From Candidatus Poribacteria bacterium (GTDB lineage Bacteria > Poribacteria > WGA-4E > JAJDTR01), in NCBI GenBank assembly GCA_028820655.1, contig JAPPIK010000056.1, positions 151,880 to 215,879 on the forward strand: a DNA stretch of 64,000 nucleotides, read 5' to 3'. The notes below the pieces were generated by a model. That model had not been told where the DNA came from. It ran no database searches and saw nothing but the letters and a program-made list of their open reading frames with translations. This document shows positions 1 through 64,000 of the stretch, piece by piece. The translations under genes were made by a program, and so were the position numbers. Position 1 is the stretch's first letter; the number at the start of each line of letters is the position of its first letter.

Positions 1-838
1 GTCCGCCCCAGATAGCTGCACGTTCGAAGGATTGAATTCGTTGATAACAAAGAAGGCCCACCGCCAAAAACGTGAAAAATACGAGCGCCAGTACTATAGG
101 CATTATGATAAGACCGTGATAAGGAGTTTTCCCGTAATAAAAATAACCTTTTCGCAGGTCTGGGTGCGTCTGAAGCGGCACGTAGAAGTTGAGTGCTTTT
201 GAGTTTTGAACGAGCCTTTCCGCATTCGCGTATTGCTTCTGCGTGGCATTCTCAGTTGTCATCCATTCTCCCCAAATCTCCCATTTTTGCGGATTGTCAT
301 TCACATCAGTGAGAACAAAAGGGATTTGGGTTACGGCTGATCCATCACCCTCGCCATAGTAGAGATACGCGTATAGCTTGCGATCTTTTAAGCTATACAT
401 TACTTCTTTCGGTTCAACGATGTTTTTCTTCATCCGTTGAAGCGCGTTTCTCAACTTCAGTTCTTCGGAAGGTGACAGCGCCGGCGGACCATCGGCGCCA
501 AATTTGCGGTCAATCTCTTCGTCAACCCCAAGCACAATCACTATCTCCTCGGTCTCTGCATCGGTAAGTATGAATGAGAGACGGCTTGCCGACAGGGATT
601 CTCTAAAGATTGCCTTCAATTTGCCGGCTAACTTCATGTCATGTATTCCCGGAAGTTCAGATGCCAAATCTGCCAGCGGGGGAACTTGCGCATCGAGATC
701 TCGATTCAATTGGAGAATTTGTTTGGTGTAGTAAACGAAAGCGAACGTCAGAATAAGGAGCCCGACGATGAAGTAGGTGAGCAGAAATTTGGAAGCGGTG
801 TAACTGGCTGGGTTATTCTTATCGCGCCGGAAAAACAT
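1..838 (-). CDS. Sensor histidine kinase, N-terminal sensor part (cut by window edge)
   Basis: An open frame runs from an ATG at 838 to the left edge without a stop, about 279 codons. It has a short basic start, a first membrane helix at about residues 17-36 (FLLTYFIVGLLILTFAFVYY), an extracytoplasmic sensor region of about 210 residues, and a second helix near 250-272. It then reads QSFERAAIWGG, which in this kind of kinase leads directly into the dimerisation/phospho-acceptor helix. The catalytic half lies outside the window. Two helices flanking an extracytoplasmic loop just before the helix start is the classic membrane histidine-kinase layout. The ligand is unknown. The gene has its own promoter-like hexamers at 879-907. 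The family call rests on the topology and the last few residues, so another membrane signalling protein is possible. Confidence 0.6.
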   Translation of the reverse strand, partial: MFFRRDKNNPASYTASKFLLTYFIVGLLILTFAFVYYTKQILQLNRDLDAQVPPLADLASELPGIHDMKLAGKLKAIFRESLSASRLSFILTDAETEEIVIVLGVDEEIDRKFGADGPPALSPSEELKLRNALQRMKKNIVEPKEVMYSLKDRKLYAYLYYGEGDGSAVTQIPFVLTDVNDNPQKWEIWGEWMTTENATQKQYANAERLVQNSKALNFYVPLQTHPDLRKGYFYYGKTPYHGLIIMPIVLALVFFTFLAVGLLCYQRIQSFERAAIWGG

Positions 839-1163
839 GGGCTTTCCTCACACTAGGATTCGGAGAAATCTCCAAAATAGTTTATCAGATCGCGCACGAA
901 AAGTCAAGAACGCGTTTTCGCAATTGCGAGGACCATCACGTCTGGAGCGTAAAATTCTCGCCCACAGTGCCCCCATGTATCTCAAATTGCGTCAAGAATT
1001 CAAACCTTGGAATCGACTATTGGCGTTCTCTAAAACCGTGTGAGAAATCTCCGACTGACCTTCTCCTCATCACGTCACTAGCCCGCTCCCTTTGCTAAGC
1101 AATTCTCTGATACACTACAATGAAAGCATCTGAAGAAGCCCCGAAAAATGACAGTGCGGCAAC
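839..1163. other. Intergenic stretch, no gene seen
   Basis: It lies upstream of the kinase gene and downstream of the acetyltransferase stop. Apart from the kinase promoter near 879-907, I see no coding region, RNA fold or repeat that can be supported. Confidence 0.5.
879..907 (-). promoter_or_regulatory. Sigma70-type promoter for the histidine kinase gene
   Basis: On the minus strand TTGACT (902-907) and TAAACT (879-884) are separated by 17 bp and lie 41 bp upstream of the ATG at 838. Confidence 0.5.
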
Positions 1164-2507
1164 TTATTCGAGCGCCCAGACATCCCCGGTGAACGGTGGA
1201 AACAGACAGTCAAGTAAGACAGCCGCATCACTGGTTGCCGAACAGTCGGCAAATTGTGATGTCAACTCGTTGGTCCGGAAACGACCGCATAGGACCTGCC
1301 AAAAGGTCATACCCGGTAGCTGAACATCGCCATCCTCGAACGAACCGGGGCACCATCTGGAAATCTCCGAAAGATGTCCAGCCTCGAACTTCATGCGCAA
1401 TCCGCCTTGATAGAAATTGAGTCTCAATTCTCCGGTATAGGCTTCAGCTACTGTTCCGACGAGGTGTTTTTCAAGGGCGGGATGGATATGCCGCAAAAAT
1501 GCGATTGTATCCGGTATTCGGATATGCCAAGCGTACGAATCCTCATTGCGCAGGACGTAATTCGGCATAGCAGTATATGCCTGGTGGTCCCGTCCGAGGG
1601 TAAAGGCAATTCCCTTGGCATTCTTGCTTTTTCCGTTATCAGCGACAGATGATTTCTTGGCTTTTGCCCATAGTGATCGCAGCAGAGACTGCATGAGGTA
1701 AAGATAGCCAATGCCCGGCTTCAGTTCTAGCTGCGTCACCCAAAAACAGGGATTATCGGAGATCTGCCAAAGCATTGGCAAGTATGTCACATATCCCAAG
1801 CGTGTCCCCGCTAAATCTTCGATAATCTCCCACTCAAACCGGGCTCCACTCCCTTCGGATCGCCCTTCGAGTTCATATTCCCACATTAACGCCGAACGGG
1901 GGCAAGCAAACACCTGCCGTTCGATGGCAATCTGGTACAACTCTTGGATGAAAGCATTATCAACTGGGCTTCGGGCGCGGAGACGGCAGGATTCAGCGCG
2001 CCCTCTCGTTCGAGAGGGGATATTCACATCGTCCAAGATTCTATTCGCCTCCAAGTCCAGCGCCATTTCGTAGCCAAACTGGCGGTAGAACCACGGGATT
2101 CCGGTAATGCCCTGCATTAGTTCACCCTTTTGAGCGCTAACGGCATGAATTACCTCGAACTGTTTTCGCACCAAACCTCGTTTGCGATAGTCTGGATCGG
2201 TTGCGACAAATTCTGGTCGCCCGAGTTTGAAGGGTATTCCACCATAACTCCAAGATTGCGAGATTAGGCACATCGATGACACAATTTCCCGTGCATTGGT
2301 GTCTTCAACGACTGTGAAGTCGGCGGCTTGAGTCGTCGGATGCTTGCCGGTCATCAGGTCGCGCACCGCAAAACCCGCGGCAGATTCTTCGTGAATACGG
2401 GTATTGAAATCAACTAATTCATCGGTATCTTTGCGGGTTGCAAATCGAAGCACAAGGTTGTTGCCCAGCTCGGTCGGCAGTTGATGGAGGCTTGTGTTTT
2501 TGGACAT
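1164..2507 (-). CDS. GNAT-family N-acetyltransferase (Eis-like, 447 aa)
   Basis: The 447-residue protein begins with a GNAT fold. Residues 18-150 read as beta-strand/helix units, with the acyl-CoA-binding stretch around FVATDPDYRKRGLVRKQFEVIH followed by GITGIPWFYRQFGYEMAL. This is the arrangement seen in two-domain GNAT proteins of the Eis/YpeA type. The remaining ~290 residues would hold the second GNAT-like and C-terminal sterol-carrier-like domains of Eis proteins, consistent with the length. It should transfer an acetyl group from acetyl-CoA to an amine; the substrate cannot be read from sequence. The gene follows the PhyH gene on the same strand with a 73-bp gap, so co-transcription is possible. 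Confidence 0.75.
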   Translation of the reverse strand: MSKNTSLHQLPTELGNNLVLRFATRKDTDELVDFNTRIHEESAAGFAVRDLMTGKHPTTQAADFTVVEDTNAREIVSSMCLISQSWSYGGIPFKLGRPEFVATDPDYRKRGLVRKQFEVIHAVSAQKGELMQGITGIPWFYRQFGYEMALDLEANRILDDVNIPSRTRGRAESCRLRARSPVDNAFIQELYQIAIERQVFACPRSALMWEYELEGRSEGSGARFEWEIIEDLAGTRLGYVTYLPMLWQISDNPCFWVTQLELKPGIGYLYLMQSLLRSLWAKAKKSSVADNGKSKNAKGIAFTLGRDHQAYTAMPNYVLRNEDSYAWHIRIPDTIAFLRHIHPALEKHLVGTVAEAYTGELRLNFYQGGLRMKFEAGHLSEISRWCPGSFEDGDVQLPGMTFWQVLCGRFRTNELTSQFADCSATSDAAVLLDCLFPPFTGDVWALE

Positions 2508-2580
2508 CCGGATATTTCACAATTATTAGCTTTCGCTCGGATGATGCAATGGCAGTATTGGTAATCCCGCCATGTTTTCT

Positions 2581-3468
2581 TCATTCACCCTCGCGCCGCG
2601 GCCGCACGACCGTTTTACCGTCTTCCTCAATTAACGGGCGATTATAGATGTATGGAGGTTCGAGCACAGCTTGCTGCGCATCGGTCAATTCTGAAATCCA
2701 CTCGGGCTGGCTAGTTGCGTAATAGCCGCTGTCATAGTGCAGATACTTTGGTGTATAGCGGTGGAGAATACAGCGGCGCTCGGTTTTGCTTTTCCACGGA
2801 AGTCCGCCGTGCGTTGTCGCTTCGTTGAATATTATCAAATCACCCGCCTTTAAGACTGGTTGGTAGACAACGTCTTTGTACGTTTCCCACTCTTCAAAGT
2901 TTCGTGGACCTCTGTCCATCGGAAATGGAAAGTTGGCTTTGTGGCTTCCGGGCACGAGGCAAAGTCCACCGTCGCCGTCGTTGACATCGCTGAGATAGAA
3001 TTGGCAAACGATCAGCCCGCAGCGCATTCGCCCATTCTGGTAAACATAGTGACGCGATCCGTTAAAATCAACGTTTCCATGACCGTGCAAGGTCAGGCCT
3101 TCACACCCTTCCTTCATGGTGAGTACTTCCACACCGTGATCTATTTTCCATCCCCTACCCATCATCGTATTGAGATATGGGATAAGTTTGCGATGCGCGA
3201 TCAAATCTCGAAACGGCTGACACCAAGGTTGCTCCCAAGCGATCATATCGATCCAAAAGGAATATGGCCCAGACTGGCCCGAGAAGGGCTTCCCCTGCGG
3301 CCCCGGAGATCCAAATTCACTGCGTTTGTCCGGATTCGCGCTCAGAGCCTCATCGAAGGAGTGAATTTCTTCCGGCGTAAGGAACCCTCGAACAATAAGG
3401 AAGCCTTGCAGATCGTAAAGGTATTTCTCTCGGTCACTCATTGTCGCAAAGTCAACCTGTTCATTCAT
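2581..3468 (-). CDS. Phytanoyl-CoA dioxygenase (PhyH) family protein
   Basis: This is a 295-residue Fe(II)/2-oxoglutarate-dependent oxygenase of the PhyH family. The double-stranded beta-helix core is recognisable from FLIVRGFLTPEEIHSF at the start, the metal-site region LTLHGHGNVDF (His128/His130), the central FYLSDVNDGDGGLCLVPGSHKANF, and the distal metal His220 in ATTHGGLPW followed by an Arg-rich strand RRCILHRYTP for 2-oxoglutarate binding. The first site reads H-G-H-G-N rather than a plain H-x-D, so the exact acidic ligand is unclear. Expansions of PhyH proteins are typical of Poribacteria. The substrate is unknown; small-molecule hydroxylation in the cytoplasm is inferred. Confidence 0.85.
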   Translation of the reverse strand: MNEQVDFATMSDREKYLYDLQGFLIVRGFLTPEEIHSFDEALSANPDKRSEFGSPGPQGKPFSGQSGPYSFWIDMIAWEQPWCQPFRDLIAHRKLIPYLNTMMGRGWKIDHGVEVLTMKEGCEGLTLHGHGNVDFNGSRHYVYQNGRMRCGLIVCQFYLSDVNDGDGGLCLVPGSHKANFPFPMDRGPRNFEEWETYKDVVYQPVLKAGDLIIFNEATTHGGLPWKSKTERRCILHRYTPKYLHYDSGYYATSQPEWISELTDAQQAVLEPPYIYNRPLIEEDGKTVVRPRREGE

Positions 3469-3589
3469 AGCTTTAGGACCTCGTGGTAACGATCAACGAT
3501 TCGAAACAGTAGCCCTGTCACAGCAATGTGCTACTGCTGTACATGTGGTGACTCCTAGCTGACTTTTCCGCATCGTTTGGATGCAGGCC

Positions 3590-6259
3590 TTAGGAGTTCT
3601 CGGCTTTCGATTTTAATTGGTAAATATGATTTAAAGCATCAAGCGGCGACAATTGGTTTAGGTCGAGTTGCCGCAATTCCTCAACGACTGGATGGGTTTT
3701 AGGGGTAAAAAGGGCAAGCTGAAGTTCGTCACCTTGAAGTGCGGATCTCGAAAGGCGGTTACGCGGGCGAGGCATTTTGCGGCTGGTTCTTGGCGGCGGA
3801 GTAGACGCTTCAGATTCTACACTCAGGTTGTGCTGCTCAAGCACATCCAAAATCTGTTGAGCCCGTTCGATGACTGCATTCGGTAAACCTGCCAATCGGG
3901 CAACTTGAATTCCGTAACTCTGATCGGTCCCGCCCTTGACAACTTTTCGCAGAAAGGTCACCGCGTGACCATCTTCGTGAACGGCAACGTTGAAATTCTT
4001 TACAGGTTTATATTTTCCGGCTAACTCAATGAGTTCATGATAGTGAGTGGCAAACTGGGTTTTTGCGCCAATACGTTTCTCGTCAAGAATGAATTCAGCG
4101 ACAGCCCACGCAATACTTAATCCGTCGAAGGTGCTCGTGCCGCGACCAATTTCGTCAAGTACGATAAGACTTTTGCGGGTGGCGTTGTTTAAAATGTTGG
4201 CTGTCTCGTTCATTTCTACCAGAAAGGTACTTTGCCCCATTACGAGATTGTCGGACGCACCAACACGGGTAAATATTCGGTCGACAATGCCAATTTTCGC
4301 CGCCGAAGCAGGCACGAAACTGCCCATCTGCGCCAACAATGTAATGAGTGCCGTCTGTCTAAGATAGGTGCTTTTCCCGCTCATGTTCGGTCCCGTGATA
4401 ATGTGCATCTGGTGATCACGGCAGTTTAATTCCGTGTCGTTTGGGACAAACCCCTCTTGAGTAAACAGTCGCTCGACTACGGGGTGACGACCGTTTCGGA
4501 TAATGATTTCATCACTCTCGTCAACAATCGGTTTTGAATAGTCGTATTTAGAGGCAATGTAGGCTAAGTTGGCGATGACATCAGTCATTGCTACGACCGA
4601 AGCAACTCGCTGGATACGCTCGGTCATGTGAGCAACCTGACCGCGGATTTCGCAGAATAGGTCGTATTCTAGAGTTTGAATCTGGTCTTCGGCGTTCAGG
4701 ATTCGCGATTCGCGCTCCTTGAGTTCTGGAGTAATAAACCTTTCAGCGTTTACCAGTGTTTGTTTACGAATGTAGTCCTCCGGGATGAGATTGAGATTTG
4801 CTTTCGTCACCTCAATGTAGTATCCGAAAACTTGGTTAAACCCGATCTTGAGAGAGGTTATTCCTGTCTTCTCACGTTCCTTTTGCTGCAGTGACGCGAT
4901 CCAATCTTTACCCTCACCCGCTATAAGCCGCAATTCATCTAACTCCCCACTATATCCATCGCGGATTAATCCCCCATCACGTACGGTCGCGGGCGGCTCC
5001 GGGTCTATTGCAACCTCGATTAGGTCGCTCAACTCTGACAATGGATCCAGCTCCTCATTCATAGATTTGAGCAATGAGGATTTGCAAACCTGTAGCTGTT
5101 CTTTTACGATCGGAATCAGTTGCAACGAGTTTTTCAACGCGATGAGGTCGCGGGCATTCGCGGACCCCAGGCTAACGCGGGAAATCAAACGTTCAATGTC
5201 GTACATTCCACTTAACGCTTCGCGCAGATCTTCTTGCGAACTCACGCGGTCTTTCAATTCACCCAGCGATTCCAACCGGGCGTCGATCTCCGTCGTCTTC
5301 AATAGAGGCTGCAAAACGCATTGACGCAACTTACGTCCGCCCATTGGCGTGACGGTTTCGTCCAGAACTTCCAGCAACGTGCCTCTTGAAGAGGCGTCGC
5401 GAAGAGACGATGTCAATTCCAGATTTCGCTGCGTATCCGCGTCCAGTACCATAAAGTTCGAGATGGTGTAGGTGTGAAGGGAGAGGATATGTTCAACCTC
5501 CTGCTTCTGCGTTTCATGCAGGTAATATACCAAGGCACCCGCGGCGCAAGTTGCAGCGTGGAGATGCTCGCAGCCAAAGCCATCGAGCGAGAGCGTATTA
5601 AAGTGTTGCAGAAGCTCAGCGCGTGCGCTTTCAAGAACAAAACGCCAGTCAGGCAGAAAATTAACCACCACCTTTAAATCTGTGCGAAGCCGCTCAAACA
5701 TTTTCTCATCCTCGAATGATTCAGAGAATAAGCACTCCTTGGGACTGAACCGGTGTAGTTCTGCCCAGAGTTTTGGCGCGTCCATCAGCTCGGTTACTGA
5801 AAATTCCCCAGTCGAAAGGTCGGCGGCGGCGAGGCCGTAATTACCATTAAGTTGATATATCGCAACAAGGTAGTTATTTGACTTCTTCTCCAGCGCCTTC
5901 GGATCTGTCAGTGTCCCGGGAGTGACAACTCGTACTACATCCCGTTTGACTATGCCTTTCGCCGCTTTGGGATCTTCCATCTGCTCCGAAATCGCCACGT
6001 TATAACCCGCCATCACCAATTTGTAAAGATACGAGTCGATAGCGTGATGCGGTACACCCGCCATGGGAATGGCGCCGCCTTTACTATCCTTGTCTCTGGA
6101 TGTGAGAGTTATTCCCAGCACGCGTGAGATCAGTTCCGCATCGTCATAAAACGCCTCATAAAAATCTCCAACTCGACACAGAAGAATGGCGTCGGCGTGC
6201 TGATCCTTCAGGCGCTTGTATTGCTCCATTAACGGGGAGAATTGTTGTTGTTTTGCCAT
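3590..6259 (-). CDS. mutS: DNA mismatch repair protein MutS
   Basis: MutS recognises mispaired or unpaired bases and starts repair. The mismatch-contacting Phe-x-Glu appears as GDFYEAFYDDA near residue 33. Connector, core and clamp regions follow, then the ATPase with Walker A GPNMSGKST, Walker B LIVLDEIGRGTSTFDG and the FATHYHEL sensor, and a C-terminal helix region. The start is set at the ATG at 6259 (MAKQQQFSPLMEQYKRL). The longer frame from 6340 would begin upstream of the likely transcription start, because consensus promoter hexamers sit at 6322-6350. At 889 residues it has the normal length. No mutL is next to it; a PhyH gene follows downstream on the same strand after a 121-bp gap. 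Confidence 0.97.
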   Translation of the reverse strand: MAKQQQFSPLMEQYKRLKDQHADAILLCRVGDFYEAFYDDAELISRVLGITLTSRDKDSKGGAIPMAGVPHHAIDSYLYKLVMAGYNVAISEQMEDPKAAKGIVKRDVVRVVTPGTLTDPKALEKKSNNYLVAIYQLNGNYGLAAADLSTGEFSVTELMDAPKLWAELHRFSPKECLFSESFEDEKMFERLRTDLKVVVNFLPDWRFVLESARAELLQHFNTLSLDGFGCEHLHAATCAAGALVYYLHETQKQEVEHILSLHTYTISNFMVLDADTQRNLELTSSLRDASSRGTLLEVLDETVTPMGGRKLRQCVLQPLLKTTEIDARLESLGELKDRVSSQEDLREALSGMYDIERLISRVSLGSANARDLIALKNSLQLIPIVKEQLQVCKSSLLKSMNEELDPLSELSDLIEVAIDPEPPATVRDGGLIRDGYSGELDELRLIAGEGKDWIASLQQKEREKTGITSLKIGFNQVFGYYIEVTKANLNLIPEDYIRKQTLVNAERFITPELKERESRILNAEDQIQTLEYDLFCEIRGQVAHMTERIQRVASVVAMTDVIANLAYIASKYDYSKPIVDESDEIIIRNGRHPVVERLFTQEGFVPNDTELNCRDHQMHIITGPNMSGKSTYLRQTALITLLAQMGSFVPASAAKIGIVDRIFTRVGASDNLVMGQSTFLVEMNETANILNNATRKSLIVLDEIGRGTSTFDGLSIAWAVAEFILDEKRIGAKTQFATHYHELIELAGKYKPVKNFNVAVHEDGHAVTFLRKVVKGGTDQSYGIQVARLAGLPNAVIERAQQILDVLEQHNLSVESEASTPPPRTSRKMPRPRNRLSRSALQGDELQLALFTPKTHPVVEELRQLDLNQLSPLDALNHIYQLKSKAENS

Positions 6260-6321
6260 TTTCCGAAAGCGTCTTGCGTGGGAACAAACGGTTAGGAATT
6301 GAGGTAAGTCTGATCCGAAAT

Positions 6322-6350
6322 AGGATAGCACCGCTTCCAATCTGCGTCAA
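6322..6350 (-). promoter_or_regulatory. Promoter of mutS
   Basis: On the minus strand TTGACG (6345-6350), a 17-bp spacer and TATCCT (6322-6327). The predicted transcription start near 6315 supports translation from the ATG at 6259. Confidence 0.6.
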
Positions 6351-6363
6351 TCCCTAAATGCCA

Positions 6364-6391
6364 TTGCATATGTTTGAGGGTGTGGTATAAT
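6364..6391 (+). promoter_or_regulatory. Strong promoter with extended -10
   Basis: TTGCAT (6364-6369), 16-bp spacer, TATAAT (6386-6391), with a TGG directly before the -10 hexamer (extended -10). It points to the foldable region 6398-6580 and the membrane-protein gene at 6638. Confidence 0.65.
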
Positions 6392-6397
6392 CAATTC

Positions 6398-6580
6398 AAA
6401 AGACGTTTCATGATTACGCTTCCGCGAGGACTCCCGTTTGGCGGGGCCTTGCAAACTACAGCGGTTAGAGCAAGAACGTCTCCGCTTTATATGACCGCGT
6501 GCAGATAGTGACTATCTTCAATTTCGGTCCTGGGACTGCAGACCGTGGCAAGCCCGTAGTCATGCTCATTGAAGTCTGAC
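6398..6580 (+). ncRNA. Candidate structured RNA or long 5' leader
   Basis: Directly downstream of a strong promoter, the two ends pair: 6409-6418 (CATGATTACG) with 6555-6564 (CGTAGTCATG) forms 10 pairs with one G-U. The helix continues as CTT/AAG (6419-6421 with 6550-6552) and CCGCG/CGTGG (6422-6426 with 6544-6548), with small bulges. Inside lie a CCCG/CGGG hairpin near 6433-6445 and the perfect hairpin AGATAG-TGA-CTATCT near 6503-6517. A closed rod with internal hairpins is what a stable RNA such as 6S RNA looks like, but I recognise no family signature. It could equally be a regulatory leader of the gene at 6638. No terminator is visible at its 3' end. Confidence 0.4.
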
Positions 6581-6637
6581 ACATTCAATCTAATTCATGG
6601 GCTTGCTGGCGGCTGGCGCCGGCACGCGCTTTACTGT

Positions 6638-7693
6638 ATGACGATAAAAACCCTCCTCTCTAAATTCCTTTTCCCAACACTAATCGCAGTTGTCATCAGC
6701 TACTTTCTTTTAACGGAAATCTCGCGCCCAGACACTCCAACATCCGAGAAATACAGTGCATTTCAGTTAATCAAGAAGGGTGTGGAAGAGATCGTGACGA
6801 CACTTGGCAAAATCTCGTTTTGGGCAGTCACCATCGGGTTTTTTCTATATTCGTCACTGGTTTGGACAAAAGCTCTTCGTTTTCGTGAGTTGCTTGAGTT
6901 AAACGTTCCGGTTACGCAACTTACCCCTATCCTCGCGTTGCATACCTTTTGGGGTAACCTCCTACCGATGCGCAGCGGCGATCTTTCCTATATCTACTTG
7001 ATGAAGCGTAGAGAAGGAGTAGATGAAACAAAGAGTGTCGCATCACTGATGTTGGCGAGCATCATCGATCTTATGTCACTGTTGGCGTTCATGGTCGGCA
7101 CAGGTTGGTTGCTCCGCTCTAGTCTCGTTGGAGAACTATCTTACACGATTCTCTTTGCAGCGCCTCTCCTAATTTTCTGCGCGTTGGCGGTTTTGCTTTC
7201 TACCGCGTGCATTGCACCCAAAGCATGCGTTTCTATTGCTTCCTATTGTGCCCAACCTTTACTCAATTTCGAAAAGCGGCCAATTACGTGGTTGGTGACC
7301 AAATGTCTTGACGTCGTTCATGAATTGACGCATATCCGTTTTGACTGGCGTTTCTCCAAAATATGGGGGTATTCTCTCCTCGGTTTGGGAATCCGTTTTG
7401 GATTCCAGTGCTATCTTGCACGTGAAATGGGTATTCATATCTCCGTTATTAGCTTGATTTTTGCATTGGCGTTCACCAGTATTTTCAACCTGTTGCCCGT
7501 TCAAAGCATTGGCAATTTCGGGACGGTGGAATTTCCTTTCGTGGCGGTGTTAACACTTCTCGGAACAGAGGAAAAGCCGGCGATCGTTGCCGGATTCAGC
7601 CTACACCTGATTATTCTACTCTACTGCATTCCATTGGGCGTCTATGGGTTGATTAAGAAAACGCGTCACCGAAATCAGGAAATGAAGAAATAA
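6638..7693 (+). CDS. LPG synthase TM / flippase-like (UPF0104) membrane protein
   Basis: This protein of about 351 residues has around eight predicted membrane helices. It matches the lysylphosphatidylglycerol synthase transmembrane / AglD-like family: the central stretch HTFWGNLLPMRSGDLSYIYL resembles the family's conserved N-x-x-x-P-x-R-x-G-(D/E) motif, and AFTSIFNLLPVQSIGNFGTVE resembles the late L-P-x-x-x-G-x-G-x-x-E motif. These proteins move or modify lipid-linked molecules in the inner membrane; the substrate here is unknown. The start is placed at the ATG at 6638 (MTIKTLLSKFLFP), which gives a clean first helix. A longer TTG-initiated frame from 6569 would overlap the foldable RNA region. 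Confidence 0.75.
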   Translation: MTIKTLLSKFLFPTLIAVVISYFLLTEISRPDTPTSEKYSAFQLIKKGVEEIVTTLGKISFWAVTIGFFLYSSLVWTKALRFRELLELNVPVTQLTPILALHTFWGNLLPMRSGDLSYIYLMKRREGVDETKSVASLMLASIIDLMSLLAFMVGTGWLLRSSLVGELSYTILFAAPLLIFCALAVLLSTACIAPKACVSIASYCAQPLLNFEKRPITWLVTKCLDVVHELTHIRFDWRFSKIWGYSLLGLGIRFGFQCYLAREMGIHISVISLIFALAFTSIFNLLPVQSIGNFGTVEFPFVAVLTLLGTEEKPAIVAGFSLHLIILLYCIPLGVYGLIKKTRHRNQEMKK

Positions 7694-7741
7694 CAGAGTT
7701 CGGATGATGCCCCAATCTTAACGATTTTCGGTGCTGTTCGG

Positions 7742-8553
7742 ATGCCAAATACCAGCAAACTCATCGTATTTGTCGGCATTTGCTTTTCTGCCGCTGTTAA
7801 GGCTCCTGCTATCGTCGTTGACATTTCCGTCGGGCCCATCTCCAGTAATGGCGGGTCCGGTCCGATGCTTCCGCCAATTGATCGAAGTTCATTCTTGTTG
7901 TATGATGAAACCGGTTGGAACGATGCGATTGTATACTGCGCTGCCTTGAAATGGGTAACGGCATCACGGTTCTATCCTGTTTTGGACTCCGGTTTGCTCG
8001 CCGGGACGTGTGGACGAAAGGCGGTTTCAGACGAAACTGGGTCGGTAATACTTCAGGTGGCGAACGCTGGATCTCCCTTAGTGCCTCTTCAAGGACTAAC
8101 TTTCACTGGTTTAATTTTGGATTAGAGTCAGTTTTTCCCAAGAGAAAAGACGGCTCTCACGACTGGCGAGGGCTGATGTTCGGTCTCGGAGGTAGCATAT
8201 TCCATGCGGAAGACAGAATGTACCCCGGCTCAAGATACATAACCCATTTTGAACAGTGGGCACGCACAGGGCATTATGATGGAAAACCCGGGCAAGTGCA
8301 ACTCATGCATGAAGTACAAAACTTTGATGACTTGTCAAGTTCCGGTTTCGGGGTCGGCTGGTATTTTCTCCTGGGTTTTAGTTTTTAATTCTCAGAGACC
8401 ATCTCCATCACGCCCCACCTACGATTCGATTATGGTCGGATAAATGTGAAAGACAAGGATTCACAAATCTTGGACGATTTGGTGTTTGAGGGTACAACAA
8501 TTGCTCTTTCCGGTTCAATTCATTTCCGAAATTCCCCTTTGCAATTGCGTTAG
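7742..8553 (+). pseudogene. Broken outer-membrane beta-barrel gene (frameshift plus in-frame stop)
   Basis: Three pieces read like one outer-membrane protein. Piece one starts at 7742 with a signal-peptide-like MPNTSKLIVFVGICFSAAVKA and stays sensible to about 7945. Piece two, in another frame from about 7945 to 8385, has alternating polar/aromatic strands (GLRFARRDVW, FHWFNFGLESVF, FGVGWYFLLGFSF). Piece three continues in the same frame after a TAA at 8386-8388 and gives further strands (ISITPHLRFDYGRINV, GTTIALSGSIHFR) up to TAG at 8551. One frame change and one internal stop therefore break an otherwise coherent barrel of about 270 residues. Sequencing error cannot be excluded. No named family is recognised. 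Confidence 0.5.
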
Positions 8554-9080
8554 GTTAGGATATAATTTTGAAGCGGTAGAAATACATATGCAGTTACACG
8601 CCGCCAACGAGAGTCATCTAGGTTCGAAAACGGTTCTCCCTAGAATCGTGCCGCCTTAAATGGTCGCCAAATGCCTTATTGCCCGCATTAACGGTTCGAA
8701 TCCAATAGACATCTTTCCGAAATAGTTCTTTGGGGGTACGGTAACCTTGCCGATTAGAATTACTATACTATTTGATGCCTTCTCAAGGGACGCCTTTGGT
8801 GATGTGAAAAATTTTACACAGTCTGACGATATGATCATGGTAACCGTCTTGTGGCGTCCACTCTCGATTGAATTATCTATTCCGTCAATCAAGCGCTGGC
8901 TCCGATGTTCCTTGATGGGCCTGGGACATACAGTTTGGCTGTGCCCTGACAGCCGCTTTCGAGCCAACTTTTCCTCCCTCCCGCAACTTGGAACTTTTGG
9001 ATTGACAACTTAACATGTATGTGGTATATTTTAACATGGCGCCCGTCATGGAGGCGGAACTTTTTTTTCCGTTGGCATCT

Positions 9081-9290
9081 TGTTAGCATCACGATTCCTG
9101 AGAACCCTCTCCGGCAAAGGGATTCTCCATTTTGAATAATGCTAACACGTCGCTTAAACCGGCGCTCTGTTAGCATCTCTTTCCACTAAATCGCTTCAAT
9201 GAGAAAATTCGGGGATCAAGCGAGAGGACAGCGAGTGCGATAGTGATTCGAGCGTTCATTGAGGCACGAGATGACCGAATTTGCTAACAT
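9081..9290. repeat. Alternating inverted nonamers TGTTAGCAT / ATGCTAACA
   Basis: TGTTAGCAT occurs at 9081-9089 and 9168-9176. Its complement ATGCTAACA occurs at 9139-9147, and a near copy (TTGCTAACA) at 9281-9289. The four sites form two consecutive inverted pairs, about 67 and 122 bp long. Ends of small decayed elements or binding sites are both possible. Confidence 0.4.
9214..9246 (+). repeat. Intergenic repeat family A (degenerate copy)
   Basis: GATCAAGCGAGAGGACAGCG followed by AGTGCGATAG, a divergent member of the family best seen at 9664 and 9733. Confidence 0.55.
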
Positions 9291-9493
9291 ACTGAACACG
9301 GCAAACTTATGGACGCAACATTGCTTCCTGACCTGCTATCGAGGTGCCCCTCAAAAAGTGGGTCGAAGAATACGAGCGCTGAAAAGCGCTCTCCCGTGGC
9401 GGCTCATGGCTTCAAGCCGCGTCCGATAAGGCTTCAAGCGCAATTTCAGAGCGAATCGAATCTGTGCGCTCTAATCTCGAAACCGCCAAAACC

Positions 9494-9590
9494 GTCGAAA
9501 TCATGTTTTTTCTAGAAAACTTGATTTCTTTCTTTCGCGGCGGCTCGAAACCGAATTTTTTGTTGAGACTTGGTTTCTTTCCCACGCTGC
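9494..9590. repeat. Two short relatives of inverted-repeat element B
   Basis: Near 9498-9533 a GAAATC...GATTTC pair and near 9547-9580 a GAAACC...GGTTTC pair each enclose a T-rich centre. Both resemble the termini of the longer element at 10147-10242 with the interior deleted. Confidence 0.45.
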
Positions 9591-9663
9591 GTCTCGAAAC
9601 GCATAACCGACTGAATAGAAACCAGTGAGTGAATAGCGATTAATCAGGGGAACGAAAATGACT

Positions 9664-9700
9664 GATCAAGCGAGTGAATAGCGAGCGCGATAGAGATCCC
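9664..9700 (+). repeat. Intergenic repeat family A
   Basis: GATCAAGCGAGTGAATAGCG, then AGCGCGATAGAGATCCC. The ends GATC and GATCCC are shared with other copies, and the next copy begins 69 bp downstream. Confidence 0.65.
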
Positions 9701-9732
9701 ATAGAAATCCAGCAACTGCGCGAACAATGGGG

Positions 9733-9769
9733 GATCAAGCGAGTGGATAGCGCGCGCGGTAAAGGTCCC
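9733..9769 (+). repeat. Intergenic repeat family A
   Basis: GATCAAGCGAGTGGATAGCG, then CGCGCGGTAAAGGTCCC; same layout as the copy at 9664, followed by the same ATAGA sequence. Confidence 0.65.
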
Positions 9770-10146
9770 ATAGAGACACAATGAATCACAGTTCAGACAA
9801 GGCGAATTGCCGGCACCCGACACTAACCATATTTTTGGCAAACAAACCAATTAATTGCCAAGCGTGGCAATCACTGCTACCGGATGTGCGAAGATATACG
9901 GCACACCGACAAAATAAAATCGCAAGCAAGTTTCAATTAACGGCAGACAATGTGCGTGATTCATTGCGAGAACGAGAAATCGATAGGATTCCAGATAACG
10001 TTCACAGGTTTCGAGAAATTTTCGCTAGATTAAGTTTGTATCCCACCATCACCGGTGAAAAGCGGACTGACTAAACTGAAATAGTTGGTGAAAAAAGTGA
10101 AAAAACTATAGACAATCTAAGTTGACGCCTTGGTCCGACAGGGCGC

Positions 10147-10242
10147 AGAAACCGAGTTTTTTCCCACGTGGACGCATGAAATTGACGAAAATGACATCAA
10201 TTTACGCATAATTCAGCAATCTGAACCAAAAACTTGGTTTCT
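10147..10242. repeat. Inverted-repeat element B (MITE-like), copy 1
   Basis: Termini AGAAACCGAGTTTTT (10147-10161) and AAAAACTTGGTTTCT (10228-10242) form a 15-bp inverted repeat with one G-U type mismatch. The interior (AAATTGACGAAAATGACATC region) aligns with the copy at 49623-49720. Flanks AGGG(C)GC and ATAGGTAGCA are also shared, so the true element may be about 115 bp. No coding capacity. Confidence 0.65.
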
Positions 10243-10413
10243 TTCTTATAGGTAGCAACTTGCGTTAGACATCTTTCCTCATTGACCCGAGCTGCTGCCG
10301 ATTGAAAATCTATCGACCATACGCGAAGATTGAAGTACCTAAACTCTTACTCCACCGGATCGGTGTGTTTAAGGCTGTATCGAATTAACTCACATAGCCC
10401 CGGCGGCGATTAC

Positions 10414-10577
10414 GCAAGTGAATAGCGAGTGCGATAGAAATCCCTCAAACGAGTGGATAGCGAGTGATCAAGGGAATGGATGGGATCAACTGAGCGAATA
10501 GCGAAGGATCAAGGGAATGCATAATGACTGATCAAGCGAGTGGATAGCGAGCGCGGTAGAGTTCCCTCAGAGATCCC
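10414..10577 (+). repeat. Cluster of intergenic repeat family A
   Basis: At least three partial copies lie in tandem: AAGTGAATAGCGAGTGCGAT, then CGAGTGGATAGCGAGTGATC with ATCAAGGGAATG twice, and finally a full copy GATCAAGCGAGTGGATAGCG from about 10529 that ends in TTCCC. Confidence 0.6.
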
Positions 10578-11135
10578 ACTGGTTGCAACTTGAGTTAATC
10601 AAATCATGTAAATTCAGAAGCGCGAAGCAGGAAATTGAGAGGATATGCGGGTTAAGAAGCACAGAAGTAAATCCTCCCAATCTCTCGACTGTGAATTGCG
10701 CCTTTGGTCCCTCAACACCGTGAAAATAGTCTGATACGAATGACATTATTTTGGAAAGATGTCTAATGAAAGGATTCTATTTTGTGCTGGCTGCGGGACA
10801 ATACCTTCCACGGAATTTCCGTTCGATCACGATATTGAGAACGATGAATAGACGGTAACCTACTCCGTCTCAGGTGAAATCTTGGGGATTTCTCGAGAGG
10901 CATCTCGGAGAATGGCGAAGCAGATACAGTTTCGCCGTCACACGTGTTGCCGTTGGTAGTAGACTTACAAGCTAATTATTCGTCCGAAGTGGTGGCATCC
11001 TTGTCCATTCTTGGTATTCGGAAAATGCCCACCGACCCATAACCGCACGACTTGCTTTTCTGCCGCAGCAGCACTCTTTAAATTCCGATTCGGAAAACAA
11101 CGCAACTTGAACTTTTAAGGAGAATTCACACAGAA

Positions 11136-12527
11136 ATGACATTTTCGCGTTTGAACCTAATGCTCGTTTTCTTGATTTTGTTCGTCGACGCCACTCACGG
11201 TGAGAGCTACCGAATCGAACCCGGAGACACCCTGTCCATTGTTGTCTTGGACCACCCATCATACAGTCGCACCATAATTGTTAGACAGGATGGCTATAGC
11301 ATATATTTGGGCGGAGAATTGCATCTGCTAGGTAAAAGCCTTCAGACGGCGGCGGATTTGATTGGAGAGCAAATTAAGAAATACGGTCGGACTGAGAATC
11401 CCATCGTTATTGTTGATCCGCTCCAAGGAAAAGGCTATCTGGTGTGGGGTGCAGTAACCCTGCCAAATCGCTATTCACTGGCATTTCACGACAAAATTGG
11501 ATTGTACGAGGCATTGGCAAAGGCAGGCGGTCTTGGTGGAGGCGCCGATCGGGAAAACGTGAAGATTATTCGCGCCGATAAAAGCGTTGAGACTTACGAC
11601 CTATCGCCAAACCAAGACTACCGTGAAATCGACGTTTACGATGGAGACATAATTTTTGTATCCGCACTTGGCGGCGTGCTGGTGCATGGTCAGGTTCAAA
11701 AGGCGGGGCGATTCACGATTCGGGAACGAATTCGAATAGATCATGCCCTAGCGTTAGCTGATGGCCCCGATGTTAAAGCAGATCTAGCTTCGGTGACATT
11801 ATTTAGGGCGAATGGTGAGAGTGTTGACTTGAATATCGCCAATCCCTCTTGGAAAGATAATTTGGATCCTGATAAAGAAGACATCTACTATTTGAAAGAC
11901 GGCGATTTAGCCTTCGTGCCCCCGTTAGCCATCAGTGATATTCACGGGCAAGTTCAGGTGCCAGAAAAGAGAGTCCAATTTCACCGTCGTATTAGAATTG
12001 ATCGGGCGCTAGCGCAGGCTGGGGGACCGGATATTATCGCGGATCTCAGTTCGGTGGTCATCATGAGAAAGAATGGTGAACCAGTTGAACTTAAGTTGGA
12101 TGAGGAATTTTGGACAAATTTGGACGAACAGGATGATAAATATTTCCTGGAAGATGGCGATGTAATGTATATACCAAGTGCCTACAAGGTTGAGCCGGTT
12201 CACGTGCTTGGTTACGTGCGCAATCCGGGACCCTATCGTATCCGGGAAGCGATTACGCCTCGTGAAGCAGTCTCTAGAGCTGGAGGCTTTGAGGATCTCG
12301 CCAAGCGAGAAAATTTGAAAATATGGCGAAAAGACGGAACCATTGAAGAGATCGAATTGAATTGGGAGGATGATGCAGATTCGGCAGGCTCCAAGACCTT
12401 GTTATTCCCTGGTGATTCGCTGGAGGTTGGAAAGCGATTTCATGTCAACTGGTCGTTTGTCTTCAGTGTCCTCTCGCTTGCCACTACTTCAGTCACCTCA
12501 TATATTCTCATTAGGGACAGGCTTTGA
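11136..12527 (+). CDS. Polysaccharide export-type SLBB-domain protein
   Basis: The 463-residue protein has an N-terminal signal sequence (MTFSRLNLMLVFLILFVDATHG) and a Poly_export domain at about 25-105 (YRIEPGDTLSIVVLDHPSYSRTIIVRQDG). It then carries four SLBB-like units starting near residues 107, 188, 273 and 352, each opening like VLVHGQVQKAGRFTIRERI and running to a DGD step. A hydrophobic segment WSFVFSVLSLATTSVTSYIL closes the C-terminus. Wza/GumB-type proteins form outer-membrane or periplasmic exits for polysaccharide. Four SLBB units and a C-terminal anchor are more than in classic Wza. An AAGGAGAA ribosome-binding site precedes the ATG. No glycosyltransferase genes are adjacent, so the exported substance is unknown. 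Confidence 0.85.
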   Translation: MTFSRLNLMLVFLILFVDATHGESYRIEPGDTLSIVVLDHPSYSRTIIVRQDGYSIYLGGELHLLGKSLQTAADLIGEQIKKYGRTENPIVIVDPLQGKGYLVWGAVTLPNRYSLAFHDKIGLYEALAKAGGLGGGADRENVKIIRADKSVETYDLSPNQDYREIDVYDGDIIFVSALGGVLVHGQVQKAGRFTIRERIRIDHALALADGPDVKADLASVTLFRANGESVDLNIANPSWKDNLDPDKEDIYYLKDGDLAFVPPLAISDIHGQVQVPEKRVQFHRRIRIDRALAQAGGPDIIADLSSVVIMRKNGEPVELKLDEEFWTNLDEQDDKYFLEDGDVMYIPSAYKVEPVHVLGYVRNPGPYRIREAITPREAVSRAGGFEDLAKRENLKIWRKDGTIEEIELNWEDDADSAGSKTLLFPGDSLEVGKRFHVNWSFVFSVLSLATTSVTSYILIRDRL

Positions 12528-12736
12528 TTCCACCAAACGAGACGGTTGAGTGTTTTACTGCATGATTACCATTGAGAATTGTTGCAAGGGTTTTAGCTCG
12601 AAATGCTAAGTTGTGCAGACGCGTTGAGATCGGAATCTCAATCAGGGCGTTATTCGCCGGCAGATGCATTGATGGAACATGGACGGCAACGCTCCTTGGT
12701 TGCGAGAATATTTGCCCATCCGCTATTTCGATTGCA

Positions 12737-12765
12737 TTGACATCACTGCGCCAAAACGCTATAAT
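12737..12765 (+). promoter_or_regulatory. Perfect consensus sigma70 promoter
   Basis: TTGACA (12737-12742), 17-bp spacer, TATAAT (12760-12765). It drives the PorV-like gene at 12813, leaving a leader of about 40 nt. Confidence 0.8.
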
Positions 12766-12812
12766 GGCGCACTAGCACACTAGGCGAAAAGCGCGGAGGA
12801 GAATAATTCCTG

Positions 12813-13748
12813 TTGAAACAGAATCTGTGGTTGGGTTTGTTATTTGTATACAGTTTCCTAATCTATTCATCGATTTCGGACGGCGCCACAGAGATCAACG
12901 AAAACTCTGGAAAACGCGCCATGTCCTTTCTGAAGATCGGCGTTGGAGCGAAGGCGATTGGTATGGGCGAGTCACAGGTCGCCGAGGCAAATGACCTTTA
13001 CGCTTCCTATTGGAACCCCGCCGGTCTTGCCAAGATCAACCGACCCCAGTTCGGGTTAATGCATAACGAATGGTTTGTAGGCATCAATCACGAGTTTCTT
13101 GGATTCGCACAGCCCATTGGCGAGGCGGGAGTCATTGGCGCAAGTCTAATTTATTTGTCCTTTGGTGAAATTCAGGGCCGCGATGCAAATGGCAAAGAAA
13201 CGCACGTGTACCGACCCTATGACCTAGCGTTAGTCCTCTCTTATGCTCGCCGCATCGGTTCGAGCCTCGCATTTGGAGCGAACGCGAAATGGATACGCGA
13301 AGAGATTGACACGGAAAGCGCCGAAGCGCTTGCATTTGACCTAGGAGGGTTATACACACTGTCGAATTATCCTCTTTCGTTCGGATTCAACTTACAACAT
13401 CTTGGAACGCAAGCCAAATTCATCGAAAAATCCTTCAGCCTTCCTTTCAACATAAGGGCGGGAGCGGCGTACAAATTGCTGGAGGACAACCTCACAATCG
13501 TTGCCGATGTGAATCGTCCTTCAGACAACAATATAACCAGCGGCTTCGGCATTGCGGTTGCTGTCTCGGAGTTGCTCCACTTGCGCACGGGCTACAAATA
13601 CCGTGTTGGCGGTAATGATTTGGGAACCGCTTCGGGGATTACAGGAGGAGTTGGGTTTAGGATTGAAAGTTTTCAAATTGACTACGCCTTCGTTTCATTC
13701 GGTAAACTCGGCCCAACGCACAGATTTTCACTAATTTCGAACTTTTAG
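12813..13748 (+). CDS. PorV/PorQ-type outer-membrane beta-barrel protein (UPF0164)
   Basis: 311 residues with a signal peptide to about residue 25, then the typical family opening (KRAMSFLKIGVGAKAIGMGESQVA, then LYASYWNPAGLAKINRPQFGL). About 14 amphipathic strands follow, ending at an aromatic residue (SLISNF). PorV-family proteins in Bacteroidetes act as outer-membrane shuttles for type IX secretion cargo; PorQ relatives and UPF0164 proteins are less well understood. The start is a TTG at 12813 preceded by GGAGGAG. A perfect promoter sits just upstream. The sorting-domain protein 680 bp downstream is a plausible cargo type, which is inference. Confidence 0.8.
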   Translation: MKQNLWLGLLFVYSFLIYSSISDGATEINENSGKRAMSFLKIGVGAKAIGMGESQVAEANDLYASYWNPAGLAKINRPQFGLMHNEWFVGINHEFLGFAQPIGEAGVIGASLIYLSFGEIQGRDANGKETHVYRPYDLALVLSYARRIGSSLAFGANAKWIREEIDTESAEALAFDLGGLYTLSNYPLSFGFNLQHLGTQAKFIEKSFSLPFNIRAGAAYKLLEDNLTIVADVNRPSDNNITSGFGIAVAVSELLHLRTGYKYRVGGNDLGTASGITGGVGFRIESFQIDYAFVSFGKLGPTHRFSLISNF

Positions 13749-13877
13749 CTTGACGTAGTCACCACTGTTCACTTGTTGCGCCTTCTATACAACCGTTAGC
13801 ACATTGTCAGTCTGTTCTCAGTTTTGCATTCTAGGCATATCGACGGGTGCTTCCCACCCCAGGCTTTATCCCGAAAG

Positions 13878-14150
13878 ATGCTTCCAACCAAACTTCGATT
13901 GTTTACAAAACCCGACTGCCCGTTGTGTGACGATGCTAAAGCCGAATTGGAAAAAATAGCAATGAAATCCTCAATTGAGGTGGAAGAGATTAATATCACG
14001 ACAAATATGGGTTTGTTCACAAAATACAAGAACATCATTCCGGTATTGGAAATGGATGGTAAGCAACTGTTTGTCCATCAAATCAACACCTCAGCGCTCA
14101 AACGCAAGTTAGCATGGCGCAGGTTCAGACGACTAATCGGAGGTCTCTAA
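13878..14150 (+). CDS. Glutaredoxin-like thioredoxin-fold protein
   Basis: About 90 residues from the ATG at 13878 (MLPTKLRLFTKPDCPLCDDA). The first strand leads to a CPLC redox motif, and a cis-Pro position follows in NIIPVLEMDGKQLF, both diagnostic of the glutaredoxin/DUF836 fold. It would act in cytoplasmic thiol-disulphide exchange, or as a small adaptor. An upstream in-frame extension to 13824 has no ribosome-binding site and is unlikely to be translated. Confidence 0.75.
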   Translation: MLPTKLRLFTKPDCPLCDDAKAELEKIAMKSSIEVEEINITTNMGLFTKYKNIIPVLEMDGKQLFVHQINTSALKRKLAWRRFRRLIGGL

Positions 14151-14427
14151 ACTTTCGGCTGTGTGATTCGCCGCACTTTCAAGGGAAACCATCCCAACAA
14201 TCCTTCGTTGATATTGGGAAACGCACAATCAATGAACTGCTGGGGACACCTCATAGATTGCGGGTGTTGCCCGGCAGTCAAATGTTAAGATCATGACTAT
14301 TGAAATACCCCGCTGCCAATCGAGATGACGGAGGTTCGTCACTTGATACGGGGTTAGATTTCATCGGTCAGGAAATTCGCATAAAAGTACGAACCCAATT
14401 AAACGCTCAATGAGAAAGGAAGGCAAA

Positions 14428-15726
14428 ATGAAACACGGGATTCGGTGGTTTTACGTAGGGCTAGTTATACTTGGGCTGAGTATCCCGATGGTTGGCAACA
14501 CAGCTAGCTTCTTTATAGTTAGCGGACACGTGACCGACCAAGAAAATTCGCCGCTTAATGGTCTCGAAGTTACTGTTTCGAATGAAACAAAGAACCTAAT
14601 GCTCATGCAATTAACCGGTGACAGTGGGCCGGGCACCTATGCCGCCACCTTTATCGACTTTTTTGGTAAAAGCGTAGCCGACATCAATGATGAAATCAAA
14701 GTTAGCGTTAAAAGAATGGGCATTGTTACCGCCGAGGAAACAAAAAGAATAGCGCAAGCAGATCTTAACAAAGGGTTTATAAATATCGACCTAAAAATCA
14801 TACCGCGACTAAAATTGGATAGCATAAGTCCTGACAATGCCCTTGCGTCGGGTGGGTCAATAGTTAAAATTCTAGGCGAAAATTTCCAAGAGGGTGTAAC
14901 CGTCACATTTGGCAGGGTTGAAGCAAGCAATGTCGTTGTCGTGTCAGACACGGAACTCTCCGTCACCATTCCGGCGGGAACTAGGGGCGTCGTTGAGGTC
15001 ACTGTCACGAATCCCGATAACCATTCGGCATCAATTCAGTTTAGGTATATTGACTACCCGGCGTGGGATGTGGACAAGAACGGTTCGGTTAATATTTTCG
15101 ACTTGGTGACAGTCGCATCCCAATTCGGTCAGTCCGGGCAAGGACTTTCCGGGGATATTGACGGAAACGGTGCTGTGAATATTTTTGACCTTGTACTTGT
15201 CGCCAGTCATTTCGGAGAAGCTACCGTCGCGTCGGCTCCTCCACGTTTAGCGCGTTTCTCTAAGGATTCAGGAACGACACGACACGTGGACATGCGATTC
15301 TTGGACCGAGACAATAGTATGCGCAGGCGGACCGCATTGACTGTGCTAGAAAATTTGTCCGACACGGATCCACAGGCACTTCTTGCAGCAAAATTGTTGC
15401 GCCAGTGGCTTGCTGCCAACGGAGAGATTCCATCTGAGTCCCTGTTGTTGCCAAATTATCCAAATCCATTCAATCCGGAAACATGGATTCCTTATAATCT
15501 TGCCAAACCCGCGCACGTCTCAATTCGCGTTTTTGACATGCTTGGGCAGCCTGTGAAAGTGTTAGAGATCGGCCACCGCCACGCGGGTGGATATGTCGAG
15601 CACTCGCAAGCCGCATACTGGAATGGACGGAATGAGGCTGGAGAATTGGTTGCCAGCGGTGTATACTTCTACTCTATTGAGGCGGGAGAGTTTAATGCAA
15701 CGCGAAAGATGGTCATCGGAAAATAG
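14428..15726 (+). CDS. Surface protein with IPT/TIG, two dockerin-type repeats and T9SS-like sorting domain
   Basis: About 432 residues. A signal peptide (MKHGIRWFYVGLVILGLSIPMVG) leads to a carboxypeptidase-regulatory-like beta domain at about 30-130. An IPT/TIG domain follows at about 133-210 (LDSISPDNALASGGSIVKILG). Two calcium-binding dockerin-like repeats come next (DVDKNGSVNIFDLVTVASQFG and DIDGNGAVNIFDLVLVASHFG; I split each from its context). The C-terminus is a FlgD-like/type A sorting domain beginning LLPNYPNPFNPETWIPYNL and ending ATRKMVIGK. The start at 14428 is preferred because AAAGGAAGG sits just before it; an ATG at 14410 lies upstream of that site. It is expected to be exported and held at the cell surface. 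A clear terminator follows. Confidence 0.88.
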   Translation: MKHGIRWFYVGLVILGLSIPMVGNTASFFIVSGHVTDQENSPLNGLEVTVSNETKNLMLMQLTGDSGPGTYAATFIDFFGKSVADINDEIKVSVKRMGIVTAEETKRIAQADLNKGFINIDLKIIPRLKLDSISPDNALASGGSIVKILGENFQEGVTVTFGRVEASNVVVVSDTELSVTIPAGTRGVVEVTVTNPDNHSASIQFRYIDYPAWDVDKNGSVNIFDLVTVASQFGQSGQGLSGDIDGNGAVNIFDLVLVASHFGEATVASAPPRLARFSKDSGTTRHVDMRFLDRDNSMRRRTALTVLENLSDTDPQALLAAKLLRQWLAANGEIPSESLLLPNYPNPFNPETWIPYNLAKPAHVSIRVFDMLGQPVKVLEIGHRHAGGYVEHSQAAYWNGRNEAGELVASGVYFYSIEAGEFNATRKMVIGK

Positions 15727-15792
15727 TACCAGATGACCGATCGGCGGTTGGAGTGATGCTTACATAAAAATCGAGACATGACATTTCCATTT

Positions 15793-15820
15793 AAGCCCGT
15801 CTTTGTACGGGCTTTTTCTT
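15793..15820 (+). terminator. Rho-independent terminator
   Basis: AAGCCCGT (15793-15800), a 6-nt loop, ACGGGCTT (15807-15814), then a T-rich tail. It closes the sorting-domain protein gene. Confidence 0.85.
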
Positions 15821-15838
15821 TTCCCTTTCAAAAACGGT

Positions 15839-15868
15839 TTGCAGATGGAGTAACCTTTGTGGTACAAT
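15839..15868 (+). promoter_or_regulatory. Promoter of tRNA-Thr / rpmG
   Basis: TTGCAG (15839-15844), 18-bp spacer, TACAAT (15863-15868), 22 bp upstream of the tRNA. Confidence 0.5.
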
Positions 15869-15890
15869 TTCGCTTGGTTTTGCTTCAGAA

Positions 15891-15963
<73 letters not shown>

Positions 15964-16020
15964 ATACCAGCCGGTGTTACTCTTGATACTGACAAAAACC
16001 GAATTCTGTGAGAAACAACC

Positions 16021-16173
16021 ATGCCTAGAGATATAGCGACATTAGAATGTGACGAGTGCAAACGGCGCAATTATGTAACCACGCGTAACCGGAGAACTCA
16101 ACAATCCCGACACACGTTAAAGAAATACTGCCGGTCTTGTCGAAAGCATACACTCCACAAAGAGACTGCGTGA
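16021..16173 (+). CDS. rpmG: 50S ribosomal protein L33
   Basis: This 50-residue gene starts at the ATG at 16021 and stops with TGA at 16171-16173. The protein opens [18 protein letters not shown] and carries CDEC near residue 10 and CRSC near residue 37, the two zinc-binding C-x-x-C pairs of the zinc form of L33. The length and the position between tRNA-Thr and tRNA-Trp/secE are the normal bacterial arrangement. L33 sits near the E site of the large subunit. Confidence 0.93.
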
Positions 16174-16306
16174 TTTTTCTTCAATATGTGGATTGTAGTG
16201 CATACCAAATTCAACCACGTGTTATCACCTCCTTTTTGTATATTACATCAGCAATAAGGCGCACAACGAAAACATTTTGCTTTACAATTCAGCTAGCCGA
16301 CCTTGA

Positions 16307-16380
16307 AGGCCAGTAGCTCGAACGGCTAGAGCGTCGGTCTCCAAAACCGAATGTTGGGGGTTCGAATCCCTCCTGGCCTG
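16307..16380 (+). tRNA. tRNA-Trp (CCA anticodon)
   Basis: Acceptor AGGCCAG/CTGGCCT, D-arm GCTC...GAGC, anticodon stem TCGGT/ACCGA with loop CTCCAAA (anticodon CCA), and T-loop TTCGAAT. It lies directly before secE, a common bacterial order. Confidence 0.93.
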
Positions 16381-16402
16381 TATTTTTAACTGAGACTACA
16401 CG

Positions 16403-16774
16403 ATGATAGCGCAAATCAAGAGATATTTACAAGAAACACAGCTTGAGTGGCAAAAAGTATCAAAACCGGATCGTAAAGAGGTACAAAGCAATACGCTCGT
16501 TGTGATCGTCGCGTGTGCGTGTTTGGGACTGTTTCTGTGGCTAGTTGATGGCTCTTCTTTGCTTCCGAATTGGACATCGTTGCATGGAGCGATTTTGATT
16601 GTCCCGCTGACTATTGCTATATTCCTTATTGCAAGAGCCATACTACAGCGCTGGCGGACTGCGCTCCTGATTTCTTTGATCCCACTGGCTGTTGTACTCA
16701 TGTTCGAGTATGTGTTGGATCAATCGCTTCGCGGTTTCGGAATGGCATTGCTTCGTAGTCTATTCATTCAATAG
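16403..16774 (+). CDS. secE: SecE preprotein translocase subunit with two extra membrane helices
   Basis: The N-terminal part is classic SecE: an amphipathic helix (IAQIKRYLQETQLEWQKVSK), the conserved W-x-K-V-S-K-P-x-R-K-E-V segment (residues 16-27) and a membrane helix at about 32-48. A single-helix SecE of 60-65 residues would end shortly after; this protein has 123 residues. Two more hydrophobic segments follow (about 62-80, ILIVPLTIAIFLIARAI, and 87-105, ALLISLIPLAVVLMFEYV). The tail LDQSLRGFGMALLRSLF again looks like a SecE C-terminus. SecE clamps SecY in the inner-membrane translocon. The place between tRNA-Trp and nusG confirms identity. E. coli SecE also has three helices, but its extra two precede the conserved part. 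Confidence 0.88.
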   Translation: MIAQIKRYLQETQLEWQKVSKPDRKEVQSNTLVVIVACACLGLFLWLVDGSSLLPNWTSLHGAILIVPLTIAIFLIARAILQRWRTALLISLIPLAVVLMFEYVLDQSLRGFGMALLRSLFIQ

Positions 16775-16805
16775 TTTTTGCATCAAGTTAAGAACCGCAT
16801 CTTTT

Positions 16806-17372
16806 ATGGACGGCTACTGGTACATTATTCATATTTATTCGGGACATGAAAAGAAGGTAAAAATGAACCTTGAGCAGCGAGTGTCGGCGCTTTCGCTGCA
16901 CGATGAGATTCTGCAGGTTATCGTCCCGATGAAGGAAGTTGCTTCCGTTAAAGATGGTAGGAAACGTGTGCAGGAACGTCCTTCGTATCCGGGGTACATT
17001 CTCATCCAATCGTGCCATGAGTTGGGGCCCGAGGTCGAAGATGATAATGGCCGGCGTAGTTGGTATATAATTCGAGAAACACCCGGAGTCATGGGTTTTG
17101 TGGGAGCTTCAGGATCTAATCCTACGCCACTCAATGAGGATGAAGTCAAGAATGTTCTAAATCTCACAAGCGACGAAGAGAAAGATGAACCGATGCCAAC
17201 CGTGGATTTTGGTGTTGGGGATCAAGTCAAGGTGATTGACGGACCATTTAACGGATTCGGCGGTGAAATCAAAGCGATTGATTTAGAACGTCAACGATTA
17301 CATCTAGTTATTTCAATCTTTGGTAGAGCGACCCCGGTTGAACTCGGATTTCTTGAAGTCGAACAGAATTAG
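16806..17372 (+). CDS. nusG: Transcription termination/antitermination protein NusG
   Basis: 188 residues from the ATG at 16806 (MDGYWYIIHIYSGHEKKVKMN). The NGN domain (W-Y-x-x-x-x-Y-S-G-x-E-x-K-V) binds the RNA polymerase clamp and contains the family's PSYPGYILIQ and PGVMGFVG segments. The C-terminal KOW domain begins near residue 138 (FGVGDQVKVIDGPFNGFGGEIKAID) and contacts Rho or ribosomal S10. The frame is open further upstream to 16692 inside secE, but that part does not resemble NusG. It lies 31 bp after secE and 63 bp before rplK. Confidence 0.96.
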   Translation: MDGYWYIIHIYSGHEKKVKMNLEQRVSALSLHDEILQVIVPMKEVASVKDGRKRVQERPSYPGYILIQSCHELGPEVEDDNGRRSWYIIRETPGVMGFVGASGSNPTPLNEDEVKNVLNLTSDEEKDEPMPTVDFGVGDQVKVIDGPFNGFGGEIKAIDLERQRLHLVISIFGRATPVELGFLEVEQN

Positions 17373-17435
17373 AGCGTAAATCCATTGCGAATAAGGTAGA
17401 GCGGGCGATTGTGCCTGCATTTTGAAGGAACCACA

Positions 17436-17858
17436 ATGGCAAAAAAAATTGCGGGAGTTGTGAAACTCCAATTGGTCTCGGGGCAAGCCACTCCAAACCC
17501 TCCGGTTGGCCCTAGTCTCGCCCCATACATGATAAATATACCGGAGTTTATCAAATCGTTCAACGCACAGACGCAGGATCAAGCTGGGACGGTTGTTACA
17601 ACGAATATTACCTGCTACGCTGATCGCTCCTTTTCCTTCGAGGTGAAATCGCCGCCGGCGGCTGTGCTGTTGAAGCAGGCAGCCCGAATTGCCAAAGGAT
17701 CCGGCGAGCCAAATCGAGAAAAGGTTGCCTCCGTTACGGAAGACCAAGTTCGAGAGATTGCTCAGAAAAAATTGGTGGATTTGAACACTAGTGATGTCGA
17801 GGCTGCAATGCGGATGATTGCCGGAACCGCCCGCAGCATGGGAATTACAATCCAATAA
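17436..17858 (+). CDS. rplK: 50S ribosomal protein L11
   Basis: 141 residues starting [20 protein letters not shown] at the ATG at 17436, preceded by AAGGAACC. The N-terminal P-x-P-P-V-G-P-x-L motif and the C-terminal rRNA-binding GTARSMGI are present. L11 forms the GTPase-associated centre with 23S rRNA and the L10/L12 stalk. Length is normal. Confidence 0.97.
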
Positions 17859-17897
17859 ATCCTCGTAGAACTTAACTGCGAGCAGGTGGAGATTACA

Positions 17898-18599
17898 TTG
17901 AAAAAGAACGGAAAAAGATACCGTGAGATTGCGGATCTTATTGATAGATCTCAGCTTTACAGTTTAGAAGAAGGGGTTCAGCTACTGAAGCAAACATCAA
18001 AGGCGAAGTTTGATGAAACCGTTGACTTGGCCGCGCGCCTTGGCGTAGATCCGCGGCATGCCGATCAGAACATCCGTGGCACTGTTGCGTTACCTCATGG
18101 CACTGGTAAGCAGATACGCGTGGTTGTATTTGCCCAAGGAGACAAAGCCCGTGAAGCCGAAGAAGCCGGGGCAGATGCGGTTGGAACTGACGACCTCGTT
18201 GAAAAGATCGTTGATGGCTGGCTTGAATTCGATGCCACGATAGCAACTCCCGATCTAATGAGAACAATTATGCCGAAGTTAGGTCGCATCCTTGGTCCGC
18301 GGGGACTGATGCCTAATGCGAAGACTGGTACCGTAACTATGGACCTTGCAGAAACGATCGCCAGTATCAAGGCGGGGCAAATTGAATATCGCGTGGAAAA
18401 GGAATCAGGGGTTGTGCATGTTCCGATTGGCAAAACGTCATTCGATGCCAATCAGATTAAGGAGAATCTTCAATCGGTAATGGAAGCGATAATGCGAGCA
18501 CGCCCGTCATCGACGAAGGGGAGGTATTTGAGGAGCGTTGCCGTTTCGTCAACTATGGGTGCGGGGATCCGACTTGACCCGGTGCAATTTAGCGGTTGA
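17898..18599 (+). CDS. rplA: 50S ribosomal protein L1
   Basis: About 233 residues. The TTG at 17898 is preferred because it gives the usual L1 opening ([16 protein letters not shown]) and has AGGTGGAG 7 bp upstream; a GTG at 17886 is in frame. Signatures include [20 protein letters not shown], the [12 protein letters not shown] strand and the [15 protein letters not shown] motif. L1 binds 23S rRNA at the mobile stalk by the E site and commonly represses the L11-L1 operon. Confidence 0.96.
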
Positions 18600-18603
18600 G
18601 CAT

Positions 18604-18755
18604 TCAAGTTACAAAAAATCTAAATCTCGATACGGTCAAAGACAGCAGGCGCCAATTGCTTAAATGAACTTCTCGGCCTGCCGAGGCGCAGTAGCGATGG
18701 AACGCGAGATCTCCTTGAAGTGAGGGGACACAAATTGTGTGCGTGTTCATGAGTT
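18604..18755 (+). ncRNA. Ribosomal protein L10 leader
   Basis: The region between rplA and rplJ holds the characteristic GGCCTGCCGAGGC element near 18675-18690 and a CGCGAGA element near 18700, as in L10 leader RNAs of other bacteria. It is followed by a strong intrinsic terminator upstream of rplJ. In the known mechanism the L10-L7/L12 complex binds the leader and lowers expression. Here this would act by premature termination, as in Bacillus. The exact ends are not resolved. Confidence 0.7.
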
Positions 18756-18759
18756 TGAG

Positions 18760-18787
18760 CCTCCAGTTGACTGGAGGTTTTTTTTTT
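18760..18787 (+). terminator. Attenuator terminator of the rplJL leader
   Basis: CCTCCAG (18760-18766), loop TTGA, CTGGAGG (18771-18777), then ten T residues. It lies 35 bp before the rplJ start, so it is placed to control rplJ-rplL transcription. Confidence 0.85.
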
Positions 18788-18822
18788 GAGAATTTTGACC
18801 AATTAGCGAAAGGAGGTGAGAT

Positions 18823-19389
18823 ATGCCTAGCCAAGCAAACGTCCAGCAAGTCGAAATGATTCGGGAGCGTCTTCAAGGCGCAGACGTTGTATTGCTGACT
18901 GATTTCAAGGGATTGTCTGTTGCCGAGGTCAATGAACTTCGACAGTTGTTGCGTGATGCCGGTGTACAGTATAAAGTTTGCAAGAATCGGCTTGTTAAAG
19001 TTGTTGCGCAAGAGTTGGGAATCGAGGGTTTAGACGACCATTTGGTTGGTCCAACCGCGCTTGCAACAAGTGATGATCCGGCATCCTGTTCAAAGATTTT
19101 AAAGGAGTTCGCCGATGAGCATGAGCATTTGAAGATTAAAGGCGGTCTATTGGGAAATACCGTCATTGATGCTGAGGGAGTAGATGCACTCGTCAATATG
19201 CCGTCAAAGGAACAGCTGATTGCTCAAGCTGTTAGCGGGATCAAAGCACCGCTTTCTGGGCTAGTCTCGGTGTTGCATAGAGGCTCGCCATTGGCAGGCC
19301 TTGTCAACGTTTTGAATGGTACCGTTCGTCAACTGACGACGGCATTGCAAGCTGTCGCCGATCAGAAAAAAGGAGCTGAATCGGCGTAG
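18823..19389 (+). CDS. rplJ: 50S ribosomal protein L10
   Basis: 188 residues from the ATG at 18823, with a full AAAGGAGGTG ribosome-binding site. The N-terminal rRNA-binding domain is clear ([20 protein letters not shown], then [17 protein letters not shown]), followed by [13 protein letters not shown]-terminal helix anchors L7/L12 dimers. It is the base of the ribosomal stalk and likely the effector of its own leader. Confidence 0.96.
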
Positions 19390-19417
19390 GTACTTTAACC
19401 AAGAAAGGAAAAGAAAA

Positions 19418-19816
19418 ATGGCAAACATTGATGAAATGATCGAATCAATTAGTAACCTGACGGTATTGGAGCTATCCGAACTGGTGAAGGCCTTGGAGGA
19501 CAAATTCGGTGTAAGCGCTGCCGCACCGATGGTTGCCGGGCCTATGATGGCGGGTGCCCCTGCCGCGGGCGCAGTCGAGGCTGAAGCCGCGCCAGCAGAG
19601 GAAAAGACCGAGTTTGATGTTCAGTTGAAGGAGATCGGATCTCAAAAGATCCCCGTGATAAAAGAGGTTCGCGCGGTGACAGGCCTAGGACTCAAGGAAG
19701 CGAAAGAGAAGGTCGAAGGAGCTCCTACTGTGATCAAGGAAGCTATTCCGCAAGAGGAAGCGGACAAAATCAAAGAGCAGCTAGAGGCTGTGGGTGCAGT
19801 TGTGGAGATTTTATAA
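19418..19816 (+). CDS. rplL: 50S ribosomal protein L7/L12
   Basis: 132 residues. The N-terminal dimerisation helix ([19 protein letters not shown]) is joined by an Ala/Pro/Gly-rich hinge ([20 protein letters not shown]) to the C-terminal factor-binding domain ([20 protein letters not shown], then [12 protein letters not shown]). It recruits translation GTPases. AAGAAAGG precedes the ATG. A strong terminator follows and rpoB is absent. Confidence 0.97.
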
Positions 19817-19841
19817 GTCCAATCAGTTCTCTATCTAACCA

Positions 19842-19875
19842 AACCCATTGCGGTTACGTACCGCAATGGGTTTTT
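19842..19875 (+). terminator. Strong terminator after rplL
   Basis: AACCCATTGCGG (19842-19853) pairs perfectly with CCGCAATGGGTT (19861-19872) across a 7-nt loop, followed by a T run. It makes read-through from rplL to a downstream gene unlikely. Confidence 0.9.
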
Positions 19876-19898
19876 CTATTTCTGATAAAGGTCGGAAC

Positions 19899-20738
19899 AT
19901 GGTTCTCGCCCCGATTTTTTACCTGGTATTCAGTCAATTGGCAATTGGCGGTTTCGCCTTGCTTCTCTTGGTTCCAAAGGGATTGGTAGGTCGCGGCTTT
20001 TTTCGCCTGATGGGGATTATCTATCTGTTGGCAGTCATATTTGCGCGCTGCGCAAATCTCCCGATTAGCGGTAAAGCGGTATCGTGGCGCAATTTTTTCT
20101 TGGCTTGGGATGGACAGGATGTCATTTATACGATCGTTATGTGTATCATTTTCTTATGTTACACCATAAGTCTTTGGCTGAAAAATGAGGTTCTTAATCG
20201 AGGCCTTCTCTTCGCAGGGGCGGTCATCGGATCGATTTGGATTGTGAGCAGTGCGCAATCTTTTCTACCGCAGAGTACTCTTCCGGCAGGCAGGTTCTTG
20301 TTACCGCTTCAATTCGTGGTCTCCGCCGTCCTGCTAGGCGCTGTAAATAGCGGTATGTGGTTTGGCCACTGGTATTTAGTGACGCCTGATCTTCCAGTCG
20401 TTCATCTGAAAAGGTTCAACCAAGTTTTTCTAATTGCACTCCTGCTGTCGACTTCCCTATCTGTACTCAATTTCCTCTTCAATACGGAATCGGCGGCGGG
20501 ACCACCGCAAAATTTCTTTTTGCAGGTTGTGTTGGGTATGCGTGTCCTAATTGGGTTTTGCGGATCATTTCTGCTGTATGCCATCGTATGGCACTGCCTG
20601 CGAGATAATGCCGTGGAACAGGACGCCGTCGGCGCAACCCGAGCTGCGACGGGATTCCTTTATGTCGCCATGATAACAGTTTTTATAGGCGAGTTTTGCG
20701 GAAGATTCCTGTTCTTGGAGACGAGGTACTTCATGTGA
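19899..20738 (+). CDS. Polytopic membrane protein (about eight helices), function unknown
   Basis: About 279 residues from the ATG at 19899 (MVLAPIFYLVFSQLAIGGFA). Earlier in-frame starts fall inside the rplL terminator hairpin and are rejected. Roughly eight hydrophobic helices are spread over the whole length. The segments SGMWFGHWYLVTPDLPV and AIVWHCLRDNAVEQ contain histidines close to helices and could bind haem, in the manner of DmsC/NrfD-like membrane subunits, but this is weak. No soluble partner gene is adjacent. Confidence 0.6.
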   Translation: MVLAPIFYLVFSQLAIGGFALLLLVPKGLVGRGFFRLMGIIYLLAVIFARCANLPISGKAVSWRNFFLAWDGQDVIYTIVMCIIFLCYTISLWLKNEVLNRGLLFAGAVIGSIWIVSSAQSFLPQSTLPAGRFLLPLQFVVSAVLLGAVNSGMWFGHWYLVTPDLPVVHLKRFNQVFLIALLLSTSLSVLNFLFNTESAAGPPQNFFLQVVLGMRVLIGFCGSFLLYAIVWHCLRDNAVEQDAVGATRAATGFLYVAMITVFIGEFCGRFLFLETRYFM

Positions 20739-20946
20739 TTAGGGCTAATATGAATCTTTGATATAAAATCAACATAATCGACATTTTTCCTACCCAAAAT
20801 CCGAAAATGGCAGAGCGATCAGCGCACTACTATAGCAACAAAGAGACTACGAAACCACTCCGGGATTCATCGGTCACCGACCTAAAACGATTCGATTACG
20901 ATTGACAGCCGCCGTAGATTTTCGTTTCGGCTCACCCCGTCTGTGT

Positions 20947-20952
20947 TATAAT
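20947..20952 (+). promoter_or_regulatory. Extended -10 promoter
   Basis: TATAAT at 20947-20952 with TGT immediately upstream (extended -10). No good -35 is seen. The start of transcription would be near 20959. Confidence 0.5.
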
Positions 20953-20958
20953 ATCGTG

Positions 20959-21187
20959 CCTTCCTCCTGCAGTGAAACGCCGCAGTTAAGTGCTAGGCCA
21001 GTCTTTCAAGAAATCGGATTAACCGTGTTGTTACAGAGATTTATTGTTACGCCTCGGGTTCCGAGTGCCGTTTGAAAGGGAAATTGCAGCTACAATTTCC
21101 CCAATACGGCCTTCGTCGCAGCTTGAAAGAGATCCAAAAGAGTGTAGCGTTAGGTCAGAGCAACGAGACGCCGCTTAACGAAATATT
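20959..21187 (+). ncRNA. Candidate structured RNA or long 5' leader
   Basis: The region lies after an extended -10 box and before the gene at 21188. It folds locally: GGGAAATTG (21078-21086) pairs perfectly with CAATTTCCC (21093-21101), enclosed by GCCGT/ACGGC (21067-21071 with 21106-21110), and CTCGG/CCGAG forms a hairpin near 21053-21065. Two related stretches, CGCCGCAGTTAAG near 20980 and CGCCGCTTAAC near 21170, frame it. A short GGCCAGTC is reminiscent of 6S RNA, but the long end-to-end helix of 6S is not seen. It may be only the leader of the downstream gene. Confidence 0.35.
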
Positions 21188-21715
21188 ATGGGCATTCCAT
21201 TTTTCATTGTTTTCGCGCTATCTATCGTCTTTTTGTCGGTCGGTGTTACAGGTTGGGGCGATTTCGCGTCTATATCGTGGAAATTCAGCATAGATTCCCA
21301 GTTCGTTTCGGAGCTGAATCGCGGCGTAGCGTCCAAAGAGTTACGAGACGCTTTTGAGAATAATGGCTTTTCTATTTCGGAAAACCTCGACAGTTCACGC
21401 GGCGACAATCACAACAGTTGGTGGATCCTCCTTGATGAAGACAGCGACCGATCCTATACAGTTAGACGGGAAGGCGATGCGCTAAATGTCTATCATGGCA
21501 CCTTGCCTCATCTCCATCTAGAGGCAAACTATTCTGCCGTCTTTAGATGCTTCTCGGGATTTATGCTCTTTTTCATTAGCTTATACCTTATGGGCTTTTT
21601 TCTTTATCTCGAAGAGCGTGAGAGTGGCCGCATCATGAAAAACGTGAAAAGTTTCGCGAAACTCAGACAGTTTTTTGAGCGCCATGAAAGCGAAAGAGCC
21701 GGGAAACAGCAATAG
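21188..21715 (+). CDS. Two-helix membrane protein of unknown function, upstream of hemE
   Basis: 175 residues. The first helix (IPFFIVFALSIVFLSVGVTGW) is followed by an extracytoplasmic domain of about 95 residues and a second helix (FSGFMLFFISLYLMGFFLYL). A charged cytoplasmic tail of about 40 residues ends the protein. The middle domain (NHNSWWILLDEDSDRSYTVRREGDALNVYH) has no family I recognise. It ends directly before hemE and is probably co-transcribed with it. Confidence 0.6.
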   Translation: MGIPFFIVFALSIVFLSVGVTGWGDFASISWKFSIDSQFVSELNRGVASKELRDAFENNGFSISENLDSSRGDNHNSWWILLDEDSDRSYTVRREGDALNVYHGTLPHLHLEANYSAVFRCFSGFMLFFISLYLMGFFLYLEERESGRIMKNVKSFAKLRQFFERHESERAGKQQ

Positions 21716-21727
21716 TTGACCAATCCC

Positions 21728-22810
21728 ATGCGAGAAAATGACCTCCTGCTTCGCGCGGTCCATCGCCTGCCTGTCGAACGTCCGCCTGTATGGCTAATGC
21801 GTCAAGCAGGTCGTTCTGATCCAGCATATCGGGCACTGAGGAACAAGATAAGCCTTCCTCTTGAGCGACTATTTCAAACAGTTCCGGGGCCGTTCAGCGC
21901 CTCGGAAGTCGAGTGGGTGATCGAAATATCGCTTTTACCGAAACGCTTCGGGGTCGACGCCATAATTATGTATCACGATATCCTAACCCCGTTGGCTCCC
22001 ATGGGTGTCCATTTTAAATTTTCTCCTGCACCCGTGTTGGAAACGCCCGTTCGAACGGCTAGCCGGATTAAGGGATTGCGTCCGCTTGATGATCCAGTCG
22101 CACAACTGAAATTCACGGGCGAAGTGATCAAAGGACTGCGCCGATCATTGGATGGCAGTCTACCACTTATCGGTTTTGCCGGAGCTCCATTGACGCTCGC
22201 ATTCTTCATGATTGCCGGAAAAAGCCCTATGAATCGAGAGCGTGGAATCTCAAGCGAAGCGGATATTGTATTCAGAATGATGCGAGAAACCCCCAATCTG
22301 TTTCATGAACTGTTGAGTCGTTTAACGCGGATGACGATCGCCTATCTAAATTATCAGATTTCGCAAGGTGCTCAGATAGTACAACTGTTCGAGTCTATCG
22401 CCGATGGGATTGACCGATCATTGTATGAATCCTTTGCTCAACCGTATCATGAGCGGATTTTCGCGGAGTTGAGTCCCAACGCACCTTCCATTCTGTTTGC
22501 CAAAGAGTGCCCTTTTCTCGATCTGATGCTAAAAAGTGGCGCGGACGTCCTCAGTGTGGGAAAATGTATAGACCTTAAAGAAGCCCAATCGCACGCGGCG
22601 GGAAAGGTTGCAGTCCAAGGAAACGTAGACAATTGCGTTCTTCGCGATGGGACAATTGACGACATCACCAAGGCTGTGGGCAAATGTTTGAAACGAGCTG
22701 GTAGAGTCGGACATATTCTAAATCTCAACCACGGAATCCATCGGGACACTCCGTTTGAAAATGTGAAATACTTTGTTGAGGCGGCTAAAGCGCATAATTG
22801 GAGCGAGTGA
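21728..22810 (+). CDS. hemE: Uroporphyrinogen decarboxylase
   Basis: About 360 residues. HemE removes four carboxyl groups from uroporphyrinogen III to give coproporphyrinogen III. The signature PPVWLMRQAGRSDPAYRAL lies near residue 20 and supplies the substrate-binding Arg pair. The Y-L-P-E usually found after RQAGR is S-D-P-A here. GFAGAPLTLAFFMIAGKS and the late HILNLNHGIHRDTPFENV match the family. MYHDILTPLAPMG replaces the common S-D-I-L form, keeping the catalytic Asp. The start is the ATG at 21728; a TTG at 21716, one base after the upstream stop, is the alternative. It supplies haem for, among others, the multihaem cytochrome at 25786. Confidence 0.88.
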   Translation: MRENDLLLRAVHRLPVERPPVWLMRQAGRSDPAYRALRNKISLPLERLFQTVPGPFSASEVEWVIEISLLPKRFGVDAIIMYHDILTPLAPMGVHFKFSPAPVLETPVRTASRIKGLRPLDDPVAQLKFTGEVIKGLRRSLDGSLPLIGFAGAPLTLAFFMIAGKSPMNRERGISSEADIVFRMMRETPNLFHELLSRLTRMTIAYLNYQISQGAQIVQLFESIADGIDRSLYESFAQPYHERIFAELSPNAPSILFAKECPFLDLMLKSGADVLSVGKCIDLKEAQSHAAGKVAVQGNVDNCVLRDGTIDDITKAVGKCLKRAGRVGHILNLNHGIHRDTPFENVKYFVEAAKAHNWSE

Positions 22811-22966
22811 CAGTCGGGGTGGCTTCCATCCGGTTTTACGTGCTACGTTCCCCAATGGGTAACGCTTGGTGTGCCGGTCCGATTCCGTTGGCGATCTGAA
22901 GCGCGCGATTATAACTCGGATGAATGATGCGATTCGACGACAAGAGATTTCGCTTAAGGAAATTGA

Positions 22967-24424
22967 ATGAGACCATCTCGACCCAACCCATACGCACCGC
23001 TTCAATATGGTGCGCTTGAACGGATCACGGAGAATGTGTATCTGTTTCGCAATATTGTTAATTCATCGATTGTCATTGGCGACAAAGGGGTAGCTGTCAT
23101 TGATACACAGGTCAACCGGCGAATGGGGTTCCGAGTGCTTGAAGCTGTTCGGACGATAACGGATAAACCGATTCTTTACACGGTCAATACCCACTACCAC
23201 TGGGACCACACCAACGGAAATATCGTCTTTCACGATGTCGGAGCGACTGTCATATCGAGGGACATGACAAAAAACTTCATGGTCAGCCGTGCCCCGCGTC
23301 AAAAGGCTTTTCTCCAATCACGCGGATTCGAATTGGGAGAAGATCCGTACCTTCCCGATGAGACTTTCCAATCAGAAACAGAGCTGAATCTGGGTAATCA
23401 GTCTCTTCATCTCATCCATCTCGGGGCGGCGGAAACAGATGACGCTGTCGCCGTGCGAATTCCGAAGGAGCATTGCATCGTTTCTGGCGACACCATTATG
23501 ACCGGGAGTTTCCCAATCTTCGGTCAACCCGTAATGAATGAAGGATTGATGGCGAATCACGACTGGATTAACACGATTCGGGAATTGCGCACATACCAAC
23601 CTGATCATGTACTTCCGGGTCACGGCCCACTTGCTCATGACGCGGAAATAGATCTCCTGCTTAGAATCGAAGAATACTTCCTAACCGAAGTTCGCAAACG
23701 GGTTGACGAGGGCATGGAATTAAATGAACTGCTTGTGGATCTTGAAAATCACCTGCCCGACTGGATTACTCAAATCGCCGAGGTGTGGGGTACACCACGT
23801 TATGCGGCACTGCGTGTTTACCGGGGATTGATTGACATGCCTGAACCGGGATGGCAGCATTTCAAGCCCTCGGTTGTTCCTACCGCCGACCCAAGCGAGG
23901 TTGAGGAGAAATCCTCCAATCTTGATAGTTTTGAGGGTTATCGTCAAGCAGCGGAGGAATTAGGAGAGGGCGGTGACATTGGCTTAATGCTCGCGGTTCT
24001 TCGCGACGCCACACGGCAGTTTCCGGAAAACCCCGCTGCATGGACGGAATTGGCGAAGTCTTTGAACCAAGAGTCGCGTGTTGTCTCGAGCGTTCTGGAG
24101 AAAGGAGATTTTTTCTCGGATGCGCGAATCGCTATTCAAACTGCGTTAGAACTAGATCCCGAATATGCACCCGCGTTGCTGTTGCTCGGCCAAACGCTGA
24201 TTACGATTGCCTACCGCAATGGCGACGATCCTGCCGCCGGACTAGCATACATTCACCGTGCGTTGAATCTCCCGCTCACCGACATTCAGCTTGCACAAGC
24301 GTACTTTTCGATTGGGCTGGCAAACCGAACCAATGGTGCTGAACCCGAGGCGAAGGCTGCCTTTGCACGGGCAATTGAAGCGAATCCAAAGTTTATGCCC
24401 GCCCAAATGGCGAATATGGTCTGA
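22967..24424 (+). CDS. Metallo-beta-lactamase-fold hydrolase with C-terminal TPR region
   Basis: 485 residues. The beta-lactamase fold occupies about 15-265, with the zinc motif THYHWDH at 75-81, a bridging Asp in VSGDTIMTG and a further His in LPGHGP. A helical linker and at least two to three TPR-type repeats (AAWTELAKSLNQES..., ALELDPEYAPALLLLGQTL, AIEANPKFMPAQ) fill the C-terminus. No signal peptide is evident. The domain mix suggests a hydrolase held in a protein complex; the substrate is unknown. The gene stands alone, 156 bp after hemE. Confidence 0.85.
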   Translation: MRPSRPNPYAPLQYGALERITENVYLFRNIVNSSIVIGDKGVAVIDTQVNRRMGFRVLEAVRTITDKPILYTVNTHYHWDHTNGNIVFHDVGATVISRDMTKNFMVSRAPRQKAFLQSRGFELGEDPYLPDETFQSETELNLGNQSLHLIHLGAAETDDAVAVRIPKEHCIVSGDTIMTGSFPIFGQPVMNEGLMANHDWINTIRELRTYQPDHVLPGHGPLAHDAEIDLLLRIEEYFLTEVRKRVDEGMELNELLVDLENHLPDWITQIAEVWGTPRYAALRVYRGLIDMPEPGWQHFKPSVVPTADPSEVEEKSSNLDSFEGYRQAAEELGEGGDIGLMLAVLRDATRQFPENPAAWTELAKSLNQESRVVSSVLEKGDFFSDARIAIQTALELDPEYAPALLLLGQTLITIAYRNGDDPAAGLAYIHRALNLPLTDIQLAQAYFSIGLANRTNGAEPEAKAAFARAIEANPKFMPAQMANMV

Positions 24425-24641
24425 CGGTACTGTGGCTCTATCTTTGTAGAGTTCAAGAATATTCGATAATCTAAAACACCGGATGTTGCGGTCATTCTGC
24501 GGCACAGTGTGCGCAATTGACAGGTCTTCACAGGTAGACAGCTACGGACAACCCATTCCCTATCGGTGGATTATCCGTCTCCTCTCAAAGAGATTATATT
24601 GGGTTTTCTCACGAATAACAGAAATATTGAAGGGGCACAAA

Positions 24642-25424
24642 ATGCGAACGAGTATAACCACACTACTAATGTTGGCAATGGCAATTTGCGCCAATGCTCA
24701 TGCAGATGGTCGAATGGTCGAATACACGGTGGATGGAGTCGTGTTTAAAGGCTTTTTGGCTTATGACGACCAAGTAGAAGGGAAACGCCCCGGTGTATTG
24801 GTGGTTCACGAATGGTGGGGACACAACGAATATGTGCGCAACCGAGCACGTATGTTGGCTGAGTTAGGGTATACGGCGCTTGCAGTCGACATGTACGGCG
24901 ATGGAAAACTGGCTGACCATCCGGAGGATGCCGGGAAATTTGCTCGAGCCGTGACAGAAAACATTGAAGTTGCCAAAGCCCGTTTTATGGCCGGGATGGA
25001 CTTATTGAAGAAACACCCAACCGTTGATTCGGAGCATATCGCCGCAATCGGTTACTGTTTTGGCGGCGGGATTGTGTTACATATGGCTCGTCTCGGCGTG
25101 GATGAACTTGACGGGGTGGTCAGCTTCCACGGTTCGTTGTCTACACAGTCCCCTGCAAAACGGGGAACGGTGAAAACTAAAATCCTTGTGTGCCACGGAG
25201 CAATCGATCCGTTCATAGCACCGGAGCAAGTTGGTGCATTCAAGAAAGAAATGCTAGATGCCGAAGTAGATTTAAAGTTCATCAGCTACCCCGAGGCAAC
25301 CCACAGTTTTACTAACCCGGAGGCGGATAAGCGTGGCGGACCGCTGAGATACAACGCGGCGGCGGATAAGCAGTCCTGGATCGATATGCAGGAGTTTTTC
25401 AAAACTCTATTTGTAATGCAGTGA
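24642..25424 (+). CDS. Exported dienelactone hydrolase family protein
   Basis: About 260 residues from the ATG at 24642, with GAAGGGG upstream and a signal peptide MRTSITTLLMLAMAICANAHA. An alpha/beta hydrolase follows, with the conserved PGVLVVHEWWGHNEYVRNRA start. The nucleophile is Cys in GYCFGGG, as in dienelactone hydrolases. The acid is Asp in GAIDPFI and the base is His in EATHSFTNP. It should cleave ester or lactone bonds in the periplasm. The frame is open further upstream to 24483 but lacks family similarity there. Confidence 0.88.
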   Translation: MRTSITTLLMLAMAICANAHADGRMVEYTVDGVVFKGFLAYDDQVEGKRPGVLVVHEWWGHNEYVRNRARMLAELGYTALAVDMYGDGKLADHPEDAGKFARAVTENIEVAKARFMAGMDLLKKHPTVDSEHIAAIGYCFGGGIVLHMARLGVDELDGVVSFHGSLSTQSPAKRGTVKTKILVCHGAIDPFIAPEQVGAFKKEMLDAEVDLKFISYPEATHSFTNPEADKRGGPLRYNAAADKQSWIDMQEFFKTLFVMQ

Positions 25425-25431
25425 GAACTTC

Positions 25432-25734
25432 ATGTCCGGACAGATGGAGATTCTCCCATTTATTATTTTCATTTTGTTCTGTGTATTGATTTCGGGCATA
25501 ATCTATGGATTGTTCCGAATTCTACTTTACTTTGGTAAGAGCGACAGCGACGAATATAGGGACCTACGGTGCCCACAATGTCAGACACAGCGCAAGCCGA
25601 TCAAAACAGGTGCGGTTAGAAACCTTGTTGAAATCGAGTTACGATGTCCAGTGTGCGGCCACGTTTCGTGGGACGTCCCTGCCAAAACGAACCTTTCTAC
25701 CCGTTCATCTCCCGATGATCCTACAAACAGGTAG
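25432..25734 (+). CDS. Small membrane protein with a four-cysteine zinc ribbon
   Basis: 100 residues beginning 7 bp after the hydrolase stop. One N-terminal helix (ILPFIIFILFCVLISGIIYGL) is followed by a cytoplasmic-looking zinc ribbon: C-P-Q-C near residue 46 and C-P-V-C near residue 72, which also has GHVSW behind it. The tail is polar and disordered. The close spacing suggests co-transcription with the hydrolase. No family is recognised. Confidence 0.65.
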   Translation: MSGQMEILPFIIFILFCVLISGIIYGLFRILLYFGKSDSDEYRDLRCPQCQTQRKPIKTGAVRNLVEIELRCPVCGHVSWDVPAKTNLSTRSSPDDPTNR

Positions 25735-25785
25735 GACTGCAATATAGACTAATTCCATGCGCTGATAAGCACACTACCGCCCTTC

Positions 25786-28305
25786 GTGAAATTTCGCAAC
25801 CTTTTTCATATTCTTCTTACATTCGTTGGTTTTGTTGCATTCGGTCCCGCACAGCCTTTGCGCGCACAAATGCAGGCGCAACCTGCGCCGGAAGAGGTAC
25901 ATCCGCTAGTCGAAGCTGTGCGCGTTCTCCCTGCCGTTCAAAAGCCTATCGTTGACAATTCACGCCGATCAAACGCGTGGGCAGAGATTGTTGAATCCGC
26001 CGGAATTGACGCGGCGGCTGAACGGTGCCTCAAGTGTCATTTCACGGAAGAGACAGAAGAGGATCCGCACCCAGGCAAACATCTGGATCATCATGCCTCC
26101 GCAACATTCGGTTGTGTACTTTGCCATGGTGGAAACGGCAATGCTGAAGTTAAGAAAAAGGCGCACGCCTCAGCAGAGGGGTTTCCGTTCCTGACAGGCC
26201 AACAGGTAGAAGCGGCATGCGGCAAATGCCATCTCGAACCTGCCGTATTGGATGCGCCCAATCTTTCCGGCGGTCGGTACGTGTTAAACAAATACGGCTG
26301 CGTAACCTGTCATCATCTTCCTGTCCAAATTCCTGTCAGACGTTATGCACCCCGATTGGATTTCATAGGGAACAAAGTCACAAGAGCGTGGCTGGATCAG
26401 TGGTTGAGTGATCCAACTGAATATCTGCCAAAATCGAAAATGCCGCGGGTTGAAATGGCCGAATTAGAGCGGGCGGCAATTGTCGAGTTCCTTAGTAGTC
26501 TGCGTCTTGATGAACAGCTTCAACCCATAGAAGGCTCTGGAGATGCTGAAGCTGGGCAGAGGCTGTATGTTGAGAGTGAATGTCATAGCTGTCACGCCAC
26601 GCCGGAGATTGGACATGCCGTTGGTCCGGATCTAACCAAAGTGGACACAAAGGTAAATCGGACATGGCTGTGGTACTATCTCAAGAATCCGGCGAATTTG
26701 CATCCGGAAACGAAAATGCCCAGCTATGACTTCACTGATCAACAGGCATTGAATTTGACAGAGTATCTGTTGGGAAATGTTGCTCCCGAATCAACAGGTG
26801 ACGCGCCGGTTGCGGCGCTTGAGGGTGGAAACCTCTCCGAAGTGGAACCACCGGCCGAGATCGATGCCGAAAGAGCGGCTGATGGCTTTAGTTTATACAT
26901 TTCAAAAGGTTGTGCGCAATGTCACGGCATAGGAAAATATATGGGCGTAGACATTTCGAATCAGTTGCTAAACAGCGAAATTCGAGATTCCCTCCTGAAG
27001 ATTCAATCGCATCACGGCGCCAGTGTAGAGGTCCCGGAAATTGACATGCCGGAATCGGATGTCAGATTGATGACAGTTGCAATCTTGGCACTTCGACGCA
27101 GCGAAATTTATCGTGCCCTGTCATACAAGCTCAAAAACGGGGCGTTGGGTGATCCCAATCGATTCGTGCACGAATTCTGGGAGTTACCCATCCCTGCACA
27201 AGAAAAAGCACCTGACTATTACAACGAAGCGGTATCGCAACTCACCCCCGAGGCGTGCGGGGCTTGTCACCAACAACAGTTCAGTGACTGGAAAACATCC
27301 AGGCATGCCATCGCCATGGGCCCGGGTGTCCACGGTCAACTGATCGAGCAAAAGCCGGGGACTGTCCTCACGTGCCAAAAGTGTCACGCACCTTTGTCCG
27401 AACAGCTTGAGTTTCTCACGCTGACCGGAAAAAGAAATAGCGATCAAGTTGAATTTTCCAGCGGGGGGACGGAATTCATTTCAAACGAGGGGTATGACGA
27501 AAATCTTCAATCCCACGGAATCGTGTGTGCTGCGTGTCACGTGCGTTCGCACCAGCGATTCGGTCCTCCATTCTCTGAACACGCGGCTGCAGCAAATGTC
27601 TTTGCGGAAGGGCATCACGGTGGAGCAATAACCGCATCAGCGTATAACGACTCGTCGTTTTGCAAGCCGTGTCATCAGTTCGAGGAAAACGGATTCGCTC
27701 TGAACGGTAAACTACTGGAAAATACGTACAATGAATGGCTTGAAAGTCCTCATGCGAAGGAAGGAAAAACGTGCCAATCGTGCCATATGCCAGACAGCCG
27801 CCACCAATGGCGCGGAATTCATAATCCCGATAGTGTGAGGGATGCGCTGGACTTGGATGTGGAAATCAAGAACTATCAAGAGTCCCTAGAAGCAGAGATT
27901 CGTCTAACGAATCACGGAGCGGGGCACCATTTGCCTACTTATCTGACCCCGGCGATTTTTGTCACTACAAGATTGCTTGATTCGACTGAAACTCAAATTC
28001 CGAAGACCGAGACAATTCGAGTGATTCAACGTCGGGTACCGCTATCATTGGATAAGGAGGTTTTCGACACGCGTATTCCTGCCGGCGGGACATGGGTATA
28101 CACGTATAAATCGCCTCATGCCAACAGCGCAAAGTTTCTGGAAATTCAACTCGAGGTCCATCCGGATCATTTCTACAACGACTTCTTTGAAGTGTACAAG
28201 TCGAAAACTCCGGAGGGAAAATTGGCAATCAAGCAGGCACTTGAAATCACGGAACAAAGCCCCTATTTCCTCATGTCCAAACAAATACCCTTGGTCTCAA
28301 AGTAA
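25786..28305 (+). CDS. Multihaem c-type cytochrome, 11 CXXCH motifs
   Basis: 839 residues from a GTG at 25786, with a signal peptide (FRNLFHILLTFVGFVAFGPAQPLRA). Eleven haem-binding sites are read in order: CLKCH, CVLCH, CGKCH, CVTCH, CHSCH, CAQCH, CGACH, CQKCH, CAACH, CKPCH, CQSCH. The first six lie in cytochrome c-type domains (to about residue 390) and the last five in a cytochrome c-554-like part (about 480-670). A beta-rich C-terminal domain (about 690-830) ends the protein. It should carry electrons in the periplasm, possibly to a terminal reductase or surface acceptor. Fusion of both haem parts and a beta domain in one chain is notable. Haem-maturation genes are not nearby. Confidence 0.9.
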   Translation: MKFRNLFHILLTFVGFVAFGPAQPLRAQMQAQPAPEEVHPLVEAVRVLPAVQKPIVDNSRRSNAWAEIVESAGIDAAAERCLKCHFTEETEEDPHPGKHLDHHASATFGCVLCHGGNGNAEVKKKAHASAEGFPFLTGQQVEAACGKCHLEPAVLDAPNLSGGRYVLNKYGCVTCHHLPVQIPVRRYAPRLDFIGNKVTRAWLDQWLSDPTEYLPKSKMPRVEMAELERAAIVEFLSSLRLDEQLQPIEGSGDAEAGQRLYVESECHSCHATPEIGHAVGPDLTKVDTKVNRTWLWYYLKNPANLHPETKMPSYDFTDQQALNLTEYLLGNVAPESTGDAPVAALEGGNLSEVEPPAEIDAERAADGFSLYISKGCAQCHGIGKYMGVDISNQLLNSEIRDSLLKIQSHHGASVEVPEIDMPESDVRLMTVAILALRRSEIYRALSYKLKNGALGDPNRFVHEFWELPIPAQEKAPDYYNEAVSQLTPEACGACHQQQFSDWKTSRHAIAMGPGVHGQLIEQKPGTVLTCQKCHAPLSEQLEFLTLTGKRNSDQVEFSSGGTEFISNEGYDENLQSHGIVCAACHVRSHQRFGPPFSEHAAAANVFAEGHHGGAITASAYNDSSFCKPCHQFEENGFALNGKLLENTYNEWLESPHAKEGKTCQSCHMPDSRHQWRGIHNPDSVRDALDLDVEIKNYQESLEAEIRLTNHGAGHHLPTYLTPAIFVTTRLLDSTETQIPKTETIRVIQRRVPLSLDKEVFDTRIPAGGTWVYTYKSPHANSAKFLEIQLEVHPDHFYNDFFEVYKSKTPEGKLAIKQALEITEQSPYFLMSKQIPLVSK

Positions 28306-28542
28306 AACTGTGAAAACCCGTACAAATGTGGAACCAAACTTTCGTGCTCAGTTTGTGAACAGCACTGTACATTTGTTGGTCAAGATTCGTTACGATACCG
28401 TGTCTACGTTGAACGGAGACGGCACTGTCTCAGCTGGCACGACAATTGCGTACCAAGAATACCGTAAATCGAGGTATGATATTTAAGGTATCTAGTACCG
28501 ATGTAATCAATTACGCTCCAAGAAATGGGAGGTTTGCAAAAC

Positions 28543-29691
28543 ATGATCACAGGAATTAATCGAACCCGCACGTCTGGAATTGTGGCACTTGTCTTTCTCA
28601 CGATAGTTTTAAATCAATTCGCTCTTTCTTACGGAGAAGCACAGTCGTTAAGCAATCAGACACAGTCGAATACCGGTGCTTATGAAGGCTTGAATCACGA
28701 TGTGTTGGAGGCAATCGATCGCGGACTTGAGTGGTTGAAGACCCAACAGGGAGATGATGGACTGTTTATGCGCCACCCCGGAATGACCGGCTTGGCGATT
28801 ACGGCGTTTTTGAGACACCCGGAAAATCGATATGCGGAAGCCAATCATCCGTTTGTTCAGAAGGCGCTTGGCGCTCTGCTGGCATTGCAACAACCAAATG
28901 GATCAATCTATAATATTGATCAGCAACCAGCCCTACCAAATTATAACACGTCGGTTTCACTGATGGCACTGTCATCTACAGACAATCCTGAATATAAGCT
29001 GGCAATCGCAAAAGCACAGAATTTCATCAAGCGTCTACAAGTCCAAGATTCGGAGAGCGTCTACTTCGGTGGGATCGGCTACGGTAGTCGCGAAACCGTT
29101 CACGATCTCTCGAATCTAAATTATGCTGTGCAGGCGCTAAAGGAGAGTGGATCAGACGATCAGGAAGTGTGGGATAATGCTGTTAAATTTTTACAGAGGT
29201 GTCAAAATAACAGTGAAACCAACACCGAAAGCTGGGCCGGTAACGATGGAGGCTTCATCTACGCTCCGGATGGCGAAAGTAAGGCAGGTAGGGATGAAAG
29301 TGGCAAACCAAGGTCTTATGCGAGCATGACGTATGCAGGCCTTTTGAGTTTCATCTACGCTAATGTCGATAAGGATGATTCACGTGTAAAAGCCGCTGTC
29401 GATTGGATAAAACAGCACTTTACCGTTGAAGAAAATTACGGGATGGGGCAAGAAGGACTTTACTACAACTACCATACCATGGCAAAGGCGTTAAGTGCCT
29501 ACGGCGAGCCCGTCGTTGTGGATGGCAAGGGTATGTCTCATGACTGGTACAGGGAACTTAGTGAGAAGCTTCTTTCCGAGCAGAAGCCCGAGGGATTTTG
29601 GCTAAATGAGACAAGCCGTTGGATGGAGAGTTATCCAGTTCTTGCAACCTCTTATGCGATACTGGCTCTTGAAGCAGCTTATCGTCCCTAA
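28543..29691 (+). CDS. Exported prenyltransferase/squalene-cyclase-like repeat protein
   Basis: About 382 residues. The ATG at 28543 follows GGGAGGTTTG and starts a signal-peptide-like MITGINRTRTSGIVALVFLT. The rest is an alpha/alpha toroid made of repeats such as AIDRGLEWLKTQQGDDGLF, FVQKALGALLALQQPNGSI, AVKFLQRCQNN and KLLSEQKPEGFWLN (QW-like motifs). Squalene cyclases carry D-x-D-D catalytic Asp clusters; none is evident, and the length is about half that of a full cyclase. It is therefore more likely a structural or binding protein of this fold. Similar proteins are frequent in Planctomycetes and Poribacteria. Confidence 0.8.
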   Translation: MITGINRTRTSGIVALVFLTIVLNQFALSYGEAQSLSNQTQSNTGAYEGLNHDVLEAIDRGLEWLKTQQGDDGLFMRHPGMTGLAITAFLRHPENRYAEANHPFVQKALGALLALQQPNGSIYNIDQQPALPNYNTSVSLMALSSTDNPEYKLAIAKAQNFIKRLQVQDSESVYFGGIGYGSRETVHDLSNLNYAVQALKESGSDDQEVWDNAVKFLQRCQNNSETNTESWAGNDGGFIYAPDGESKAGRDESGKPRSYASMTYAGLLSFIYANVDKDDSRVKAAVDWIKQHFTVEENYGMGQEGLYYNYHTMAKALSAYGEPVVVDGKGMSHDWYRELSEKLLSEQKPEGFWLNETSRWMESYPVLATSYAILALEAAYRP

Positions 29692-29710
29692 ATTCGGCGG
29701 TATGTTCCAT

Positions 29711-29737
29711 GATTCCATGAGTCCGCATCATGGAATC
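29711..29737. terminator. Hairpin after the repeat-protein gene
   Basis: GATTCCATGA (29711-29720) pairs perfectly with TCATGGAATC (29728-29737) across 7 nt. No proper T run follows, so its role as terminator is uncertain. Confidence 0.45.
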
Positions 29738-29750
29738 TTGTACATCTCGA

Positions 29751-29778
29751 GTAGGGAACGGCAATTCTAATTCCCTAC
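29751..29778. repeat. Short inverted repeat GTAGGGAA...TTCCCTAC
   Basis: An 8-bp perfect inverted repeat at 29751-29758 and 29771-29778. A related sequence (TGTAGGGAAT...) lies at 45954, so this may be a dispersed palindromic family. Confidence 0.4.
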
Positions 29779-29926
29779 ATCTCTGTCTTCTTTCGCGGAA
29801 AATCCATACTGCTTGGCGTAGCAAACAACCTGTCCCTACTTACAGCATTTCAGTAGTTAGCGCCCATGAGATTTGGGTCTGAACATTTTGAATCGGACTG
29901 TCGGCGGCCGTTCACCAATAATAACT

Positions 29927-30391
29927 TCACATAACCTCGACTTGACATTCCCCGCAGTAGCCGAGAATTTCATTTCTGAACTTTATGGGTTTGAATTCGT
30001 GAACGTCACAAATGACCTTCTGAAGTTCATCAATCTCAGGATTCGTGAACTCAATAATTGTGTTGCATCGAAGACAAATAAGGTGCGCGTGCTGCTGTTC
30101 TTGAAGTGCATGGACGTGCTCATAGTATGAATTCTTCTGGGCATCAATGACTTCCGTGAGGAGACCGCTTTTGACAAGAAGGGGCAACGTACGGTAGATG
30201 GTCGCTCTGGAAGCGGAGTGCCCTTTCTCTCGAATGTGAACCAATAAATCCTCTGCTTGAAAGTGTCCTTCGTAGGAAAAGACCTGTTCAAGAATGACTA
30301 GGCGCTCCGATGTAAGTCGTAATCCACCGCTCTTTAGGAATTGTCGAAACTGTTCAACGAATTTGGGATTGACTTGGGATTTTTCTCTCAT
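29927..30391 (-). CDS. Fur-family metal-responsive repressor
   Basis: 154 residues. The winged-helix DNA-binding part spans about 12-90 (GLRLTSERLVILEQVFSYEGHFQAEDLLVHIR, then SRATIYRTLPLLVKSGLL). The dimerisation part carries the metal-site HAHLICLRC, the C-L-R-C and C-G-E-C zinc pairs and a His/Glu-rich sensor region (HEFKPIKFRNEILGYCGEC). It senses a metal such as iron, zinc or peroxide-damaged iron; which one cannot be told. No target operon is adjacent. A Fur-type repressor near haem-using genes would fit, but that link is inference. Confidence 0.92.
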   Translation of the reverse strand: MREKSQVNPKFVEQFRQFLKSGGLRLTSERLVILEQVFSYEGHFQAEDLLVHIREKGHSASRATIYRTLPLLVKSGLLTEVIDAQKNSYYEHVHALQEQQHAHLICLRCNTIIEFTNPEIDELQKVICDVHEFKPIKFRNEILGYCGECQVEVM

Positions 30392-30479
30392 TGCGGTAAC
30401 GCTCTATTCATGATGGCGGATGTCATTTAGGCGTCGAAATGCGGCCCAATCCTCCTTGATCATTTCCGGTAAGTCGCAA

Positions 30480-30980
30480 TCACGATTCTCGCTTGTTTGC
30501 TTGCTCTTGGTCGAGCAACTTTGGTTTCCAGTGCAATCCGGCCGAATATCCACCGAGTTTACCATCACTGCGTAGCACTCGGTGACAGGGAATTATGATT
30601 GGCAAAGGATTGGCGCTTTCCGCCCTGCCAACCGCCCGTGTCGCAAGCGGTTTCCCAATTTCCCTAGCTATCCAACTGTAGCTGCGAACTTCACCATACG
30701 GGATACGGTAGGTGGTTTTCCAGACCTTCTGCTGAAACTCCGTTCCTGCCTGCAGGTCAAGGTCTAGGTCAAACTCAACGGGTTCGCCGCTGAAATATCG
30801 TTGGAGCAGATCGACCGTTTTGGCTAAACCTTCGTCAGATTTAACCGCCTCCCTTCCGCGGAGCAAGAGGATTTCAACTTCGGCCTCATCCGATTTACCA
30901 AAAGCCACCCGCGAAATACCCTTCGAGGATCTGGCAACGCCCACCCAGCCGTATGGCGACTCGAAACAGGTATAGTTCAC
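30480..30980 (-). CDS. ogt: Methylated-DNA-protein-cysteine methyltransferase
   Basis: 166 residues. The active site IIPCHRVLRSDGKLGGYSAG contains the acceptor Cys in P-C-H-R-V; FQQKVWKTTYRIPYGEVRSY and TRAVGRAESANPLPI match the DNA-binding helix and the Arg finger region. The enzyme takes the methyl group from O6-methylguanine onto itself. It is a short Ogt-type protein without an Ada regulatory domain. It shares its strand with fur and the GcvT/YgfZ gene. Confidence 0.93.
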   Translation of the reverse strand: MNYTCFESPYGWVGVARSSKGISRVAFGKSDEAEVEILLLRGREAVKSDEGLAKTVDLLQRYFSGEPVEFDLDLDLQAGTEFQQKVWKTTYRIPYGEVRSYSWIAREIGKPLATRAVGRAESANPLPIIIPCHRVLRSDGKLGGYSAGLHWKPKLLDQEQANKRES

Positions 30981-31004
30981 AATTATTGATGTCCCTCCCG
31001 CCAG

Positions 31005-32096
31005 CTACACTCCGGCCTTGTAGAACGGAAGCACTGCTACGGTTGCGTTGACGGGGTCGTCACCCGTTATAATTTTGACTTTGCTTCCGGCATCCGTATA
31101 AGCCATCCGCACATAACCGAGGGCAATAGTAGCGTCTAGCGAAGGCGAATTGACCGCACTGGTAATCCACCCGATTTCCTTGCCGTTAGCGAAGATTAAG
31201 TCATTTTGTGCCGGCGGCGTATCGCATTCAATTTCGAACCCTCGGAGCAGTCGATTTGGGTGTCCCCGGTATTTCATGCGTGCGACAATCTCCTGACCAA
31301 TATAGCAACCTTTCTCAAAATCAATTGCGTGTTCCAACTCTGCTTCTAGCGGCAGCACCGACTCGGTTAATTCGGCGCCGTACCGGGGAATTCCGGCCTC
31401 GATCCGGAGAGAATCAAGCGCAGTCAATCCAAAAGGTCTTGCATCGAATTCTTTTCCCTTATCCAAAAGAATATCCCAGAGCCATCCCATCTCCTCTGCT
31501 TCGACGTAGAGTTCATAACCAGTCTCACCGGTTTCGTCTGACCGGATGCAAGCGATAGAATGTCCCTCTACCTCATGGAACATAGAGTAGTATTCCTTTA
31601 GTCCGGTAACATCAATTCCCAAGCTAGCTTGAACGAGGTGCGACGACTGGGGACCATGTATTGCGATTATTCCTGTCTCGTCCGTGCAGTCCTCGAGGTT
31701 CACATCGTCCGCGATGATATATTTATCCAACTCATTGAATAGGATTTCAGTTGTCTCGGCGTTGGTGGTAATACCAATGCCATCCTCAAACACGCACACC
31801 TTCATGTCCGCGATGATTTTCCCACGGTTGGTCAACATGGTCGCGCAATTTCCCTCGCCGACCTTCAGCCCTTCCACATCATTGGAATTGATTCGATGCA
31901 GGAATGTAGCCCGATCGTCGCCGGTCAACCATAGCCTGCCGCGATGGGATAGATCGATGAATCCAACCCCATTTCTTACGGCGTGGTGTTCTTCAATGGG
32001 ATCAGCAAAATGGGCAACCGTCACCCAATCGGAGAGGCTTGTGGTGAATGTTGCTCCAAGGGCCGTATGCGCACTATAAAGAGGTGTTCGTTTCAT
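31005..32096 (-). CDS. Folate-binding GcvT/YgfZ-family protein
   Basis: 363 residues with the aminomethyltransferase fold: VGFIDLSHRGRLWLTGDDRATFLHRINSND at 44-73, a central folate-binding domain and a C-terminal barrel. The segment KGCYIGQE at 262-269 is the YgfZ signature, with the Cys needed by YgfZ in Fe-S cluster assembly; GcvT proteins lack it. Yet the N-terminal part (TPLYSAHTALGATF) is GcvT-like. A YgfZ-type Fe-S maturation role is more likely than glycine cleavage, because gcvH and gcvP are not present here. It has its own promoter at 32168-32196. Confidence 0.85.
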   Translation of the reverse strand: MKRTPLYSAHTALGATFTTSLSDWVTVAHFADPIEEHHAVRNGVGFIDLSHRGRLWLTGDDRATFLHRINSNDVEGLKVGEGNCATMLTNRGKIIADMKVCVFEDGIGITTNAETTEILFNELDKYIIADDVNLEDCTDETGIIAIHGPQSSHLVQASLGIDVTGLKEYYSMFHEVEGHSIACIRSDETGETGYELYVEAEEMGWLWDILLDKGKEFDARPFGLTALDSLRIEAGIPRYGAELTESVLPLEAELEHAIDFEKGCYIGQEIVARMKYRGHPNRLLRGFEIECDTPPAQNDLIFANGKEIGWITSAVNSPSLDATIALGYVRMAYTDAGSKVKIITGDDPVNATVAVLPFYKAGV

Positions 32097-32167
32097 CTGA
32101 TGAACTGAAACGGTGGGTTATCGCAATATCGGGGCCAACATATTGCTTTATTGCGCTACAAACCTTA

Positions 32168-32196
32168 ATTATAGCGCACAGCCGGAGGGAAGTCAA
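32168..32196 (-). promoter_or_regulatory. Promoter of the GcvT/YgfZ gene
   Basis: On the minus strand TTGACT (32191-32196), 17-bp spacer, TATAAT (32168-32173), 72 bp upstream of the ATG at 32096. Confidence 0.7.
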
Positions 32197-32307
32197 AAGT
32201 ATCTAAAACCGAGGGCGTTGTCAGCTATGACGGACTGGGATTGGGAATCTAACGTACACTCTTTTTTCGCAGGCGAGTTGGTGTGATTGAACCCGTTCCG
32301 GGTTTTC

Positions 32308-35300
32308 TCAGAAATTCCGCGAGAGCCGCAAGATGTAATTGGTGGCGTGCCGTTTCTCTAATGCGCGGACAATCTCGAAGCGTAAGGTGTCGGGAGCTCC
32401 GTCATACGGCAAAGCATTTGTGAAAAGTGAAAACCCCATTCCGACAGAGGCATTTAAGCGCGTAAGGTCAAATCGCTCGTGATCAAACCAAGCGTCGCCG
32501 GTATCAAGGATGATGGACACCGCTCCATGCACAGCTTCACCCTTTCCGATGTGCTTCAGTCTCCGGACAATTTTGTATTCAACATTCATAGCGAGCATAT
32601 TATCGCCAATGAATCTGTTGTAGCCAAAACCGCGCAGAATATTATTGAGATCTACATAAAGCAGACGTTGCCGAGGTAGCGGGGAGTCTGAAAGAGCGCC
32701 GATTGCGCGAAAATCAAGATTGTGACCATTAGGCAAGCGGTTGTATCTTGCAATCTCAAACCGGTACAGAGTGAAATCGAAGTCACTATTGAATCGATGG
32801 CTCGAATGCTCAACAGAGAGGGAACTGCGCCAACCTCGCGTCGTGTGCTCACTAGGCCAAGGTGTTGACATAAATGGACGCCTGATGTTGAATTTGTGAT
32901 CTCTGGTGTCAAAATGATACGAAAACTCGAAGCTGCGCGCTTTTCCCTCGTCAATGCGAGCATTGCCCCGCTTCGGAAGACCTCGCGAAAACAGGCTCCA
33001 GTCTGTGACGGTAAAAAGTTGCTCATGCCGTTCATCGGTAAATCTGACTGCAAATTCGGAGGAAGTCGTCAATTTCTGAACCAGCCATGTCTGATAGCCT
33101 TGTCGTTGGTAAAAATCGACGAGAGATGATCCGAATATAGTCGACGACAATATGCCCTCTCCCGCGTACGTTGATGGGCTATGAACAACCCCGGTCAGAT
33201 TGTACCATGAACCCCCAAGGCGCAATTCATGGGTGCCAAACCACTGTTTTTCTGCGCCGAGTTGATAATTCTCGATTGAACTAGAAAGCCCGATGCTCGC
33301 ACCGCCAAAGATTTGTCCCTTGAAGTATGCATCCATGGAGGCTTTACCGCTTCCTCCCAAAATCAATCCGTGCACACGACTGAAGCCCACACGCGGCAAG
33401 GCAGAGTAGCGAATGGGTGGATGCTCTTCAATATTTATGAATAGCACATTTCTTCCATATTCTCTTTTCACCTCCCAATCCCGAACATCCTTGAAGAATT
33501 TACTGTGATTCGCGAGGTCTTTTCGCATGCGATTAATTTTCTTCTGAGTTTGTAATTCATTATAGACATCACCTTTTTGCAACCTTAAATTTTGGGTCAA
33601 TTCGTGACGTTTAATCCGTTTGTTTCCGGTAAAACGCACTTCGTCCAAGCGTCCCTCGTTAATGGTAAATTCCATCCTATGTGGGTCAAACCTCTCTTTG
33701 ATTCTTGCAAGTACGAAATCGTTATTCCGGTAAAGTGTTGCCATAAGTTGAGATTTTTTGTTTAGCTCCTCGATGGACACCCGCCCGCGGTTTAACCCGA
33801 ACCACTTTCTCAGCATGGACGATTTATAGTGAGAATTTCCCGTGAACTCCAATTTTTCGAGTACCACGGATGAAAATTCTGTAACATGGATACGAAGAGC
33901 AAGTCCAAGTGGAAGCAACGCGTTTTCCTCGTCCATCGTTGTATCTGCCCCGTTCGGATGTTGAATCGATTCCGCTGTATCTTTGCCAACAATTTCACGA
34001 GAATACACGTGGCCCTTGCTCTCAACTGAATCGAGAGGAATCGTGTCTAGTCTTGCCTTCCGAAGCCAAGGGTGTTCATTAAGTTCATCAACCAGCCATG
34101 ACAGTTGGCTGCCAGTAATCGTTTCCCCAATCTGAAACGGGATCTGCCGAATGATTTCTGGCGTGGATATTTCGCTGTTTCCTTTTATCTCGATTTCCCC
34201 TATCTGTAGTTGTTGATCAATTCCAAACAACGCCGATTCTTCGCCCGCCTCGGCGAATTGAAGCCGTCCCATTCGGTCTTTGTGGTGGGGCCACCACGGA
34301 GTCCGTGTATCGAAGGTCGGCATCCAATAACTGAATTCGCGGTTTTTCTGAGACCGGCGATGCAAATTCAATAGCCAATCATCTGTGATCTCTGGTTCCA
34401 AGAAATCGCGCTTCACGGCAATTTCGACGCACCAATACCGAGATGTGATTCGGGTTTCAACATTGACTGGCGACGCGTCGGGATGCGACAGCACACCAGC
34501 TCGAGATTCATCCGGATTCGCTTGTAATTTCCTCACATTTTTTTCGTCTGATCCGCGTTTGCTGTTGTCGGCCGTTTCCGTGACCGTCGGTGCGAACCGA
34601 TGATCCAGCTGATATTCCGCATGAACTTTCTGGCAGAAGATAGCGCCGATTGGGTTGACGATAAGGTGATAATACAACGGGGTCTTTGGATTGGGATCAA
34701 GTAAAACTTCTATCGAATCGTCCTGCCAAACTGCCGCGCCTCGCTCCGTCTGCGAAATATGCAGTTGCTTCATTTCATGGCAGTAGACCTTGATGCCGAT
34801 GTACAGATACTGATCGTCCCACATAAGAAATGCTTGTGTGGGTTCGACGGCTTCTTCTGTCCCGTCTGCTCTATAAAAAGGGTGCAACGCAATCGCTTTT
34901 GACCAAGATCTTTCAAATAGGTTACCATCGATCACCGGCGATTGTAGCGCTCTGGGCACCGATTGCACCTCGACTATTTCGCGCTCATCCTCGACGGAAT
35001 CGACATTGGTTTCCTCGTCGGTGGACGCCGCGTGTAGCGGGAGGATAGCTATTTTATCGTCGGCCGTCAGCCGAAAAAGCGGACCTCCGCCGTTAATCCA
35101 ACCATACAGCGAGTCCCCTTCAAACGAACTTTCAAGCTCAACAGGCATATTTATGGACACCGCATGTGGATCTTCATTCTTGGTTTGAATCTCTACTTCG
35201 GCTCGAATCGAGTTGGGTAAGCGCAGCGTAATCCCGCCACCGTTGGCGGTCAGATTGGTTGGAGCGGCAATCTCGTCCATTACCGCCAAGTCGATTTCTC

Positions 35301-35946
35301 CGAACGCGGTTTCAAAACGATTTAGTTGATTCGTGAGAAGTATTTCGCAGTGAAGGTTTCCTTTCCCGGAATAAACTCGACATCCACCCAACGTTTCATT
35401 TAGACGAATCTCACCGATTGCTGCCTTTACGTCAATGTTTCCGCGAATTTGATTGACCCGAATATCTCCATTCAGTGTTCGTATTTGGACGGAGACATCC
35501 GGTGGCGTACCGACAAAGCAGTCCAATCTTGTCAACTCCGCTTTTGAGTCGGAATTCGCAGGTAGTCTCGGCGTAAGAGCGAGTACATTGTCCGCCTTTG
35601 AAGCTGATAACTCAACGCCTTCAAAATAGTCGCTAATGCTGTCCTTGTCCGCCCCACGCCCGCGCTTCTCAAGCCTAATGATGATTTCGTCGCCGTCGAT
35701 GGCGTTAACTTCTACACTTCCATCGACGGACAGATCTATATTGATTGTGTAGATATCATGTAAGTTAAAGCGCTGCTCAGAAGTGACAGGATGATCTACC
35801 TCTATAAGATTCGATATCTTCGTGGTGGTCGCCTCGGGAGTTTCGGCGATTGATGCGGCGATGACGTCAATCTGCGCAAAGAATGCATTGATCGGTATTA
35901 CAGCGAATACAAGGCACCAATAGAAACGCAGGATAGCATCGAACAT
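32308..35946 (-). CDS. Omp85-type outer-membrane protein fused to DUF4097-like and CBM9-like domains
   Basis: 1212 residues with an N-terminal hydrophobic export signal. Residues about 70-310 are short beta-strand repeats of the DUF4097/adhesin type (SVEVNAIDGDEIIIRLEKRG, then VSVQIRTLNGDIRVNQIRGN). Residues about 332-560 resemble the carbohydrate-binding-like CBM9 domain (SPVIDGNLFERSWSKAIAL, then AVWQDDSIEVLLDPNP). Three POTRA-like units start near 584 (IGEIEIKGNSEISTPEII), 698 and 767 (LDEVRFTGNKRIKRHELT). The last ~370 residues form a barrel of the BamA/TamA/surface-antigen family (NNILRGFGYNRFIGDNMLAMNVEYKI), ending at a terminal Phe. Omp85 barrels insert or secrete proteins; the N-terminal additions would sit in the periplasm. 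The gene stands alone. Confidence 0.85.
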   Translation of the reverse strand: MFDAILRFYWCLVFAVIPINAFFAQIDVIAASIAETPEATTTKISNLIEVDHPVTSEQRFNLHDIYTINIDLSVDGSVEVNAIDGDEIIIRLEKRGRGADKDSISDYFEGVELSASKADNVLALTPRLPANSDSKAELTRLDCFVGTPPDVSVQIRTLNGDIRVNQIRGNIDVKAAIGEIRLNETLGGCRVYSGKGNLHCEILLTNQLNRFETAFGEIDLAVMDEIAAPTNLTANGGGITLRLPNSIRAEVEIQTKNEDPHAVSINMPVELESSFEGDSLYGWINGGGPLFRLTADDKIAILPLHAASTDEETNVDSVEDEREIVEVQSVPRALQSPVIDGNLFERSWSKAIALHPFYRADGTEEAVEPTQAFLMWDDQYLYIGIKVYCHEMKQLHISQTERGAAVWQDDSIEVLLDPNPKTPLYYHLIVNPIGAIFCQKVHAEYQLDHRFAPTVTETADNSKRGSDEKNVRKLQANPDESRAGVLSHPDASPVNVETRITSRYWCVEIAVKRDFLEPEITDDWLLNLHRRSQKNREFSYWMPTFDTRTPWWPHHKDRMGRLQFAEAGEESALFGIDQQLQIGEIEIKGNSEISTPEIIRQIPFQIGETITGSQLSWLVDELNEHPWLRKARLDTIPLDSVESKGHVYSREIVGKDTAESIQHPNGADTTMDEENALLPLGLALRIHVTEFSSVVLEKLEFTGNSHYKSSMLRKWFGLNRGRVSIEELNKKSQLMATLYRNNDFVLARIKERFDPHRMEFTINEGRLDEVRFTGNKRIKRHELTQNLRLQKGDVYNELQTQKKINRMRKDLANHSKFFKDVRDWEVKREYGRNVLFINIEEHPPIRYSALPRVGFSRVHGLILGGSGKASMDAYFKGQIFGGASIGLSSSIENYQLGAEKQWFGTHELRLGGSWYNLTGVVHSPSTYAGEGILSSTIFGSSLVDFYQRQGYQTWLVQKLTTSSEFAVRFTDERHEQLFTVTDWSLFSRGLPKRGNARIDEGKARSFEFSYHFDTRDHKFNIRRPFMSTPWPSEHTTRGWRSSLSVEHSSHRFNSDFDFTLYRFEIARYNRLPNGHNLDFRAIGALSDSPLPRQRLLYVDLNNILRGFGYNRFIGDNMLAMNVEYKIVRRLKHIGKGEAVHGAVSIILDTGDAWFDHERFDLTRLNASVGMGFSLFTNALPYDGAPDTLRFEIVRALEKRHATNYILRLSRNF

Positions 35947-36422
35947 AGCGGACGCCCTATGAGGTAGAGATTTTGCACGAAATCAAACTCGACTCGGAAG
36001 ATGGTTCGCAGTATCGGAGTTGAGCATAGGTATCTAATGCGCGGTTGGCAACATCAATCCTTCCGGCTCGTTGAGATGTATTCGTGAATCCTAGGTTCGA
36101 TTGATAAAGCGAGAGTGAGTTCCACAAGGCAGATTTAGAACTAGGTTTGCGGAGTTGAGAGGAATAGCACATCGGCCCGAGGTTTTGGTCTGCTACAAAA
36201 GATGTTTGAATTCGACTGTGTCCAACGGCAGATGGTTACGTCTGTTTCGTTGCAAGATCACACACATGCCAACACCCGTTATTCTCGTAATGGCTAATGG
36301 CGCTAAATTTGGACAAAACGCCATAACCCGGTATGTTGAACACGATTTGCTATATTTTGAAACAACTCGGAGCAAACAGCCGTCTTGAAGTAGGAGGCTC
36401 AAGTTCTGGGTGCAACGAATGG
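35947..36422. other. Intergenic stretch, no supported gene
   Basis: Short frames on both strands exist, the longest 71-77 codons, but none has a ribosome-binding site or a family resemblance. The minus-strand frame 35957-36172 has protein-like composition and might be a remnant. Confidence 0.45.
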
Positions 36423-38006
36423 TTAGTTCTCCAAGGTAACAACCTCGGCTAACGGCATGATGTTGTTTTTCTCAAGCAACCGCTTTAATTCTTCAAATCT
36501 TTCCCTTGAGATGACAAGATCGCTCGGTGAGACTTCGCCAAGGATGTGCTTCGCAATCTGCTTGTTGGATTTCAATTCTTGAGCAAGTCGTTCATTTTTG
36601 CAACGTAGCAACATCACGTCCATAAAGTAGACCTGTCCGTACCGCGTACCCCACTCGTGGATCGAAAGTTTGACGTTTTGCGGAATGCCTGTCTTGGAGT
36701 AGGCTTCCAAGAATGCGAGAATCTCGTTCACCGACATACCCGCGCGCAAGCTATTGTAGATGGATTGGGGGGTAAGTTTGTAGGTTATGACCTGACTGGC
36801 TTGATGGATTTCCGCGATTAGATTGAGTTTCCAGCGAATGCCGGGAGCAAGATTGCTTGAAGCTAAAATCTCGTAGTTGGGCTGAAGCACAAAGGTGGAC
36901 TCCCGTTCAATATCTGCTATCGATTGCCCCGCTATGAGTCGCATTCCAATCTCGGTAAGTTGTATCACCGAATCTTCCGCCGTGGCGTTAAAGTTTACAC
37001 ACCCCATGTAAGTCAGATAATTCGTGAATCGGCGTTCAAGGTGTGAGTAAAGCGTCTGTTCCCAAGTCTCCTCTACAGAAAGCCTTTGCACCTGTCCCAG
37101 AATGGATGACAGTTTTACCCATCGGTTTTCTGACAGAATTCGTAATAGCGAATGGGCCATTGTAAGTTGACGACTGGGATATACGTCATGTTTAAGCCAG
37201 TATTGAAAGATAGTTGAAAGTTTTTCCGCGTTGGATTTCTGTATCCATTCATGCCCTAGCTCTGAGCAGTGTAGGTTATTGGAATTATCCAAGTGGACGA
37301 GTTGGTGATGCTGACAGAAGTTGTGAATGAAGTGCAGGCGATCCGTGGTTCCGTCGGGCGGATTAATGCGGTCATAAATCTTTGTGGTGTCTTCGGTAAC
37401 CTCAAAGGCGTTGAGGAGCCGTTTCTGGGCATGTTTGTGAACAGTCAATCGCTGTGTAAGTCGGATGCCGTCCCGCTCGGCGGTGGATAGAAAAGTAAAA
37501 GTGTCTTGGAGGAGTGCGAATCGATCACTGCGAATGGATTTGGGGGCTGCGCCCGGAGAAATGAGTCCAGCATTAATCTCGTCGGAAAATACCTTCAATA
37601 GCAGCGATTGAAGATCTTCCGGAATCATGTAAATATGTTGGAAATGGCCCGTCGATACTAAGAAAATCAACCCTGATTCATGTAACGACTGTCGCACCTG
37701 TTCAGGCGCTCGTGACCAACCGCGGCAGAGTTGTTTGAGTTTCCGGTTAAAGAGATCAACGGTCACTCCATGTGAACCCGATAGGAATGTGAGTGTGGTT
37801 AGGAGTGAACGTTCGTGGGGATTAAGGCGGGTGATGGTCGCTTTCAGCCAAGCGATGTTCAGCACTCTCTCGGGGATCTTTTTTCTTAGGCTTTGAACGG
37901 ATAACTGGCCGGACAATCCGATTCTCTTGGCAACTAGCTGGCAATACTCCTTGGGGACGCGTTTGATTATTTCACTGTACTTCGTTGTTTCGTTGGATGG
38001 GTTCAT
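36423..38006 (-). CDS. Helicase-associated (XPB/Ssl2 N-terminal-like) domain protein
   Basis: About 527 residues from the ATG at 38006 (MNPSNETTKYSEIIKRVPKE); an ATG at 38030 is in frame. The N-terminal half is a run of winged-helix-like segments. The C-terminal half has FVLQPNYEILASSNLAPGIRWKLNLIAEIHQASQVITYKLT followed by SIYNSLRAGMSVNEILAFLEAYSKTGIPQNV. This is the helicase-associated domain found next to XPB-type helicases and alone in many bacteria. No helicase motor is present in the protein or next to it. A DNA- or transcription-linked role is inferred from the family only. Confidence 0.75.
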   Translation of the reverse strand: MNPSNETTKYSEIIKRVPKEYCQLVAKRIGLSGQLSVQSLRKKIPERVLNIAWLKATITRLNPHERSLLTTLTFLSGSHGVTVDLFNRKLKQLCRGWSRAPEQVRQSLHESGLIFLVSTGHFQHIYMIPEDLQSLLLKVFSDEINAGLISPGAAPKSIRSDRFALLQDTFTFLSTAERDGIRLTQRLTVHKHAQKRLLNAFEVTEDTTKIYDRINPPDGTTDRLHFIHNFCQHHQLVHLDNSNNLHCSELGHEWIQKSNAEKLSTIFQYWLKHDVYPSRQLTMAHSLLRILSENRWVKLSSILGQVQRLSVEETWEQTLYSHLERRFTNYLTYMGCVNFNATAEDSVIQLTEIGMRLIAGQSIADIERESTFVLQPNYEILASSNLAPGIRWKLNLIAEIHQASQVITYKLTPQSIYNSLRAGMSVNEILAFLEAYSKTGIPQNVKLSIHEWGTRYGQVYFMDVMLLRCKNERLAQELKSNKQIAKHILGEVSPSDLVISRERFEELKRLLEKNNIMPLAEVVTLEN

Positions 38007-38218
38007 AGGCGATAGGATATGGCGCGACACATTTTAGGGTATACTGTCTGTACTAGGGAATGGCAAATACGAGCTAGTCGTTCGACCGCGTTAGGGGTAG
38101 TTTGAATAAACTGGACGTTCTCTTGGTCACACCATTTTGCAGTGGATGTTACCATCATAGCGTGGCCGCCCCAATAGAATGGAGATGAACGGTTTTCACA
38201 GAGTCTGTTTGTCCGAAT

Positions 38219-38614
38219 TTATTTTAGTTTAGCTTCTAGCGACTCCAAAACCTTAACCATGATGTATAATAACGAGAGCAACAAAAACAGCCAGAGGTAT
38301 ATATGCACAATTGCCTGAAGCGTTCCAATAATCGTGCCATATATTCCGGACATCCACAAAATATCGATCCAATCAAAATCTTGGTTGTCGGCGTTGAGTT
38401 TGCGCATATCTTCGTATAACTGAAATATCCTGATCCCACGCGAAATGCCGACCAAGTATGTCGCTAGTTTCACATACTTGATAAAAAATCGACTTACCTC
38501 ATCCTTTATGATGCGGCTCAAAATGGCGGCTATCGGTTTCTCAAAAACCTTTACAACGCAAAATGAGATGATAGCTGCTACTATCGGTGGGACGATCAGA
38601 AGTGCAGGGAACAT
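38219..38614 (-). CDS. Small membrane protein, paralogue 1
   Basis: About 131 residues. GGAGG 5-9 bp upstream of the ATG at 38614 sets the start. It has an N-terminal helix (LIVPPIVAAIISFCVVKVF) and an amphipathic stretch with FIKYVKLATYLVGISRGI. Two C-terminal helices follow, including GTLQAIVHIYLWLFLLLSLLYIMVKVLE. The next gene upstream encodes a clear paralogue with the same layout. No family is recognised. Confidence 0.65.
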   Translation of the reverse strand: MFPALLIVPPIVAAIISFCVVKVFEKPIAAILSRIIKDEVSRFFIKYVKLATYLVGISRGIRIFQLYEDMRKLNADNQDFDWIDILWMSGIYGTIIGTLQAIVHIYLWLFLLLSLLYIMVKVLESLEAKLK

Positions 38615-38731
38615 TATTCCTCCATTCAAGCGTTAATGCGCTCAGTTGGTTGGGAAGAATTTGGCTAATACGTCTGAGATGAACCAAAGAAACTTACCTT
38701 AAAACCGCGCCCAGATAATCTTCGGGGACAT

Positions 38732-39193
38732 CTATCTCAGTTGGGTTTCTCTTAATTCAATAACCTTGACAGCGATGTATGCAATTACGACAATTGCAAA
38801 CAAAACCAGATACATCTGCGCAATTGCCTGGATTGTCCCGACGAGACGTGCCATGATTATCCCAAACATCATCGAAATCCATAAGTTCTCTCGAAGTTCT
38901 GACATCATCTCGTCGTCCAGGTCGGAGATCTGCGGATCTGAGGCAAACTCACTCAGATAATTTTGTGGCATATATTCGTCGGACAAATGGCCAATTAGAC
39001 CGCCTGAAATTCCAAAGAGGTATGTCGCGCATTTGACATACTTAATTAGCCATGCGCTGATATCATTTCGAAAGATTCGCTTGAAGATTGCAGAAAGAGA
39101 TGTATTAAACACCATCACGATGACGAATGAGATAACTATCGAGCAAGCAAGTGGGATTACCAGAAGTAGCATGAACGGGTAAGTGAGCCACAT
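38732..39193 (-). CDS. Small membrane protein, paralogue 2
   Basis: 153 residues, ATG at 39193 with GGAGG upstream. It shares LIKYVKCATYLFGISGG and GTIQAIAQMYLVLFAIVVIAYIAVKVIE with the gene at 38219. It differs by an acidic insert of about 25 residues (SDPQISDLDDEMMSELREN) between the helices. The two genes lie in tandem with 117 bp between them and probably arose by duplication. Confidence 0.65.
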   Translation of the reverse strand: MWLTYPFMLLLVIPLACSIVISFVIVMVFNTSLSAIFKRIFRNDISAWLIKYVKCATYLFGISGGLIGHLSDEYMPQNYLSEFASDPQISDLDDEMMSELRENLWISMMFGIIMARLVGTIQAIAQMYLVLFAIVVIAYIAVKVIELRETQLR

Positions 39194-39468
39194 GTGTCCT
39201 CCATTTGTGCAGCCTTTACCACGTAGGTGTAGAAAAGCCTACACACGACGGAGCCCGGCAAATACCAATCTACCTAAAACTTGCAATGTTTCTTCTAAAT
39301 CTTCGTTCTGGCAATCGCCAAAAGCGGTAAACCTATTTCCAAAGGGATTCGAATCCGTTCGCCCCTACTCATCGCGTTGTTCCCGACACGCTGATTCTAT
39401 CAAAGGTTGCCTGCATTGTCAAGGTAACTGAATCCATCGTCTCGACCCAGGATTGTACTGGCAGATTA

Positions 39469-41145
39469 ATGAAAATAGCGGGTGTGTTCCTCTTTCTCTT
39501 CTATGTTTTGACGTTGCCCTCTTGTTTTCGCTCTGCCGATTTGACGCCGGTTATGTATAACAACGCTTCAATTCGACACCATGGGCTTACGGATAGAAAT
39601 GTTGGCGGATCAGACGACGAATGGACGGCGCTCATCAAAGAATTTGAGGCAATTGTCAACGCCAATCCTAAGGGTGAGTGGGCTGATGATGCCCAATATG
39701 CCATCGGATCTTGCTGGATTTGGCTGTCACATGGCACGGAACCCGTACGTATCCAGTACGCGATAGACGCCCTCGAAAAACTTCTAGATCACTATCCCGA
39801 TACGCCATTAGTCGCTGATGCGCATTATTGGCTTGGCGCCTGCCACTTTCAACTCGGCGACGACAACCGTGCAACCACGCACTATCAGAAAGTAACGAAC
39901 GAATATTTCAACCATTCTATGTCCGAGCTAGCGCAGTTTAACTTGGCACGAATCTATGAAAAACAGAAAAACCTGGCAGTCGCGATTTCAATGTATCAAT
40001 CCGTCGCTAGACGGAGTAACAATACACAGCTTGGCACCAGGGCAGAGGAACACATCCGAAGTCTTCGGTTAGGGTTGACACCCGAATCAGGTGAATCAGA
40101 ACGAGAAGGAATCGGTTCGCTCGGGCACAACATGCCATCGCTACGACGGTCACTGGGGCGGCACATCGGCGAATTGCCGGCTGTATCGGTCATGACTGCA
40201 CCTCCTCCCAAGACTGATGGAGAGAAAGTTCGGACGGAAGGGCAGTCTATCCCGCAAATAGTGCTTTCCGATGAAGTTGAAATTGGAAGCCTTCCGACTA
40301 CCGATATCCAGCTTGACGTAACTGCGCCAACAAGCAAAAAACGGACAACCCAAGCACAAAATCTTGAAAGGAACGATCCGGCACAGCACGTTCTAGGAGA
40401 AAACCCGCCAATCGACTTCGGCGACAATCTCACATTGCCGCGCCAGCTTGCACTCGAAGTTAAGACAGTTGTCATCGACCCCGGACATGGCGGCAGGGAC
40501 CCCGGCGCAACGAGCAAATCACAGGTTCATGAGAAGATTGTCGTACTGGAACTTTCGCTCATGCTACGCAACCTGCTGGTAAATAGAGGTTACGAGGTAC
40601 GGCTGACCCGCGACACCGACATCTATCTCCCTCTTCGCGAACGCACTCAAAAAGCTACTATTCAAGGTGCGGACCTGTTCATTAGCATTCACGCAAACGC
40701 CGCCGCCAATACCGGCGCGTCGGGTGTTGAAACCTACTACCTTGCGCTTGCCTCCGACGAGACGGCGCAACGCACAGCCGCCCGCGAAAATAGTGGTGCG
40801 GGATACGGCATACAAGAGCTTGACACACTTGTGGCGAAGATTCTCAAAGAGAGCAAGAGTGAGGAAAGTCGCCGGCTCGCCCGGTATGTTCAGTCTGAAC
40901 TCGTCAACTCGACAAATGCAAAAGATCGTGGAGTAAAGCATGCGCCATTTGTGGTGTTAATTGGTACAAAGGTCCCGGCAATTCTGGTTGAAGTTGGTTT
41001 CCTATCTCATCGAGCAGAGGCACACAAACTGACGAAAAAAGCATACAAACGCAACATAGCAGAAGCAATTGCAAACGGGATAGACCGATACGTGTCAAGT
41101 AGCACGGTAACCACGGCAAAGGGCGATGGCAAAACCAATGAATAG
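39469..41145 (+). CDS. N-acetylmuramoyl-L-alanine amidase with TPR region
   Basis: 558 residues. A signal sequence or lipoprotein-like start (MKIAGVFLFLFYVLTLPSCF) is followed by TPR/YbgF-like repeats (about 50-200) and a Ser/Thr/Pro-rich linker (about 200-325). An Amidase_3 domain covers 328-548. Zinc ligands are visible: His in VVIDPGHGGRDPGA, Glu in HEKIVVLELSL, His in FISIHANAA, and the catalytic Glu in AILVEVGFLSH. It cleaves the stem peptide from MurNAc in the periplasm, as in cell separation. The TPR part may bind division or envelope proteins. Cys19 in LPSCF could be lipidated. Confidence 0.92.
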   Translation: MKIAGVFLFLFYVLTLPSCFRSADLTPVMYNNASIRHHGLTDRNVGGSDDEWTALIKEFEAIVNANPKGEWADDAQYAIGSCWIWLSHGTEPVRIQYAIDALEKLLDHYPDTPLVADAHYWLGACHFQLGDDNRATTHYQKVTNEYFNHSMSELAQFNLARIYEKQKNLAVAISMYQSVARRSNNTQLGTRAEEHIRSLRLGLTPESGESEREGIGSLGHNMPSLRRSLGRHIGELPAVSVMTAPPPKTDGEKVRTEGQSIPQIVLSDEVEIGSLPTTDIQLDVTAPTSKKRTTQAQNLERNDPAQHVLGENPPIDFGDNLTLPRQLALEVKTVVIDPGHGGRDPGATSKSQVHEKIVVLELSLMLRNLLVNRGYEVRLTRDTDIYLPLRERTQKATIQGADLFISIHANAAANTGASGVETYYLALASDETAQRTAARENSGAGYGIQELDTLVAKILKESKSEESRRLARYVQSELVNSTNAKDRGVKHAPFVVLIGTKVPAILVEVGFLSHRAEAHKLTKKAYKRNIAEAIANGIDRYVSSSTVTTAKGDGKTNE

Positions 41146-41194
41146 TCCTTCAAACGCCCCCCGATGCAGCTTCCATCAACGAGGGAGTAATACA

Positions 41195-41968
41195 ATGATG
41201 AGGACGAGTATCGCCGTACTTGCAGTGTTTTCTACCGTTGGCCTACTGCTGGCTAACATTCCTCAACCTAGCACGAAGGATTCCGAGTCGGATCCTTACC
41301 GGAAACAGCGTGAGCGAATGGTTGCTTCCCAGATAGATTGGCGTGGCGTACGTGCCGGCCGTGTCGGAGTCCGAGATGAAGCCGTGTTGGACGCCATGCG
41401 CCGGGTGCCGCGCCATGAATTCGTGCCCAAAAAATACAAATCCAGCGCTTACGCTGACTCGCCGCTTCCAATCGGATACGATCAGACAATCTCGCAGCCA
41501 TACATTGTCGGATTCATGACCGAGATGCTCAAAGTCAAAAAGGAGCACAAGGTGCTTGAAATTGGTACGGGTTCCGGATATCAAGCCGCGGTTCTCGCGG
41601 AAATCGTTGATAATGTCTATAGCATAGAGATTATCGAAGAACTCGGCGAGCAGGTAAAAGAACGTCTTAAACGGCTTAACTACCGGAACATTACCGTGAG
41701 AATAGGCGACGGCTATTTTGGGTGGGAGGAACATGCCCCGTTCGACGCTATCATCGTCACGGCAGCCGCAGATCATATTCCGCCCCCGCTCGTGAAGCAA
41801 CTCAAGCCAGGGGGTCGGATGGGGATTCCGGTGGGCGGACGGTTTCAAGTGCAGAATCTGTTAATTGTCGAAAAGGCGCTGGACGGTACTGTCACGACAA
41901 AGCAGAAGATGCCGGTTCGGTTTGTGCCGCTTACACGTAGCCGAAAGAATCAGAAGCAAGAGAGGTAA
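41195..41968 (+). CDS. pcm: Exported protein-L-isoaspartate O-methyltransferase
   Basis: About 258 residues from the ATG at 41195, with GAGGGAG upstream; a second ATG follows directly. A signal peptide (MRTSIAVLAVFSTVGLLLANI) precedes a normal PCMT: RMVASQIDWRGVRAGRVGVRDEAVLDAMRRVPRHEFVP, the SAM-binding LEIGTGSGYQAAVLAEI and LKPGGRMGIPVG. Standard Pcm proteins are cytoplasmic and lack the signal. Repair of damaged exported proteins is implied, though SAM would have to be available there; the signal could also act as an anchor. Starts upstream at 41126 overlap the amidase gene and are less likely. Confidence 0.9.
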   Translation: MMRTSIAVLAVFSTVGLLLANIPQPSTKDSESDPYRKQRERMVASQIDWRGVRAGRVGVRDEAVLDAMRRVPRHEFVPKKYKSSAYADSPLPIGYDQTISQPYIVGFMTEMLKVKKEHKVLEIGTGSGYQAAVLAEIVDNVYSIEIIEELGEQVKERLKRLNYRNITVRIGDGYFGWEEHAPFDAIIVTAAADHIPPPLVKQLKPGGRMGIPVGGRFQVQNLLIVEKALDGTVTTKQKMPVRFVPLTRSRKNQKQER

Positions 41969-42385
41969 TGCGCAGCTCGATTCGTCTATATTTGCGGACT
42001 TGAGCGGACAGTCACCCGTGAAACACCCTCTAATCCCAGTTTTCTTTCTCGTTTATCTTCCTCACTGTTGCTACCGTCGTTCGCGTGTCTTTCTTTGCTT
42101 TTTCGCCCAATCTGTTATCTTTTCCCGCCTGTTGAATCCGAGCCCCCGCGCGAGATTTTGCGCTTGAATGCCAGTGTTAAATGGAGTAACATCTAATTCA
42201 GCAATCAGAATACCGGCGGTTTACGGAATTAGCGGGATTGCTGTCTAAGTCCGCATTCACGCTTCATGGATTGGTTCCATGCCGTCAATGATTGGTTGTC
42301 GGATTCGGGGCTCGCTCAGGAGTGCAAAAACAGCATTTATTGAACGTTGGTGCGCCACATCAAGCAAACTGCAGGAGGCAAGATA
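41969..42385. other. Intergenic stretch, nothing recognised
   Basis: The 5' part is C/T-rich on the plus strand. No gene, RNA fold or repeat could be supported in these 417 bp. Confidence 0.5.
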
Positions 42386-43729
42386 ATGAGAGAAAGGTTG
42401 CAAAAATCGTTGGATTCTCTGGTCGCCAAATACGTGGCAAATAATCCGCGTTCACAGGCGATGTGTGAGAGGGCGAAACAGTCATTGCCCGGAAGTAACT
42501 CCCGTTCAGGCTTGTACTTCCACCCGTTCCCTCCCTATATCAGTCACGGTGAGGGCACCGATTTGATTGACCTCGACGGCCATAGTCTGTTGGATTTTGT
42601 CAATCAGGCGACAGCGCTTATATTAGGTCATGCCCATCCCGAAGTCGTCAACGCACTCCAAGAACAGGTCGCAAAGGGTACCGCATTTTCGAGACCTACG
42701 GCGCTCGAAGTTGAAATGGCAGAGCTACTGATGGAACGGATTCCGTCACTCGAACGAGTGCGCTTCTGCAGCTCGGGAACGGAAGCCGTAATGAACGCTA
42801 TCAGATCGGCGAAGGGATTTACCGGAAAACCCAAGATTGCCAAGTTTGAGGGTGCTTATCACGGCACAAGTGAATTTGCATTGGTCAGCTATAGTCCACT
42901 ATTGAGCGACGCGCTTGGGCCGGCCGAACGTCCAAATTCTGTGCTGTCCTCCGCGGGACTGACGGAATCCACGGCTGACGGCGTGATCGTATTGCCATTT
43001 AACGACGCTGAAGCATGCGAACAGATTATCAACGAGCATGCCAATGAATTGGCTGCGGTCATAGTCGATCCGCTATCAACCGGCGCGGGGTTCACCCTTC
43101 CGGAGGATGGGTTTCTCACGAAGTTGCGTGAGATGACCATAGGGGAGGATGTCCTGCTCATCTTCGATGAAATCATTAGTTTCAGATCCGCGCGCGGTGG
43201 AGCGCAAGAAACATACAACATCCAACCCGATTTAACATGCCTCGCCAAAGTCATCGCCGGCGGTGTACCGGGCGCAGCCTTCGGGGGACGCGCGGATATC
43301 CTCGCGTTATACGATCCGACAACTACGGGCCCAAAGATTCATCATGCGGGCACCTTCAATGCAAATCCACTTGCCATGGTTGCGGGATTAACGACGCTCC
43401 GAATCATGACGCCGGACGCTTATGACAAGATTGCGGGGTTAACCCGACGGTTGGCAAAAGAGTTGAAATCCGTGTTTGATGAAGCCGGGGTTGAAGCTCA
43501 AGTTACGACAGCGGGGTCGCTGTTTAAGGTGCACTTTATGCCGCAGGCGCCGTCCAACTATCGTGAAGCCGCGCAAAATGATGGGTTGATGCACAATTGG
43601 CTGTTTTTTGCACTTCTCAATCAGGGGATTCATTGGCGAGAGGGCGGGAATGTCTCAATGCCAATGGACGATAGCCATGTCGACAGATTGGTGTCTGCGG
43701 TGACGAACGCGTTCCATCAACTGTATTGA
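42386..43729 (+). CDS. Class III aminotransferase, glutamate-1-semialdehyde aminomutase-like
   Basis: 447 residues from the ATG at 42386, with GCAGGAGG upstream. It is a PLP enzyme of the GSA-aminomutase group: GSNSRSGLYFHPFPPYISHGEGTDLIDLDGHSLLDF, the cofactor-binding RFCSSGTEAVMNAIRSAK, FDEIISFRSARGGAQ, and the PLP Lys in LTCLAKVIAGGVPGAAFGGR. HemL for tetrapyrrole synthesis is 425-430 residues; this is close. The details (aspartate-aminotransferase-family style, no haem genes adjacent) suggest a HemL relative rather than HemL itself. Substrate not determined. Confidence 0.85.
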   Translation: MRERLQKSLDSLVAKYVANNPRSQAMCERAKQSLPGSNSRSGLYFHPFPPYISHGEGTDLIDLDGHSLLDFVNQATALILGHAHPEVVNALQEQVAKGTAFSRPTALEVEMAELLMERIPSLERVRFCSSGTEAVMNAIRSAKGFTGKPKIAKFEGAYHGTSEFALVSYSPLLSDALGPAERPNSVLSSAGLTESTADGVIVLPFNDAEACEQIINEHANELAAVIVDPLSTGAGFTLPEDGFLTKLREMTIGEDVLLIFDEIISFRSARGGAQETYNIQPDLTCLAKVIAGGVPGAAFGGRADILALYDPTTTGPKIHHAGTFNANPLAMVAGLTTLRIMTPDAYDKIAGLTRRLAKELKSVFDEAGVEAQVTTAGSLFKVHFMPQAPSNYREAAQNDGLMHNWLFFALLNQGIHWREGGNVSMPMDDSHVDRLVSAVTNAFHQLY

Positions 43730-43855
43730 GGTTTAAGAATTGCAATGCGGAGATTCCGTTCTTTGAGGTAGATGCGATGCCCCGATGGCGAGCGGCGTGG
43801 CAAAACCTGTCGCAAGTCCCTGTTTCAATCTGTGCCGGTTTGAGGAGATGCGGAT

Positions 43856-44635
43856 ATGAAAATCCTTGCAGTTGTGACTCAAATACTTGCCGTCATTGCT
43901 ATGTGCGCGCTCCTGTTTTTGTTCATCAGACATTCCAGATGGGGGTATCAATGGCTGCGACGATGGTTTCATCACTGGATACACACTTGGAACGGTGTTG
44001 TCATCGGAAAATATATCTACACTCAAGAGAAATCAGAGGTTCAGCACTGTGTATTTGAATTGTGCCATGGCGGGGCGATTGAAACGCGCGAGGTTTGGCC
44101 ATCTACTTGGAAACAAGCTGAGATCGGGGATTACCTTATAAAGCAGCGTTGGCGCAATGGGGTAGAAAATCGACCCATGCTAGATGGCGAGGCGTCACAT
44201 ATTACCAACATCTTGGTGGAGCGGCTTTCGGTTGAAGATGAAGCGGCACGCTCGCGCGCCGTTGATGCACTCGGCCAAATAGGTGTTCCTGATGTAACTA
44301 TAACATCAGAGTTGGTTCAGATCTTGAAGAACGATACCGATCAATTACGGTCCCGAGCGGCAAGCGTTTTAGGGCAATTTGGTGAGGTAACGCAAGGGGC
44401 TATTCCGGCTCTCACAAACGCATTAACGGATAACGCGGCGCGAGTTCGAATGAATGCCGCTTGGGCATTGGGCGAAATGGGTTCGCCTGCCCGGTCGACC
44501 GTCGCAGCGCTCATAAAACTGTTGAAGACCGAACAAGACCAGAAGGTACGGTTCAACACCCTTCAAACATTAAAAAAATTTGGCACGACCGAAGCCATAA
44601 AGGCGGTCCACAAGAGTCCGAAGGTGGAAATTTGA
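43856..44635 (+). CDS. Membrane-anchored HEAT-repeat protein
   Basis: 259 residues. An N-terminal helix (LAVVTQILAVIAMCALLFLFI) is followed by a region of about 80 residues with no known family. Three to four HEAT/PBS-lyase-type repeats end it (ARSRAVDALGQIGVPD, RSRAASVLGQFGEVT, RVRMNAAWALGEMGSPA, KVRFNTLQTLKKFG). HEAT repeats make protein-binding surfaces. No partner is obvious; the gene lies between the aminotransferase and quinone oxidoreductase genes. Confidence 0.8.
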   Translation: MKILAVVTQILAVIAMCALLFLFIRHSRWGYQWLRRWFHHWIHTWNGVVIGKYIYTQEKSEVQHCVFELCHGGAIETREVWPSTWKQAEIGDYLIKQRWRNGVENRPMLDGEASHITNILVERLSVEDEAARSRAVDALGQIGVPDVTITSELVQILKNDTDQLRSRAASVLGQFGEVTQGAIPALTNALTDNAARVRMNAAWALGEMGSPARSTVAALIKLLKTEQDQKVRFNTLQTLKKFGTTEAIKAVHKSPKVEI

Positions 44636-44952
44636 TCGTTGGCACAATTGGCTGAGCGTGCGTGCTCCGAGAATCTACCGATGCGAGCGCACATATAGTT
44701 TCGATAATCGTGTAGTTGTCCGCCAAGAGACTGCACATCCGATTCCGACAAACTGCAATTCTTGTAATCACGCTCGTATACTAATTCGTAGTCCATGAGT
44801 TTCAAAAACTGAGGGTTCGTAGTAGCAATCAACCGAACGGATAGAGAGGACGATAGAGATCCCTTCATTGCGCGTCATGGCGGGCGTTAACGTTTAGATA
44901 GGAAAATCGTATTAGCTTAAACAGCAACTCCTCAAAAAGGCAGAACACAAAC
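44636..44952. other. Intergenic stretch with a degenerate repeat A copy
   Basis: No gene is supported. Near 44826-44862 a sequence with ATCAACCGAACGGATAGAG and GATAGAGATCCC resembles repeat family A. Confidence 0.45.
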
Positions 44953-45921
44953 ATGAAAACCGTACGAGTCCATGAATTTGGAGGTCCGGAAGCCCTACGA
45001 TATGAAGACGTACCCGCACCTGAGCCCGGTGTAGGAGAAGCCCGCGTCAGAATCGAAGCCATCGGGCTAAACTTTATAGATTGTTATCATCGTAAGGGAT
45101 CGTATCCTGGCACGCTACCGGTTACGCCCGGAATGGAAGCAGCCGGAGTTGTGGATTCGGTTGGTTCTGGGGTAGAAGGGCTTACAGCGGGAGACCGCGT
45201 CGCGTATGCCACGCATCAGGGTTCTTATGCCGAATACACGACCGTACCCGCGGAGAAGTTGGTGCCGGTACCGGGTGAAGTTAGCACACAGGGAGCAGCA
45301 GCAGTGATGTTACAGGGAATGACTGCACATTATCTTGCCTTCACTACTTATCCGCTCGGTCCGACAGACACCAGCCTCGTTCACGCTGCGGCAGGCGGGG
45401 TCGGTTTGCTCCTGGTCCAGATGGCGAAACGCGCGGGCGCTCGCGTAATCGGTACCGTTTCTACGGAAGAAAAAGCATCCTTGGCAAGAGAAGCCGGCGC
45501 CGATGAAATCATTCTCTATACCGAAAGCGACTTTGAGGAGGAAACCCTCCGACTGACTGACAACCAAGGGGTGAATGTCGTCTATGATTCGGTTGCAAAG
45601 ACGACTTTCGAGAAGGGGCTCAACTGTTTGAAACCCCGAGGTTATATGGTGCTCTACGGGCAGTCTAGCGGGCCCGTGTCCGAATTCAATCCTCAAATTT
45701 TGAACCAGAGAGGTTCGCTCTTTCTGACACGCCCCAGCCTGACGCACTATGCTGACGATCAGGGCGAACTGTTGGGACGGTCGGGGGATCTCTTTCAATG
45801 GATGTCGTCCGGGGAGTTGGATGTGCGGCTTGACACTACCTTCGCGCTGACGGACGCTTCTGCCGCTCATCGCTATATTGAGGGAAGACAAACGAAGGGA
45901 AAAGTGCTTCTTATACCGTAA
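44953..45921 (+). CDS. NADPH:quinone oxidoreductase
   Basis: 322 residues of the zeta-crystallin/QOR group in the medium-chain dehydrogenase family, without zinc ligands. It starts [20 protein letters not shown] and shows [15 protein letters not shown] and the nucleotide-binding [24 protein letters not shown]. The C-terminal [19 protein letters not shown] is typical. It reduces quinones with NADPH in the cytoplasm. The length is that of E. coli QorA. Confidence 0.92.
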
Positions 45922-45952
45922 TGCAAGTGATTTTGGATTTACGCATCTCAGA

Positions 45953-46008
45953 TTGTAGGGAATGCAGATCTGCGTTCCTTTCCTTACGCAGTGGATTCCA
46001 TCCTACAA
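45953..46008. repeat. Nested palindromes between convergent genes
   Basis: GGAATGCAGATCTGCGTTCC (45959-45978) is a palindrome with one wobble pair. TTGTAGG (45953-45959) and CCTACAA (46002-46008) enclose the whole. It may serve as terminator for the two converging genes, and resembles the repeat at 29751-29778. Confidence 0.45.
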
Positions 46009-46016
46009 CCCTCACC

Positions 46017-49000
46017 TCACTTAAGCCTCAACGTATCATCCACCTCGGCGAGCAACTCGTTAATCTTCGCCACCGCCTCCGGATCGGGCGGGGTTTCGCC
46101 GCCGAATTCAATACGGATATTAAACTTCAGACCTGTCCCGACAGCGGCCGCGGTGATGTCTGGAATCTGATCGGACAAGTCCTGAATACCGTGCGCTTCC
46201 AGATCCGCCTCGGCGACCAGCACCCCCGTTTTCTCTCGGACGTCCTTCTTGCGTTCTTTGAGGTTTTTCGGGATCTCAAGCAGAACGTACTGAGCGCCAG
46301 CGAATTCGCAGGGCCAGTCAGCGCTTTCCTCGCTCAGCTTGAGCCAGTTCGCCTGAATGGCGCCGCTAATCGCCGTCTTCACCGTGTGCCAAGGGAGGGT
46401 CACCTCTCTCTTATTGGAGAGTGCCGTAGCGAGCGCAAGTGCGTTAGTTTTGTTATCCTTCCAAGCACCGGGGATTTCGGCTTCCATGAACTCCTGAACG
46501 GAAATGGGATCGGGCGGCGGGCGTAATGAGGCGGAAGGGCTAAGCACTCCTGAGGGTACGGTTTCATGCAGAAGTGACGCCGGACCGCTTATCAGCCACA
46601 ACATCCCCTGCTCAACGGCTTGGGACACCGCGGTATCAACATCTACCGGTTCGCATTTGGGGATAGTGAGCGGTTCTTCGTAACCCTCTTTTGGGATGCT
46701 CACGACATGTCCGCCCGCGAAATAGCCGTACAAGTCTTGAACGGTAATTTCGTCGGACGACCAAAGCCCCGGCAACTCTTGAGGTTTCAGCAGATTGGGC
46801 GGTAATTCGCTCAAGGTTGCCGACTCGGGCAGCAGCACCTCAAGGCTCGGCTCCTTGAGTGCGGGTTCGTCAATCGCCGTGCGCCAAAAGGTCCTGAATG
46901 TCCTATCCGGTCGCGCGTATTGCGCCACCCAGATCCCCTGCCGGACACCTCCCACCACCGTGTCCATAATCCCTTTGGAGCGCAGCATTTTCGGCAGTTT
47001 CGGAGATTGGGCGAAGGCGCCCACCAAATCCTTGACGCGGCGCGATTGTTCGTCGTCCCGCCACAGGTCGTAGGGACCGCCGGGCAGCATGGCTTCGGCG
47101 CTGATGGCAGTCTCTTGAATGCGCGACCGTTTGTCGTTTTTTATGATCGTAAATAGGGGTTCATCGGTCACCACCACTTTAAAGGCGTGAATCTTACCGC
47201 TTTCGTTGACCGTCACCACGATGGAGTATGCCTGCTTGACCGCGTCCGGGATGCGCATTCGCGCCGTATCCGTCTCTCTGAGCAGCATCTGTTCGCGGAT
47301 CGGATCAATCTGTTGGTCTTTGAGTTGGTTTCGCACCTCCTCCCAACCGAGATACTCGCGGACGCGGTTGCCCACCACCTCAAGCCCATCCCTGAATGGG
47401 ACGGCGAGCACGACAGCGTTGCGATTGGCGCGTGGGCGGTCGGGCGCCGTTGTTTCGTTGATGAACCGCTTGGCTTCGGCACTCGGTTTGCCGGATTCCG
47501 AGACCGCACTCGGACCGAGCACGGCGTAATGGAAATCGCCGTCGTCCTCGATATCGCGCGGCCGCGCCGGAAGATTGTGCACTCTTGCCCCTGCCGCACG
47601 CGCATCCGAAGTGAGAGCTTTTTGCTTCTCGATCATCTCAATCACTTTTGAGTCCACGAGTTCGGGAGGAACGCGAGAAGTGCAGGCGGCGTGGTGCATC
47701 TGTCGCAGGTTGGGACGATTGCCCAGCCGCCACGCCTTCGGCAACGTTGTGACGCCATCGGCATTGGGATCTCCGGTAGCAATCTCCTGCTCATCCAGAA
47801 ACCAAGAAAGTTCCGTCCAGCGGCGAAGCGCTTTCTCTAACTCTATTTTGTCCGGATTTGCGGCGCCGATCAGCACCATCAACTCTGGCGTCAACGCCTT
47901 TTGACCGATTGGCTGCGAGCTGAGGAATACCGACATGACCGCTTGCTCCATCTCTCTGCCGCTCAAACCGGTGGCTTCAGACTGGATGGCAGCCGCCTTT
48001 TCCAGTTCGCCTTCAAGAATGGGTCTCCATTCCTGCTGTTGACCCGACGCCGAATCGACGCTGGCGAAGGCGGCGAGTTCACTCGCGGCTTCCGCAAGTT
48101 CGCTCTTTCCCGGCTCGGCAAGGAAGACGTTTGGCCCAATCAGCGGGCCTGTGTCCCACTTTTCCACATCGCGCAGCGCAATAGCAAACGTGCGCAGGAT
48201 TCCTCGGGTGTTCTGGAATCGTTCAACCTGTGTCCAGCGGGTATACAGGGTTTCGGTGAGCGCCGGGTGGAAGGGATAACTGTCTAGGTACCGCTTTTCT
48301 TCCGCCCTTTGTGCCTTCTTTGTCTCCTCGTCAAGCGCCGCTATGCCGCGCAAGACCGCCGCGACTTGCGGTCGGAATGCATCCTGCTCTCCCATGGATT
48401 CCAGTGTGAAGAAACGGCGGCGCAGCACCTCCGCCACGTCCTCCTTGCTCACCGGGCTGGCATCCTCCTCCATCTGTCTGCCGAATACACCGGACACGTC
48501 GGCGAGAAGTTCTGTCCCGAGGGCGTCGTGCTTGTTGGGATCGGAGGCGCGCAGCGATGCCACCATGGCACAGCTATCCACCTTTACCACCGAGTTCGTG
48601 AGGTGTTGGAAGAAACTGATGAGCCGCCCTCGCCAACTCGCGTCGGTTTCGACCATGTCACGCAGGTACATCAGCACCTCGTCGAGGAGCACCAGCGTTG
48701 CGAGATCCTCTCGCTGCGGTTTCGACAGCAACTCCGATAATACGGGTTCGGCAGGCGGTGAGTCGCGCTCAAAGTCATTGCCATCGCCGTGAATGAATCG
48801 TAGCCCCTCGTCTCCGGCAATTTGATAAGCGAGGATGCTCCATGGACGTTTGAGCGTAGCGACCGACCCGTCGGGGCCGCGTGTTTCAACCCCCTTTTCC
48901 AGATCGATCTTGTCGAAGCACAACGCGGCGCAACGAGTGGTTGGCGGCTTCCGCCCAATGTACTCCTCAAACTCCTTGATTGAGTGTAGCTTTGGCAGTG

Positions 49001-49319
49001 CGCCAGGGTTTTCGACCAGATGCTTGAGCGTGATGAGCGTGTGCGTTTTGCCTCCGCCGTAATTCACGGAGAGTGTACGGTAGGCTTTGTCGCTCTGCCG
49101 CGCCAACCGCAGGACAACATCTTTGACCAGTTCGCGCAGGTTGTACGTGGGATACGTGAGGGTGAAGAACTCGGCGGGATCCTCGTACACCGAGCGCTTA
49201 CCCTTTTGCATCACGACATCGTACAGGTCGGCGGCAAACACCGCCAGGGAGAGTTCACCGGTTCTAAGATCGTCGCGCAGTTGAACGACCTTGTGCCACG
49301 GTTTCCATGTGGATCTCAT
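46017..49319 (-). CDS. DUF499-domain AAA-type ATPase (defence-associated)
   Basis: 1100 residues. The N-terminal ATPase has Walker A in LSVNYGGGKTHTLITLK near residue 90 and a Walker B-like LVLLDEVLMYLRDM near 200. A long helical middle (EDVAEVLRRRFF, FHPALTETLYTRW) and a C-terminal winged-helix-like part follow. DUF499 proteins (COG1483) are large predicted ATPases that repeatedly occur with DUF1156 methylases, as here 1.7 kb away on the same strand. A role in moving or regulating the defence complex on DNA is inferred. The gene is GC-rich relative to the window. A RAYT unit and a toxin-antitoxin pair now separate it from the methylase gene, so it may need its own promoter. Confidence 0.85.
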   Translation of the reverse strand: MRSTWKPWHKVVQLRDDLRTGELSLAVFAADLYDVVMQKGKRSVYEDPAEFFTLTYPTYNLRELVKDVVLRLARQSDKAYRTLSVNYGGGKTHTLITLKHLVENPGALPKLHSIKEFEEYIGRKPPTTRCAALCFDKIDLEKGVETRGPDGSVATLKRPWSILAYQIAGDEGLRFIHGDGNDFERDSPPAEPVLSELLSKPQREDLATLVLLDEVLMYLRDMVETDASWRGRLISFFQHLTNSVVKVDSCAMVASLRASDPNKHDALGTELLADVSGVFGRQMEEDASPVSKEDVAEVLRRRFFTLESMGEQDAFRPQVAAVLRGIAALDEETKKAQRAEEKRYLDSYPFHPALTETLYTRWTQVERFQNTRGILRTFAIALRDVEKWDTGPLIGPNVFLAEPGKSELAEAASELAAFASVDSASGQQQEWRPILEGELEKAAAIQSEATGLSGREMEQAVMSVFLSSQPIGQKALTPELMVLIGAANPDKIELEKALRRWTELSWFLDEQEIATGDPNADGVTTLPKAWRLGNRPNLRQMHHAACTSRVPPELVDSKVIEMIEKQKALTSDARAAGARVHNLPARPRDIEDDGDFHYAVLGPSAVSESGKPSAEAKRFINETTAPDRPRANRNAVVLAVPFRDGLEVVGNRVREYLGWEEVRNQLKDQQIDPIREQMLLRETDTARMRIPDAVKQAYSIVVTVNESGKIHAFKVVVTDEPLFTIIKNDKRSRIQETAISAEAMLPGGPYDLWRDDEQSRRVKDLVGAFAQSPKLPKMLRSKGIMDTVVGGVRQGIWVAQYARPDRTFRTFWRTAIDEPALKEPSLEVLLPESATLSELPPNLLKPQELPGLWSSDEITVQDLYGYFAGGHVVSIPKEGYEEPLTIPKCEPVDVDTAVSQAVEQGMLWLISGPASLLHETVPSGVLSPSASLRPPPDPISVQEFMEAEIPGAWKDNKTNALALATALSNKREVTLPWHTVKTAISGAIQANWLKLSEESADWPCEFAGAQYVLLEIPKNLKERKKDVREKTGVLVAEADLEAHGIQDLSDQIPDITAAAVGTGLKFNIRIEFGGETPPDPEAVAKINELLAEVDDTLRLK

Positions 49320-49622
49320 CTTTGTCTTATCCTCGTTCAGTGAAGGATTATTTTTTGGAAGTAGTCTGAATCGCGGATTAAGGGATTTCTATCAAGATTT
49401 GCTATCGCCTTCACTATTTGCTCAGTTGATCACTCCTTATTCAGTCGTTTGATCAGATTAATGAATTTTACGGATTAAGGACGCTTCATCGGCGGCATTA
49501 GCGCATTTTGTGTTTGGTCAAATGATCGTTAATCGGCGCTTCTAAAAATTGCAGACATAGGTGAGTGTTCGGTTGAAGTGGAACGTGCCGGCAGGCATGA
49601 TACCTGCGAGCGATAGGGGCAC
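49320..49622. other. Intergenic stretch before DUF499, nothing recognised
   Basis: AT-rich with several TGATCA-like palindromic hexamers near 49428-49455. It probably contains the DUF499 promoter, but no hexamer pair could be fixed. Confidence 0.4.
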
Positions 49623-49720
49623 AGAAACCGAGTTTTTTCCTACGCGGGAACACGAGATTGACAAAAATCAGGTCAATTTGCCTAATGATTTAGCGAACGT
49701 AAACCAAAAACTCGGTTTCT
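49623..49720. repeat. Inverted-repeat element B (MITE-like), copy 2
   Basis: AGAAACCGAGTTTTT (49623-49637) and AAAAACTCGGTTTCT (49706-49720) are perfect 15-bp inverted repeats. The interior matches copy 1 at 10147-10242 (ATTGAC.AAAAT.A..TCAATTT). The element contains the last codons of the toxin gene, which reads about 50 bp into it. Confidence 0.7.
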
Positions 49721-49958
49721 CTGTCAATAGGTAACAGGTTTTGTTTTTCACATCAATCGAATAAATCAACCTATATCTTCCTACCCGATAGCTATAGCAA
49801 CCTTGGAATCTCTTTTTTCGCAGTTTCTTTCCAATGAACGGCAATTCTGATATTTTTTCGATGGCATTTTCAAGACGTTGATACATTCTAGCATCCAAAC
49901 GGTTACACTGGTCATCGAACTCACCAGCCGTTTCAACACTATACCTTTCGTTTGACAT
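49668..49958 (-). CDS. RelE/ParE-type toxin with element-derived C-terminus
   Basis: 96 residues. The RelE/ParE fold is visible: an N-terminal helix pair (FDDQCNRLDARMYQRLENAIEKISELPFIGKKL) and the beta-sheet GCYSYRVGRYRLIYSIDVKNKTCYLL. The canonical end of such toxins (a histidine- or arginine-rich last strand) is missing. From about TEKPSFWFTFAKSLGKLT the protein is encoded by inverted-repeat element B. It may therefore be inactive or altered. The ATG at 49958 overlaps the end of the antitoxin gene by 20 bp. RelE-type toxins cut mRNA on the ribosome; ParE-type toxins poison gyrase. Confidence 0.78.
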   Translation of the reverse strand: MSNERYSVETAGEFDDQCNRLDARMYQRLENAIEKISELPFIGKKLRKKRFQGCYSYRVGRYRLIYSIDVKNKTCYLLTEKPSFWFTFAKSLGKLT

Positions 49959-50139
49959 CTTCCCACTTTCGACACGTACCGTTAGATATATCAGCTTTTG
50001 CTTTCTCGAAACGTTTCATAAACTCCGGGTCATTGAGCATTTCGAGTTCTTCCGGGTCGATAGAAGGGCTATATACGACAGCGCTTTCTTGAATATTAGC
50101 TGGAGTGGCTTGCGCTTCTAGCTTGTCCTTGTTATTCAT
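49939..50139 (-). CDS. Putative antitoxin of the RelE-type pair
   Basis: 66 residues, acidic (SIDPEELEMLNDPEFMKRFEKA), ending WEDVKRKV, directly upstream of and overlapping the toxin gene. Size, charge and overlap fit a type II antitoxin. No DNA-binding motif is clear, so the antitoxin family cannot be named. Confidence 0.65.
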   Translation of the reverse strand: MNNKDKLEAQATPANIQESAVVYSPSIDPEELEMLNDPEFMKRFEKAKADISNGTCRKWEDVKRKV

Positions 50140-50321
50140 GAGTTCTCTCCAGGATTCGGCGGTATGTCTTGATTCTAAAACGCCAACTTAATTTGTATAA
50201 TACCATATTATTGTATGAAATAGAAACGACAAGATTACATAGCCATACACAGCAAATGTGTATCGGATTAAACGATCGTAGGGTAGGCACGGCCCACCAG
50301 TCTTTGTAGGACCCAGCGGAA

Positions 50322-50366
50322 ATCAAGTGAATGAATAATGAGTGCGATAAAGTCTTTATGGAGATC
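50322..50366 (+). repeat. Degenerate copy of repeat family A
   Basis: ATCAAGTGAATGAATAATG, then AGTGCGATAAAG...GAGATCC; recognisable by order of the blocks. Confidence 0.4.
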
Positions 50367-50380
50367 CTGCCCGCTTTTGA

Positions 50381-50403
50381 AAGCCCCAGAGGGGCGGCAG
50401 GTG
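50381..50403 (+). repeat. REP element 1
   Basis: AAGCCCC-AGA-GGGGC hairpin followed by GGCAGGTG, left of the RAYT gene. Confidence 0.7.
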
Positions 50404-50432
50404 TATAGAAATACGAAAACCACATGCACTAT

Positions 50433-50455
50433 AAGCCCCAGCGGGGCGACAGGTG
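50433..50455 (+). repeat. REP element 2
   Basis: AAGCCCC-AGC-GGGGC hairpin followed by GACAGGTG, immediately next to the RAYT stop codon and in the same orientation as REP 1. Confidence 0.75.
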
Positions 50456-50457
50456 AA

Positions 50458-50930
50458 TCATATCCCGGGTGCGTCGTCCGAATCAAAAACGTATTTCGGA
50501 TTATAGGGAACATTGAAACGCTTCAAAAACTCAAGATATTCTTCTTTGAATGTCTGATGTGAATGATGCATCTCCTGATTCTTGATGTAACGCACAACAT
50601 CATCTAACTGAGAATGAGAATATGAGAACGCCGCAAAACCCGCTTGCCATTCAAAACGTCCAGCAACCCCCCCTTCGTGTTGATAAATTTTGACGAATTT
50701 GCTTTGATATCTCTCACCAAATCGGAAAGCGCAATGTCCGGCGCCATGCCGATGAGGATATGAATATGATCCGGCATTGAATTAATCTGTATCACTGTTT
50801 GTGTTTTGTTGGTGATAATCCGGGTGATGTATTGGTGTAATGCTTCTTTGTGCTGTTTCGGTATGAGGCATTGTCTGCCTTTTACCGCGAAGACGATGTG
50901 TAGGTAAATTTGGGTATACGTGTCGGCCAT
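50458..50930 (-). pseudogene. RAYT / IS200-like Y1 transposase, frameshifted at a G7 run
   Basis: The ATG at 50930 starts MADTYTQIYLHIVFAVKGRQ; the metal-binding MPDHIHILIG gives the H-x-H of Y1 transposases. After INTKGG the frame changes at seven consecutive C on the plus strand (50667-50673). The expected continuation (AGRFEWQAGFAAFSYSHSQLD, with the catalytic Tyr region, then IKNQEMHHSHQTFKEEYLEF) lies in the neighbouring frame and ends at TGA 50458-50460. In total about 157 residues. Either slippage at G7 makes full enzyme or the gene is broken. REP palindromes lie on both sides in opposite orientation, typical of REP-associated tyrosine transposases, which nick and spread such repeats. 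Confidence 0.8.
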
Positions 50931-50953
50931 AGTAGCCTTTTCTTAGCGCTTTT

Positions 50954-50976
50954 CACCTGTCGCCCCGCTGGGGCTT
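50954..50976 (-). repeat. REP element 3
   Basis: CACCTGTCGCCCCGCTGGGG then CTT: inverse orientation of REP 1 and 2, right of the RAYT gene. Confidence 0.75.
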
Positions 50977-51004
50977 TAGTGTATGGGACATCGCAGTTAC
51001 TATA

Positions 51005-51027
51005 CACCTTCCGCCCCGCTGGGGCTT
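51005..51027 (-). repeat. REP element 4
   Basis: CACCTTCCGCCCCGCTGGGG then CTT, 28 bp after REP 3 and 20 bp before the stop of the methylase gene. Confidence 0.7.
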
Positions 51028-51046
51028 TAAGAGCAGACCCCGCCCC

Positions 51047-54000
51047 CTATTTGCTCTCCGCATACGGGATATGCCTCTGACCCGACTCTCGCACATGCCC
51101 CTGCGCCGCGACGTGGTTGCTCAATGCCTCAAGGATCCTCCGGTCCTCCGACGCCTCGTCCGCCAACTCGATGAGCGCCTGAAGAATCTGATTGAAAAGC
51201 ATATTGCGTTGCAGCCCGCGGTCGCTCAGATAGCTGTCTACCTTTGGCTGATCGCCGGCGCGCCAGAGGTGCATCAGCTTGTGCACCTGATCAATGAGCG
51301 GCAGCGGCTGCCCGCCCGGCACCTCGAGACCGAGGTTGCGCCGTCCCCTCCGATGCCACGGTTTCAGTTTGACCTTGGCGCCGCCCCCGCTTTCCGTTTC
51401 CTCGGCGTCCTCCGCGTCGAGCGCCTCATCCGCGCTTCCCGCGCCCGATTGGCTCAGCAGGTCGTGTTGGTTGACCAGCGCGGCGTCCGAGAGGTTGCAC
51501 GACAGCGCGTAAAGGATGCAAGCGCCGACGGGGGCATCCCCCATCCCGAAGTCGTGGCGGTGCAGCAGGTAGTACGTCGTTACATCGTCCAGACCGGTCG
51601 TGAGTTCCGCATCACCATCATACGTCAAGACACGACGAACGACATAATCCACCACCATCCGCCGCACCTCCCGCAGGAACTCCGAGACGGACATCAATTC
51701 ATCTTGTGCGGTTGCCTTCTTGACGACCGGGTGCTTGCTGAAAGCTTCCAGCGCGGGACCTGTGGCTGCCCACACGAAGTCCGGGCCCCGAATGCCGGCA
51801 TCCCAAAAGTCATGGAGTTGCCCCGTGATATTCCTCCGCATGTCGTCAAGGACAGCGTTGTCCCAACCAGGGCGTGCAGGTGGGCGTTTTTTGCAGACGA
51901 GCCAGACGGACGAGGCAAGGGCAGCCGAACTCACAGATCTCAGTCGTCCTTGTCGCTCCGTCTGAATAGGCCAAGAACCATCAACCACGAAACCCGCTCG
52001 AATCAGAGCAGCTACCAGCGTCTCCCAAGCTTCTGGACTCTTACTAGCGAAAACGATGACAAGTCGTCCCTCAGGTACAAGCGCCTCGAAGCACGTCCTA
52101 AAGGCACGCTCCATTCCATCCTCATAATTGCGTTTTGATTGCACGCTATCGCCTTCAAAGCGGTTTGAATCGTCGATCAATTCTCCGTCATTCTCGTCTT
52201 CACTCCACTTGGGGCCCACCTGAGACAGAAACGCTTTACGCAGTTCGACCGAACAACTGTGTGCGAGGCGGCGGAGCCAGATATAGAAGAAATCCATCAG
52301 GTCAGAATACGGGATAGCGTCATAGTACGGTGGATCTGTAACGATAACATCATAGGTTCCTTTCTGACCCTCAATTGCCGATCTCAGTGCCACCTCGGGC
52401 TCCGATGTGTGTTTGACGGCGACTTGTAGATGATCAACAACCTTAGTCACCCACTCATAAGCACTCGTTAAGCCACCAGACGTTTTCGTAAAAGGACATA
52501 CCTCGGCGATGTCCCAAACGATTGGCAGGGCGAAACGGCTGAATTGGTGTCCCATATGCTCATTGCCGTTAACCCAGATACATCCTGTGCTTCCGTAGTC
52601 TGCCTGCCGGTCCATAATGCACGCCAAGAAGCCCACGATTGCATCCGCAATGCCATCGCCATAAATCGCCTCAATTTCTGACGCAGCTTTAGTTATCGCT
52701 TTTGTGAAGGCGCATTGAGTAGCAAGTTGCCGATTAGTAAACAACTTTCGCCACGTATCAAATCCGTAACCGTCTACCGAAAATGCGCGCGACGCCCCGA
52801 TCCCGGCTTTAGGCGTCGGTTCTTCCGGCAAACCGAAGGGAATATCCGCATAGAGGTCTTGAAGTTCTTCCTCCGTCACTTCCGCTACGGCGCGTTCATG
52901 CTCGGTCGGCAGACGGTACTCCTTCCCTTTCTGCCCTTCCATCACCACAGCCGTCATCACCGCGCCAAGCCGGCCGGCGCGCCCCTCAAGCCGGATATCC
53001 TCCATCGTCATGATCATCCTGCAGCAGGGGCAGCTTGCGCCGGTACGCGACATGGTGCCAGCGCCGAGGCGCTTGTCGTTCTCCCGCCGCTGCGCGCTGT
53101 TCCCGCCGTTTTGGGGGATGTCGGTCTCCACGCCGAACAAGACGCCGCTTCCCTTATCGTTCGGCGCCATCGTCAGCAGCACCCGTTTCCGTTCCTTCTT
53201 GCACAGCCAGCGCGTTTTGAGCAGTGGCAGCACGCCACGGCAGCCCTTGCAGGTCACGGTGCGCGCCCAGAGGTAGGCGACCGTCGGCTTGGCGATCCAG
53301 CGCGGGTTGCGCGGGTCGTTGAGGTAATCGTCGTCGAACTCGGCGTTGAGCGGATCAATCTGCGGTACACCATCCTCGTCAACCTCCAAGAGTTGCGGAG
53401 GTTGTGTCTCGTACTCCTGATCGGGGTCAAGCGGTTCGCATTCGGCATAAGTGGGGTAGTACGCCGCCAACTCTGTCCGCGCTTTTGCCAGCACCCACCT
53501 GCCCCAGGCGCGGACGTGCCAAGCGAGATCGGCTTGGAGCAGCGAATCGTCGTGGGGGAGGTGTTCCAACTGGGTTTCGTTCCCGTCGCCGTGACCGAGA
53601 CGTTGGAGCGCTGTCCGCAGTCTGTCGCTCTTGTACCCTTTCGCTTTCAGGTAGGACTCCATGAAGCCGCGGTCGGCTACCGCAAACTCTGGCAGCGGCC
53701 GCGTCTGTCCCGCCAGTTTCTGGGGGTATTCAAGCGTGCATTTCAGGATGAACCACGCCACCGGGTTGATGTCCATGGCGGTGACCTCGCAGCCGAGGCG
53801 CATGGCTTCCAACGGGATGGCGCCACCGCCGGCGAACGGGTCCAGCACTTTGGGAGCGCGTCCACCGTAGGCTTTGCGAATCTCGTCCCGGAACCACTGG
53901 AGCGCGTCGCCGTTCTCTCTCCCCCAGTGAAGGATGCCGCCCTCGGTTACCTCCTTCGTCTTCTCAATGATTCTGCCGTTCAAGCGTTTGCGTTCCGTCT

Positions 54001-54247
54001 TTTCGACGACGGTACCAGCCATGCGTTTCAGGATGGCTTTGCGTGCGTCGTCGTTACCGGGATCGGGAAGTAGTGTGGCGATCAGCGCGGCGCGGGCGGC
54101 TGCCAGCGGGCCGCGGGCGGGCCAAATGTGGAGCGTGGAGATGTGCCCGTGCCGCACGTTCTTCTCGTGCACCGAGTCGAGCGAGACCTGCTTGAGCGGG
54201 AAGGCGACTTCTATGAGGCGTTTGTCGTTAGTCAAATCTTTTCTCAT
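51047..54247 (-). CDS. DUF1156 adenine-specific DNA methylase (COG1743)
   Basis: 1066 residues. The N-terminal DUF1156 part reads RLIEVAFPLKQVSLDSVHEKNVRHGHISTLHIWPARGP. The SAM motif is VLDPFAGGGAIPLEAMRLG near residue 137. A zinc-ribbon follows near 334-410 (C-K-G-C, C-P-C-C). The catalytic motif DPPYYDAIPYSDLMDFFYIW lies near 640, typical of N6-adenine or N4-cytosine methylases. A helical C-terminal part completes it. The gene begins 10 bp after the ATPase gene and should be co-transcribed with it. Composition changes inside: 53041-53100 has 43 G+C of 60, 52681-52740 only 26 of 60, 51421-51480 again 41 of 60. So the part with motif IV may have been exchanged by recombination. Self-marking DNA against a defence nuclease is the expected role. 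Confidence 0.9.
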   Translation of the reverse strand: MRKDLTNDKRLIEVAFPLKQVSLDSVHEKNVRHGHISTLHIWPARGPLAAARAALIATLLPDPGNDDARKAILKRMAGTVVEKTERKRLNGRIIEKTKEVTEGGILHWGRENGDALQWFRDEIRKAYGGRAPKVLDPFAGGGAIPLEAMRLGCEVTAMDINPVAWFILKCTLEYPQKLAGQTRPLPEFAVADRGFMESYLKAKGYKSDRLRTALQRLGHGDGNETQLEHLPHDDSLLQADLAWHVRAWGRWVLAKARTELAAYYPTYAECEPLDPDQEYETQPPQLLEVDEDGVPQIDPLNAEFDDDYLNDPRNPRWIAKPTVAYLWARTVTCKGCRGVLPLLKTRWLCKKERKRVLLTMAPNDKGSGVLFGVETDIPQNGGNSAQRRENDKRLGAGTMSRTGASCPCCRMIMTMEDIRLEGRAGRLGAVMTAVVMEGQKGKEYRLPTEHERAVAEVTEEELQDLYADIPFGLPEEPTPKAGIGASRAFSVDGYGFDTWRKLFTNRQLATQCAFTKAITKAASEIEAIYGDGIADAIVGFLACIMDRQADYGSTGCIWVNGNEHMGHQFSRFALPIVWDIAEVCPFTKTSGGLTSAYEWVTKVVDHLQVAVKHTSEPEVALRSAIEGQKGTYDVIVTDPPYYDAIPYSDLMDFFYIWLRRLAHSCSVELRKAFLSQVGPKWSEDENDGELIDDSNRFEGDSVQSKRNYEDGMERAFRTCFEALVPEGRLVIVFASKSPEAWETLVAALIRAGFVVDGSWPIQTERQGRLRSVSSAALASSVWLVCKKRPPARPGWDNAVLDDMRRNITGQLHDFWDAGIRGPDFVWAATGPALEAFSKHPVVKKATAQDELMSVSEFLREVRRMVVDYVVRRVLTYDGDAELTTGLDDVTTYYLLHRHDFGMGDAPVGACILYALSCNLSDAALVNQHDLLSQSGAGSADEALDAEDAEETESGGGAKVKLKPWHRRGRRNLGLEVPGGQPLPLIDQVHKLMHLWRAGDQPKVDSYLSDRGLQRNMLFNQILQALIELADEASEDRRILEALSNHVAAQGHVRESGQRHIPYAESK

Positions 54248-54257
54248 GCTTAACGTA

Positions 54258-56525
54258 TCACCTATCTGATTTTGAATAGTCCGATGGGGCTGGTTCTCTA
54301 GGTAACCAGTGTTTAGCAGACAGCATGTCTATCCATTCACAATATAGATGCACCCGAATTTCTTGGTCGCCAGTAGGCACGAGAAAGGGCTCCAACGGCG
54401 AAGGAATGGGAAAGTAAATACCTGCATACATTTCCTGCAACGGTCGTTGAAGTTCAATGGCACCCTCAACCTGTTCTTCTCCATTGAATTCGGCGACAAC
54501 AAGCTCATCAAGGCGTATTTCGTACTGAAATGCCGCGCTTATTGCATCTGATGCCACATAGCTAATCTTGTTACCAGCCCAGACGACACCGCGGTTTTCA
54601 CAAGCCGGAAGGAGGTCGCCGTAAGCCTTAAATGCAGAATCCAGTATTCGAATATAGTAACCATTAAGTCCCGTAGTTCCTGCTTCATCAACGATGTGGA
54701 GTAGGCGCTTTTCTTTATTTGGTTTTGGTTCACTTTGTTCTCCTACGTTAACTTGCTGTACATCATCACTGGTTACAACGTCACGCTGTCCGCCCTTGAG
54801 CACAACACCTATATCATCTTTGACCAATGTCCAGAGTTCGGACCGCCGTTTGGACAAAAATTCGAAATTCAGTGATCCATCGCCAAAAAACCTGCGACTC
54901 CATTTTTTGAGTGAAGGACCAAGGTACTCCCGACAAAACGTGGATATTAAAGAATAGAGGATATCCGTGTATCCGAGAACTTCCAACTTGGCAATCTCTG
55001 GATGTCGTACATCTATGAATATATCTAATGGTTGGCCAAGACTTGGCTCCTTCAAGAATACGGGAATGTCTTCAGTAAGTTTACCAGGAATAAGGTGGAA
55101 TTTCTCGACCTCATAAGACCTTAAAATGCTGAATTCCAATTCACTAAGGAAAATCTTTTCAAAGCGTGTTAGGTCTTGATAATGCTCCGAACAATCTATG
55201 ATTCCATCGAATGGCTGTGCCGCGCAATACTGTTCAAGGTACTGACGCTCCGCGTCTCGCCGGTACCGGTCAGCTGAAAGCAATACAACCACGTGACCGC
55301 GAGCCTGCATGATTTGATTCAGGGCATGCTTCTGTGCTGTGCCGAAAAATACGCCGACACCCTGTTGGGACTTTCCTCGAATATCTCCAAGAGTCATTTC
55401 TGATGCATCTGCGAGACGAACCATGGCGTTGTCAAGTTTGTCTATTAAGCTATTCCTAACCACATATTGAAATATGCGAGCATTCTGAACGATACGCTCA
55501 GAACTGTCTAAAACCGTATCAATTGCAATTCTCTCCAACATAAGAACGATGCGACCAAGCAGGCTGGTGGTTCCAGCGTCGGCGGAATCGCGCCCGGCGG
55601 TAGGAACAAAACGATCGCAATCCAAGCGACCTGAGACGCCAATCGTGCAGCCTATCTGGATTGCACACAGTTTAAATCCCCGTTTGAATACATCAATCGC
55701 GCCATTTTGGAATCTAAGACGACCCTTGAGATTTACGAATTCACCCGCAATACTCAGATTCTCGATCGCAGCCACGAGCGTATGCCCTTTGTCTACGAAC
55801 ATCTTTCCGGTAATAACAAAGTCTCCATCATGCCATTCTTGCGTATCGAGGCCGATTTGCGTGAGATTATCTTGGTCATCGACCTGCAAAAATCCCTTTT
55901 GCGAAATGTTCTCGCCATTGAAATGAATCGTTATTGGTACAAAGCGCACGAAATCTGACAAATAGGTTTTAAGCTCATTCACATTTGCGGTTTTGCGCAG
56001 GTTGCCAATCACGACCGTACCCCGAGGTGCAGCAACATTAGACTCTTCCTGACTCACTGACGGAATAGTGTTCGCAGCTGCTCGAATATCTTCCTCTGAC
56101 AATCGTGTGAGTGTTCCTTGCTCGCAATCTTCTGTTTGGGAGATTACCTCTAGCTTCGTGCAAACGCCGAAGTTGGCGAAGCCGCCAATTCCAAACGTGC
56201 CGACACACCCCGCGGACAAGGCTTCTTGGGTCCGCTTTCCGCTGGCGCCAATTGTCCAAAAAAGGTTCTTCAAGTCACTGTCTGACATCCCTATACCGTT
56301 ATCGCGCACGACAATCTTCTTGTCTTTTACAGTGATGTCAATTCTATAACTGTTTGCATTGGGGTTTGCACCCTCACGGTGCGCCTGAATCCGAATCGCA
56401 TCAACCGCATTCTGGACGTTTTCCCGGATGAAAGCGAGCGGTGTTTCGTAAACCTGCTTGGAGATAATCTGAAGTACGCTCTCGAAATCAATTCCTGCCT
56501 GAAACGTTGTGTTTTCTTGGTTCAT
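54258..56525 (-). CDS. Hsp90-like GHKL ATPase
   Basis: 755 residues. The N-terminal GHKL (Bergerat) ATP site is complete: N box RENVQNAVDAIR with the catalytic Glu and Asn, G1 box DNGIGM near 96, and lid/G2 box GTFGIGGFA near 130. The middle domain resembles Hsp90 (RGTVVIGNLRKTANVNELKTYLSDFVRFVPITIHFNGE, then GLDTQEWHDGDF). The C-terminal 350 residues are not recognised. Bacterial HtpG is about 620 residues with a different C-terminus, so this is a diverged relative. It starts 3 bp after the phosphoesterase stop and ends 10 bp before the methylase start, so the three are very likely one transcript. Low G+C (22 of 60 at 55081-55140) sets it apart from the methylase ends and the helicase. A conformational switch in defence is plausible. 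Confidence 0.85.
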   Translation of the reverse strand: MNQENTTFQAGIDFESVLQIISKQVYETPLAFIRENVQNAVDAIRIQAHREGANPNANSYRIDITVKDKKIVVRDNGIGMSDSDLKNLFWTIGASGKRTQEALSAGCVGTFGIGGFANFGVCTKLEVISQTEDCEQGTLTRLSEEDIRAAANTIPSVSQEESNVAAPRGTVVIGNLRKTANVNELKTYLSDFVRFVPITIHFNGENISQKGFLQVDDQDNLTQIGLDTQEWHDGDFVITGKMFVDKGHTLVAAIENLSIAGEFVNLKGRLRFQNGAIDVFKRGFKLCAIQIGCTIGVSGRLDCDRFVPTAGRDSADAGTTSLLGRIVLMLERIAIDTVLDSSERIVQNARIFQYVVRNSLIDKLDNAMVRLADASEMTLGDIRGKSQQGVGVFFGTAQKHALNQIMQARGHVVVLLSADRYRRDAERQYLEQYCAAQPFDGIIDCSEHYQDLTRFEKIFLSELEFSILRSYEVEKFHLIPGKLTEDIPVFLKEPSLGQPLDIFIDVRHPEIAKLEVLGYTDILYSLISTFCREYLGPSLKKWSRRFFGDGSLNFEFLSKRRSELWTLVKDDIGVVLKGGQRDVVTSDDVQQVNVGEQSEPKPNKEKRLLHIVDEAGTTGLNGYYIRILDSAFKAYGDLLPACENRGVVWAGNKISYVASDAISAAFQYEIRLDELVVAEFNGEEQVEGAIELQRPLQEMYAGIYFPIPSPLEPFLVPTGDQEIRVHLYCEWIDMLSAKHWLPREPAPSDYSKSDR

Positions 56526-56528
56526 TGT

Positions 56529-58304
56529 TTATCCTCGTATAGCGTTTTCAATTTGCCGTCGTAGATCCCTGTTACCGGTCGCCTCAACGATTTGTTGGCC
56601 GATCACTGAAAAGTAATTCGACTTTTCTGGTAACGTTTTGATACCTTCAAGAATTGTGGAACTAGCATCCGCCGTGCGTCCAACATCCATAAGCAGTGTT
56701 GCCAGATTTCCAATGTCGGTGAAGATAACCGCATCGGATTCAACCAGTGACTGGTAGTGTTCAATAGCTCTTTCTTTGCCCTGAAGTTCGTCAGAGTTGG
56801 CGAGAGCCAAAGCCAGCATTCGTTTTGCTTCGTTGACAACCATTACATCACCAAAACTTAAAAGGCGCTCAGCTTTCTCTCGTAGACTGACCCATTCCCC
56901 AGCGTTCGCAAGTTCGTTCAACAGGTCCAGAGTGTGTGAAAACGCTATTTGTGGTATTTCGCCGACAAGTAACCGGCAATCTGTGATGTAATTTTCTAAT
57001 CGTACTCGAAGAGATGAATCGTTGTCACACGATACGGTTAATACTTCACTATACTTCCTAATTGAATCACCGTGCCGTACGAGGATATCGGATAACGATT
57101 CGCGAGCGTACAGGACATCAAGAATATTCTTAAACGCCATGAATTCGGTTGTTTTTTGCTTTAACTCGCTGTCCGGGAGCGTTGTAAAGACGTCAGCGGA
57201 TCCGAATGTGTAACCGTTCGGCAATGGAATAAGAAACTCTGCTTTTTGCCCTAGTATTAACGCTGACAGATAATGAGCCCGAGGTGCAAGGGAAGGGCAG
57301 TATGACTCCATCGCCTTGGCGAGTTCCCCTACATCGTGCGTCCCTGTGGCAGTGATTTCAAATTGGTAGTCGTTGAAGGCACCAAGCGAAAAAGTACCTT
57401 TGATTGGGTTATACTGAAAACCCCTAACCTCCCTGGTAGTGTGCAGCAAGTCAAGCTTCACGACATAGTAAGCATTGCTATCGTGACGCGTCTGAAACGA
57501 TGCTCCAGCAACCATTGTCAGACACTTGGACGCTCCAGCGCCTGTGATATGTGCCTCGGGCACATGGAGATGGCCGCAATGGAAAAAATGAAGTCCATCT
57601 TCAATAAGATTTTGAACCGGCTGACGGTCATAATCTTGAAGAAGGTGGAGAGGGTGATGTGCCATTCCCACGACGATATTCGGTGGAACTTCTCCCGCTT
57701 GCACTAACTCAATGGCATTTATTGCCTGCCGTTCACCAATGAGCAATTTACCGTGATCGTCCGGCCCGCCTTCAGCTAACCACGCTGAATCCAAGCCAAC
57801 AATCGCCAGTCGAATTTCGCTGATTTCCAATCGTGACACATAACCGAGCCCATCAGTTGTCTGGGTTCTTTCCTGGCCTTCAAAGTAAGATTGCTGAAAA
57901 TCTCGGAAGTTCTTTTGTCGTTGAAGCAGCGTGTTGAAATTTTCGCCACCTTCGAGAAAAGTATCAACTTCCTCCGCGCTTTTGAGTTCGGAGCGCGTAC
58001 CTCGGAAACACATTTTCTGCCGGCATCGGTCTATGTCATGGTTCCCTGCAATACAAAAAATACGTTCCCTTGGCACCCCCGATGCGGTTTGAAGGTCGTC
58101 GAAAAAACTTCCTGCCAGTTCATATTCTTTGGATTTTCCAGAAAATGCGATATCGCCAGTCACGAGTATAAAATCAGCGACCGTTCCTGATTTGCGCTGT
58201 TCCTCAATAGTTCTACACATCGCTTTCAGAACAACGTCCTGTTGCCATTTCTTGTCTGAGCGTAGGTGGATGTCGGAAATATGAAGCCAGCAGATTGGAC
58301 GCAT
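56529..58304 (-). CDS. Calcineurin-like phosphoesterase with helical C-terminal repeats
   Basis: 591 residues. All metal-site motifs of the family are present: HISDIHL at the N-terminus (D-x-H), LVTGDIAFSG (G-D), CIAGNHDID (G-N-H-D), GMAHHPLH (His) and FHCGHLHVPE (G-H-x-H). These two-metal enzymes cut phosphodiesters in nucleic acids, cyclic nucleotides or phosphoproteins. The C-terminal ~240 residues are helical and TPR-like (AKRMLALALANSDELQGKERAIEHYQSLVE, then IGNLATLLMDVGRTADASSTILEGIKTLP), a likely partner-binding module. The gene is followed after 3 bp by the Hsp90-like ATPase gene. I know of no characterised system with this pair; effector (phosphoesterase) plus switch (ATPase) is inference. 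Confidence 0.87.
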   Translation of the reverse strand: MRPICWLHISDIHLRSDKKWQQDVVLKAMCRTIEEQRKSGTVADFILVTGDIAFSGKSKEYELAGSFFDDLQTASGVPRERIFCIAGNHDIDRCRQKMCFRGTRSELKSAEEVDTFLEGGENFNTLLQRQKNFRDFQQSYFEGQERTQTTDGLGYVSRLEISEIRLAIVGLDSAWLAEGGPDDHGKLLIGERQAINAIELVQAGEVPPNIVVGMAHHPLHLLQDYDRQPVQNLIEDGLHFFHCGHLHVPEAHITGAGASKCLTMVAGASFQTRHDSNAYYVVKLDLLHTTREVRGFQYNPIKGTFSLGAFNDYQFEITATGTHDVGELAKAMESYCPSLAPRAHYLSALILGQKAEFLIPLPNGYTFGSADVFTTLPDSELKQKTTEFMAFKNILDVLYARESLSDILVRHGDSIRKYSEVLTVSCDNDSSLRVRLENYITDCRLLVGEIPQIAFSHTLDLLNELANAGEWVSLREKAERLLSFGDVMVVNEAKRMLALALANSDELQGKERAIEHYQSLVESDAVIFTDIGNLATLLMDVGRTADASSTILEGIKTLPEKSNYFSVIGQQIVEATGNRDLRRQIENAIRG

Positions 58305-58515
58305 CTTGACCTTTCAGATTCTTATTTGCAGGATCTTAAGCCGCACATAAGGGAGCTTCTTCAACTCCCGGTTGAGTGGATCGATTACAATATCCAAAGA
58401 CTCCAACGCCGTGACTTCAAGCGGCCGATCGCATTTTCCTCTTGAGTTGCGTTCTCAATTTTTCACTATACCCTCCGCACCATTTAATGACAAGCAAAAA
58501 CGCTAGTTGAGATGT

Positions 58516-58812
58516 CTAGCCCTTCCGATTGACATTGAGGTTGAATTGATCGCCAGCCGGCGGAGGAACCCATCCATTTCGCACCAGTGCGTCGAAGTAA
58601 TCGCGCCTATCCTGATCGGGCGTCTCACTCTTATGCATCACTGCGGTATAGATGATGTTGACGGTTCTTCTGTGCCGCATCCCGTTTGCCGGGATTTGTC
58701 CGTCAGCGACCGAGGTAGTAAGTGATTGCAGTCTGTATCCATCTTTTTCAAGCTGATTGATTTGGGTTTCCATTTCGGATGGTCTGTTATACACTTCAAA
58801 GATTTTGTACAT
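58516..58812 (-). CDS. Small DUF4177-like protein
   Basis: 98 residues starting MYKIFEVYNRPSEMETQINQLEKDGYRLQSLTTSV. The opening strand, a helix with E-x-x-I-N-x-L and GYRLQSL match the small DUF4177-type fold (strand-helix-strand). It lies between the helicase and phosphoesterase genes, 211 bp before the latter. Function unknown. Confidence 0.65.
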   Translation of the reverse strand: MYKIFEVYNRPSEMETQINQLEKDGYRLQSLTTSVADGQIPANGMRHRRTVNIIYTAVMHKSETPDQDRRDYFDALVRNGWVPPPAGDQFNLNVNRKG

Positions 58813-58916
58813 GTTGAAACCGTACGCCTCCCAATTTGGTTAAATTGCTCGGGATATCCAGATAACGAATCCATCGGTGCGACAATCTAGAACAACACGC
58901 GTTTAATCTTTACCTG

Positions 58917-58949
58917 AACGAGTGAAAAACGAGTGCGGTAGCGATTCCC
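58917..58949 (+). repeat. Degenerate copy of repeat family A
   Basis: GAACGAGTGAAAAACGAGTG, then CGGTAGCGATTCCC, between the small gene and the helicase stop. Confidence 0.45.
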
Positions 58950-59013
58950 TTGCCTCCCCTTTGGGTCGCTTTGATTGAAGCGATTTGTGCACTCAAAATA
59001 TAGAGAGATCGAA

Positions 59014-62000
59014 TTATTCGGCCGCCTCTACAACGGCGCCCGGTGTGATCGTGAAGGCGGATAGTTCGCGGCTGCGGACTAGCAACTTGGCGAACGGATC
59101 TTGAACACGTACAAGGCGCGGCCTCGGCGCGGCGCAGTCGTAGACGACGTAGAGCCAGTAACTTTCTCGCAGGTTGCAAGCTCGCCCCCACTCGTTGTCG
59201 GAGATATGCACATTCCCGGAACCGGCGCGCCCTTTGACCTCAATGGCGCGTTCCTCGACGGAACCGTCGGCGCCCGCGGGCTGGCGCGACTTCAGGTCAA
59301 AGCCGGGCCAATCCGTCAACCCGGCGCGGCGCGCGAGTTCGGGTTTCGACACATCCGTCACTTCGGCGCCGAGGCGCTCCTCGTAAGCCGTAGCCACCTC
59401 CACGGCGATGGCTTCTACATCGGCATCGTAACGCTCAACCTCCTCCGCGTCCTGAACCGGCACCACGAGAGCGTGCACCAATATCTCGACCTCCCCGACC
59501 CGAATGAGTTCCGGTTCGGCGCGCAGTTCGTCGAGTCGCCGCTTTCGAGAGGCGGTGAGACGGCGCTGCCGATCCTTGATTACCCCAAGTTCTGCCGACG
59601 CTTCCTGGTCTCCGTCGCGCGCCAGTTGACTGAGGCGCGATCGGGCAGCCGCTAGTTCGGCAGCCTGAAAATCAAAGCCCCTATTAACTGCCTCGGCACG
59701 CGGGGGGAGATCGCCGAGTCGTTCCACCCGATGGAGTTGCACCAGCCGCTCGCCTATCTCTTGGCGGGCAAATTCCAAGACGTCAGCCGCCATACCGCGA
59801 GCCAACGTGGCGAGGGGTACGCGGCTCGGCGCGAAACCGCCCGCGCCCCTGAGCAGCAGCAGGTGTTCCACCGGAAGTTCGGTCACGCTGCCGTCGCTCG
59901 TTTGGCGCAGCCCGACCAATCGCGATTCCAGCGGCTTGGGTGCGTTTTCGCGTTCACCGTCCTCATCGAACAGATGCGGCGCCTCCTCATTGCTATGTTG
60001 TTCGACGGAAACCCGCGCGATGTGGAACAGGTACGCCTTCGTTGCATAGGGATCGAAGAACACGGCGCCTTGTCGTCCGGCATGCCCGAACCGCTCCAGG
60101 ATAGCGTCCGAGAGACGGTCAAACACCGGCTCGCCCGGGTGCATCCAAACGGCGTCCTCCCGACTCGTCGGTTTGTAAACCGTTAGCAGTTCGCGTGCGC
60201 CCTCGGAATACCGTTCAAGCGAGGAGAGCAGAGGATCGGTTGCGCCGGGTTGGTTGGGTATCAGGCTGAAAGCGGTTTCCGGATCGCCCTCGATACGCAG
60301 GTCGAGCAACGGTGCGGCACGCTCCACGAATCGGCGAACGTATCCGGGCAGCAGTTGGCGATAGATTTCCTGATCGGTTTCTTCGTTAAGTTGCGGCAGT
60401 CGCTGGCGCACGTCGCCGCCATCCCCGTACAGCACACGTTCCTTTTGTTCAAGCGCTCGAACTTGATTCTCCGTAAGGTTTCCCTCCAACTGCCGGGCGA
60501 CGGTATCCGCATCGTCGGTGAGCGCCTGCCGCAGATACTCCGTCATGGACACCTCCTCGAATAGACGCCCCACCACGTCGAACACCTTGTCGGATTGAAG
60601 TTGCTCCCGGATTGCCTCCAACTTCTCAAGCAGCGTCTTCAGCACACGCCCCTCGCGCGTGCCGCCCGCCACGAGATTGACAATCACCACCGGGGCATGC
60701 GTTTGACCATAGCGGTGAATGCGCCCCATGCGTTGCTCGAGCCGCGCCGGATTCCAGGGGATATCGTAGTTGACCATCAACCAGCAGAATTGGAGGTTGA
60801 TCCCCTCGCCTGCGGCGTCGGTTGCCACGAGGTAGTTTGCCCCGCCTTCCGCCGCCGGTCGTCGGAAAAACTCCACCTGCCGCTCGCGCTCCTGATAGTC
60901 CAATCCGCCGTGGATGAGCGCAACCTGATCGGTGAATCCGAGTCCTTCGAGCCGGCGCACCAAGAATTCCGCTGTATCGCGGTATTCGGTAAAGATGATA
61001 AACTTCTCGTCACTGTAACTCGGAAGGCGAAGCACCTCCCGCAGTTTCTCAAATTTGGATTCTTCTCCGGCACCAAACAGCGCCTGTGCCTTTTTAAGCA
61101 GCTCCTCAACTTTGTCCTTCTCTACCATCAACTCGACAAGGCTGACGGCTGCGGTGCCGCCTAACGCCTCGTACTCGTACTCTTCGTGCTCGTCCTCGGT
61201 CTTCTCATCGGCGGTCGACGTATTGAAGAGGTCGTCAAGATTATCTAATTTCCGCTGCTGATTGGCGAGTTGTGCCTCGGTGAGTTCCCCGTTTCGGAGG
61301 TTCTCAATCAGCCCGTCGAGTTTTTCTATGCGGCGTTCGAACGATCGCACGAGGGCATAGGTGGAGCTGGCGAGACGGCGTTGGAAGACGCTCATCGCCA
61401 AACGAGCGGCGGAACGATTTAGGACTCCCGCGCGGTTGTAGTAATCGCGGATGTATTCTGTCGTTTCGTCGTACAGTTCCTGCTCACCTCCTGTGCCGTC
61501 CGAGAGATTGTAACTCAACGTGTCGCAGTTTCGCTGCGGGTAGAGGGGTTGCCCATCGAAATGGAGCATCTCCTCCTTTGTGCGGCGGATGAAATGGCGC
61601 TGGCGCGATTCACGGGGAAACCTGTCGAAGGCGTCGTGCGTTGAAAGCGTTTCCGGCAGCAACAGCCGCCACAGAAAATAGTAAGGAGAATCATTACCCA
61701 TGTGCGGCGTTGCTGTCAGCAGCAGCAGATGTCGGGTTGACCAAGGCAGCACCCAGCGTTCGCCATCCACCTCGGCGCCGGCAATGGCTTCCGCCAGCTT
61801 GTACCGGTTCGTCTTACGTACGCGGTAATCCGGTTGGCGTGCGGCGGACAGTTTGTGTGCCTCGTCAAAGACCACGAGGTCGTAGGGTTCCGTTTGAGGG
61901 TCTTTAAGGTGGTTGAACATCCGCTCAGTGACCAACGTGTCCACGCTGAGGATGACGCGGTCACCCTCGGTACCGCTGAAGGGATTTCCTGTTCGCGCGT

Positions 62001-62589
62001 CCTCGCCCCTGATGATGCGGAACGACAAGCGGAACAGTTTTCGCATCTCCTGTTGCCAGTTGCCGACGAGACCGGCGGGCGGCACGATGAGTATACGGCG
62101 AATCAGCCGGCGGGACAGCATTTCGCGGACGTACAGCCCCGTCATGATGGTCTTGCCGGCGCCCGCGTCGTCCGCCAGCAGGAATCGCAGAGGCGTCTGT
62201 TCCAGCATTTTTTCATACACAGCGATGCGCTGGTGCGGGAGCGGGTCGATTAACGAGGTTTCCGTGGCAAATGCCGGATTGAAGAGGTGACCATAAGCGA
62301 GACGGTGCGCCTCCGCCACTGCCGCGACGGCGTTCGGGTCGGCGGCGAAGTCCATGCTCCGCGCTTCGTCGGATACGGTTTTCACGTCTTGACGCACCTC
62401 GCTGGCTTCCGCCAATTCAATGATGCGTTTCCACGCCAATTTGTTTGGGCGCGACTGCCTATTCTCCCAGCGGTTGACGGTGGCGAAGGAGACACCGACA
62501 AGCTCCGCGAATTTGGTTTGCGTTAAGCCTTTGGTCTCGCGGATATCTTTGATTTCCTGGGGATAGTCGTCGGGTAAAATGGTTGCCAT
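59014..62589 (-). CDS. HTH - SNF2-type helicase - DUF3883 protein
   Basis: About 1191 residues from the ATG at 62589 (a TTG at 62598 is in frame; GGAA precedes the ATG). Residues ~10-60 form an Xre-type HTH (GLTQTKFAELVGVSFATVNRWENRQSRP). The SNF2-like motor has motif I ADDAGAGKT near 142-150, DEAH in VVFDEAHKL, LLTATPH, ATDAAGEGINLQ and QRMGRIHRYGQ. After a long coiled middle, a C-terminal DUF3883 domain (ERAIEVKGRAGSGNVHISDNEW) holds an E-x-K core like that of PD-(D/E)xK nucleases. The fused HTH is unusual and could give site binding or self-control. High G+C (40 of 60 at 60301-60360). In context it is the motor and possible nuclease of the DUF1156/DUF499 system. Confidence 0.9.
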   Translation of the reverse strand: MATILPDDYPQEIKDIRETKGLTQTKFAELVGVSFATVNRWENRQSRPNKLAWKRIIELAEASEVRQDVKTVSDEARSMDFAADPNAVAAVAEAHRLAYGHLFNPAFATETSLIDPLPHQRIAVYEKMLEQTPLRFLLADDAGAGKTIMTGLYVREMLSRRLIRRILIVPPAGLVGNWQQEMRKLFRLSFRIIRGEDARTGNPFSGTEGDRVILSVDTLVTERMFNHLKDPQTEPYDLVVFDEAHKLSAARQPDYRVRKTNRYKLAEAIAGAEVDGERWVLPWSTRHLLLLTATPHMGNDSPYYFLWRLLLPETLSTHDAFDRFPRESRQRHFIRRTKEEMLHFDGQPLYPQRNCDTLSYNLSDGTGGEQELYDETTEYIRDYYNRAGVLNRSAARLAMSVFQRRLASSTYALVRSFERRIEKLDGLIENLRNGELTEAQLANQQRKLDNLDDLFNTSTADEKTEDEHEEYEYEALGGTAAVSLVELMVEKDKVEELLKKAQALFGAGEESKFEKLREVLRLPSYSDEKFIIFTEYRDTAEFLVRRLEGLGFTDQVALIHGGLDYQERERQVEFFRRPAAEGGANYLVATDAAGEGINLQFCWLMVNYDIPWNPARLEQRMGRIHRYGQTHAPVVIVNLVAGGTREGRVLKTLLEKLEAIREQLQSDKVFDVVGRLFEEVSMTEYLRQALTDDADTVARQLEGNLTENQVRALEQKERVLYGDGGDVRQRLPQLNEETDQEIYRQLLPGYVRRFVERAAPLLDLRIEGDPETAFSLIPNQPGATDPLLSSLERYSEGARELLTVYKPTSREDAVWMHPGEPVFDRLSDAILERFGHAGRQGAVFFDPYATKAYLFHIARVSVEQHSNEEAPHLFDEDGERENAPKPLESRLVGLRQTSDGSVTELPVEHLLLLRGAGGFAPSRVPLATLARGMAADVLEFARQEIGERLVQLHRVERLGDLPPRAEAVNRGFDFQAAELAAARSRLSQLARDGDQEASAELGVIKDRQRRLTASRKRRLDELRAEPELIRVGEVEILVHALVVPVQDAEEVERYDADVEAIAVEVATAYEERLGAEVTDVSKPELARRAGLTDWPGFDLKSRQPAGADGSVEERAIEVKGRAGSGNVHISDNEWGRACNLRESYWLYVVYDCAAPRPRLVRVQDPFAKLLVRSRELSAFTITPGAVVEAAE

Positions 62590-62790
62590 GTTTTCCAAAT
62601 GATTCGCTTAATTCATAGGGGCGATCATCAATCTATAGTCCTCATGTGCATTCATGATCCTGATATCACGTCGTACTATGAGTCTCGCACATGGGCGAGT
62701 TTCACGCAGGGATTTAATGCGCTGAGTGCCTCGCGTATTTTCCGACCTGCGCGAAGAGCAACAATCTCAGGTAATGATGTCAAAAGGCAT

Positions 62791-64000
62791 CTAAGCAGTT
62801 TGTAGTTCCCGTATGCCGTCAAGCAGGACACGAGTGGCAACGCAATCATCGTGGTTGTATTCCAAGATTCGCTTTCTGATGGTCTCATCTTTAGCCTTAG
62901 TCCAACGATCAAACCACTCGATTGAATTGGCGCCCGATGGGTGAGGGTCACGCCAGTTGAAGCCTAAGTACGTTGCTAAGGTCTTTAGCGAATAATCTCG
63001 GGTGGGCCACTCGGTCACCTTTCTTACGACGTCAGTGAAAAGGTCGACCGAATCGATAGAATGAAAGAGGCTTTCAATGTCATCCGAAGTGCATACGGAC
63101 GGATATTTTTCTTGCAACCTACGCCAGACGGTTCGCTCATAATGTGAATAATAGTAAACGGCGCAAGGCCTCCTGTCGCTAATATAAGTCCACGCTTCGG
63201 TGAAGGCACGTTCTTCTTCCTCTTGGTTAACCGCATTTGCAAAAAATGCATTGTAACGCTCGGTAGCACTATCACCGCCGCGGCGTTCGACAAATCCGTG
63301 AAGATAACAGAAGTCTCGCATAGGATCGACTTCAATGTCGAAAAACAGTTCAATCTCAGAGCTAGGAAAACTGACAGGCGCCTTCAGGTACGGGCTCGCC
63401 CCTTCGGTCTTTACGAGTTTCGCGCGTTCGTGTAACTTCAGTAGCGTACTGGGGCCGATTCCTGGAAATACTGTCTTCTTGCCAGACATGAATCCTCCAA
63501 TCTCTGCTACAGCCAAGTCTGATACTGTTGGAATGCGGTCAACCATCGCATCGCGTTTCGCACGTCCAAGATCGAAAATTAGGGTTAGATCATCCGATCT
63601 TTCGAGATTGGAGAGGCAAAACGAGTACCAATGACAATCTTTACAGCCGCTGCAATAGGCGGGAATCGTTTGATATTCCTGCGCCACGATTTGCCGCACC
63701 CGCATCAGTGTGTCCTGATAGACTTCCCACATTGTCCAAGGGGATTGCTTGCCGTGCTGTTCGTCAAGGTCGTAGGTAACCTCGTTCCCGTGTATGTCCC
63801 ACACGAAGGGCCGCCGTGAATTGGATAGTCTTAAGCGTTCAAGAATGTCGGTATAGAGTGCGAGTTGTACCCCGTAGTGCTTTTTGGGCTTGCCGTCATC
63901 GCCTTCCTCGCCCGCGCCAGACTTGATATCCCCCGCCAGGTAGCCGTCTCCCTCACGGCGCAATAGATCTGGTTCACCCAACAGGTCGTCTGCAGTAACG
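62791..64000 (-). CDS. TM0106-family RecB-like nuclease (5' end outside the window)
   Basis: The frame stays open to the right edge, so the start is missing; about 403 codons are seen. The nuclease part has GEPDLLRREGDGYLAGDIKSG (PD...D-x-K pattern) and a cysteine cluster YCSGCKDCHWYSFC that may hold an Fe-S cluster, as in Cas4/AddB-like nucleases. A C-terminal RNase H-like domain follows (IELFFDIEVDPMRDFCYLHGFV, ending EYNHDDCVATRVLLDGIREL). This is the layout of the TM0106/TIGR03491 group. It precedes the helicase gene by 201 bp on the same strand and probably belongs to the island. The substrate would be DNA, inferred from the fold. Confidence 0.88.
   Translation of the reverse strand, partial: VTADDLLGEPDLLRREGDGYLAGDIKSGAGEEGDDGKPKKHYGVQLALYTDILERLRLSNSRRPFVWDIHGNEVTYDLDEQHGKQSPWTMWEVYQDTLMRVRQIVAQEYQTIPAYCSGCKDCHWYSFCLSNLERSDDLTLIFDLGRAKRDAMVDRIPTVSDLAVAEIGGFMSGKKTVFPGIGPSTLLKLHERAKLVKTEGASPYLKAPVSFPSSEIELFFDIEVDPMRDFCYLHGFVERRGGDSATERYNAFFANAVNQEEEERAFTEAWTYISDRRPCAVYYYSHYERTVWRRLQEKYPSVCTSDDIESLFHSIDSVDLFTDVVRKVTEWPTRDYSLKTLATYLGFNWRDPHPSGANSIEWFDRWTKAKDETIRKRILEYNHDDCVATRVLLDGIRELQTA

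Follow-up and report, generated by a model that had tools for sequence, protein, structure and literature searches.

A Toastrack–CBM9–POTRA–Omp85 fusion protein carried by most Poribacteria genomes

The locus and the modules of its product

The window, the whole 64,000-nucleotide stretch of DNA analysed here, comes from a 5.9 Mb genome of Candidatus Poribacteria, bacteria known chiefly as sponge associates. On its minus strand, an open frame running from ATG to stop at 32308-35946 encodes a protein of 1212 residues in which a signal peptide is followed by a Toastrack domain, a CBM9 domain, three POTRA units and an Omp85 barrel. The plus strand opposite is rich in stops and not open, and the genome holds a single full-length copy of the gene. 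Full-length orthologues, 75% identical within the genus and for the most part 33-46% identical beyond it, support the frame. Because orthologues in a single open frame occur in about 72 Poribacteria genomes, an assembly chimera or a frameshift fusion is ruled out.

The fusion gene is flanked by a GcvT/YgfZ-like gene and a Helicase_C_3 gene. The former may have its own promoter, a promoter-like site with 11 of 12 positions preceding it, and it lies downstream of the fusion only in families f1 and f2; neighbours vary, and no conserved operon partner was found across families. At 36423-38030 (minus strand), a 535-residue protein has Helicase_C_3 and Tfb2-like regions with no match to a helicase core, and at 25786-28305 (plus strand) a protein of 839 residues with many CxxCH heme motifs is probably a multiheme cytochrome c.

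All features of the fusion given below lie on the minus strand. Residues ~1-25 (35872-35946) form a signal-peptide-like hydrophobic segment, MFDAILRFYWCLVFAVIPINAFFAQ, and a comparable hydrophobic N-terminus occurs in 42 of 45 family members. The Toastrack (DUF4097), a single-stranded beta-helix, occupies residues ~54-303 (35038-35787) according to Pfam and PDB fold matches; the DUF4097 match at 153-261 (E 4.8e-4) falls slightly under the family cut-off in the window protein, and the domain is detected in 22 of 26 family members, with a best E of 1.3e-9. The CBM9 domain follows at residues ~327-565 (34252-34968), recognized by Pfam CBM9_1 (339-461, E 1.3e-8; 21 of the 26 members) and by a profile match to 1i82 (E 3.6e-10), as well as by its jelly-roll fold. 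POTRA 1 (~580-690; 33877-34209) is matched by Pfam POTRA_1 at 582-634 (E 5e-7) and has a beta-alpha-alpha-beta-beta order in the model; it contains an insert at ~640-677 that is disordered (pLDDT <50 in the model) and differs in length among orthologues. POTRA 2 (~693-763; 33658-33870) was placed from Pfam POTRA repeats (E 8e-20), the model and an alignment with TamA and BamA POTRAs, and POTRA 3 (~767-841; 33424-33648) from a Pfam POTRA match at 768-841 and the model; POTRA matches occur in 23 of the 26 members. The chain closes with a 16-strand Omp85 beta-barrel (residues 845-1212; 32311-33414), identified by its fold match to Sam50 and ending in a conserved phenylalanine, F1212, with Omp85 (PF01103) found in 22 of the 26. 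Within it, the alignment places the signature LRGF at residues 1104-1107 (32626-32637), R1105-G1106 being conserved at ≥90%, which we take to be the (V/I)RGF-type loop-6 motif of Omp85 proteins.

An AlphaFold2 model computed from an alignment of 45 orthologues has a mean pLDDT of 81 and a pTM of 0.48, and this low pTM points to flexible links between the modules. The predicted barrel matches Sam50 (9nk7_B) with Z 24.2 and an rmsd of 3.5 over 306 residues, and the TamA and BamA barrels with Z 21-22. With the whole chain as query, Sam50, TamA and BamA are matched across the POTRAs and the barrel, and BamA structures top the Foldseek list. For the other two modules, residues 56-576 were modelled separately and compared with PDB structures, a comparison in which unrelated rows reach Z ≤7. 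The Toastrack part matches 3pet (Z 13.3), 4ygu (12.8) and 4qrk (12.8), while the CBM9 part matches Thermotoga maritima CBM9-2 (1i82_A) with Z 19.8 and an rmsd of 2.6 over 173 of 189 residues, together with 4jpq_A (Z 20.7) and 7nwn (Z 20.0). The predicted model thus strongly confirms the CBM9 fold that a sequence-only reading of the locus had proposed. That reading had also described a four-module chain with the CBM9 ahead of the POTRAs, an order borne out by profile, fold and conservation; it named no strand, and its boundaries (70-310, 332-560, 584-830 and 845-1212) agree with ours within ~20 residues, except that 584-830 is not one module and consists of three POTRA units.

Place among Omp85 proteins and spread in the phylum

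All features of Omp85 membership are present, namely the 16-strand barrel, the three POTRAs and the loop-6 RGF motif. Against the BamA model TIGR03303, however, the fusion protein scores 38.9 bits with a cut-off of 297, and the same genome encodes a separate BamA with 383 bits and five POTRAs. It also encodes a six-POTRA TamA-like Omp85 gene that adjoins tamB, as the fusion gene does not. In a tree of barrels, those of the fusions group with DUF4252-Omp85 proteins, outside the BamA/TamA-like clade. Scores, separate genes and tree position together rule out orthology with BamA or TamA, and since BamA and TamA-like genes with TamB exist separately, the fusion should serve an extra role. The genome further holds a three-POTRA Omp85, a two-POTRA protein with no Omp85 domain match and a peptidase-WD40-Omp85 protein. 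A search for a lipopolysaccharide context with PF04453 (LptD) gave no match, and the same model misses a Bacteroides control genome too. Two loci deserve mention: in L118 (G000:C22, 1-7683) a TamB gene precedes an Omp85 gene that has six POTRAs, against three in proteobacterial TamA, and in L120 (G000:C2, 4229-7135) one chain combines Peptidase_MA, a WD40-like propeller and an Omp85 barrel.

A published census divides the Omp85 superfamily into ten subfamilies, and neither CBM9 nor DUF4097 occurs in any of them (PMC4104836). The fusion shares with the Omp85/TpsB superfamily the POTRAs, the 16-strand barrel with its RGF loop and the theme of an extra N-terminal periplasmic module; it differs from the members surveyed there (BamA, TamA, TamL, 'BamA-like', WD40-Omp85, PlpD and metallo-Omp85) in that a Toastrack and a CBM9 precede its three POTRAs. 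No patatin, WD40 or metallophosphatase domain, as in PlpD-like, WD40-Omp85 and metallo-Omp85 proteins, was found at its N-terminus, only Toastrack and CBM9. Its nearest barrel relatives, DUF4252-(POTRA)-Omp85 proteins of Poribacteria (L052, L053, L055), carry DUF4252 instead of Toastrack-CBM9; in L052 (8035-10095) and L053 (1764-3653), DUF4252, a POTRA-like segment and the barrel lie in one chain. Our literature search found no paper linking Omp85 with Poribacteria, and among the papers it listed none was seen to link Omp85 or POTRA with CBM9. The supposition that the architecture was uncatalogued held against the census, and the Toastrack–CBM9–POTRA–Omp85 combination is in none of the ten published subfamilies and in no report found.

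The same architecture recurs in nearly all of the phylum. At E 1e-20 or better, 76 of 84 Poribacteria genomes match the fusion protein, and about 72 carry the fusion itself, a count that omits three genomes with a short form (family f3) and one (G018) whose match is a DUF4252-Omp85 protein only, and that includes some copies cut by contig ends. These genomes span eight of ten families and two classes: f1, f2, f4, f5, f6 and f8, plus f9 and f10 outside the window's class. In the most divergent fusion (G059, f5) the CBM9_1 match is not significant, yet the region aligns. The fusion is absent from all six f7 genomes, three of them >90% complete. A scan of genome contigs queried with the single window protein gave no matches; queried with the alignment, a single degenerate pattern not expected to reach into other phyla, it returned 50 loci, all in Poribacteria. 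The fusion is a conserved and probably ancestral trait of the phylum rather than a chance joining.

The short form offers a natural experiment. The three f3 orthologues (L045, L046 and L047; 649-687 residues) pass directly from Toastrack to barrel, with neither CBM9 nor POTRA, and a search of the f3 genomes for a split-off CBM9-POTRA gene found ordinary CBM9 proteins only. Because f3 barrels are nested in the fusion clade of the barrel tree, and trees placing them outside it are moderately rejected by the AU test (p 0.03 and 0.04), a CBM9-POTRA deletion is favoured over a primitive state on this phylogenetic ground. The protein has been kept in f3 without CBM9 and POTRAs, and glycan docking is therefore not essential to every version; Toastrack and barrel are the minimum that evolution has retained there. 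Full fusion and Toastrack-barrel form make up a natural deletion series, from which one can ask which parts an Omp85 protein can spare.

The CBM9 and Toastrack modules

In TmCBM9-2, the sugar is held between Trp71 and Trp175 (PMC8280721). An alignment of the PDB sequence sets W71 against W407, E77 against E413 and W175 against W552 of the fusion. Trp407 (34726-34728) and Trp552 (34291-34293) are each tryptophan in 40 of 42 full-length orthologues, the exceptions being W407G in L038 and W552I in L109. The equivalence of Trp552 comes from a gapped C-terminal alignment rather than superposed coordinates, with local and global MAFFT additions in agreement. The motif around this second tryptophan, YW-P-T-Y...PWWPH, is near-invariant among orthologues. 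Positions conserved at ≥90% in the orthologue alignment make up 19% of the CBM9, against 17% of the barrel, 12% of the Toastrack and 7-12% of the POTRAs. The conserved clamp and this top share of conserved positions argue for a binding site kept in the CBM9, while conservation does not name the ligand. The earlier suggestion that the domain could bind glycans gains indirect support from the two-tryptophan clamp; peptidoglycan as the ligand and a secretion pore as the function, also put forward there, are candidate assignments.

Compared with the CBM9 modules of xylanases (TmCBM9-2, 1I82/1I8A; CkCBM9.3, 7nwn; PMC8280721), that of the fusion shares the fold (Z ~20), both clamp aromatics and Glu77, whereas none of the other TmCBM9-2 sugar contacts was found conserved. 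Xylanase CBM9 modules are part of an extracellular glycosidase; the one described here precedes an Omp85 barrel and is presumably periplasmic. In four CBM9-like paralogues of the same genome the second tryptophan is absent and the first mostly so. One of them, CBM9_1-DUF5916 (L003), also has its CBM9-like domain upstream of another domain in one chain, but with no POTRA and no Omp85 barrel match.

The Toastrack shares fold and Pfam family with other Toastrack/DUF4097 proteins (4QRK, 3PET). A survey of Psp systems judged the Toastrack of Psp/Lia systems likely intracellular (PMC11237479). In contrast, that of the fusion sits between a signal peptide and the POTRAs, which places it outside the cytoplasm; from this order it must be on the periplasmic side, and so runs against the published inference for Psp/Lia. 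Neither PspC, a LiaF-type transmembrane region nor a regulator linked to Toastrack was found in the chain or the examined flanking genes. A putative cytoplasmic kind exists in the same phylum, where L121 (G012, 6486-7610) encodes a SHOCT-like region and a Toastrack without a barrel.

Proposed role and competing readings

We tentatively propose, as the leading reading, that the fusion is an accessory Omp85 outer-membrane insertase whose CBM9 docks on a periplasmic glycan while a client is inserted or translocated beside BamA/TamA-like pathways. From established Omp85 biology, the barrel would lie in the outer membrane with all N-terminal modules in the periplasm; in PlpD, a well-studied Omp85 protein with a foreign N-terminal domain, that domain is periplasmic (PMC11116518). 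The CBM9 might grip a periplasmic glycan, most likely the end of a peptidoglycan strand, and this grip would anchor and orient the POTRA arm and the pore. The Toastrack would serve as a distal protein-docking head or fold back onto the barrel. Barrel and POTRAs might then insert or translocate the client alongside BamA and the TamA-like pathway, an insertase activity suggested by family membership only. Since the genome has OmpA/Pal-type domains, the fusion is not the only possible link to peptidoglycan, which weakens the idea of it as the sole tether. More generally, it is possible, if on the doubtful side, that the activity or placement of an Omp85 protein is set by a built-in lectin reading peptidoglycan ends or a client's glycan, a principle for which our literature search found no description in any Omp85 protein. 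How cells position the sites of outer-membrane assembly with respect to peptidoglycan is still an open problem in the field; with an Omp85 and a sugar-binding domain on one chain throughout a phylum, a link between assembly and glycan becomes testable in a single polypeptide.

The clamp and its conservation would equally suit a CBM9 that binds the glycan of the client itself, be it a glycoprotein, a surface polysaccharide or a glycolipid in transit, with the barrel exporting or inserting the glycosylated client. Further CBM9-like and Omp85 proteins are numerous in Poribacteria genomes, which makes glycan-linked envelope traffic plausible. We nevertheless find this rather unlikely, as from one family to the next the locus has no linked gene for glycan synthesis or for a client, and we know of no Omp85 protein that moves glycans.

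A shared fold alone shows no function, and the CBM9 could be a protein-protein or spacer module that, with the Toastrack, merely lengthens the periplasmic arm. Its loss from f3 fits this idea, as does the reuse of CBM9-like domains elsewhere, for example in CBM9-DUF5916, where the clamp is gone. A spacer, however, has no need of two tryptophans kept in 40 of 42 orthologues within a near-invariant motif, and we hold this reading to be less probable again.

It is tempting to imagine Toastrack and CBM9 leaving through the barrel to bind sponge glycans as a lectin on the cell surface, given the sponge association of Poribacteria, the export model once suggested for PlpD and the title 'putative adhesin' of several solved Toastrack proteins. 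This is very unlikely, because both modules precede three POTRAs, which are periplasmic, and the N-terminal domain of PlpD proved to be periplasmic as well (PMC11116518). Heme binding by a CBM9/DOMON-like domain comes to mind because the fold comparison also retrieved 2ivf_C (Z 14.0) and 7b04_C (Z 12.6). The gamma subunits concerned, of ethylbenzene dehydrogenase and nitrite oxidoreductase, use methionine or lysine as axial heme ligands; no methionine or lysine is near-invariant within the CBM9 domain in the orthologue alignment, and sugar-binding CBM9 structures score higher (Z ~20), which leaves this reading extremely improbable. That the protein is the organism's own BamA or TamA with extra domains, as its POTRA and barrel homology and the head of the Foldseek list might hint, is scarcely credible beside its 38.9 bits, the separate BamA and tamB-adjacent TamA-like genes, and the tree.

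Elsewhere in the phylum, L054 (G008:C137) and L055 (G048:C82) carry Omp85 proteins of 651-821 residues in tandem, as a pair in one genome and a trio in the other, some with DUF4252. In L055, DUF4159 proteins are interleaved among the Omp85 genes; in L054, PA14 proteins with a TonB-like N-terminus are interleaved, and the array adjoins an ECF-sigma gene that is joined in fusion with a BNR/Sortilin-like repeat. These tandem loci look like a regulated envelope gene cluster.
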